DNA from: Candidatus Iainarchaeum sp.
Lineage (GTDB): Archaea; Micrarchaeota; Micrarchaeia; Anstonellales; Bilamarchaeaceae
Assembly (NCBI GenBank): GCA_028686985.1
Contig: JAQUBA010000002.1
Span: forward strand, 84,745-123,075
DNA: 38,331 nt
Direction of reading: 5' to 3'
The position numbers and the translations under genes are program-made. The notes below the pieces were generated by a model. The model was not told the DNA's origin. It was given only the letters and a program-made list of their open reading frames with translations, and did no database searches. Of the stretch, positions 1 to 38,331 are shown one piece after another (position 1 is the stretch's first letter; each line of letters starts with the position of its first letter).

Positions 1-30
1 CCTACGCAGGTTCAAATCCTGCCCCCTGCA
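1..30 (+). tRNA. 3' part of a tRNA (T-arm and acceptor 3' strand), truncated by window start
   Basis: T stem GCAGG/CCTGC with loop TTCAAAT, then acceptor strand CCCCTGC and discriminator A; 5' half and anticodon outside the window. Confidence 0.8.
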
Positions 31-43
31 TATTCTTCTAAAA

Positions 44-1041
44 TTAGAGAACTTCCTTCCTTCTGTCTATGATATCCTTCGCATCGGGCCCGGTCCCAAT
101 CAGCGTAACCGGCACGGAGAGTTCCTTCTCTATCCTCTCTATGAACTTTTTGGATTCCGCCGTGAGTTTTGCATATTCCCGCACGCTAGCATTCCCGGCA
201 AACCTTACATCCAATTTGGTCAAGGCAATCTGCGTCGCCCCATTTATCATCGCGGCGAGGCGCAGGTCATCCCAGTGCAAATCCTTGGAGGTGCGGCGCG
301 GCCTTCCCGTGACCGTTCCGTATTCCTGGAAGCCCAGTTCCTTCGCCTCCTCAACGGAAATCTCATCCTTGAACGGCCCGTTTCCCACTCTAGTGGTATA
401 TGCCTTGATTATCATGACCACGTGGTCTATGTTCGTCGGCCCAAGCCCGACATCGGCAGCAATGGTGGAGGCGCTCACATCTTTTGAAGTGACAAATGGA
501 TAAGTCCCGTAAAGCACGGAGAGCATGAAGCCCTGCGAGCCCTCTATAAGCACGTCCTTCGCCTTATTTACGGCGGCAGGCACATCAGTAATGAACTGCT
601 TGAGTTCGGGGAATTCCTGCGCCAATTTGGCACTCCTCGCGGCACGCGCGGTTATCGCGGGCCCACAGCCCGTCTTAGTGGTCCCAATCTTTTCACAGAG
701 CGCGGAGCCGGCGTCCGCCTCCTTATACTCTTTCGTAATGACCGTGCATCTCTTATCCACAAAAACGCGCCCTTTCGTCCCAGTAAGCTCCACTTCCCGC
801 GCAAGCACTTCGGGGTCCACGGCGACACCGGCGCCAATCATTATTTTTGATTTAGGGTTATTTATGCCGCAGGGAAGCATTCGCAACCCATATTTTTTCC
901 CGTCAAACTGCACGGTATGCCCTGCGTTAGGGCCGACCCCCCCACGTGCCACAACCTCAGGATTGTCAGAAATCGCGAGGTAGGAAGCTACCTTTCCCTT
1001 TCCCTCGTCCCCGAACTGCCCCCCAACAAGAATGGTTTTCA
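44..1041 (-). CDS. purA: Adenylosuccinate synthetase (short archaeal form)
   Basis: MKTILVGGQFGDEGKGKV P-loop, GGxNAGHT-like GGVGPNAGHTV, IEGSQGF, TVTGRPRR; start set at MKTILVGG. Confidence 0.96.
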
Positions 1042-1044
1042 TTG

Positions 1045-1983
1045 CTAAAGCCTCCCAGCAAGTATCTCCACGCACCTTTTAAGCACTATTTCCGGCTTCG
1101 CTTTCGCAGAAGAGCCCGCGGCTTTTGAGTGCCCCCCGCCGGCGCCGTGGAATTCGTTCCCAACCTGCATCATAACCTCATTCAAGGGAACAGGAATGCT
1201 CTTGCGTGCGCGTGCGGAAACCTTCGTCTCCCCGTCCGCACGCTTCCAACGCCCGACGAAAACAGCATCCGCGAATTCGGAAAGCGCGGAAGCGACATAA
1301 GATTCGTGGTCCCGCACTTTTACAGCAGCGATGAGGTGATTCCCATGCTTGGTTATCCTCATCTTCTTCACGGATTTCAGTACCAGCTCCTTGAGCTCCA
1401 GGGTGGGCTCCGGCTCCCCGTATTTGAGTATTTCCGGGTAATCCTTCCCACACCCCTCCATGAGCGAAACAAGCGCCTTAAAAGTGGAAAGACGCCCGCC
1501 CTTGAAGCGTGCACTATCCGCAACAATCCCGCATGCCAATGCAAACGCCACGTTCGGCTTAATCTCCGGCAATATCCCCGCAATAATCTCGGCCGCAGCC
1601 GCGGCGGTGGAATCCCGCAAAACCAGCTCCGCCCTGAGCATGTGGTCGTTCTCCCTGTGGTGGTCTATGATGAGCAGGATGCGCCATCCTTCGGAGCTTT
1701 TCAAAAGGGTGGGGGCGCTCGTATCCGCAATCACCAGCCCGTCATAATCCTCTTTTTTCAAAGAAGAAAGCTTAACCGGGGAAATGCCCAGTTTATCCGC
1801 GAAAATCCTCCCCGGGACGTCCATCCTGTCTTCTATCGCAATCACGGAATTGGGAAAAACGGAATGCAAGGCATAGATGGAGGAAAGCGCATCCACGTCC
1901 GCGTTCATGTGGGACGCGATGACGATGCGCCTGTCCCTGTTTGCAGAGAGAAAAGAAAGGAACCTGCCCTTCAGCTCATTCAT
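1045..1983 (-). CDS. DHH/DHHA1 family phosphoesterase (NrnA/RecJ-like)
   Basis: HMNADVDAL motif I, IIDHHRE DHH motif, C-terminal GAGGGHSKAAG DHHA1 motif; conserved position after prefoldin beta. Confidence 0.9.
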   Translation of the reverse strand: MNELKGRFLSFLSANRDRRIVIASHMNADVDALSSIYALHSVFPNSVIAIEDRMDVPGRIFADKLGISPVKLSSLKKEDYDGLVIADTSAPTLLKSSEGWRILLIIDHHRENDHMLRAELVLRDSTAAAAAEIIAGILPEIKPNVAFALACGIVADSARFKGGRLSTFKALVSLMEGCGKDYPEILKYGEPEPTLELKELVLKSVKKMRITKHGNHLIAAVKVRDHESYVASALSEFADAVFVGRWKRADGETKVSARARKSIPVPLNEVMMQVGNEFHGAGGGHSKAAGSSAKAKPEIVLKRCVEILAGRL

Positions 1984-2314
1984 TCTGCCCCAGCTCCTCC
2001 TTCAGCTTTTTCTGAAGCCTGAGAAGCTCGCTCTTGACCTTCTCCTCCTGCGAGTTGAGCGTCTTCACGCGCATCTCCATGAGGTTCTTCCTCTCGGCAA
2101 GGTCCTTGTCCGCGTCCTCCTTCGTGGTCTTTATCATGACGCTGCCTATCGCCTTGTAGACGCTGCCCTTCGCCTTCTTGAGCTCCTCCAGCGCGAGGTT
2201 CGCCTCGTTAAGCTGCATCTGTATCTGCTGCTTCTGGAGCATCACCGCCTGCAGCTGCCTTTCATAATTCTGGAGCTGCATGACTTCCCTTTCTATTTCA
2301 TTCTTGTCCGCCAT
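1976..2314 (-). CDS. pfdB: Prefoldin subunit beta
   Basis: Coiled-coil 112 aa with central GSVYKAIGSVMIKTTKEDA beta-hairpin signature. Confidence 0.93.
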   Translation of the reverse strand: MADKNEIEREVMQLQNYERQLQAVMLQKQQIQMQLNEANLALEELKKAKGSVYKAIGSVMIKTTKEDADKDLAERKNLMEMRVKTLNSQEEKVKSELLRLQKKLKEELGQNE

Positions 2315-2540
2315 TTTTCACACCCTCAATAACCTGTAAGTAACGCAGGTATGCGTTCAGCGTCGCGCGGAGCGCCACCACATCGGCGCACTCCGCCTCA
2401 ACCACAACCTCCCTGCCCGCGCGGGACGCGCGGGAGGAGAACCTGCCCCCCTTCTCCCCTTCCCCTTTCAGGGCGCGGAGCGCATCCTCCGCGCTTTTCT
2501 GGTCCGGAAAACCCACTCTCAGCGTCCCGGAGCATCGCAT
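2298..2540 (-). CDS. KEOPS complex Pcc1-like subunit
   Basis: 80 aa, C-terminal AECADVVALRATLNAYLRYLQVIEGV typical of Pcc1; syntenic between rpoP slot and pfdB. Confidence 0.85.
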   Translation of the reverse strand: MRCSGTLRVGFPDQKSAEDALRALKGEGEKGGRFSSRASRAGREVVVEAECADVVALRATLNAYLRYLQVIEGVKNGGQE

Positions 2541-2684
2541 CTAATCAGTGCTCAGCTCCTTCGCCAGGGGCGGCCTGACCTTGAAGAGCACCTTAGCCCC
2601 CGTTGGCGGGAACTCAAATGTCTTCAGGCTGGATATGGTCACCTTGTTTCCGGTCTGCCATTCGTTGTATTCCCCCATCCTCAT
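2541..2684 (-). CDS. Cysteine-less RpoP/Rpb12-like small protein (DNA-directed RNA polymerase subunit P position)
   Basis: 47-codon ORF MRMGEYNEWQTGNKVTISSLKTFEFPPTGAKVLFKVRPPLAKELSTD; ATGA overlap with eL43 stop, stop abuts pcc1 ATG; FPPTGAKVLFKVRPP aligns to the CPYCGYKIIFxxRxP type of archaeal RpoP; shorter than the ORF-track cutoff. Confidence 0.72.
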   Translation of the reverse strand: MRMGEYNEWQTGNKVTISSLKTFEFPPTGAKVLFKVRPPLAKELSTD

Positions 2685-2920
2685 TCACCCTTCTTGTTCT
2701 CCTCGGAGAGCACACGCTTTGCCGTTTCGCCGGCCTCGCTCGTGAGCGAATATGCCGCGCCGGCTATCTTTGCCCCGCAGGACCAGCACTCCCAGAGCGC
2801 GTACGAAACCCTCTTCACCGAGCGCTTGCCGCACTTCGGGCATTCGTACCTCTTCTTTCTCTTGCCCTCGGCCTGCTCGTAGAGCTTCCTGATTTTCCTT
2901 CCGAACCTTGCAGTCCTCAT
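2681..2920 (-). CDS. rpl37ae: Large ribosomal subunit protein eL43 (L37Ae)
   Basis: MRTARFGRKIRKLYEQ..YECPKCGKRSVKRVSYALWECWSCGAKIAGAAY; GGTGTG Shine-Dalgarno before ATG at 2920. Confidence 0.95.
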   Translation of the reverse strand: MRTARFGRKIRKLYEQAEGKRKKRYECPKCGKRSVKRVSYALWECWSCGAKIAGAAYSLTSEAGETAKRVLSEENKKGE

Positions 2921-2929
2921 AACCCACAC

Positions 2930-3718
2930 CTATATGTAAGACCTGAGCTCTTTACCCTTTGCGAGCGCAACGTCTACGCATTCCATGACTTCGGACTTCT
3001 TCATGCTGCCGGCGCCGGACTTCTGCATGCACACAACGCGGCCGTCTATGGTTCCCACCGTGAGCTGGCAGTCCGCCGCGTGCTCCTCGGACCTCAGCGG
3101 GTCCAGCAGGATTTTGTCGCCGACCTTTATGAACGTGGAAGTCACGGGCTTGTCCGGCATCTTGAGCGGACCTACATAATCGCCGCGCACAATCTTTCCG
3201 TCTACAACCTTCGGCACCTTCGTGTCCGAGAGCGCGGCCGCGGCCGCGAGGGCCGCCGTGTCCGTCAGGTTCCCGCCGTGGTCCATCACATACAAATCTA
3301 TGAAGATTGCGAGCACCTTCCCCTCTTCTATGAACATGCTCGCGGTGTCTATGACCTCGGCGCTCCTTATGCCCCTGTCCACCACCCTCGCGAGCTCTAT
3401 TGAATACGGGCTGGGCGGGCCGGGCTCAAAAGTGGGCGAGGCCAGCGGAAGGAATTCCGCCATCACCATGAACACGCCTTCGGTGGGCCTGTCCGGGAAC
3501 GGCGTCATCTCGCCGTACTTCACTCCGCAGAGGACCTTGCTGTCCCCTATCTGCGCGAGCGCGGAGCCCTCGGCCGTGGAGAGCACGCCTTTCGTGACCT
3601 TCACCTGCCTGTAGTCGTTCAGGCCCCTCTCGTCCATCCTCTTGCCCTGCGCAAGAAGGTTGGTGAGCAGCTCCCGGTCCACTTCCTTCAATACCAGTTC
3701 CTTTGCTTCATCACCCAT
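2930..3718 (-). CDS. rrp42: Exosome complex subunit Rrp42 (RNase PH fold)
   Basis: RNase PH-type sequence (DERGLNDYRQVKVTKGVLSTAEGSALAQIGDSKVLCGVKYG); operon position. Confidence 0.94.
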   Translation of the reverse strand: MGDEAKELVLKEVDRELLTNLLAQGKRMDERGLNDYRQVKVTKGVLSTAEGSALAQIGDSKVLCGVKYGEMTPFPDRPTEGVFMVMAEFLPLASPTFEPGPPSPYSIELARVVDRGIRSAEVIDTASMFIEEGKVLAIFIDLYVMDHGGNLTDTAALAAAAALSDTKVPKVVDGKIVRGDYVGPLKMPDKPVTSTFIKVGDKILLDPLRSEEHAADCQLTVGTIDGRVVCMQKSGAGSMKKSEVMECVDVALAKGKELRSYI

Positions 3719-3727
3719 GTGAACACC

Positions 3728-4462
3728 TCAAATATCAAGCTCCTGGCCGCCCTCGGCCTCGTAGCTCTTCCTGAGCGCCTCGGATTGCAGCGCATAAACC
3801 TTCTCGGATGCCTCCATCGCGGAGTCTATGCAGTTGCCCAGCTCTTCCGGAGTGAGCTTCCCGTCCATCTGGAGGAACACTATTTCCTTGTCCCTGTGCG
3901 TGAATGCGATGGGCATGTCGGACTCGCCGTAGTTGTCCTCAGCCTTGCCGAGGTCCACCACCAGCTGGCCGCCGGCCTTCCCGACCGCCACGCCGCTTAT
4001 CATGTCCTTCATCGGTATTCCCGCGTTCGCGAGGGCGACCGTCGCAGCCGCAATCGCGGCTATCCTCGTCCCTCCCTCGGCCTGCAGCACATCCACGTAA
4101 ATGTCTATCTGCGTCTTTGGGAACTCGCCCGACATGACCACGCCGCCGAACGCCTCCCTTATGACCTTGGAGATTTCCGTGCTCCTCCTGTTCGGGCCGG
4201 TCCTGCCGTGCTCCTCCAGCGACGCAAAAGGCGACATGGTGTACCTGCACTTGAGCAGGGCCGTGTACGGGCTCGCGCCGTGCTTCGGTATGCATTCCCT
4301 CGGCCCGTAGATGCCGCAGATTACCTTGTTGCCCCCCCATTCAACGAATGCGGAGCCCTCGGCCTCCTTGAGCACGCCGGCGATTATCCTAATCGGCCTG
4401 AGCTCATCAAGGGCCCTTCCGTCGAGCCTCTTCCCGTCCTTAAAAAGTTCCGGTGTTTCCAT
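3728..4462 (-). CDS. rrp41: Exosome complex subunit Rrp41 (RNase PH fold, catalytic)
   Basis: LFKDGKRLDGRALDELRPIRIIAGVLKEAEGSAFVEWGGNKVICGIYGPRE; start at METPELF preceded by AGGTGA. Confidence 0.95.
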   Translation of the reverse strand: METPELFKDGKRLDGRALDELRPIRIIAGVLKEAEGSAFVEWGGNKVICGIYGPRECIPKHGASPYTALLKCRYTMSPFASLEEHGRTGPNRRSTEISKVIREAFGGVVMSGEFPKTQIDIYVDVLQAEGGTRIAAIAAATVALANAGIPMKDMISGVAVGKAGGQLVVDLGKAEDNYGESDMPIAFTHRDKEIVFLQMDGKLTPEELGNCIDSAMEASEKVYALQSEALRKSYEAEGGQELDI

Positions 4463-4467
4463 TGTCT

Positions 4468-5064
4468 TCACCTGTTTTCATCAAGATATTTCGCAACCTG
4501 GTCCGTGAGCCCGCTTGTGTGGGCCCTTTCTATTATCAGCCTGAGCGTCTTCGCCACGAGGTGCATGTTGCCCCTCGGCCCTATCCAGACGTACCCGTTG
4601 TTGCCTACGAACACGGGGCAGCCGCTCATCTCCCTTATCTGGTTGAGCATGCTGCTCTTCTTCCCGATTATGCGCGGGACCTTGGACGCGGGGACGCTCA
4701 GGAGCTTCCCGGCGGGCAGCTTGTCCACTTCGCCTATGTCCACGTTCCCGACCTCGTCAACGAATGTGATTTTCCCGTACACCATCCCCCCCAGCTCAAG
4801 GTGTATCCGCACCTTCCTGGTGGGTATCACGCCATTGTAGGGCAGGTTCAGGTCCACCATGTAGCCCGCGTGCCTCTCGTCCACGACCACGCCCACGACG
4901 TTGTCGCCGACCTTGGGCCTGTACGCCATCTCCAGCGGTATGAACTTCTCGTCCCGCATCATTCCGGGGACCGAGGCGTATGTTATGCCGCCCCGCACGT
5001 ATGTGCCCGAGGCCTGCACTTCCCTCTTCCACACCTCTTCGCCCGGCAGAACCATCCTTTCCAA
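4468..5064 (-). CDS. rrp4: Exosome RNA-binding subunit Rrp4
   Basis: S1/KH protein: VLPGEEVW..TYVRGGITYASVPGM..YKPKVGDNVVGVV-like..KVPRIIGKKSSMLNQI; start ambiguous (TTG 5064 after GGTGATGA, ATG 5055, or track start 5079). Confidence 0.93.
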   Translation of the reverse strand: MERMVLPGEEVWKREVQASGTYVRGGITYASVPGMMRDEKFIPLEMAYRPKVGDNVVGVVVDERHAGYMVDLNLPYNGVIPTRKVRIHLELGGMVYGKITFVDEVGNVDIGEVDKLPAGKLLSVPASKVPRIIGKKSSMLNQIREMSGCPVFVGNNGYVWIGPRGNMHLVAKTLRLIIERAHTSGLTDQVAKYLDENR

Positions 5065-5068
5065 ATCA

Positions 5069-5764
5069 TCACCTTTCAATTACCTTCGTCTCAATCTGGC
5101 CCGCGGTGAGCTTGTTCAGCTTGTCGAACACCTCCCCCTGCATGCCGGCCGGTATCTCAAAGACGACTATGAGCGAGCCGTCCCCCAGCCATTGTTCCTT
5201 CTTTATCCCGTAGCTCTTGAGCGTCCCGTATGCGCGGTGCGCATGAGCCGCCGGAACCTTGACTGCTATATCCACCTTCTCGAACTTTATCGGCAGTATC
5301 GGGAGCAGCAGCTTCACGACAGCGGGAACCTGCTCCCTCGCGTCCTTGTGTGGGTCCGGGATGAACCTCACCTGCTCCAGCGCGTTCTCCAATCTCTGGA
5401 TGGGGATGGGCGCCTTGGTGCGCGCGTCTATCGCCTCCGAGCATATGATGCCGAGTATCCGCTTCCTCGTCTCCTCCACCTTCCTGCGCCTCTGCTCGGT
5501 GGTGAGCTGCACCTCGCCCTTCTCCAGGACGATTTTGAGTATCTCGTATATGTCCGTGGTCCCGAACGCCTTCTTCACAGCCTCGGCCTTGTGCCTCTCG
5601 CCGTTCTTCGCGTCCTCAAAGACCTCATCCGCCACCAGGATGTTCTTCAGGTCCTTCTTGCTGCCTTCCAGGTAAAGGTATGCGTTGTCCGGGTCAAGGA
5701 ACAGCTCAAAGTGCTGGCCGTCCCTGTCATAGGTCGCAATAATGGCTTTGTCTAATGTCACCAT
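5069..5764 (-). CDS. Ribosome maturation protein SBDS homolog
   Basis: FELFLDPDNAYLYLEGSKKDLKNILVADEVFEDAKNGERHKAEAVKKAFGTTDIYEILKIVLEKGEVQLTTEQR; heads exosome operon. Confidence 0.95.
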   Translation of the reverse strand: MVTLDKAIIATYDRDGQHFELFLDPDNAYLYLEGSKKDLKNILVADEVFEDAKNGERHKAEAVKKAFGTTDIYEILKIVLEKGEVQLTTEQRRRKVEETRKRILGIICSEAIDARTKAPIPIQRLENALEQVRFIPDPHKDAREQVPAVVKLLLPILPIKFEKVDIAVKVPAAHAHRAYGTLKSYGIKKEQWLGDGSLIVVFEIPAGMQGEVFDKLNKLTAGQIETKVIER

Positions 5765-5844
5765 AGAATCCTTTCACCTAGAATACAGTGAGAGAATAAT
5801 CTTATGAAGACGTCTTTTTAAACATTTGGGGGAGGAACTAATGT

Positions 5845-6381
5845 ATGGCGGAAAAGGGCATAGCGATAGTAATCCCGCCGGAGGGCTTCCGGGACGAGGA
5901 ATTCACCATCCCCTGCGCCCACTTTGCCTCAAAGGGCATAAAAACCACGGTAGCGAGCATGCGCAGGGGGGCATGCAGGGGCTCGGCCGGCACGCCTGTG
6001 GATGCCTCAATCTCCCTTGCCGAGGTGAAGGCGGAAGATTTTGACGCCGTTTTCTTCGTGGGTGGGCCGGGCACGCCCGTAGTCCGCGCATCCAACGAGT
6101 CCATGAGGATAGCGAGGGAGTTCGCCGCGGCAGGAAAGCCGGTCTCCGCAATCTGCTGGGCGCCCACAATCCTCGCGAAGGCGGGGGTCCTTGAGGGCAG
6201 GAAGGCCACGGTCTGGCTCGGCCACGACCCGGAATACGGGATGGACACGGGCAAGGTGCTCGGGAAGTTCGGAGCCAGCTACACCGGGGAGGCGGTCACG
6301 GTTGACGGGGCATTCATTACCGCGGACGGCCCGCGGAGCGCGAAGATGCTGTCGGAAGAGGTTGAAAAGAGGTTGTCATGA
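5845..6381 (+). CDS. DJ-1/PfpI family (class I glutamine amidotransferase-like) protein
   Basis: FDAVFFVGGPGTPVV...AAGKPVSAICWAPTILAKAGVLEGRKATVW nucleophile-elbow region. Confidence 0.88.
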   Translation: MAEKGIAIVIPPEGFRDEEFTIPCAHFASKGIKTTVASMRRGACRGSAGTPVDASISLAEVKAEDFDAVFFVGGPGTPVVRASNESMRIAREFAAAGKPVSAICWAPTILAKAGVLEGRKATVWLGHDPEYGMDTGKVLGKFGASYTGEAVTVDGAFITADGPRSAKMLSEEVEKRLS

Positions 6382-7247
6382 TGGGTGCATGGGACAGCTT
6401 ATCCAGGGGCTTTGATTTGAGCGGGGACGCGCTGAGGGAGACGTTTGCCTTCCATAAGGTTGAATTCAGGCAGTACATAAAGTACTGGCTGCTCATGACC
6501 GCTTTTGACTTCGGCGCCATAATCGCCGCCGCAATCCCGTTCGCCGCCCTGTTTTTCATCCTGGTCGGCAATCACCTCTCGGGCACGAATCTCATCGCCA
6601 CGGCGGCAGCGCTCTCCGTGCTCGCAATCCTGCTTGCGCTCCCGTTTGTGATGCTTTCCATATCCACGCTCTTCTCCTCCATGCGCTATGTGATGGGAAA
6701 TATGGGGGAGGGGTTCGTGCATATTAGGGACCGCAAGCCGGCGCTGAAATACATGGCCTTTTATGCAGCCATATCCCTGGCGCTATTCCTGGTCCTCCTT
6801 GGCGCCCCCCTTGCGCTGATGCTTGGCGGTTCGCTTTCCGGCAGCGGAAATGCAAGTGCCGCGGGCTTCATAGGGGGCATACTGCTCTTCTATGCGGGCA
6901 TATTCCTCTTCATCATATTGTTCTACCTCTTCTCATTCATCTTCACGTACGGGGTATACGAGATAGCGGCGGAGGGGATGGGGCCGGTGGCGGCGCTGAA
7001 GCGCTCATACGCGCTGGTGAAATCCCATTTCTGGGAGACGCTCGTGTTCTTCCTTGTCCTGTTCGCGATTTCCTATGCGCTGGGGGTAGTGATGCAGATT
7101 GTGCTGCTGCCGTTCCTGCTGGTGCTCTTGCTCAGCCCGTTCCTGGGCATTGTGCTGCTGATTCCGGTCGCGCTCATGCTCGAGATTGTGGAGAACGCGC
7201 TGCTCACCCCCTTCAAAGTGTTCTTCTGGATGAAGATAAGGGAATAG
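6378..7247 (+). CDS. Polytopic membrane protein of unknown function
   Basis: 289 aa with several hydrophobic segments; ATGA overlap with upstream DJ-1 gene. Confidence 0.8.
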   Translation: MMGAWDSLSRGFDLSGDALRETFAFHKVEFRQYIKYWLLMTAFDFGAIIAAAIPFAALFFILVGNHLSGTNLIATAAALSVLAILLALPFVMLSISTLFSSMRYVMGNMGEGFVHIRDRKPALKYMAFYAAISLALFLVLLGAPLALMLGGSLSGSGNASAAGFIGGILLFYAGIFLFIILFYLFSFIFTYGVYEIAAEGMGPVAALKRSYALVKSHFWETLVFFLVLFAISYALGVVMQIVLLPFLLVLLLSPFLGIVLLIPVALMLEIVENALLTPFKVFFWMKIRE

Positions 7248-7260
7248 CCACCGCAGTCTT

Positions 7261-8181
7261 CTAGAATCCGCCCAGCCGCTTTATCCTGTCCTCTATGGGC
7301 GGGTGCGTGGCGAGCAGCCCAGCGGCTTTCTTCCCTATCGGGTCCGCGAAATAGAGCGAGGCGGTGGTGCCGGTCGCGGCCCTGGTCGGCTGGTAGTTAT
7401 CCCTTATCTTGATGAGCGCGTTCCTCAACCCGTCCGGATAGCGCGTGAGCTTCACCGCCGTGGCGTCCGCGAGATATTCCCTCTCCCTGGATATGGCGAG
7501 CTTCACAAGCAGTGCGATTATGGGCGTGAGTATCGCGAGCACGAGGCCGAGCAGGACGAGCATCCCTCCCCCTCCCCGCCCTCCCCTGTTCCCGCTTCCG
7601 CCCCACAGGAAGCTGCGCAGCATTATCTCCCCCAAAAACCCGATCAGCCCGACCATGACCACGGTTATGAGCATATACCTTATGTCGTAATTCCCGATGT
7701 GGGACATCTCGTGCGCGACCACCCCTTCCAGCTCGGCGCGGTTCATCTTCTCCGCGAGCCCGCGGGTGACCACGATTGCGGAATGCTGCGGGTCCCTACC
7801 CGTGGCAAAGGCGTTCAGCGACGCGTCATCCATCATGTAAACCCTTGGGGCGGGGATCTGAGCGGCTATGGCGAGCCCCTCCACAAGATTGTATAGGTAG
7901 GGGTTCTCCTCCCTTGAAACCGGGCGGGCGCCGCTCAGCGCGAGGAGCGCCCTGTCGCCCAGGAAATAAGAAAATAATGCGTAGAGCACCGCAATCAGGG
8001 CGCCCATCACGAAGCCAACCCAGCCCATGTCAAACATCAGCGCAAATGCGGAAATTGCAAGGAATACGAGAACAGTAAGAAAAACAATAAGCAGGAGCGA
8101 GTTCCTTTTGTTTGCATCTATCGCATCAAAGAAGCTCACCCTCTGCCCGTTACCTCGGTCGGGCATCGGGTTCGTCGCCAT
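7261..8181 (-). CDS. htpX: HtpX-type M48 zinc metalloprotease
   Basis: VVAHEMSHIGNYD zinc motif, N-terminal TM pair, REREYLADATAVKLTR. Confidence 0.95.
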   Translation of the reverse strand: MATNPMPDRGNGQRVSFFDAIDANKRNSLLLIVFLTVLVFLAISAFALMFDMGWVGFVMGALIAVLYALFSYFLGDRALLALSGARPVSREENPYLYNLVEGLAIAAQIPAPRVYMMDDASLNAFATGRDPQHSAIVVTRGLAEKMNRAELEGVVAHEMSHIGNYDIRYMLITVVMVGLIGFLGEIMLRSFLWGGSGNRGGRGGGGMLVLLGLVLAILTPIIALLVKLAISREREYLADATAVKLTRYPDGLRNALIKIRDNYQPTRAATGTTASLYFADPIGKKAAGLLATHPPIEDRIKRLGGF

Positions 8182-8190
8182 CACCGCACC

Positions 8191-8775
8191 TCAGAACTGT
8201 ACCTTGACGTTCTGCCGCTCCGCCTCGGTAACCCCGAAGTACTGCTTCTGCGCGTGGCCGAACATGCCTGCGAAGAGGTTGTACGGTATCACCTGTATCG
8301 TCTGGTTGTATTCCAGCACGGAATCGTTGTACGCGGTCCTCGCATATGCAATCTTGTTCTCCGTCCCCGCCAGCTCTTCCTGGAGCATCTTGAAGTTCTC
8401 GGATGCCTTGAGCTGCGGGTAGTTCTCCGCCACCGCGAACAGCGTCTTCAGCGTCCCGGCGAGCGCATTGTTCGCCTTAGCCTTCTCCTCCACGCTGCCC
8501 GCCTGCATCAATGCGGTGCGTGCCTTCGTGACTTCCTCCAGGACGCCGCGCTCGTGCTTCATGTATCCCTTCACGCTTTCCATGAGGTTGGGGATGAGGT
8601 CCGCCCGCCTCTTGAGCTGGACGTCTATCTGCGCCCACGCGTTGTCCACGCGGTTCTTGAGCACCACGAGGCGGTTGAAAATCATGACCAATGCGGCCGC
8701 GAGCACGAGAACAATCCCGCCTACGCAGAGCAGCGTCCCCAATCCGCCCAACTCCAATACCTGAAGCATTGCCAT
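8191..8775 (-). CDS. lemA: LemA family protein
   Basis: N-terminal TM then [42 protein letters not shown]; adjacent to htpX. Start chosen at MAMLQ from promoter spacing (alternative 8781). Confidence 0.93.
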
Positions 8776-8826
8776 GGGCATGGATTGGAAGCCATTCTTT
8801 TTAATTCTTTAGAGGGAGATTCTCCC

Positions 8827-9267
8827 ATGGCAGAGCGCATACTGATAATCTCGGGGAGCAAGAGCGACGAGGAAATCGTGAAGGGCATCACGTCCGTGCT
8901 GGACGGGTTCGGGGTGGAATGGAAATACGAAGTGGCTTCCGCCCACCGCGCCCCGGAAAAGGTTGAGAAGATAGTGAAGAGCACGTTTGCGGACGCCATA
9001 ATAGCGGTTGCCGGGCTTTCGGCAGCCCTGCCCGGTGTTTGCGCATCCCACACCCTCGTTCCCGTAATCGGCGTCCCGGTGTCAGCAAAGCTCGGCGGGA
9101 TGGATTCCCTCCTGAGCATCGCGCAGATGCCGCCCGGCGTGCCCGTGGCGTGCGTTGGGATAGACAACGGGAAGAACGCCGCGCTCCTCGCGCTGGAAAT
9201 CATTGGCATAAATGACAAGGGGATAGAGGCCAAGCTGCTCAAATACAGGGAAAAGATGAAGAAATAG
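8827..9267 (+). CDS. purE: PurE-type phosphoribosylaminoimidazole (N5-CAIR mutase/AIR carboxylase) protein
   Basis: ILIISGSKSDEEI..EVASAHRAPEKV..GLSAALPGVCASHTLVPVIGVPV..GGMDSLLSIAQMPPGVPVA. Confidence 0.92.
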   Translation: MAERILIISGSKSDEEIVKGITSVLDGFGVEWKYEVASAHRAPEKVEKIVKSTFADAIIAVAGLSAALPGVCASHTLVPVIGVPVSAKLGGMDSLLSIAQMPPGVPVACVGIDNGKNAALLALEIIGINDKGIEAKLLKYREKMKK

Positions 9268-9903
9268 CTATTTTTTCAGTTGCAGGTAGAAGGACAGCCC
9301 GTTCGTAAAGAACACCAGCGATATGAGCAGGCAGCCGAAGAACAGCGCGCCCTGCGCCGCGAGCCGTATCGTGCCCACATTCTCCTTTGTCTGCTCCAGG
9401 TCGCTTACGGAGTTCTGTATCCGTTCCCTCACTCCCCCAAGCCCGAGCGCGGCCGAATCCATCTCGCCCGAGCCGGCGCCCAGCCCCGCGGCGCTCTCGG
9501 CCAGGTATTCCTGCGTCTCATGGAGGCTGCCAACACTTCCGTAAAGCGGCGCCACGGCACCCGAGGGCATCATGGGTATCGCGGCAAGCCCTTCCGCCAC
9601 CCCCTCCACCGCATCGCCCATCCCGCCCATCGCCTCTGCCGCGGATTCCAGCCCCGCGGATGCGTTCAAAACCGAGGCGGAAATGGCCATGACCGAGCCC
9701 TCGGCGGAAGCGAGTATGCCGTCAGTGCTCTCAAGGATGCCTATGGTGTTGTCAAGCTGCGCGATTGAAGTGGAGTACGCCTGCTCCACGAATGCGGCGG
9801 CCATCAGGTAGAAAAACAGCGTCATGCCTATGCCGAGCGCGCTGCTCGCCAGCCCGACGCCCGCAACCGCCTTTTCAATGGGTGCCATGCGCGCATTTAG
9901 CAC
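9268..9903 (-). CDS. Two-TM membrane protein with long extracytoplasmic helical segment, unknown function
   Basis: N- and C-terminal hydrophobic segments flanking Ala/Ser-rich heptad-like region. Confidence 0.7.
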   Translation of the reverse strand: MLNARMAPIEKAVAGVGLASSALGIGMTLFFYLMAAAFVEQAYSTSIAQLDNTIGILESTDGILASAEGSVMAISASVLNASAGLESAAEAMGGMGDAVEGVAEGLAAIPMMPSGAVAPLYGSVGSLHETQEYLAESAAGLGAGSGEMDSAALGLGGVRERIQNSVSDLEQTKENVGTIRLAAQGALFFGCLLISLVFFTNGLSFYLQLKK

Positions 9904-9954
9904 CGGATTATTAAAATGGTTTGCGCATCGCTCGCGCTAATCCTCCGGAAAAAC

Positions 9955-10001
9955 AAAACAATAGAAAAAGGTTAAAGAAGAAAAATAAAGGAAAAGGGCG
10001 C
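9955..10001 (-). terminator. Poly-T rich terminator region downstream of the 442-aa surface protein gene
   Basis: On the minus strand the stop is followed by CCTTTTCCTTTATTTTTCTTCTTTAACCTTTTTC; archaeal terminators are typically T-tracts. Confidence 0.5.
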
Positions 10002-11330
10002 TCACATCCTGGTGAGCGTCCAGCCGTCAACGCCGTTGTTGATGTTGCTGATTACCGTGTCCAGCCTGACGCGCCAGGTCCTGCCTTCCGCATCAATGAA
10101 GACGCCGCCGTCCTCCAGCCTGAAGACGTCCTTCACGATGTCAACTTTTGCGACGCCGCCCGAAACGCTGAGCACGCGCACGTATGCGGTCCTCTCAACG
10201 CCGTCCTCGTCGGTGTAGCTAACCTCTATGAGGGTGCCTGCCGCCGCGCCGCTCTCCACCGTGAAGGTGACGCCGTTAACCTTTACCTCCACGTTCATGA
10301 GGTAGGTCGCGCCATCGTCCATGGTGTATACGCGGTTCGCCTTCGCGGAAATGCCAGTGCTTTCGGAAACGAGCGCCTCGCCCCCGGGCGTGAGGTCCAT
10401 CGCCGCCTCGCTCGTGCCGAGCAGGATGTAGCCCGCGGTTGAGAGCTCAATGACCTCGGTCCTCTGCCCCCCGAGCTTCACATGCATGTCGTAGCCCTGC
10501 GTGCCCGGCATTATCGTGTCCTCAAACTCGTAACCCTCCTTGACAACCTCGGTTGAAGGGCGCCTGCATTCCGCCTCCTCGCGGCCTTCGTCCGCGGTCT
10601 GGCCAGTTTCGTGTACCAGGCGCTTTATCGTCTCAAGGCCGAATCCGGATTCGTATTCCTCCACGGGCGCGTTGTATGTCGTGTCAAAGCTGTTGCACCA
10701 GTAGAATCCGTCGCTCTTGAACACTCCGTAGAGGTTGCCCTCAGCATCCGTGATTACACCGCAGAGCGTTATCTCTATTTCCCTGCCGTCCTCAAACACG
10801 ACCTTCCAGGTGCTTCCTATGGTCGCAAAGAAGTCCTCGTTGATTGACTCGCCGTCCGCAATCACGACCGCGTGGTTGCCTTCAGCGTCCTTCACCCTGC
10901 AGCGCACGCCGCTCTCGGTCACCGTGACCGCCTCAAGCACGTACTGCTCGCCACCCAGCTTAACGGTCTTCCCTTCGTTGAGCGCCTCCTCGTTGAGCGC
11001 AAGCTCGGTAGTGCCAATCCTGATTACCCTGCCCTGCAGGTCCCTGCAAACGCCCGCCGGGGTTTCGGTTTCCTCCACCATGGGGCCGACAGCGGTGCCG
11101 GTGTTGCATGCGCCTACAGTAACAACACAGCCAGCACCCACTGCACCAGCCTTAAGCACGCCCGTGACGCCCATCGCCTGCACGTTGTCGCGGACAGCCC
11201 TATAAGTGCCCTTTACGCTCTCAAGCATGCGCCTGCCCAACTTCGGAGCCTTTGGCCCATTCGCAGAAATCTCTCCTGCCCTTACAGTCCTCATCCCTTC
11301 TTTCGGTGTCGCGGTTGGAGTTGTCATCAT
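10002..11330 (-). CDS. Beta-rich, probably surface-associated protein (S-layer-like repeats), unknown function
   Basis: Hydrophobic stretch MGVTGVLKAGAVGAGCVVTVGAC around residues 53-75 followed by beta-rich repeats (DAEGN.., DEDGV.., EVKVNGVTFTVESG); GGTGAA before ATG. Confidence 0.7.
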   Translation of the reverse strand: MMTTPTATPKEGMRTVRAGEISANGPKAPKLGRRMLESVKGTYRAVRDNVQAMGVTGVLKAGAVGAGCVVTVGACNTGTAVGPMVEETETPAGVCRDLQGRVIRIGTTELALNEEALNEGKTVKLGGEQYVLEAVTVTESGVRCRVKDAEGNHAVVIADGESINEDFFATIGSTWKVVFEDGREIEITLCGVITDAEGNLYGVFKSDGFYWCNSFDTTYNAPVEEYESGFGLETIKRLVHETGQTADEGREEAECRRPSTEVVKEGYEFEDTIMPGTQGYDMHVKLGGQRTEVIELSTAGYILLGTSEAAMDLTPGGEALVSESTGISAKANRVYTMDDGATYLMNVEVKVNGVTFTVESGAAAGTLIEVSYTDEDGVERTAYVRVLSVSGGVAKVDIVKDVFRLEDGGVFIDAEGRTWRVRLDTVISNINNGVDGWTLTRM

Positions 11331-11401
11331 TTCACCATTTACACAAGTAGAGATAATCTATGCCACATAACCTTTTTAAACGTTGGCGTTTTTGTTATTT
11401 C

Positions 11402-11974
11402 ATGAAGAATCTTGAGGTAAGGGTTCCGCACATGCTGCGCAGGCTCAAACGGGGGCCGTCGGTGATGCTCCCCAAGGACATTGGAATGATTATTGCATAC
11501 ACGTGCCTGGGGAAGGATTCCCTCGTCGTGGACGCGGGAGCCGGAACAGGCTTCAATGCCATAATGCTGGGAAGAATCGCAAAAAAGGTTGTTTCATACG
11601 AGCGCAGGGAAGAATTCGCCAAACTGGCGGCGGAGAACGTGAAGTCCCTCGGCATGAAGAATGTAAGAGTGAGGAATACGGACATCATGAACGGGATAGA
11701 GGAGAAGGATATTGACCTCGTAACGCTTGACATGCCGGAATCCGAGAAGGTTGTTCCGCTTGCGCATGCCGCGCTGAAGGCGGGCGGGCATTGCGTCGGA
11801 TACCTGCCGAACATTGAGCAGGCGAAGGAATTTTACATGGAGGCGCAGAAATCCTTCCGCGAAGTGTTCATGCTTGAGAATATGGTAAGGGAATATGAAG
11901 TGAGGGATTTCGGGGTGAGGCCCAAGCATGTCGGGCTGATGCACACTGCATACCTTGTGTTCGCTAGAAAATAG
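11402..11974 (+). CDS. tRNA (adenine-N1)-methyltransferase, TrmI-like
   Basis: RGPSVMLPKDIGMIIAYTCLGKDSLVVDAGAGTGFNAIMLGRIAKKVVSYERREEFAKLAAENV; SAM motif I DAGAGTG; small TrmI-type architecture. Confidence 0.85.
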   Translation: MKNLEVRVPHMLRRLKRGPSVMLPKDIGMIIAYTCLGKDSLVVDAGAGTGFNAIMLGRIAKKVVSYERREEFAKLAAENVKSLGMKNVRVRNTDIMNGIEEKDIDLVTLDMPESEKVVPLAHAALKAGGHCVGYLPNIEQAKEFYMEAQKSFREVFMLENMVREYEVRDFGVRPKHVGLMHTAYLVFARK

Positions 11975-12011
11975 TATTATAAAAAGAAGCGAGGAAGATT
12001 TTCACCTCATA

Positions 12012-12083
12012 GGGCTCATAGCTCAGCAGTAGAGCGCTCGCCTTGCACGCGAGAGGCCGGGGGTGCGAATCCCCCTGAGTCCA
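12012..12083 (+). tRNA. tRNA-Ala(UGC)
   Basis: GGGCTCA/TGAGTCC acceptor, anticodon arm CTCGC-CTTGCAC-GCGAG (TGC), T-arm CCGGGGGTGCGAATCCCCC region, discriminator A. Confidence 0.95.
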
Positions 12084-12250
12084 TGGTCAAAAACGCGGAG
12101 GGGGTAACAACCCCCTCGCTATTTTTCCCGCGGGAAAAATGCGCACAGTTTCGCTGCGGCGAAACTATTGCCCCATTTTTAGACGTTATCCTGACCCTCC
12201 CCCCACCGCACTTTGAAACTCTTAGCACGTGCTCCTTGCGCCTTTTTGTT
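12084..12250 (+). repeat. tRNA-Ala(UGC) 3' trailer element with three tandem hairpins; paralogous to 13039..13198
   Basis: Perfect inverted repeats at 12098-12117, 12121-12140 and 12147-12166; start (ACGCGGAGGGG) and end (CCCCCCAC..CACTT..AAACTCTT..CTCCTT.CG) match the element after the second tRNA-Ala at the same offset. Confidence 0.6.
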
Positions 12251-12296
12251 GTCATTTAAGAAAACGATTAAAACCTGCAACAACATTAGGCCATCC

Positions 12297-12566
12297 ATGT
12301 CAAAGCTGGAAGAGCTGGAGCACGAGATAAACAAAATAAAAGAGCGCAATGCGCGCGTTGAAGCAGACAAGGCATGGGAAACCAGCTTTGCACGCCGCAT
12401 CATAATCACAGTCGGGACCTATGCGTTCGCTGCATTGTTCCTGCTTGCCATCGATGCGCCGAACCCGTTCCTTGCCGCATCCGTGCCTGCCGCGGGGTTT
12501 TTGTTCTCCACCCTCACACTGCCTTTCCTGAAAGAAAGGTGGCTCGGAAAGCGCAGGACTAAATGA
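12297..12566 (+). CDS. Small protein with N-terminal coiled coil and two TM segments, unknown function
   Basis: MSKLEELEHEINKIKERNARVEADKAWE... followed by two hydrophobic segments and KERWLGKRRTK. Confidence 0.65.
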   Translation: MSKLEELEHEINKIKERNARVEADKAWETSFARRIIITVGTYAFAALFLLAIDAPNPFLAASVPAAGFLFSTLTLPFLKERWLGKRRTK

Positions 12567-12630
12567 TGTTTTCTTCCCAATTGACAATGATAATGCCTTT
12601 AAAGAAGTTGGTATGAAGTTATTTTCTCGC

Positions 12631-12719
12631 GGGGCTGTGGCGTAACTTGGTAGCGCGGCAGGCTCCAGGTCTTCGCAAGAAGAAACCTGCATGCTAGGGT
12701 TCAAATCCCTACAGCCCCA
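12631..12719 (+). tRNA. tRNA-Trp(CCA) with 16-nt intron at 37/38 (about 12669..12684)
   Basis: Acceptor GGGGCTG/CAGCCCC, anticodon stem GCAGG/CCTGC, CCA at 12665-12667, intron GTCTTCGCAAGAAGAA, T-loop GGGTTCAAATCCC. Confidence 0.9.
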
Positions 12720-12777
12720 TTCAGGAAAGGGTTAAAAACAATAGCGGACAGAATTTATCCCGCATAAGGTGCAGGCT

Positions 12778-12954
12778 ATGGCTTCTCAGACACTCAACAG
12801 TTTCGAGCTCGCAAGGCTCATGGGCGCAAGGGCGCTCCAGCTCGCATTGGGCGCGCCGCCGCTCATAAAGACGGGGCCGGAGATGGCGTTCCTTGACGTG
12901 GCGAGGCAGGAATTTGACAAGGGCGTCATTCCGCTCGCCGTATATACGGATTGA
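12778..12954 (+). CDS. rpoK: DNA-directed RNA polymerase subunit K (Rpb6 homolog)
   Basis: FELARLMGARALQLALGAPPLIKTGPEMAFLDVARQEFDKGVIPLAV matches RpoK signature. Confidence 0.93.
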   Translation: MASQTLNSFELARLMGARALQLALGAPPLIKTGPEMAFLDVARQEFDKGVIPLAVYTD

Positions 12955-12966
12955 TTTTTTTCTCCC

Positions 12967-13038
12967 GGGCTTGTAGCTCAGCAGCAGAGCGCTCCGTTCG
13001 CATCGGAGAGGCCGGGGGTGCGAATCCCCCCAAGTCCA
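12967..13038 (+). tRNA. tRNA-Ala(CGC)
   Basis: GGGCTTG/CAAGTCC acceptor, anticodon arm CTCCG-TTCGCAT-CGGAG (CGC), same body as tRNA-Ala at 12012. Confidence 0.95.
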
Positions 13039-13198
13039 TCTGAAGAAACGCGGAGGGGAGCGATCATTCGCTCTCCGCCCCTCTCCTTTGCCCCTTACCC
13101 ACAACAGGGCGTCAAACGAACCTCCCCATATCTTTCATCTCCCGGTCCCCCCACTTCACTTGGAAAACTCTTCATCCGTACTCCTTACGTATTTTTTA
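13039..13198 (+). repeat. tRNA-Ala(CGC) 3' trailer element, paralogous to 12084..12250
   Basis: ACGCGGAGGGG..CCCCTC stem with inner AGCGA-TCAT-TCGCT hairpin; shared 3' segment CCCCCCACTTCACTTGGAAAACTCTTCATCCGTACTCCTTACGTATTTTT. Confidence 0.55.
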
Positions 13199-13346
13199 TG
13201 CACTAAAATGCACGAATTCCCTTCTCGGAGAGCATGTAACCATGGTTACAAGTTGTGTCTTTTCCTCAACTTTTGTTCAATAAAAATACTGACGTGAAAT
13301 TAAACTCTTTTAAAACTACCATACGCATACACTGCGGTGCGTTCCA

Positions 13347-13460
13347 ATGACCGCGGATGAGAAAATAAGGAAAGGCGTTTGCCCTGTTTGCGATTCCAAC
13401 CTGGTCTTTCAGGAAGGCTGCAAGGCCTGCTTCTCCTGCGGCTGGGAAGCCTGCAGTTGA
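13347..13460 (+). CDS. Free-standing zinc ribbon microprotein resembling the C-terminal zinc ribbon of class II ribonucleotide reductases
   Basis: MTADEKIRKGVCPVCDSNLVFQEGCKACFSCGWEACS; upstream CTTTTAAAAC box; below the ORF-track length cutoff. Confidence 0.7.
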   Translation: MTADEKIRKGVCPVCDSNLVFQEGCKACFSCGWEACS

Positions 13461-14800
13461 TTGACAACCTCTTCCAGCACCTCTTTCGTATATCCTCTCT
13501 TTATCCTCAATGATGCCGCCCTCCCGTGCCCCCCGCCGCTCTCAATGAAGCTCCCCATCTTCGCCTTCACCGCCTCTATTATGCTGCTTGCATTCATCCC
13601 GCGCAGGACCGCGTCCTCGTTAATCCGGAAGGATATCCCGCCCTCCCAGACGCCCAGCACGACCACGGGTCCCTCGTGCATCACAAGCTCAAAGGCGCGG
13701 GAGGTGAGCTTGCCCTTCCCGGGGAATTCCCTCGCGCTGACCTTGTCAAAATCCACGGTATAGACGGCAACCGGGCCTTCTATCCGCTTCTTCATCATCT
13801 TCCCCACCTCCTCCTTCACGCGCTCCATCCTCTCGCGTGCCTGGAAGAGTATTGACGCATAAAGCTCCTTGTCCCCCATTGCATGCTCGTAGAACTCCAG
13901 ACGGTTCCCGAACTCCGCATAGGTGGCCATGTAATCTATCACGAGCGCTTTCTCCCGGTCCGCATCCGAGACCGGCATTATGCCGCTCTTGTCCCCGGCG
14001 CACGCTATTTTGGCAAGTTCCTCCATCCCCCCCTCCCCGCACGCGCGCGCAACCTCGCAGCAGAGGTATCCTGCCGGATAAGTGCTCGCCTCCTCCTCTT
14101 CGCTCACCGCCCACGGGCTCAGGAACGCCGGGCAGATCGCCTCCACCCCCTTCTCCGGCGGGTGGTGGTCTATGAGCATTACCTCCGCCCCTCCCGCCTT
14201 CAGTATCTGGAGCCCCTCCCGGCTTTCCCCGCCGCTCCCGCAGTCCACAATCACCACCAGCGGGCTCCTCTCATACCTTATGACATTCACGTCGCGCATC
14301 GCGTCCGCAACGCGGTAAAGGGCGGAATTCTGCTGGTGGCTCTGCACGTTCCCCAGCACTTTGGTGAGCGCGAGCGCGCCCGCAACCCCATCTGCATCAT
14401 TGTGGAATTTCAAAAGTATGGAGCGCCCCAGCTTCTTAGCCGCAATGAGTTTCTTCGCCGCCAGCTCTATGCGCGGGCGCAGCTTCTCCATCAATCCGTC
14501 CGCAAGGAATTTCTCATGCCGCACCCGTGAGTTCTCCTCCGCCTTGCGCAGCACGCTTGCATACGCTTCCTGTTTCCTTTCCATCCTGTCCGGCTTCAGG
14601 ACGAAGAGCCCATGTCCGCCTTCCACGGTGCCGCCCACAAAATACGCATCCCCTATTTTGTAAAACTCGCGCGAGTGCATCTCCACGTCCGCCTCGCCAT
14701 CCGTAAGCATGTAAATCGTTCCGTCCCTGCCCCTTTTGGCAGAAGAAACAACACATTCCGCTTCAACGCGCTTCCCCTCCCCCAGATTCCTGAAACCCAT
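13409..14800 (-). CDS. Archaeal DHH family nuclease/phosphoesterase with N-terminal OB-like region (RecJ-like)
   Basis: LLKFHNDADGVAGALAL, LIDHHPPEKG, ESGGGHGRAASLRI; start at MGFRNLGEGKRV. Confidence 0.88.
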   Translation of the reverse strand: MGFRNLGEGKRVEAECVVSSAKRGRDGTIYMLTDGEADVEMHSREFYKIGDAYFVGGTVEGGHGLFVLKPDRMERKQEAYASVLRKAEENSRVRHEKFLADGLMEKLRPRIELAAKKLIAAKKLGRSILLKFHNDADGVAGALALTKVLGNVQSHQQNSALYRVADAMRDVNVIRYERSPLVVIVDCGSGGESREGLQILKAGGAEVMLIDHHPPEKGVEAICPAFLSPWAVSEEEEASTYPAGYLCCEVARACGEGGMEELAKIACAGDKSGIMPVSDADREKALVIDYMATYAEFGNRLEFYEHAMGDKELYASILFQARERMERVKEEVGKMMKKRIEGPVAVYTVDFDKVSAREFPGKGKLTSRAFELVMHEGPVVVLGVWEGGISFRINEDAVLRGMNASSIIEAVKAKMGSFIESGGGHGRAASLRIKRGYTKEVLEEVVNQLQASQPQEKQALQPS

Positions 14801-14851
14801 GCATCCAGTTTGTCCCGAATAATTAAAAAAGCAAAACGGACAGATGCAAGC

Positions 14852-15247
14852 ATGCACAAGTTCCTTGAGCACACAGCCGACGCCTTCCTTGAGGCGAAGG
14901 CGAAAACCTTCCCCAACGCAATAAAGGACGCGATGGAAGGCACGTTTGAGCTCATAGGGAAGGGAAAGAAGGAGGAGGCGGAATTTGAAATCTCCGCATC
15001 CTCGGACGAGCTTCCCCGCCTTGTTGTGAAACTTCTGGAAAGATTGGTAGTGGAATGCGAGCTGAAGAAAATCTCCCCGGTCCGCGCTGAAATCCTCGGG
15101 GCGGACGAGGGCAAGAAAAAAGTGCGCGCGAAAATTTACGGCGAAAGAAAGGTTCCCACGAACATAATCAAGGCGGTGACCTACCACCTGCTTGAGGTGA
15201 AAAGGGAAAAGGGCTATTGGGCAATACGCGTATTGTTTGACATCTAA
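14852..15247 (+). CDS. Archease (tRNA ligase RtcB co-factor family)
   Basis: MHKFLEHTADAFLEAKAKTFPNAIKDAMEGTFEL..VKLLERLVVECE..VKAVTYHLLEVKREKGYWAIRVLFDI. Confidence 0.93.
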   Translation: MHKFLEHTADAFLEAKAKTFPNAIKDAMEGTFELIGKGKKEEAEFEISASSDELPRLVVKLLERLVVECELKKISPVRAEILGADEGKKKVRAKIYGERKVPTNIIKAVTYHLLEVKREKGYWAIRVLFDI

Positions 15248-15783
15248 GGCATGGGCCTCCAGATGAAAAGCGCGCCCAGCGCCATCGCAATCAACGCTGC
15301 AGGCAGGCAGCCCGCGTTGCCGCCCCCGCCCCCCTGCCCCTGGTAAACCCAATCAAAGGTTATCCTGTTCATGTTTCCGTGAGTTGGGTCCGTGCCCAGG
15401 TATGTGGCTTCCATGACCTTGACCTTCGCATATTTCCCGTCCCTCGTCTTTATCCAGTATGCGTGGCCCGCCTCAACGTCCGTGCAGTCCATGAACCCCT
15501 GCGTGTCGTCGTTATACCCTGACTGGGGCGGCGCGGCAAGCGATTCCAGCTCAACCTCGCCCATGTCTATGAAGTTCGTGCACCACGCCGGCCGGTTCCA
15601 CGGCTCCAGCGCTATGTCATATTCCGCCTGCACGTCCCCGCCCGCGGCAATGGCCGCGTCATATGAAACTGGTGCGCCATCCGAGAACCTGAAGAAGGCG
15701 CTCCCCGGCCACTGCATGGTCGTGGTCCCTGCCGCCGAGAAAGCTAACGCCATCACTGCCATCAATGCCAATACGCTTTTCAT
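15244..15783 (-). CDS. Secreted protein with signal peptide and C-terminal sorting-like Cys/TM tail
   Basis: MKSVLALMAVMALAFSAAG signal; C-terminus GGGGGNAGCLPAALIAMALGALFIWRPMP. Confidence 0.72.
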   Translation of the reverse strand: MKSVLALMAVMALAFSAAGTTTMQWPGSAFFRFSDGAPVSYDAAIAAGGDVQAEYDIALEPWNRPAWCTNFIDMGEVELESLAAPPQSGYNDDTQGFMDCTDVEAGHAYWIKTRDGKYAKVKVMEATYLGTDPTHGNMNRITFDWVYQGQGGGGGNAGCLPAALIAMALGALFIWRPMP

Positions 15784-15785
15784 TT

Positions 15786-16208
15786 TCACACCCCGCACTC
15801 CGTCTCCATGACCGTGCCATCCACTGCCACGGTTAGGGTTCGCTCATCCCCACCAACTTCATAAAACACGTTGTAAAACAGCGCATTCAGCTTGACTGCC
15901 CTTATGGATTCAGGCGCAATCCCGAGGTACTGCGCGGCCACATCGGCCGCATCGTCCTCATCCATAACCTGCCCGCCCGCATGGAACACCACCCCGCTTC
16001 CGGGCGCCTCCCGGCACCAGCACTGCGCGACCGTGCATGCGAACATGCCGCAGTCCTCCAGGCCGCCGCATTCCGCAGGCACCGCGGTGGGGGGCAGTTC
16101 CACCCCCTTGTAAGAGTATGGGGTTGGCGGGTTCGGCCCGTCCAGGCAGCCGTAAAGAAAAACCGACGAAGCAACCAGCAACCCTATCCAAAACATCCTT
16201 TTTTTCAT
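15786..16208 (-). CDS. Putative lipoprotein/secreted protein with PepSY-like C-terminal region
   Basis: MKKRMFWIGLLVASSVFLYGC lipobox-like; C-terminal DVAAQYLGIAPESIRAVKLNALFYNVFYEVGGDERTLTVAVDGTVMETE. Confidence 0.68.
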   Translation of the reverse strand: MKKRMFWIGLLVASSVFLYGCLDGPNPPTPYSYKGVELPPTAVPAECGGLEDCGMFACTVAQCWCREAPGSGVVFHAGGQVMDEDDAADVAAQYLGIAPESIRAVKLNALFYNVFYEVGGDERTLTVAVDGTVMETECGV

Positions 16209-16267
16209 GCGGTTCCAATGCAAACAAATTATAAAAAGGGTTCCGTGCGGCGGATTGCACAACAAAG

Positions 16268-16879
16268 TTACAATCCGTGCTCGTACCTCACTCTCCTCCC
16301 CTCCACGACATACTTCCCTTTGGAAAAATTAGACACCACCTTCCGCATCGTCTCATGCTCGTAAGGAAGAATCCTCTCCGAAACCTCGTGCGCATCCTTG
16401 CAGTCCCCGATATAAACGGGCGTCTGCTCAATTATCGGCCCCGTGTCCGTCCCCTCGTCCACGAAATGCACCGTGCACCCGCTAACCTTCACCCCGTGCT
16501 CAAACGCCTGCTTCTGCGCATCCAGCCCGGGGAAAGAAGGGAGCAGCGCAGGATGTATGTTGATCATCCTCCCCCTGAACTTTTCCAATAACTCCTTCCC
16601 CACAATCCTCATGTACCCCGCAAGCACGACCAGGTCAACTTTCTTCCCTTCCAGTATCTCCGCTATCTTCCTGTTCATCTCCCCGTTGCCCGCAAATTCC
16701 TTCCTTTCCACTATGAAATAAGGCACGCCGTTCGCCTGCGCCCTCTCAACCGCCCCTGCCTCCGGCTTGTCCACAATTAGCGCAACAATCCTCCCGTCTA
16801 TCTCCTTGCCCCTTATCCCGTCTATTATTGACTGGAAATTGCTTCCCCTCCCACTTGCCAAAACCCCTATTTTTATCAT
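16268..16879 (-). CDS. purN: Phosphoribosylglycinamide formyltransferase (folate-dependent)
   Basis: IGVLASGRGSNFQSIIDGI, MRIVGKELLEKF, INIHPALLPSFPG, GCTVHFVDEGTDTGPII. Confidence 0.96.
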   Translation of the reverse strand: MIKIGVLASGRGSNFQSIIDGIRGKEIDGRIVALIVDKPEAGAVERAQANGVPYFIVERKEFAGNGEMNRKIAEILEGKKVDLVVLAGYMRIVGKELLEKFRGRMINIHPALLPSFPGLDAQKQAFEHGVKVSGCTVHFVDEGTDTGPIIEQTPVYIGDCKDAHEVSERILPYEHETMRKVVSNFSKGKYVVEGRRVRYEHGL

Positions 16880-17442
16880 TTTTTCACTCTCACAGTTTCC
16901 TTATTAGTAATAATGATATTAAGGGGCACGTCATGTGCCTCTGCCGGCACATCCCCAACCACCTGGAAACCAAAGCATAACCCCGCCAATGTTTTCGGCT
17001 TCGGCCCCGCCCCATTCAGATATCTATCGTAATACCCCTTCCCCATACCAATACGATTTCCCCCTCTGTCCGCAGCAGCCAGCGGCACCACCATCAAATC
17101 CATTCCAGCCCCGGAAAATTCCGAGCCCACCGGTTCCATTATCCCATACGGCCCGCGCACCATTTTCCCGTTCTTCTCATAATACACGAATTTGAGGCTC
17201 TTCTCCTTCACGATGGGCAGCAGCACCTCTTTTGCATTCGCCGCCTCCTCAACCATCGCCCAAGTATCCACTTCATCTTTTTTGGACAAATAGAATGCAA
17301 CCGTCTTCGCGTCATGGAACTCCTCCAGGTCAAAAAGCCGCTCCATAATGCTCTTGCTCATCTCGTGCTTCTCCTCGTCCGGAATCCCCTTCCTGAGCGC
17401 AAGCATCCTGTTCCTTAGCTGCGCCTTCTCCTCACCGCTCAT
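16876..17442 (-). CDS. 5-formyltetrahydrofolate cyclo-ligase
   Basis: RNRMLALRKGIPDEEKHEMSKSIMERL..VDTWAM..VPLAAADRGGNRIGMGKGYYDRYL; 4-nt overlaps with folC and purN. Confidence 0.92.
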   Translation of the reverse strand: MSGEEKAQLRNRMLALRKGIPDEEKHEMSKSIMERLFDLEEFHDAKTVAFYLSKKDEVDTWAMVEEAANAKEVLLPIVKEKSLKFVYYEKNGKMVRGPYGIMEPVGSEFSGAGMDLMVVPLAAADRGGNRIGMGKGYYDRYLNGAGPKPKTLAGLCFGFQVVGDVPAEAHDVPLNIIITNKETVRVKK

Positions 17443-18680
17443 AACGCTCCCAGCTCCTTGTACGCCTCCTTCATTATATACAAGCTCCCGGTAATCAAAA
17501 CCATATCCCCATCCCCAGCTTCCCCCAACGCCATCACCATCGCCTCCCCCACGCTCTCCGCCATTTCGCTCTCGCAATACTTCCTCCCTTCCTCCAGCAG
17601 TTTTTCCGGCTCCTCTGCCCTTCCCATATCCGTTTTCGCAAATATAAACTTATCAGCCACGCGCGAAAGTATCTGCAGCACTCCCTTCCAGTCCTTGTCC
17701 TTCATGCACCCGAAAACGACTATCCTCCTCCGTTTCCCAAAAATATCCAGGCTCTCCACCAGCGCGGAAGCCCCTCCCGGATTGTGCGCCACGTCCGCCA
17801 CCACCAGCGGCTCCCTCCGCAGCACCTCCATCCTCCCGCGCAGCCTCGCCTTCTTCAACCCTTTCCGTATGCTCTCCTCCCCAATCCCCAATTCCTCTGC
17901 CGCGCGCACAGCAAGCCCGGCATTCCGCACCTGGAATTTTCCCAGCATCCCCAGTTCCAGCCCCTCTATCCTTTCCTTCCCCACGTAATCAAAAGCCGTC
18001 CTTTCCGAACCCGCTTCCCTCCCCTCGCACTCAAAGTCCTCGTCATAAACATAAAGCGGCACGCCCATTTCCCTCGCCCTCCTCCTTATCGCCTCGTTCC
18101 CGCTCCCAGACACGCACGGCCCGTTCTTTATTATGCCCGCCTTCTCATAAGCTATTTTCTCTTCAGTATCCCCGAGCCACTCCCTGTGCTCAAGCGAAAT
18201 GGAGCTTATCACGGACAGCCTTTCCCTCGCCGCATTCACCGCATCCAATCCCCCGCCCATCCCCACCTCCATCACCGCCCAGTCCACGTGGTTCGCTGAA
18301 AAATAATCATACGCGCTGGCGGTGAGCGCCTCAAAATACGTGATCTCATTCCCTGCATCCATCCATCCTTTTGCCCTCTTAACATACAAATCCAGCATCC
18401 CCTCCCCGATGTTCCTCCCATTCACCTGCATGCGCTCCCCGAAGTCCAGAAGATGCGGCGAATAATAGCTCCCCACCCGATGCCCCTCTTCCCGCAAAAT
18501 CGCGCTGAGCATCGCAGCCACGGAACCCTTCCCGTTCGTTCCGCCCACCAATATTACGTCCATATTCTCCTGCGGATTCCCCCATTCCTCCAGCAATTTC
18601 CCTATCCGCTCCAGCCCCGGCCTCCAGCCGAATTTCTCCAGAAAAGCGAAAGGGTCGTTAGCCATCATATCCGCCCGCAT
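17439..18680 (-). CDS. folC: Folylpolyglutamate synthase/dihydrofolate synthase family (Mur ligase)
   Basis: LVGGTNGKGSVAAMLSAILREEGHRVGSYYSPHLLDFGERMQVNG; VVADVAHNPGGASALVESL. Confidence 0.93.
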   Translation of the reverse strand: MRADMMANDPFAFLEKFGWRPGLERIGKLLEEWGNPQENMDVILVGGTNGKGSVAAMLSAILREEGHRVGSYYSPHLLDFGERMQVNGRNIGEGMLDLYVKRAKGWMDAGNEITYFEALTASAYDYFSANHVDWAVMEVGMGGGLDAVNAARERLSVISSISLEHREWLGDTEEKIAYEKAGIIKNGPCVSGSGNEAIRRRAREMGVPLYVYDEDFECEGREAGSERTAFDYVGKERIEGLELGMLGKFQVRNAGLAVRAAEELGIGEESIRKGLKKARLRGRMEVLRREPLVVADVAHNPGGASALVESLDIFGKRRRIVVFGCMKDKDWKGVLQILSRVADKFIFAKTDMGRAEEPEKLLEEGRKYCESEMAESVGEAMVMALGEAGDGDMVLITGSLYIMKEAYKELGAL

Positions 18681-18692
18681 CCATCGTCGTTC

Positions 18693-19715
18693 TCACCTGA
18701 ATGGCCTGCTGTTCCTCCTCAACTGCAAGAGTTCCGGCCCCGCAAAGAAGCTCAGGCTCCTCTTCGCCCTCTCCAGCTCCAGCGGGTCCATCGCGGCCCT
18801 CAGGTCCGCGTCTATCAGCACCGCGGGATATGCATAATTCCGGTTTATTCTGGAGAGCGATGCAATCACCCCGATGATTTCCCCGTACTTCCGCACCCCC
18901 TCAAGGAATTCCACCCTCAGCGGCCTGTCTCCCGCCACCGGCTTCAAATAAGAAATCCTTATCCTCTCCCCCCACTCGCCCAAATCCTTCAGCACCGAAT
19001 GTTGTTTTGGATTTGAGGAATAATGCAGCACGCACGTCCTCTCCCCCCCCTTCAATAAATGGTTCAAAAATACGCTGTCCGCGCACCTCTCGCCCGTGTG
19101 CTTCGCGAGCACTTCCATCACGCGCTTCCCCCGCGAATCCTTCACAACGCCTGCGATGCACACCCCGCTTTCCGAGCAGAACTTGAACAGCTCCTTATAT
19201 CTCTTGATTAATAGTAAATAATCCTCAAACAGCACCGAATCATCCGCGGGCCTGTCGCACGCAAGGGGCACGACCGAGCCGTCCAAAAAAAGATACGCGG
19301 GCTTTTCCTTCCTCGCCGTTTCCAGCGCGTTCTGTATCTCCATATTCAATCTAAATATGGACCTGTGCCAATTGACCTCCCTCTCGTCCAGCCCCGTTTT
19401 CACATCATAAGCCGGCCGCGGGAACGCACTCGGATGATATGAATATGATTCCAGCCCTTCTCCGTTATAGCTGAAGGTGGAAGAAACCGCCTTCCCTATG
19501 AGCAAATCCGCCCCGTGCATCTCGTAATTCAATATCCCCCCGTCCACCGCGCTTATCTTCCCGCGCACTTCCCCATATTCCAGCGGAAGGACAAATCCGC
19601 CCTCAAGCATCTCCTGCGTCTTCGGCGCGAGCCCCCTGATGCGTGCCGCCTCGCCCTTCCTCCTGCCCTCTATTTTCGCGATGCAGTCCGCCGCCTTCCT
19701 GAGCTCCTCAAGCAT
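18693..19715 (-). CDS. nurA: NurA-domain nuclease
   Basis: ISAVDGGILNYEMHGADLLIGKAV and YLFLDGSVVPLACDRP metal-site motifs, LIDADLRAAMDPLE; start MLEELRKA set from TTTTTAAG box 26 nt upstream (alternative 19730). Confidence 0.82.
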   Translation of the reverse strand: MLEELRKAADCIAKIEGRRKGEAARIRGLAPKTQEMLEGGFVLPLEYGEVRGKISAVDGGILNYEMHGADLLIGKAVSSTFSYNGEGLESYSYHPSAFPRPAYDVKTGLDEREVNWHRSIFRLNMEIQNALETARKEKPAYLFLDGSVVPLACDRPADDSVLFEDYLLLIKRYKELFKFCSESGVCIAGVVKDSRGKRVMEVLAKHTGERCADSVFLNHLLKGGERTCVLHYSSNPKQHSVLKDLGEWGERIRISYLKPVAGDRPLRVEFLEGVRKYGEIIGVIASLSRINRNYAYPAVLIDADLRAAMDPLELERAKRSLSFFAGPELLQLRRNSRPFR

Positions 19716-19827
19716 GCGCTGGTTTCGCATTTCCCCCTTTTTAAGTTTTGCAGGGTTCCCTTCCGGCAAGGCTGTGTTCCTGCCTAAACAAATATGTTTA
19801 TAAATCTTCTCCCACAGTAATACTATT

Positions 19828-21897
19828 ATGAACACTGCAAAAATAATCCTTGGAGCACTCCTGCTCGTTTTTAGCATTTCTTTCGCCGTGGACGTTTCCA
19901 CATGCGGCGTGATAGATACGCCCGGCACCTACAATGTGCTAAACGACCTCACCACCGCCACCGGCGACTGCATTGTCATCAACGCGGATGACGTTAACCT
20001 GAACGGCAACGGCCACTCCATAAGCGCCACCGAGACTGACTCGGATGGCCACCCCATACGTTATGCAGTGTATGTTACCGAAGGCAGCGACAACGTCCAT
20101 GTGGACAGGTGCACCCTTGAGAACTCAATGGTCGGCCTCCGCGCAGGCGACATAGGTTCCATTACCAACGGCCTGACGCTCACGTATATCGTCGCCCGCT
20201 CCAACGGCTGGGGCTTTGAGCTCATTGACCTCAACGGCGCACTTATAGAGCACAACACCGCTTATGAGAACGCCGAGTACGGCTTCTACATGACCGAATC
20301 CACCGGCAACACCCTCCAGTACAACAACGAATGGCTGAGCCGCTATGGTGGGTTCTACCTGGGTTCAAGCTCAAACAACCGGCTCGTGGGCAACACCGCA
20401 AGGCAGAACGGCTACTCCATGACGGAAGGCATCGGCTTCTCGGTCGCGTTTGATTCCGACAACAACGTGTTTGATTCCAACATCGCTTCGGAGAACAGGG
20501 TTGTAGGTTTCCGTCTCACTGGCACCGGCGATTATGTCCCGGACGGCAACGTCTTCTCCGGCAACACCGCGAACGACAACGAATTCGCCGGCATGCAGCT
20601 CATTTTCACCGGAACCGGTAACCGCATTTACGGCTCCACAATAAGCAACAACTGGAACGGCGGCATACTCGCGACGCAGTCCCCGGGTGTTGAGGTCGGC
20701 TCCAACATCCTCACGAACAACGGCCATCTCGCCCCGACCAACTCAGGCATAATGCTTTATCTCTGTGATGGCTACATCGCATCCGACAACGAGGTTGACG
20801 GCTCCCCCAACGGCATAAAGATACTCAACTCCGGCATGGGGACGCTCGACAACACGGTCATAAGCGATTCCGCATACCCGCTGCTCGTGCAGGATTCCAC
20901 GGGCAACCAGATTACGGCCATAACCGTCAAGGATTCCGGCCCGGTCCTCCTGAGGGGAGACGCGACGGACAACAGCATAACCATCCTCACCATGAGGGAC
21001 CCGACCGGTGAAGTCATCGTGGACATCCCGATTTACAATGGCGATTATGAGGTCTCCATCGCGACCGCGCCTGCGGCCGCTCCGGACGGATACACGGCGC
21101 TCAACAGGTACGTTTCCGTCCTGAACGAGGGGACCGGCGGCAACATGCAGTTGGTCATCCAGTACCAGGACTCCGACTACGGCACGCTCGACGAATCAAC
21201 CGTTACGGCGATGCTGTGGGGCGGAAGCTGGTCCGTTCCGGCACAGGAACTCCATATGGGTTCAAATGGCGTTTTGATGAATAGCCCGGGCTTCGGGATA
21301 TTCGGCCTCTTTGCAGGCGTCCCGCCCGAGGAGCCGCCCGTTGAGCCCCCGGTCACCCCGCCTAGCGGCGGAGGCAGCACCGGCGGCGGAAGCTCCGGCG
21401 GCACAACGCACGCTGGCAGCGGTGGCGCAGTGCACATAGGCGTCCCGTACGTTTCATCCGGAAGCACGGGCTTCGGCGGCGAGGCAACGACCCCGAGCTG
21501 CTCATCCGATGACGACTGCGCTTCAAGCGCAACCTGCAGCGGAGGCATATGCACAGCGGTGGAGGCGGGAAGCTCCTGCGGCACCTTTGAGGACCACGAG
21601 TGGGTTGATTTTGAGTGCTGCGATACCAGCGACTGCGGCGCGGGCGAGGTCTGCAAGGATAACGCCTGCACCAGCATGGAGCCCCTGAACATAACGCCTG
21701 GCGAAGGCATCAACACCGAGGCATCCGATGAGGGCATAGGAAGGCTCCTCGCGGACATTCCTTGGTGGGTGCTGACGCTCCTCCTGCTCATGGTGGGAGG
21801 CGGCATATACGCAAGGTATGCAATGGGCAGGGAACAGCCGCCTGAAGGGGAAGAGGGCGAAGAGGAGATGCCCCCGGCAGGCGAGGAAGAGGAGTAA
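19828..21897 (+). CDS. Large cell-surface protein: signal peptide, parallel beta-helix (NosD/PbH1-like), Gly/Ser linker, Cys-rich modules, C-terminal TM and acidic tail
   Basis: CGVIDTPGTYNVLNDLTTATGDCIVINADDVNLNGNGHSI; repeated N-rich turns (NTAYENAEYGFYMTESTGNTLQYNN); CSSDDDCASSATCSGGIC; WWVLTLLLLMVGGGIYARYAM. Confidence 0.88.
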   Translation: MNTAKIILGALLLVFSISFAVDVSTCGVIDTPGTYNVLNDLTTATGDCIVINADDVNLNGNGHSISATETDSDGHPIRYAVYVTEGSDNVHVDRCTLENSMVGLRAGDIGSITNGLTLTYIVARSNGWGFELIDLNGALIEHNTAYENAEYGFYMTESTGNTLQYNNEWLSRYGGFYLGSSSNNRLVGNTARQNGYSMTEGIGFSVAFDSDNNVFDSNIASENRVVGFRLTGTGDYVPDGNVFSGNTANDNEFAGMQLIFTGTGNRIYGSTISNNWNGGILATQSPGVEVGSNILTNNGHLAPTNSGIMLYLCDGYIASDNEVDGSPNGIKILNSGMGTLDNTVISDSAYPLLVQDSTGNQITAITVKDSGPVLLRGDATDNSITILTMRDPTGEVIVDIPIYNGDYEVSIATAPAAAPDGYTALNRYVSVLNEGTGGNMQLVIQYQDSDYGTLDESTVTAMLWGGSWSVPAQELHMGSNGVLMNSPGFGIFGLFAGVPPEEPPVEPPVTPPSGGGSTGGGSSGGTTHAGSGGAVHIGVPYVSSGSTGFGGEATTPSCSSDDDCASSATCSGGICTAVEAGSSCGTFEDHEWVDFECCDTSDCGAGEVCKDNACTSMEPLNITPGEGINTEASDEGIGRLLADIPWWVLTLLLLMVGGGIYARYAMGREQPPEGEEGEEEMPPAGEEEE

Positions 21898-21979
21898 TCC
21901 TTTTCCTTTTTTTCCTTTATTTTCCCATTATTTTATTTCTATTCTCTTTTTCCAATTGCCTCAGGATTAGGTGTTTTCA

Positions 21980-23428
21980 TCACGGCTTTGCCGTGGGTGG
22001 CTCCTGCCCCTTGGCCGGCTCCATGTAATCCACTACCTTCATCGGGTCCATCGGGACCCACAGAAGCCTCCTGTGCGCGGTTTCGGCGTCCGGCTCACTC
22101 ATGTATTGCCTCAACTCGTACATCCAGCCGCTTGCAATCCACGCACTGGGCTTCGCCCCCATGCCCATCCCTTCGTCCCCTTCCGCCAACTTTTTCACGG
22201 CCATCCGCACCAGGCCGGGCGCTTCCATCCTCCTTCCGGGGGGCATCCTCCGGGCCACCCACAGCATCGTGTCAAGGATTGCGAGGCGCACCCCCTCCTC
22301 GTCGCCCATCCCCTTCGCTGAATCGGCGACCGCCTTTATCTCCTCCACGCAGAAATACCCGATGTTCCAGGCGATATCAGTCCGCCCGCCTTCCTCGGCA
22401 GGGCGGTACGCCTTGCGTGCGCCCCCCGCCCACTCCCCGACCACCTCCTCCAGCACGTACAGCCGCCTGTTCTCCGTGTCCGCTGCGCCCTCCTCAAGCA
22501 GCCTCATGAAGTCCAGGAAGCTCTTCGGCTTTTTCCTCTCCCATGCCAGCGCGGCGGCTTCCATGGCGCCCCCCCGCGGCCTGCTCGCAATCCACCTGCC
22601 CGCCTCCTCCTTTTCGGCCCTGGGCACGCCGCTGTTCATGTCCGCGCCCGAAGGCCTGACGCCGCATTTCATGATCTTGCCGTGCATGTCGCGCAGCATC
22701 GCGAGCTTGTCCGCCTCCTCCCCGGCCATGATGCCGAGAACGCCCTTCATCCTGACACAAACCTCCTTAGTGCAGAGCGTCTCGCTCATCTTCATGGCAA
22801 TCCCTGCCATCAGCACGAACCCGTCAATCCTCTCGGCCCGCGGCATCGCGAACAGCACCTTCTCCATCGCCTGCAGCATCCCCATCCTGTCCTCGCATTT
22901 GGACCGCAGGCCCCTCTCCTCCCCGTCCCGCTTGAGCACCATCATCATTTTTGAGAACAGGTCCATCCTGTAAAAAAACACGTTGATTGTTTCCGGCGCC
23001 TTAAGCTCGTCCCCCCTCAGCATGAACTCCGTTTTGGACCAGAATGAAAACGAGAAGAGCACCGCCCTCCTCTCCGCGACCTCGCCCTCCATCCCGCCGG
23101 CGTCGCATACAAGCGCCTCCTTCGCCTCCTCAAGGGTGGGCACCCTGTCCCCGAACGCCCTGCTCAGCGCCGTCCGCGCGTCCTCCCTCGCCCTGTCGTT
23201 CGGCAGCGATTTTATGAAAGAAATAGACTCATGCTCCGGCTCCGCTATGACAAACGGCGCTGGAGCCGGCTTCGCGGGCGCCGGCGCAATCGGCTCGGGC
23301 TCTTTCTTATGCGACCGGCGGAAGGACCCCAGCCACCTGCGGACTTTCCCCCCCTCTTTCGCGGGCGTTTCCAGGCTGGCCGTATTGAATTTAACGCCCC
23401 TTAAAGCATCATCAGAGGAGCCAGCCAT
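21980..23428 (-). CDS. Orphan soluble alpha-helical protein, unknown function
   Basis: 482-aa uninterrupted ORF, longest of the six frames over the interval, flanked by intergenic AT-rich sequence; no family recognised. Confidence 0.65.
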   Translation of the reverse strand: MAGSSDDALRGVKFNTASLETPAKEGGKVRRWLGSFRRSHKKEPEPIAPAPAKPAPAPFVIAEPEHESISFIKSLPNDRAREDARTALSRAFGDRVPTLEEAKEALVCDAGGMEGEVAERRAVLFSFSFWSKTEFMLRGDELKAPETINVFFYRMDLFSKMMMVLKRDGEERGLRSKCEDRMGMLQAMEKVLFAMPRAERIDGFVLMAGIAMKMSETLCTKEVCVRMKGVLGIMAGEEADKLAMLRDMHGKIMKCGVRPSGADMNSGVPRAEKEEAGRWIASRPRGGAMEAAALAWERKKPKSFLDFMRLLEEGAADTENRRLYVLEEVVGEWAGGARKAYRPAEEGGRTDIAWNIGYFCVEEIKAVADSAKGMGDEEGVRLAILDTMLWVARRMPPGRRMEAPGLVRMAVKKLAEGDEGMGMGAKPSAWIASGWMYELRQYMSEPDAETAHRRLLWVPMDPMKVVDYMEPAKGQEPPTAKP

Positions 23429-23582
23429 CCCTCACACCACCGCCCTACATTCCATATTCATATATTATCCCGCACAACAAATAAAAACCCACCCACGCCC
23501 CCTTATAACCATTAATATAATTATTGCACCACCAAGAAAACACATATAAACATTATAGAAGTAGCCAATGCAGGTGAAAATA

Positions 23583-24227
23583 ATGGGAATGATTGAAAAT
23601 CTGACGGGCGCCCTTTTTCCAGCAAAACTGGCCGCGATGGTCAAGAAAGAAAAGGGCTCCGTTGGTGAAGGCTTAAAATACCTGGTGCTGGCGGGAGTTA
23701 TTTCAATCCTGCTCAGCATGGTAAGCCTGACCGTAAGCGGAACGGGCACGTTGATGCAGGCAGCGGATTTCATCGGGCAGGTGGTCCTGCTCGTGCTCGG
23801 GCTGGTGGTCGCTTTGGTGGCGATCTGGCTTACGGCGTGGCTGGTAAGCGCGCTCCTGAAGGGCAAGGCCGAATTCGGCCAGCTTTTCTTCGCGCTTTCG
23901 GTGCCGGCTTCTGCGATACAGATAGTGTCCGCGGTCGTCATGTTCATCCTGGGCTTCATACCCATGCTGGGCTTGGCAGTCGCAGGCATAATCGGGCTGT
24001 TGCTGTGGCTGTACGGCTTCTACCTGGCCTACGTCGTGTTCCGTGCGGTGTATGGCTTTGAGATGATGAACGCAGTCATCTCGCTGGTCGTATACCTCGT
24101 GCTTACCGCCATCATAGGCGCTATAGTGCTTGGCATCGGCCTCGGCATAGTGGCGGGCATCCTCGGCCTCGGCGCAATCGGCGGCGCGGCCGCTGCGGGC
24201 GCCTTTACCCTGCCCTCTGTCGCGTAA
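23583..24227 (+). CDS. Yip1-like multi-TM membrane protein
   Basis: GLKYLVLAGVISILLSMVS.. and several TMs; AGGTGA before ATG 23583 (alternative start 23568). Confidence 0.75.
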   Translation: MGMIENLTGALFPAKLAAMVKKEKGSVGEGLKYLVLAGVISILLSMVSLTVSGTGTLMQAADFIGQVVLLVLGLVVALVAIWLTAWLVSALLKGKAEFGQLFFALSVPASAIQIVSAVVMFILGFIPMLGLAVAGIIGLLLWLYGFYLAYVVFRAVYGFEMMNAVISLVVYLVLTAIIGAIVLGIGLGIVAGILGLGAIGGAAAAGAFTLPSVA

Positions 24228-24271
24228 GCCTTTCCTTTCTATTTTTATTTCTATTTTCCTAACATTTAGCC

Positions 24272-24616
24272 ATGGAACTGAAACAGGCCATAGTGATGCG
24301 CACCGATTTGGAAATGGGAAAGGGGAAATTGTGCGCCCAGGCGGCGCACGCCTCCATATCCGCATACAGGAAATCCCAGCCCAAAATCCGGGACGAGTGG
24401 GAGCGCTCCGGCATGAAAAAAATCGTCCTGAAGGTAAATTCCGAGTCCGAGCTTTTCCAATACTTCCAGGAATGCCAGCGTTCAGGAATCCCCTGCACCC
24501 TAATCCAGGACGCGGGGCTCACCCAAATCCCGTCCGGCTCGCCCACCTGCTTCGGCGCCGGGCCTGCGGATTCGGATGACATTGACAAGGTGCTCGGAAA
24601 ACTCAAGCTCCTCTGA
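24272..24616 (+). CDS. pth2: Peptidyl-tRNA hydrolase, Pth2 type
   Basis: LKQAIVMRTDLEMGKGKLCAQAAHASISAY..LIQDAGLTQIPSGSPTCFGAGPADSDDIDKV. Confidence 0.96.
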   Translation: MELKQAIVMRTDLEMGKGKLCAQAAHASISAYRKSQPKIRDEWERSGMKKIVLKVNSESELFQYFQECQRSGIPCTLIQDAGLTQIPSGSPTCFGAGPADSDDIDKVLGKLKLL

Positions 24617-24652
24617 CTCATCCTTATAAATATTCTTTTCCCATTCCCGCCC

Positions 24653-25168
24653 ATGTTGCTTTCCAACCAGGACATAAGGAAATTCATGAGGGCAGGCAGG
24701 ATAAGGATACGCCCCTTTTCCGAGGCGCAGCTCGGCCAGGCCTCGGTAGACCTGACACTCGGAAACCGCTTCTGGTTCTTCAAGGAAAAATACCTCGGCA
24801 GGACGGTGGACCTCTCACAAGTTGATTTCAAGGAGGCGAACTGCGAGGTGAAAGCCGATACGGTCGCGCTCGGCCCCGGGCAGATGTGCCTCGGCATAAC
24901 AAAGGAAAAGATAACCCTTTCCTCGGGCGTGATGGGGCGGCTGGAGGGAAGGAGCCGCTACGCCCGCATGGGGCTCGGCGTCCATATCACCTCTGCGCTC
25001 GTGCAGCCAGGCTCGGACAACCACCAGGTCCTGGAGATAGTGAACAACGCTCCCTTCACATCGCTCATCCACTCCGGCATGCGCGTATCCCAGATAGTAT
25101 TCTACAAGATGCTCTCGCCGAGCACGAAGCCCTATGCCAAATTCGGGAAGATTGCGCGCCGGCAATAG
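24653..25168 (+). CDS. dcd: dCTP deaminase family
   Basis: LSNQDIRKFMRAGRIRIRPFSEAQLGQASVDLTLGNRFW; GRLEGRSRYARMGLGVHITSALVQPG. Confidence 0.92.
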   Translation: MLLSNQDIRKFMRAGRIRIRPFSEAQLGQASVDLTLGNRFWFFKEKYLGRTVDLSQVDFKEANCEVKADTVALGPGQMCLGITKEKITLSSGVMGRLEGRSRYARMGLGVHITSALVQPGSDNHQVLEIVNNAPFTSLIHSGMRVSQIVFYKMLSPSTKPYAKFGKIARRQ

Positions 25169-25207
25169 CCTTTTATTAGTCTTCCCTTTACTACTATTGG
25201 TGTTCCC

Positions 25208-26332
25208 ATGGCATCCGCTCGAATTGAACGCCCCCGCGAGGAGAACCTGAGGTGGAGGGAAGCGGTAGTAAAGATAGATTCCGATACTTTCATGCGCGTG
25301 CAGTACCTTTTTTACAGGGATGTCTTGGACTACAAAACGCTCGCTTCCCTCGTCGTCGGCGGCGACGATTTCGGGCGCGCCTGGGTGGTGAACGCCCGGG
25401 GCGTCACCGCCGACAACGCCGCTTCGCAGGACTGGAGGGCATACGCCTCCGGAAGCCGCGCTGCGGTCAGGCTCCTTGAAGAATCCGGGGTGAGCGAAAT
25501 AATTTCGCATGACGACAACATCGCCAGGGCAACCACTGCCCAGAAGGACCATTTCCAGGCATTGAGCGATATGACCGCGGCGTCCTTGGACGTTGCCCGC
25601 AACCCCAACGACCAGGATGCGCTCGCCCGCCTGGAGGATGCGGTGCGCAGGATGAGGCAGAGCGGCCGGGATGAGCGGAGGCGGAGGGAGCGCGCCCCAG
25701 CCAGTGAAGAGGCGCCCCAGCCCGAATTATTGGCCGAGGCGCCGCCACGTACGGATAAGGGGGGGTTCCCGGCCGAAGCCGAGGCCGCACTTTCCGAAAC
25801 CGAGCTGGCCGCAAAGGAAGCGCCTACGGCAGCGAACGCAAACTCATGCAGGTTCTTCACCCCTGACGACCCGCGTGGCCTCAGCTACGGGTTTGAGATA
25901 CACTGGAAGGATGGATACGTGCCCAATGGGGAATACGACCTGTCCGACATCTGGAGCACGGAACGCTTCCTGTTCACGAACCTTGACGGCATAGATTATT
26001 ACAACATCACCGGCTACATGGACGGCCATATTGACGGCCGCGTTGCAAGGCAGTTTTCCGGGGAAAGCTTTGCCGTGGAATACATGAGGCGCGCTTTCCT
26101 CCGCCTTGAGACGGATATAGGCGGGGAAACGGTGCGCATCTACGTGCCGCGCGAGCTTGACGTATCCGGCAAGACATTCACCGACCTGATATATTCCCCG
26201 GACGTGGTCGCGATTAGCGTAATGGAGGATGGGGCCGAGAGGTTCATCTGGGACATGTACGCACAGAACCAGACGAAGATGCTTGCGGCACTCCAGAGGC
26301 AGTTTCCCGACATGGAGTTTGTCCAGGCCTGA
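25208..26332 (+). CDS. Orphan two-domain protein with charged linker, unknown function
   Basis: 374-aa ORF; alpha-helical N-terminal part, charged/Ala-rich linker, beta-rich C-terminal part (GFEIHWKDGYVPNGEYDL..); no family recognised. Confidence 0.65.
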   Translation: MASARIERPREENLRWREAVVKIDSDTFMRVQYLFYRDVLDYKTLASLVVGGDDFGRAWVVNARGVTADNAASQDWRAYASGSRAAVRLLEESGVSEIISHDDNIARATTAQKDHFQALSDMTAASLDVARNPNDQDALARLEDAVRRMRQSGRDERRRRERAPASEEAPQPELLAEAPPRTDKGGFPAEAEAALSETELAAKEAPTAANANSCRFFTPDDPRGLSYGFEIHWKDGYVPNGEYDLSDIWSTERFLFTNLDGIDYYNITGYMDGHIDGRVARQFSGESFAVEYMRRAFLRLETDIGGETVRIYVPRELDVSGKTFTDLIYSPDVVAISVMEDGAERFIWDMYAQNQTKMLAALQRQFPDMEFVQA

Positions 26333-26333
26333 A

Positions 26334-28073
26334 TCACTTGTATACCACTATCTTCTTGATCTCTTCCAAAACCAGTTTCTCGCTCTCTCCAAGCCCTTCC
26401 GACTTCTCTTCCCACTTGAAAACCTGCCCCTTGCCCATCGCAGTATAAAGGATGTCCCCTTCCCTCACGTCCTTGCCCAAGACAATGTCCTCGGAGGAAA
26501 TCGCCACTTTCAGCCCGGCATCCGCCTCCTCTATCCCCTTGCCCTCGTTTTGGATTCCCTTCACCCCGCCCAAGTCCTCCCCGGAGGCGTTCATCAGCCT
26601 CACCCCCCTCCTCAGCTTCCCGCCCATCACCTCAATCCCGAAAACCGCGGGCTTGCTCAGCCTGAAGAAGAAACCCTTCAGCACCTTTATCTTTGCGGGC
26701 CAGGGGAGCTCGGCCTCCAGTTCCTTCTTCTCCCTGCCCCGCTCCTCCGCCTTCCATTCCTCGTAGTCCTCTATGAATTTGTAAATGACGTTGCTCCAGA
26801 GGATTGGCACGCCGCTTGATTCCGACTCCGCCCTCGCCTCGTCCATGACCTCCACGTTGAACCCGAAAATCACGCCATCATACCTGTTTTGCGACCGTAC
26901 CGCCTCCCCGGCCACCACGTCCGTCCGGGTAACCGCCCCTATGTCCGCCTTCCGCACCTTGATGCCGTTCTTTCCGAAAAGCGCCAGTATCGCCTCTATG
27001 CTCCCGAGCGAGTCCGCCTTCACTATGACGCCTTCTTCCCCGCTTTCAAAGAGCAGCTGCTTCGCCTGCGCCTCCAGCTCCGCCTTCTGCGCCTCAAAAT
27101 CCTTCACCACGTACAGGGGAGAGCCCGGAATCACCCCCTCCATGTCCGGCGCGAGTATCTTCACCCCCGCCGCCGCCTCTATGCTGTCCAGATAAGCGTA
27201 TTTCTCCTTGGCGCCCTTCGCAAGGTTCGGCTCAAGGAGCGCCCTCACCCTGGTGCTTCTCACCCCGTCCCTGGCCAGGAACATTATCTCGTCCCCCTTC
27301 GCAATCACCCCGTCGTACAGCACCACGTCCACCGTGCTTCCCAGCCCCTTTTCCTCCTTCACCTCCAATATGGTCGCCTTCCCCTCGCCCGTCCCCAATT
27401 CCAGCCTCTTCTCCATGAACTTCTGGCTCAGCCCCGCAATGAGGAGCAGCAATTCCGCGAGCCCCTCCCTCGTCTTCGCGCTCAGCGGTATGATCGCAAT
27501 CTGCTTCTTGAAATCCGCAATCCGGTCAAACCTCTCGCAGTCAAAGCCGTGCGTTGAGAGCGCGCCCATCAGCTCGTACATCCTGTTGTCCACCGCCTCC
27601 TGCACGTGCGGTGCCTGCTTCGCGAAGGATTTCAGGAAGGAGTCCGTCCCCTGCTTCTTCCACCCATGTATCAAATCTATTTTGTTCGCAGCCACCACGA
27701 AAGGTGTTTTGCACTGCTTGAGTATGCGTATGCTCTCCAGCGTCTGCGGCTGGAACCCCTGCGCCACGTCCACCACAAGGATTGCCATGTCCGCTATGCT
27801 CCCCCCGCGCTCCCTCAAATTAGTAAAGGCCTCGTGCCCCGGCGTGTCTATGAACAACAGCCCAGGAATCTCAATCTTTATCTTCATCAGGTCCGCCACG
27901 GGCGCCGACGTTTTCTCAATCGCGTCCCGCGGAAGGTAGCTCGCCCCAATCATCTGCGTGATTGCGCCCGCCTCCTTCGCCGCGACCGCGCTCCCCCGTA
28001 TCGCATCAAGAAGGCTGGTCTTACCGTGGTCTACATGACCAAGCACACACACTATCGGCGAGCGAACAGCCAT
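26334..28073 (-). CDS. infB: Translation initiation factor aIF5B (IF-2)
   Basis: VCVLGHVDHGKTSLLDAIRGS, FIDTPGHEAF, NKIDLIHGW; start MAVRSPIV. Confidence 0.96.
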   Translation of the reverse strand: MAVRSPIVCVLGHVDHGKTSLLDAIRGSAVAAKEAGAITQMIGASYLPRDAIEKTSAPVADLMKIKIEIPGLLFIDTPGHEAFTNLRERGGSIADMAILVVDVAQGFQPQTLESIRILKQCKTPFVVAANKIDLIHGWKKQGTDSFLKSFAKQAPHVQEAVDNRMYELMGALSTHGFDCERFDRIADFKKQIAIIPLSAKTREGLAELLLLIAGLSQKFMEKRLELGTGEGKATILEVKEEKGLGSTVDVVLYDGVIAKGDEIMFLARDGVRSTRVRALLEPNLAKGAKEKYAYLDSIEAAAGVKILAPDMEGVIPGSPLYVVKDFEAQKAELEAQAKQLLFESGEEGVIVKADSLGSIEAILALFGKNGIKVRKADIGAVTRTDVVAGEAVRSQNRYDGVIFGFNVEVMDEARAESESSGVPILWSNVIYKFIEDYEEWKAEERGREKKELEAELPWPAKIKVLKGFFFRLSKPAVFGIEVMGGKLRRGVRLMNASGEDLGGVKGIQNEGKGIEEADAGLKVAISSEDIVLGKDVREGDILYTAMGKGQVFKWEEKSEGLGESEKLVLEEIKKIVVYK

Positions 28074-28126
28074 ATGGATAGAGGTATCATACAAATGTTT
28101 TAAATCCGCATCCTGGAACAGGGGTA

Positions 28127-28510
28127 ATGGCCAAAATGAAAATGCTCCATGTCGCCCTCCTTCTCCTTCCCATTGCAATAGTCCCCATCAGCCTCATCGT
28201 CCTCCTCTGGCTGGGCATCCCGTTCTCACCGGACCCGGGGAACATGCTCACCTCCCCACTGTTCCTTCTCATCTCCGTGCTCACGATAATCGGCTTCTTC
28301 ATAAACTTCGGCATAATCCTGCCCAGGGCGAAAACCAGCGAGAGCGCGCTCGCCAGCGTCCTGGTTTGGCCCGCCAATTTCATCGTATCCGGCTTCTCGC
28401 TCGCCTATTTCAGCTGGAACATGCTCCAGTTCCACCTTTTGGTTCTCCCGATGCTGCTTGCCGCTGCTTATAATTACTATTACTTCTTCAGGAAAAACCA
28501 AAATCAGTAA
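28127..28510 (+). CDS. Small multi-TM membrane protein, unknown function
   Basis: 127 aa, about four hydrophobic segments; divergent from infB. Confidence 0.65.
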   Translation: MAKMKMLHVALLLLPIAIVPISLIVLLWLGIPFSPDPGNMLTSPLFLLISVLTIIGFFINFGIILPRAKTSESALASVLVWPANFIVSGFSLAYFSWNMLQFHLLVLPMLLAAAYNYYYFFRKNQNQ

Positions 28511-29544
28511 ACAATCTCGTTAAGTTTCTTCTTCCTGAACGCCTCTTTCAGCTCCTGCGCAATCCTCTTTCCTGTGCTCACCATCTCCCCGTGCGTAAAT
28601 TCCGCATAAGGATGATGCAGCACATTCGTCCCAGCCACAATGCGCGCGGAAATCTCAAACGCATAGATGTCCAAATCCTCGGTCACAATCGTCTCCACGC
28701 AGAAGGGCCCGTGCATCCCCCCAAAAAGCTCTTTGGAGCTGTTGCACACGTTCCTCCCTATGTCCATAAATGAAGGGAGCAATGATTCCCTCATGACCAT
28801 GGACGCGTTCCCCACCACAGTAAATGAAAGCGGCACGTTCCCGCCCGCCGCAACCGCCCGGGCAATCTCCTCCGCGTTGCTCTCCACCCTCCTGTCCACC
28901 CCCATCAGCTCCACGTGCCCATAGGCGGTCTTGTACCCCGCTTCTGAGAAGATGGAATGGAAATAATGCGGATACGCCCGCACGCCCACAATGAATTCCT
29001 GGATAAGCGCCTTCTTTTTCCCGACCTTTTCCCAATACTCCTTCTCGCTCTTCACAATCATGTAGCCCATGCCGCCTTTGGCACCCGGAAATTTGACAAT
29101 CGCAAGCCCGTTTATCTCCTCAGGCTTCATGGTCTTGGGAATGCGCAGCCCCGCCTTCCCCATCCAGGAGAACATCTTCATGCGGTCCCTTTCAAACTGC
29201 AGGCTCCTCCTGTTCCCGAAAACCGGCACCGCCATCCCGTCCAGCTTCTCGCCCACGTACTCAACGAACGAGCCGTGCGGCACGACAATAGCATCCCGCG
29301 CAACCAGCTCCTCCACCGGCACATCCGCCAATGAGTCCACCACAAGGAACTCGTCCGGCCTCGCATGAGGGAAGGATTTGTAGAATTCCAACCTATCCTT
29401 CGTGCATATCCCTATTGAATGCACCTTCCCCTGCCTCGCGCCCTGGAAGATTTGAAGGGCAGAATGAGAGCAAACGGTCGCTATGCTGAGCTTCTTATAA
29501 CCGGATAATATGCCTTCTATTTTCTTTTTTTCTATTATTCCCAT
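28504..29544 (-). CDS. purP: Formate-phosphoribosylaminoimidazolecarboxamide ligase
   Basis: SIATVCSHSALQIFQGARQGKVHSIGIC, FGNRRSLQFERDRMKMFSWM, VKFPGAKGGMGY, FEISARIVAGTN. Confidence 0.95.
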   Translation of the reverse strand: MGIIEKKKIEGILSGYKKLSIATVCSHSALQIFQGARQGKVHSIGICTKDRLEFYKSFPHARPDEFLVVDSLADVPVEELVARDAIVVPHGSFVEYVGEKLDGMAVPVFGNRRSLQFERDRMKMFSWMGKAGLRIPKTMKPEEINGLAIVKFPGAKGGMGYMIVKSEKEYWEKVGKKKALIQEFIVGVRAYPHYFHSIFSEAGYKTAYGHVELMGVDRRVESNAEEIARAVAAGGNVPLSFTVVGNASMVMRESLLPSFMDIGRNVCNSSKELFGGMHGPFCVETIVTEDLDIYAFEISARIVAGTNVLHHPYAEFTHGEMVSTGKRIAQELKEAFRKKKLNEIVY

Positions 29545-29627
29545 ATAATTAATGGAGGGAGAAAATATAAAAAGGAAATTGCCCGCACACCGATACATAT
29601 TTAAACATAATTACTCACAATATAACC

Positions 29628-30206
29628 ATGGCAGCCCCAACGCCCATAATAAAAGTCATTCCGCCGCGCCCCAGCAATGCGGCCCGCATGGAGGATTTCC
29701 TCAGGATGGCAGGCAGGAGGATGGAGGGCCCCCTCGGCGAGATGCCTGCGCAAATCAAGAATGCGCCCGGAATTGACCCAAACTTCGGATTCTTTTCCAA
29801 GATAGTGACTCACATATCTGAAATCGGCCGCCTGATGAACGGCGACGCTCCGCACTTTTTCTCCGAGGGCGACAAGCTGGCGCTGAAGAAGCTCTGGTCG
29901 CTCTTTGAAACCATGGAGGACGGCGGCAAGCGCATCGGCATGGGCGCCCTGCGCAAGGAATGCAAGCCCCTCAAGGTTCCCGAAGCGGTCATGGGCAAAA
30001 TCAAAAAATTCATTTCCCGCGGCGGCAGGGACACAATCCAGTTTGTTGAGGCGGGCCCGTTCGCCGGCTCGCGCGCAACCGGCCTTCTACACCCGGACGG
30101 CCGCCTTTCCGCAATCCTAATCCACACGATGTCCATGCAGCAGGACGCTTCCGGCCAGCCGGTGGAAGTGCCCAATAAGGCGATTCTGATTATACTCCCG
30201 GATTGA
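29628..30206 (+). CDS. Orphan soluble protein, unknown function
   Basis: 192-aa ORF with TATA-like ATTTAAAC ~25 nt upstream of ATG; no family recognised. Confidence 0.6.
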   Translation: MAAPTPIIKVIPPRPSNAARMEDFLRMAGRRMEGPLGEMPAQIKNAPGIDPNFGFFSKIVTHISEIGRLMNGDAPHFFSEGDKLALKKLWSLFETMEDGGKRIGMGALRKECKPLKVPEAVMGKIKKFISRGGRDTIQFVEAGPFAGSRATGLLHPDGRLSAILIHTMSMQQDASGQPVEVPNKAILIILPD

Positions 30207-30287
30207 GCCCGGCGTTTATTTCCCCTATCCCGGCAGCCCGCCTGCAGCACCCGGTTTCTTTATAAATCCTTCCGTGGATATTTCATT

Positions 30288-30379
30288 CAACTTATCCGGC
30301 TTACCCGAAGTGCTCTGCGCTAACCGGGTTCGCTTACAGCGTCCCTTCCCCGGAAGGGCTACGCAAAAAGGGTAATAAT
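30288..30379 (+). promoter_or_regulatory. Structured 5' leader of the S10/spc ribosomal protein operon
   Basis: TTTATAAA box at 30259-30266; inferred TSS near 30288; hairpins at 30303-30329 and 30339-30364 before the uL3 ATG. Confidence 0.5.
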
Positions 30380-31309
30380 ATGACGGACATACACAAGCCC
30401 AGACGGGGTTCCCTAGCGTTCAGGCCCAGGAAGAGGGCGTACAGCCAGATGCCATCAATCAACGCATGGCCTGAGTCCAAGGACGTGAGGCTCCTCGGCG
30501 CCGCCGGCTACAAGGCCGGCATGACGCAGATATGCCACGTTGACGACAGCGAGGACGTCACCAAGGGGCAAGAGGTGACCTCCGCCGTAACGGTGGTTGA
30601 AATCCCGCCCATGTTCGTGTACGGCTTCCGCGGCTACAAGCACACCCGCAACGTGACCGACGTGCTCATCCAGGACGAGGCGGTCCTGAAGAAGCTCGGC
30701 ATGAAGAAGGCGGCGAAGAAGGAACTCACGCCGGAAGCCGTGGATGAAATATCACTGCTCGTATTCGTGCAGCCGGACAAGACCGGCATAGGCAAGAAGC
30801 ACCCGGAGAGGATGGAAATCCGCGTGGGCGGCGGCGACGTGAAGGAGCGCATAGACTTCTGCAAGGGGCTCATGGGCAAGGAACTATCCCCCAAGGAGAT
30901 ATTCAAGCCCGGCGAATACATAGACGTGGTTTCAATCACGAAGGGGAAGGGATGGCAGGGCGCGGTTAAGAGGTTCGGAATCGCCCTCCAAAGGCCGAAG
31001 GCGACCGGAAAGAGGAGGCATGCGGGCACCCTCGGGCAATGGCACCCCGGCTACATACTCTACACCGCCCCCCGCGCGGGGCAGATGGGCTACCACAAGC
31101 GCACCGAGCTGAACAAGCGCATCCTCAAAATCGGGGAGAACGTGGATGAGATAAACCCGGACGGCGGATTCCCGCACTACGGGTTCGTGAAGAACAATTA
31201 TATACTAATAAAGGGTTCCGTCCCAGGCCCGGTCAAGAGGCTCATCCGCCTCAGGCTCGGCATGAGGGGGAGCGCCGGCGCAGAGCCGAAGATAACACAG
31301 CTCCTGTAG
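30380..31309 (+). CDS. rpl3: Ribosomal protein uL3
   Basis: MTDIHKPRRGSLAFRPRKRAYSQMPSINAWP, AGYKAGMTQICHVDD. Confidence 0.96.
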   Translation: MTDIHKPRRGSLAFRPRKRAYSQMPSINAWPESKDVRLLGAAGYKAGMTQICHVDDSEDVTKGQEVTSAVTVVEIPPMFVYGFRGYKHTRNVTDVLIQDEAVLKKLGMKKAAKKELTPEAVDEISLLVFVQPDKTGIGKKHPERMEIRVGGGDVKERIDFCKGLMGKELSPKEIFKPGEYIDVVSITKGKGWQGAVKRFGIALQRPKATGKRRHAGTLGQWHPGYILYTAPRAGQMGYHKRTELNKRILKIGENVDEINPDGGFPHYGFVKNNYILIKGSVPGPVKRLIRLRLGMRGSAGAEPKITQLL

Positions 31310-31318
31310 GTGTGAAAG

Positions 31319-32101
31319 ATGAAGGCAAAAGTATATTCACTTGAAGGCGCGGCTTCCGGAAGCGTGGAGCTCCCGGCCGCATTCTCCGACACCGTACGTG
31401 AGGAGATAATACGCAGGGCGGTCCTGAGCGACGAGACGAAGCTCTACCAGCCCCAGGGCAGCTTCTACAGGGCGGGCTTCCAGACCTCGGCGCAGTACAG
31501 GGGGAGGAAGGACGACTACGGCTCCCTGAAGAACAGGGGCCAGGCGAAGCTCCCCAGGGAAACCCGCCCCAAGGGCGGCCATGGCAAGGTCCGCAGGATT
31601 CCCTCCTCGGTTGGAGGCCACAGGGCGCACCCGCCAAAAGTGGCAAAGATACTCATAGAGAAAGTCAACAAAAAGGAATACAAGAAGGCGATAAGGAGCG
31701 CAATCGCGGCGACCGCAGTCGCCTCTCTCGTGAAGGCGAGGGGCCACAGGTTCTCCTGCGACCTTCCGCTCGTCTTTGAAGACAAGCTTGAATCCCTCTC
31801 ACGCACGAAGGATGTGCTCGCAGCCCTAAGCAAGGTCGCGGGCGAAGACCTCTCGCGCGCAAAGGGGGGCAGGAAGGCGAGGAGCGGAGTCCGCTCAAGG
31901 AAGGCGGGCACCCGCACAGGGAAGTCCCTGCTCCTCGTAGTTGGCGGAGGCAGCATCCTGAAGGCGGCGAGGAACCTCGCAGGGGTGGATGTCGTGAAGG
32001 CGGAGGACCTGAAGGCAAAGGACCTCGCGCCCGGAACGCACGCGGGGAGATTCACGCTCTACACGCAGAATGCGCTGAAGAGGATACAGGAGGTTTTCTG
32101 A
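31319..32101 (+). CDS. rpl4: Ribosomal protein uL4
   Basis: GRKDDYGSLKNRGQAKLPRETRPKGGHGKVRRIPSSVGGHRAHPPK. Confidence 0.95.
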   Translation: MKAKVYSLEGAASGSVELPAAFSDTVREEIIRRAVLSDETKLYQPQGSFYRAGFQTSAQYRGRKDDYGSLKNRGQAKLPRETRPKGGHGKVRRIPSSVGGHRAHPPKVAKILIEKVNKKEYKKAIRSAIAATAVASLVKARGHRFSCDLPLVFEDKLESLSRTKDVLAALSKVAGEDLSRAKGGRKARSGVRSRKAGTRTGKSLLLVVGGGSILKAARNLAGVDVVKAEDLKAKDLAPGTHAGRFTLYTQNALKRIQEVF

Positions 32102-32349
32102 TGGTTCTCATAGCACCGGTAAAGACTGAGAAGGCGATAGGAAGGATAGAGTTCGAGAACACGATAACCTTCCTCGTGGAGCAGGGCTCCACCAAGCCCG
32201 CGGTGAAGGCGGAGGTGGAGAAGCTCTTCGGGGTGAAGGTGGCTTCGGTGCGCATGCTCAACCTGCCCACGGGCGGGAAGCGCGCGATAGTGAAGCTCGC
32301 AGAAGGCTCCAAGGCCGAGGACATCTCGTCCAAGCTAAAGATGGTGTAG
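32101..32349 (+). CDS. rpl23: Ribosomal protein uL23
   Basis: PVKTEKAIGRIEFENTITFLVEQGSTKPAVKAEVEKLFGVKVASVRMLN. Confidence 0.96.
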   Translation: MVLIAPVKTEKAIGRIEFENTITFLVEQGSTKPAVKAEVEKLFGVKVASVRMLNLPTGGKRAIVKLAEGSKAEDISSKLKMV

Positions 32350-32351
32350 TT

Positions 32352-33104
32352 ATGGGAAAAATGCTCAAGCAGCAGAAGAGGGGGAAAGGCTCCCCGCGTT
32401 ACCTCACCCCGAAGATGAGGTACAAGGTCACGCTCCAGTACCGCAACTACGACGATGTGGAGAAGGCGGGCGTGCTCAGGGCGCAGGTCCTTGATTTCAT
32501 AGACGACCCCGCGAGGGGCGCGCTGCTCCTCAAGGTGAAGTATGACAACGGCGAGGAGAACCACCTTCTCGCGCCTGAGGGCGTGTGCATCGGCGACATG
32601 CTGGAACAGGGCGCGCAGGCGTCCGTTTCCACGGGCAACGTCCTGCCTCTTTACAGGATGCCGGACGGGGCGTTCATCTGCAATTTGGAGCTCACCCCGG
32701 GCGACGGCGGCAAGCTTGTCCGCGCACCCGGCTCATATGCCGTCTTGGTCTCCAAGGAGGGGCCCAAGGCGTACGTGAAGATGCCGAGCAGGAAGGTCAT
32801 AACACTCTCATCCGACAACCGCGCCCAGGTCGGCGTGGTCTGCGGCGGGGGCCGCTCGGAGAAGCCCATGCTGAAGGCGGGCACCAACTACTACAAGATG
32901 AAGGCGCAGAACCGCCTGTGGCCGGTGCCCAGGGGCGTGCACCAGTCCGTATACAACCACCCGCACGGCGGGAAGCAGCACCACGAGGGGAAGCCCACCA
33001 CGGTTTCCAGGGGGGCGCCTCCGGGAAGCAAGGTCGGGCACATAGCCGCGCGCATGACCGGAAGGAAGAAGTCCAGGAAGGCCGCGGAAAGATCTGGTGA
33101 ATGA
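32352..33104 (+). CDS. rpl2: Ribosomal protein uL2
   Basis: MGKMLKQQKRGKGSPRYLTP..WPVPRGVHQSVYNHPHGGKQHHEGKPTTVSRGAPPGSKVGHIAARMTGR. Confidence 0.97.
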   Translation: MGKMLKQQKRGKGSPRYLTPKMRYKVTLQYRNYDDVEKAGVLRAQVLDFIDDPARGALLLKVKYDNGEENHLLAPEGVCIGDMLEQGAQASVSTGNVLPLYRMPDGAFICNLELTPGDGGKLVRAPGSYAVLVSKEGPKAYVKMPSRKVITLSSDNRAQVGVVCGGGRSEKPMLKAGTNYYKMKAQNRLWPVPRGVHQSVYNHPHGGKQHHEGKPTTVSRGAPPGSKVGHIAARMTGRKKSRKAAERSGE

Positions 33105-33106
33105 TA

Positions 33107-33508
33107 ATGGCACGGAAGGAAGTATTCAGGGGACTTGAAGAAGGGCAGGTTAAGGATATGTCCGTGGAGGAATTCCTCCCGCTCCTCACCTCCAGGGAGA
33201 GGAGGACGATGAAGAGGGTGAACCAGCACCCCGCCTACAAGAAGCTCATAGACAAGGTGAGGAAGCTGAAGAAGGAGGGCAAGCTGGACAAGGTCATAAA
33301 GACCCAGGTGAGGGACGCGGTCATCCTCCCGGAATGGCTCGGCCTGCGCTTCGGCATACACAACGGGAAAGAATACAAGCAGGTCCAGATAACCCTGAAC
33401 GCAATCGGCAAGAGGCTCGGCGAGCTTTCGCACTCCACGTACAGGGTGCTGCATTCCGGCCCCGGTGTCGGAGCGACAAGGGGGAGCAAGTTCGTGCCGC
33501 TCAAATGA
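33107..33508 (+). CDS. rps19: Ribosomal protein uS19
   Basis: RRTMKRVNQHPAYKKLIDKVRK..LSHSTYRVLHSGPGVGATRGSKFVPLK. Confidence 0.96.
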   Translation: MARKEVFRGLEEGQVKDMSVEEFLPLLTSRERRTMKRVNQHPAYKKLIDKVRKLKKEGKLDKVIKTQVRDAVILPEWLGLRFGIHNGKEYKQVQITLNAIGKRLGELSHSTYRVLHSGPGVGATRGSKFVPLK

Positions 33509-33517
33509 GGTAATGAA

Positions 33518-34258
33518 ATGTATTCCTGCATCATAGAAAAGGGAAAGGAAGGGGACTTCGCCCGCTCCCGAGTGGAGGGAGTGGACGCCTCTGTGAAGGA
33601 CCTCGTGGAAGTATGCGGCAACATCCGCTACAAGCCCGTGGGCGACGCGCTCGCCCTGCTTGAGGCGGCCTCGGAAGGGGCGTTCCCGATACTATACCGC
33701 GGCAACAACCGCCACCTCGGGCACAGGCGCGAGCTCGGCGGCAGGAAGGGCCGCTACCCGAAGAAGTCCGCGAAGATAGTCCTCAAGGCGCTGAAGAGTG
33801 CAATCGCGAACGCCCAGAGCAAGGGGCTGAGCGAGGAGCTCATAGTGATGCACGCGTGCGCGAACAAGAAAGCGGAATTCGGGCGCCTCTCATCCAAGGG
33901 AAGGCGCAACTACTCCGGCCTCATAACCGCGCGCGTTGAGATAGTGCTCAAGGAAAAGGAGGGCGCGAAGAGGCCCGAGAAGAAGGCGAAGAAGGAAGCG
34001 AAGCCTGCGGAAAAGAAGGCGGATGCGAAAGTGGCAACGGAAAAGCCGGCAACCGGAGAAGCGAAACCGGTTACGGAAACCGAAAAGCCGCCCACGCCCG
34101 AAAAGAAGGCGGGGCAGAAGGCTGATGCCCAGGCGGTCAAGGCGGAAGTGAGGGCGGACGACAGGAAGCTGGAGTCCGCGCGCGAGAGCAAGGTGGAGCA
34201 CCACAAGGAGGAGAAGGCGCCGCTCCCGGGCAGGAAGCCGGTGCAGAAAGGGAAGTGA
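33518..34258 (+). CDS. rpl22: Ribosomal protein uL22 with long low-complexity C-terminal extension
   Basis: ARSRVEGVDASVKDLVEVCGNIRYKPVGDALALLEAA..GRKGRYPKKSAKIVLKALKSAIANAQSKGL; ~95-aa K/A/E/P tail. Confidence 0.95.
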   Translation: MYSCIIEKGKEGDFARSRVEGVDASVKDLVEVCGNIRYKPVGDALALLEAASEGAFPILYRGNNRHLGHRRELGGRKGRYPKKSAKIVLKALKSAIANAQSKGLSEELIVMHACANKKAEFGRLSSKGRRNYSGLITARVEIVLKEKEGAKRPEKKAKKEAKPAEKKADAKVATEKPATGEAKPVTETEKPPTPEKKAGQKADAQAVKAEVRADDRKLESARESKVEHHKEEKAPLPGRKPVQKGK

Positions 34259-34262
34259 TTGG

Positions 34263-34901
34263 ATGGTGATAGAAAAAAAGTTCATTGGTTCCCCGATAGA
34301 GAAGTATAGGATAATGACATTCCTGGAGAAGGAGCTGGACAAGGCGGGGGTCGCCAACATAGACATCCAGCGCACCCCGATGGTCACGAGGATATCCATA
34401 GAAGTCCTCAACCCGGGCCGCGTAATCGGGAAGAAGGGAAAGACAATCAACACGCTCACCGAGACACTGAGGACAAAGTTCGCGATAGAGAACCCGCAGA
34501 TAAGCGTCGTGGAGTCCAGGAACCCCGGGCTTGAGCCCAGCCTCGTCGCCAAGAAGGCGTGCAAGTATATAGAGATGGGCAAGAAGGTGCGGGCGGTACT
34601 GCACTTCCTCATAAAGGACATCATACGCAACGGCGCGGTAGGCGCCGAAATAGTCGCCTCAGGGAAAATCGGGGCGAAGGGCGCGAGGGCGAAACGCCTC
34701 CGCGTCTCCGTCGGTTACATCCCCAAGTCCGGGGAGCCGGCGAGGCTTGTGCGCGAGTCGCACGTTGCGGCAAACACGAAATCCGGCATAATCGGCGTGC
34801 TGGTGCGCATAGCGCCGCCGGGAACGGTGTTCCCGGGCAGGGAAGCGCCGGCAGAGGTGGTCCTCCCGAAGGTGCTGGCAAAGAGCGAGGGTGGTAAGTG
34901 A
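34263..34901 (+). CDS. rps3: Ribosomal protein uS3
   Basis: KH domain PGRVIGKKGKTINTLTETLRTKF; GAKGARAKRLRVSVGYIPKSGEPA. Confidence 0.96.
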   Translation: MVIEKKFIGSPIEKYRIMTFLEKELDKAGVANIDIQRTPMVTRISIEVLNPGRVIGKKGKTINTLTETLRTKFAIENPQISVVESRNPGLEPSLVAKKACKYIEMGKKVRAVLHFLIKDIIRNGAVGAEIVASGKIGAKGARAKRLRVSVGYIPKSGEPARLVRESHVAANTKSGIIGVLVRIAPPGTVFPGREAPAEVVLPKVLAKSEGGK

Positions 34902-35125
34902 TGGCGGTCGCAAAGACTAAGGACCTGAGGGCGCTTCCGCGCGACGAGCTCCAGAAGAGGCTGGAAACATACAGGCGCGAGATGCTCGAGCTGGGCGACA
35001 ACCCCAAGAAGGGCATGAACCTCAGGAGGGCGATTGCGCGCATACTCACGCTCATGAACGAGAAAGGGAAGGTGCCTGCAAAGGCGCCCGCGGCGAAGAA
35101 GGCCGCAGAAAAAAAGGTGAAATGA
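34901..35125 (+). CDS. rpl29: Ribosomal protein uL29
   Basis: KTKDLRALPRDELQKRLETYRREMLELGDNPKKGMNLRRAIARILTLMNEK. Confidence 0.94.
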   Translation: MAVAKTKDLRALPRDELQKRLETYRREMLELGDNPKKGMNLRRAIARILTLMNEKGKVPAKAPAAKKAAEKKVK

Positions 35126-35431
35126 TTGGCTGAGATATGCAAGAAATGCGGAATGATCATGGACCTCTGCGTTTGCGAGATCCTTGACAAGGAGGAAGCG
35201 ACGAAGATACGGGTATATTCCATAAAGAAGAAGTTCAAGAAGTACGTGACGGTCGTGGAAGGCATCGACAAGAAGAACCTTGACGAGGCTGCCAAGGACC
35301 TGAAGCACGCGCTCGCATGCGGCGGGACCGCGAAGGACGGGCAAATCGTGCTCCAGGGCGACCACAAGAAGAAGATGAAGGCGATCCTCGTGAAGATGGG
35401 GTATTCGCAGGACAGCATAGAAGTGGAATGA
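35126..35431 (+). CDS. Translation initiation factor aIF1 (SUI1), TTG start
   Basis: MAEICKKCGMIMDLCVC..KYVTVVEGIDKKNLDEAAKDLKHALACGGTAKDGQIVLQGDHKKKMKAILVKMG. Confidence 0.96.
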   Translation: MAEICKKCGMIMDLCVCEILDKEEATKIRVYSIKKKFKKYVTVVEGIDKKNLDEAAKDLKHALACGGTAKDGQIVLQGDHKKKMKAILVKMGYSQDSIEVE

Positions 35432-35450
35432 CGTTCATAAGGTGATGAGA

Positions 35451-35759
35451 TTGGCAGAATGCAACGACAAGAATTGTTTCGTTCATGGCGGCATCTCGGT
35501 GCGCGGCGCCCGCCTTACCGGCAGGGTCGTCAGCGACAAGGGGAAGCACACGGTCATCGTGGAAAGGGCTGTGACCAAGAAGGTCTCCAAATACAAGAGG
35601 TTTGCGAGGGGCAAGTCCCGCATACCCGCCCACAACCCGGAGTGCATCGGCGCCGTGAAGGGCGACACCGTCCGCATCGGCGAGACGCGCAAAATAAGCA
35701 GGACAAAGTCCTGGACCGTGCTGGAAATACTGGCAAAGGGAGAGGGTGAGGAAGCATGA
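35451..35759 (+). CDS. rps17: Ribosomal protein uS17 (probable TTG start; track start 35442)
   Basis: MAECNDKNCFVHGGISVRGARLTGRVVSDKGKHTVIVERAVTKKVSKYKRFARGKSRIPAHNPECIGAVKGDTVRIGETRKISRTKSW. Confidence 0.95.
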   Translation: MAECNDKNCFVHGGISVRGARLTGRVVSDKGKHTVIVERAVTKKVSKYKRFARGKSRIPAHNPECIGAVKGDTVRIGETRKISRTKSWTVLEILAKGEGEEA

Positions 35760-36154
35760 AATCACTCGGTTCTCACATAACGAAGGGCCTGCTCGTGGGC
35801 ACGCGGCTCCTCTGCCACGACAACAGCGGGGCGCGCGAAATACAGATAATCGGCGTCCTCCGCAACAACACCACGCGCAAGAGGGTGCCCGGCGCGGGCA
35901 TCGGCAACCTCGTGATCGCCTCGGTGAAGAAGGGCAACCCCGACATGGTGAAGAAGATAGTCCGCGCGGTCATAATCCGCCAGAGGAAGGAGTTCCGCAG
36001 GCCCAACGGGCTGCGCATATCCTTTGAGGACAACGCCGCGGTTCTCGTAACAGAGGACGGGCTCCCCGTCGGGACTGAAATCAAGGGAGTGGTGGCCAAG
36101 GAAGTGGCGGAAAGGTATCCGAAGGTCGCGGCGATTTCGCCCGGCGTCGTATGA
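35756..36154 (+). CDS. rpl14: Ribosomal protein uL14
   Basis: VGTRLLCHDNSGAREIQIIGV..KKGNPDMVKKIVRAVIIRQRKEFRRPNGLRISFEDNAAVLV. Confidence 0.97.
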   Translation: MKSLGSHITKGLLVGTRLLCHDNSGAREIQIIGVLRNNTTRKRVPGAGIGNLVIASVKKGNPDMVKKIVRAVIIRQRKEFRRPNGLRISFEDNAAVLVTEDGLPVGTEIKGVVAKEVAERYPKVAAISPGVV

Positions 36155-36170
36155 TTGATGGTGCATTCAC

Positions 36171-36518
36171 ATGAAGAGAAGGAAGGAAAGAAGGAAGATT
36201 TTCCACGGGAAAATCCACACGAAGAAAAGCACGCTGCATGTGCACATCTCCAAGGAGCTGAAGGCGAAGGCAGGCGCGAAGGCGCGCTCCGCCCTCGTGA
36301 ACAAGGGCGACACCGTGAAGGTGCTCCGCGGGGACGAGAAGGGCAAGTCAGCGAAGGTCGCGCGCATAAGCGTCCTGAAGGGCAAGGTGTACCTTGAGGG
36401 CGTCACAAACCGCAACCGGCGCGGCGTGGAATCCCTCATCGCGTTCGAGCCCTCCAACCTCATGCTCATGGAAATGAAGGAGACTCCGTTCAGGAAGGAA
36501 AAATTGAAGGGTGCTTAG
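36171..36518 (+). CDS. rpl24: Ribosomal protein uL24
   Basis: KEKxxx-like LHVHISKELKAKAGAKARSALVNKGDTVKVLRGDEKGKSAKVARISVLKGKVYLEGVTNRNRRG. Confidence 0.95.
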   Translation: MKRRKERRKIFHGKIHTKKSTLHVHISKELKAKAGAKARSALVNKGDTVKVLRGDEKGKSAKVARISVLKGKVYLEGVTNRNRRGVESLIAFEPSNLMLMEMKETPFRKEKLKGA

Positions 36519-36519
36519 G

Positions 36520-37215
36520 ATGGCTAAAAGGGGAAGAGGCAACCATATGAAAAGGCTCGCGGCTCCGAAGGCGGTGCCGATACACAACAAGAAGGCCCAC
36601 ACGTGGATGGCAAGGGCGAAGCCCGGCCCCCACAGCACGCGCATGGCGATACCGCTGTCCGTGCTGCTGAGGGACATCCTCGGCCTGGCGGACACCCTGT
36701 TTGAGGTGAAGAAGGTGCTCAACGCGCGCCGCGTCCTCGTTGACGGCGTCGCACGGACCGAGCCTTCCTATCCCATCGGGCTCATGGACGTCATCACAAT
36801 CCCGGACATGAAGCTCCATTACACCATAACAATCGCCCGCGGCAAGCTTGAGCCGAAAAAAATAGACGAGAAGGACACGCTCCACAAGATGCTTAAGGTC
36901 GTGGGCAAGCGCACAACTCCCGGCGGGAAGGTAAACGTGCTTTTCCACGACGGCAGGAACCTGCTCGGCGACTCGCACATGAGGGTGGGCGACACGGTGC
37001 TCCTCACGCTCAAGGGCTCCAAGGTGGAGAAGCTCCTGAAAAGGGGCATAGGCTCAAAGTGCCTGGTCGTGAGCGGAAAGCACGCCGGCATAGAGGCGAA
37101 GATTGAGAAGTTCTTTGAGGGAAAAGAGGGGAGGCCCACAGAGGTCCTCGTGAAGACGCCGGAAGGCGAGGTCCGCACGCTGCTGGACTACCTCTTCGTA
37201 GTGGGTGATGCCTGA
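36520..37215 (+). CDS. rps4e: Ribosomal protein eS4
   Basis: MAKRGRGNHMKRLAAPKAVPIHNKKAHTWMARAKPGPHSTRMAIPLSVLLRDILGLADTLFEVKKVL. Confidence 0.97.
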   Translation: MAKRGRGNHMKRLAAPKAVPIHNKKAHTWMARAKPGPHSTRMAIPLSVLLRDILGLADTLFEVKKVLNARRVLVDGVARTEPSYPIGLMDVITIPDMKLHYTITIARGKLEPKKIDEKDTLHKMLKVVGKRTTPGGKVNVLFHDGRNLLGDSHMRVGDTVLLTLKGSKVEKLLKRGIGSKCLVVSGKHAGIEAKIEKFFEGKEGRPTEVLVKTPEGEVRTLLDYLFVVGDA

Positions 37216-37727
37216 TGGAAACCAATCCGATGCGCGGCATAACCGTGGAAAAGGTAACCGCCAACATAGGCATAGGCGCAAGCGGCGACCGCCTGGACAA
37301 TGCCAAAGAGCTTTTAGGCAAGCTGTCCGGCGCCAAGGTCGTGCTCACGCGCGCGAAGAAGAGGAACCCCACGTTCAAGCTCAGGGTGGGCCTTGAAATC
37401 GGCGTGAAGACCACGCTGCGCGGGAAGCCCGCGTTAAGCTTCCTGGAGAAGGCGCTGGGCGCGAAGAAGAAGACGCTGCACGCCAGCAACTTTGACGCCA
37501 ACGGCAACTTTGCGTTCGGCATCCACGAATACATAGACTTCCCGGGCGCCAAGTACGACCCCAAGCTGGGGATGATGGGCCTGGACGTCTGCGTCACGCT
37601 CAAGAGGCGCGGCAAGCGCATAAGCGAGAGGCGCATAAAGCGCTCCAAGGTGGGCAAGCCCCACAGGGTCTCCAAGGAGGAGGGAATCGAGTTCGCCAAG
37701 TCCGAGCTCGGAATAAAGGTTGAGTGA
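37215..37727 (+). CDS. rpl5: Ribosomal protein uL5
   Basis: MRGITVEKVTANIGIGASGDRLDNAKELL..GIHEYIDFPGAKYDPKLGMMGLDVCVTLKRRGKR. Confidence 0.96.
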   Translation: METNPMRGITVEKVTANIGIGASGDRLDNAKELLGKLSGAKVVLTRAKKRNPTFKLRVGLEIGVKTTLRGKPALSFLEKALGAKKKTLHASNFDANGNFAFGIHEYIDFPGAKYDPKLGMMGLDVCVTLKRRGKRISERRIKRSKVGKPHRVSKEEGIEFAKSELGIKVE

Positions 37728-37731
37728 TTAG

Positions 37732-37887
37732 ATGGCAGTTCCTGCTGACGAGAGGTTCAAGGGGAAGGGAAAGCGGAAATGCAGGCTGTGCGGCTCGTCC
37801 CGCGGCCTCATAAGGAAATACGGGCTGTGCATATGCAGAAGGTGCTTCCGCGAGGCGGGCGAATCCATAGGGTTCAGGAAATACTGA
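37732..37887 (+). CDS. rps14: Ribosomal protein uS14 (zinc-binding form)
   Basis: 51 aa [51 protein letters not shown]; missed by the ORF track. Confidence 0.96.
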
Positions 37888-37893
37888 GGTGTG

Positions 37894-38280
37894 ATGATGG
37901 CAATTGACCTTTTGGCAGACGCGCTCAACACTATCAAGACGCACGAGATAAAAGGGGAAAAGAAATGCGAGGTGCGTGCATCCAGGATTGTTGGCGAGGT
38001 CTTCCGCATACTCAAGGAAAAGGGATACATAGAGTCGTACGATTTCGTGGACGACGGCAGGGGCGGGTTCTTTGACGTCCTGCTCTCCGGCACGATAAAC
38101 GACTGTGGCGTCATCAAGCCCCGTTTCCCGGTGAAGAGGAGCGACTGGGCGAAGATGGAGGAGAGGTTCATCCCCGGCGTGGGTGTGGGCCTGCTCGTGG
38201 TTTCCACGCCCAAGGGCATAATGACCAACGTGGATGCAAACGAGAAGCAGATGGGCGGAAGGCTCATCGCCTTCGTCTAG
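37894..38280 (+). CDS. rps8: Ribosomal protein uS8
   Basis: IDLLADALNTIKTHEIKGEKKCEVRASRIVGEVFRILKEKGYIESYDFVDDGRGGFFDV; start 37894 or 37897. Confidence 0.96.
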   Translation: MMAIDLLADALNTIKTHEIKGEKKCEVRASRIVGEVFRILKEKGYIESYDFVDDGRGGFFDVLLSGTINDCGVIKPRFPVKRSDWAKMEERFIPGVGVGLLVVSTPKGIMTNVDANEKQMGGRLIAFV

Positions 38281-38292
38281 TAGGTGTTTGAA

Positions 38293-38331
38293 ATGATAGA
38301 AGTGAAGATTCCGGACGGCGTGGATTTCTCC
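38293..38331 (+). CDS. rpl6: Ribosomal protein uL6, 5' end only (truncated by window end)
   Basis: MIEVKIPDGVDFS; conserved position after uS8, GGTG upstream. Confidence 0.7.
   Translation, partial: MIEVKIPDGVDFS

Follow-up and report, generated by a model that had tools for sequence, protein, structure and literature searches.

An open reading frame of 47 codons in an archaeon of the family Candidatus Bilamarchaeaceae (Micrarchaeota) is very probably the gene for the Rpo12 subunit (RpoP) of RNA polymerase, inherited by direct descent and the only rpoP of its genome, in a lineage where a single event removed the zinc site. Archaeal and eukaryotic polymerases universally contain Rpo12/Rpb12, and the zinc ribbon of this subunit is treated as a hallmark. 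An rpoP without any zinc-ligand cysteine is present in all 43 species-level genomes of this family (f1), and the same state is found in the neighbouring family f8. The gene was read in a stretch of 38,331 nucleotides, the whole of which is referred to here as the window.

The gene and its neighbourhood

The earlier note on this DNA had described a cysteine-less ORF of 47 codons on the minus strand between eL43 and pcc1. The ORF is present as described, and both neighbours were confirmed by Pfam. The features of the locus are as follows.

2541..2684, minus strand: rpoP (Rpo12/Rpb12 orthologue) lacking all four zinc-ligand cysteines; 47 codons plus stop
2678, minus strand: probable rpoP start at codon 3, a second methionine common to relatives
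2681..2926, minus strand: eL43 (L37ae), upstream neighbour; Pfam PF01780, 75.2 bits
2298..2540, minus strand: pcc1, downstream neighbour; Pfam PF09341, 44.5 bits
1976..2314, minus strand: prefoldin subunit, next in the operon after pcc1; Pfam PF01920 (Prefoldin_2), 72.6 bits
2930..3718, minus strand: exosome RNase PH-domain subunit, upstream of eL43; Pfam PF01138/PF03725

Translation of 2541..2684 gives MRMGEYNEWQTGNKVTISSLKTFEFPPTGAKVLFKVRPPLAKELSTD, which contains no cysteine. Upstream of eL43 lie two exosome RNase PH subunits, an S1/KH (Rrp4-like) protein and SBDS. At the other end of the gene the TAG of rpoP directly abuts the ATG of pcc1, a junction that had been claimed and is there in the sequence. 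A translational link to eL43 had been proposed as well. The first ATG of rpoP does overlap the eL43 stop codon as ATGA, but a start at this place is not conserved: the codon is GTG in two genomes of the same genus and is no start codon in G002 and G004, while the second methionine (MGEY...) is common to the same-genus relatives. Judged from this pattern, the true start is probably codon 3 (2678), just past the eL43 stop, which would give a product of 45 amino acids.

Most other genera of the family have a further conserved ORF, beginning M(L/I)TTSRYAS..TR..A.., between rpoP and pcc1, which is absent from the genus of the window. The copy in G010 had no Pfam match at E 0.001; we presume a resemblance to archaeal Brix/Imp4 proteins.

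Identity as Rpo12

Profile searches for a match to RpoP, suggested earlier as a check, returned RpoP by three routes. A profile of the cysteine-less sequences aligned with the canonical RpoP of the order by hhalign (prob 98.2, E 6.3e-14), and the alignment is collinear up to the final residue. Against all PDB sequences the first match was T. kodakarensis RpoP (E 0.0014) and the second P. furiosus Rpo12 (E 0.017). The only NCBIfam families matched were the RpoP equivalogs, by 34 of 40 members and always weakly, the window protein scoring 11.7 bits where the cut-off of the RpoP model is 89.

The Pfam family PF03604 (Zn_ribbon_RPAB4) matched none of the 40 cysteine-less members at E <= 1 but all 17 canonical relatives. 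No PF03604 match above the curated cut-off was obtained in the genome of the window, where two weak matches lie under the cut-off and are not RpoP-like. The four-cysteine pattern CX2C...CX2C required by PF03604 is missing from the cysteine-less protein. By its defining ligands the window protein therefore lies outside this zinc-ribbon family; by descent it is Rpo12.

Gene order points the same way. The position next to eL43 is common to the cysteine-less genomes and the canonical families of the order, where a canonical RpoP follows eL43 (for example MYVCGKCGRTIKSLDEHFVRCPYCGHRIIYKVRAPVAREISTD). The canonical RpoP of other Anstonellales families (G037-G072) occupies the same place and has the same ...RxPxAKEVSTD tail to the last residue, but carries CxxC (or CxxxxC)...CPxCG, which the window's family lacks. 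Archaeal Rpo12/RpoP more generally (T. kodakarensis 4qiw_P, P. furiosus 8cro_P) is the best match of the window protein by sequence and, weakly, by fold, with the same length, the equivalents of K35 and R37, the RPP tail, a collinear alignment and, within this order, the same place behind eL43. What the window protein lacks in comparison are the four cysteines and the conserved arginine before the third of them. Eukaryotic Rpb12/ABC10alpha (RPABC4) is homologous too, but its zinc ribbon is present.

Positions of the lost ligands

Alignment places the four ligand positions and the conserved C-terminal segment on the following codons, residues of P. furiosus P being marked Pfu.

2610..2612, minus strand: codon of F25, third zinc ligand position (Pfu C27), from alignment and conservation
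2601..2603, minus strand: codon of T28, fourth zinc ligand position (Pfu C30), followed by the invariant G29, from alignment and conservation
2661..2663, minus strand: codon of E8, inferred first ligand position (Pfu C8), from the weaker alignment in the N-terminal half
2652..2654, minus strand: codon of T11, inferred second ligand position (Pfu C11), from the weaker alignment in the N-terminal half
2544..2597, minus strand: residues 30-47, equivalent to P. furiosus P residues 32-49, from alignment, conservation and biochemistry (PMC2680338)

A position-by-position match of FPPTGAKVLFKVRPP to CPYCGxKIxxKxRPP, which had been proposed from the letters, is borne out by both the profile-profile and the PDB profile alignments. 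The latter pairs Pfu K37 and R39 with K35 and R37 of the window protein; K35 is invariant and R37 is conserved in at least 90% of the 40-sequence cysteine-less alignment. The C-terminal ~20 residues are the conserved part of the protein, and the N-terminal half has conserved aromatic and hydrophobic residues, namely a Tyr, a Val/Ile and a Phe-x-Phe-Pro.

Origin of the N-terminal half

The homology signal falls wholly within the last ~23 residues. When only the C-terminal 22 columns were compared, hhalign gave E 3.6e-16, and the N-terminal halves compared alone were unmatched (prob 0.8%). The C-terminal peptide could accordingly be RpoP while the zinc ribbon before it was not eroded in place but replaced by an unrelated short hairpin, and the peptide of P. 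furiosus is known to work without the ribbon (PMC2680338). We consider such a replacement unlikely. The N-terminal half has kept its length, both forms of the protein having 43-45 amino acids in total, and the pairing with RpoP in the PDB spans both halves with one gap of two residues.

Structure prediction bears on the same question. An AlphaFold (AF2) model built from the cysteine-less sequences only, of mediocre quality (pLDDT 71, pTM 0.38), has a predicted N-terminal hairpin with strands at 4-8 and 14-17, at the site expected for the first knuckle. When this model was searched against 350,542 PDB chains the top two matches were archaeal RpoP and spanned the full length, with values that are individually non-significant (prob 0.77 and 0.63, E 0.45 and 0.88). 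When five sequences were used to model a canonical relative, the result was no better (best E 0.51), so the weak E-values can be put down to the small size of the protein. The equal length, the PDB pairing, the predicted hairpin and the full-length fold matches together make up the case for the N-terminal half and are suggestive of homology with the first zinc knuckle. The idea that the ribbon fold persists without metal, raised before this analysis, is suggested by the length, the hairpin and a weak fold match, while the N-terminal half has no sequence homology of its own to add.

Conservation and selection

A protein search for the window ORF took in 59 related genomes. The conservation in relatives that had been proposed as a check was found throughout the family, and at every eL43 locus read the cysteine-less rpoP adjoins eL43 directly. 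The window and G004 copies of the gene are separated by nine silent changes and no replacement, and the mean pN/pS of the gene over 11 genomes is ~0.14. The gene is under purifying selection. A chance ORF is ruled out by this conservation and pN/pS, and a sequencing or assembly artefact by the recurrence of the same state in dozens of MAGs from unrelated isolates and projects; the genomes are all uncultured MAGs.

These values also bear on whether the polymerase of the clade works without Rpo12, the gene being a decaying remnant that is drifting away. Further erosion in genus g28 of f8 (G055, G080: ...VKKKPDGPVEVSTD or similar) would fit such a drift, as would the three g28 genomes in which the profile missed the protein and the need to read G052 by synteny. 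In the window's family, nevertheless, the gene is conserved over its full length and under strong purifying selection, which makes decay very unlikely.

It is equally doubtful, if not slightly more so, that zinc or another metal is still bound through other side chains. A few members of the alignment do have scattered cysteines, at columns 36 and 44, and acidic residues are conserved at 43 and 47. The 40-row alignment, however, has no conserved Cys or His column, and the two acidic columns sit in the tail and are common to the canonical form. No f1 copy that was read carries cysteine at any of the zinc-ligand positions.

Distribution and a single loss

We compared the two forms across the 84 genomes of the order with one profile for each. 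The cysteine-less profile scored 54-94 bits in 43 of 43 genomes of f1; in f8 it matched more or less eroded copies in 7 of 10 genomes, at 40-78 bits. The canonical profile scored 78-97 bits in all 31 other genomes; in f1 and f8 it reached only 18-32 bits, at the cysteine-less locus or at chance sites. Wherever rpoP was found in f8 (8 of 10 genomes, with G052 read by synteny) it was cysteine-less. Across the 303 genomes of the phylum a canonical match at E <= 7e-8 was obtained in 236 of the 250 outside f1 and f8, and the 14 outside without such a match are all less than 90% complete. Fourteen of the lowest-scoring or nearest outsiders were read: thirteen (including G100, G101 and G190) have the full set of four cysteines and the other, G133, has an unrelated match only, so that no intermediate with half the ligands was seen among them.

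A canonical rpoP elsewhere in the genome of the window, which would have pointed to a different reading, was looked for and none was found. That such a gene exists, and that the window ORF is a paralogue which has diverged and serves a different function, is hardly credible: absence from this one genome proves little by itself, as it is 85% complete, but the profile scan gave no second, canonical RpoP in any of the 43 + 10 genomes of the clade, and it is the cysteine-less gene that is found at the ancestral position of rpoP. A displaced canonical copy is likewise ruled out by the scans of genome, order and phylum.

In a tree of RpoB' all cysteine-less genomes lie on one side of a single branch (support 100/100). 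When 17 genomes outside the order were added and the tree was rooted on distant ones, the cysteine-less genomes again formed one group (SH-aLRT 95), which adjoins the canonical family f18. Since the canonical state is found everywhere read outside the group, the cysteine-less state is a loss. The best explanation is a single loss of the zinc site in an ancestor common to the window's family and f8, with no later regain; two independent losses are unneeded, as one branch of the RpoB' trees suffices.

RpoP has eroded further in the smallest genomes, those of f8 genus g28 (0.5-0.6 Mb). G055 and G080 no longer have the RPP motif, for example ...ILVKKKPDGPVEVSTD, and the profile did not find RpoP in G081 and G082 of this genus.

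Other zinc proteins of the machinery

Within the clade RpoN (CFxCG...CC) and TFB keep their zinc cysteines, the zinc cysteines of eL43 in the window are intact (CPKCGK...CWSCGA), and the RpoB' copies of f1 and f8 read through the clamp keep the clamp cysteines with the exception of G015. Among the machinery proteins read, the loss of zinc cysteines is specific to RpoP. General zinc avoidance is ruled out by the proteins just named, the RpoB' of G015 being the sole exception seen; its clamp site reads CPEC...CRLSKTDKG, in which the second cysteine pair is partly lost.

RpoB' offers no obvious compensation for the change in RpoP. It has three clade-specific columns, uninterpretable without contact data, and no column that is strictly conserved elsewhere yet lost in the clade. 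In most of these archaea rpoB is split, with a B' of ~615 codons, and an open frame of ~1100 codons in G050, G052, G057 and G018 suggests an unsplit or fused rpoB there. The C-terminal domain of RpoB' was not found in the window's own assembly, which is consistent with its 85% completeness.

A possible mechanism

The function of the subunit has been studied in P. furiosus, where RNA polymerase lacking P assembles and is recruited but forms no stable open complexes (Reich et al. 2009, PMC2680338). Residues 32-49 of P, supplied as a synthetic C-terminal 17-aa peptide, bring back the formation of open complexes, together with 80% of the single-round activity (PMC2680338). In the same study the C27/30S protein was incorporated loosely and gave 14% activity, and R26A was nearly silent (PMC2680338). 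In yeast Rpb12 the first cysteine is essential, and mutating the others gives temperature sensitivity (PMC2680338, citing Rubbi 1999); eukaryotic Rpb12 and archaeal P can replace each other both in vivo and in vitro (PMC2680338). The window protein had been described as a subunit at the TFB interface. It is an RNA polymerase subunit, but the TFB label is loose: the contacts described for Rpo12 are with Rpo2 and Rpo3, and the role described is in promoter opening (PMC2680338, PMC13257274).

The window protein retains the equivalent of Pfu 32-49 and lacks the four cysteines and R26. We suggest that the cysteine-less subunit still wedges between Rpo2 and Rpo3, and that the conserved strand and tail at its C-terminus (GAKVLFKVRPPLAKELSTD), in which a Lys and an Arg are near-invariant, would stabilise the open promoter complex. 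Removal of two cysteines badly impairs P of P. furiosus, so some compensation must be needed in this clade. The N-terminal half may fold as a metal-free beta hairpin in which the conserved Tyr, Val/Ile and Phe-x-Phe-Pro would take the place of zinc, anchoring this half in the polymerase.

Significance

The window protein can be seen as the natural counterpart of the C27/30S protein and 17-aa peptide of P. furiosus, in that the peptide is kept without a zinc site. The natural protein differs from these laboratory constructs in having kept its N-terminal half and reshaped it under selection. That a ribbon can work after its cysteines are lost is shown by the zinc-free paralogues of zinc-ribbon ribosomal proteins in bacteria, but as a rule these are second copies that serve when zinc is scarce. 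The cysteine-less rpoP is instead the only copy, in cells where cysteines are retained in the other zinc proteins of the machinery.

A search of the open-access literature, with subscription papers outside its range, returned no earlier report of a cysteine-less Rpo12/Rpb12, and a 2026 survey of archaeal RNA polymerase evolution does not mention zinc, cysteine or Micrarchaeota. Cysteine-based models miss the gene, PF03604 entirely and the equivalogs by falling under their cut-off, so that genomes of the family may be wrongly described as lacking Rpo12. The role of the Rpo12 ribbon relative to the C-terminal peptide has so far been based on one archaeal in-vitro study, and a natural lineage without the zinc site but with the peptide makes this division of labour between ribbon and peptide directly testable.
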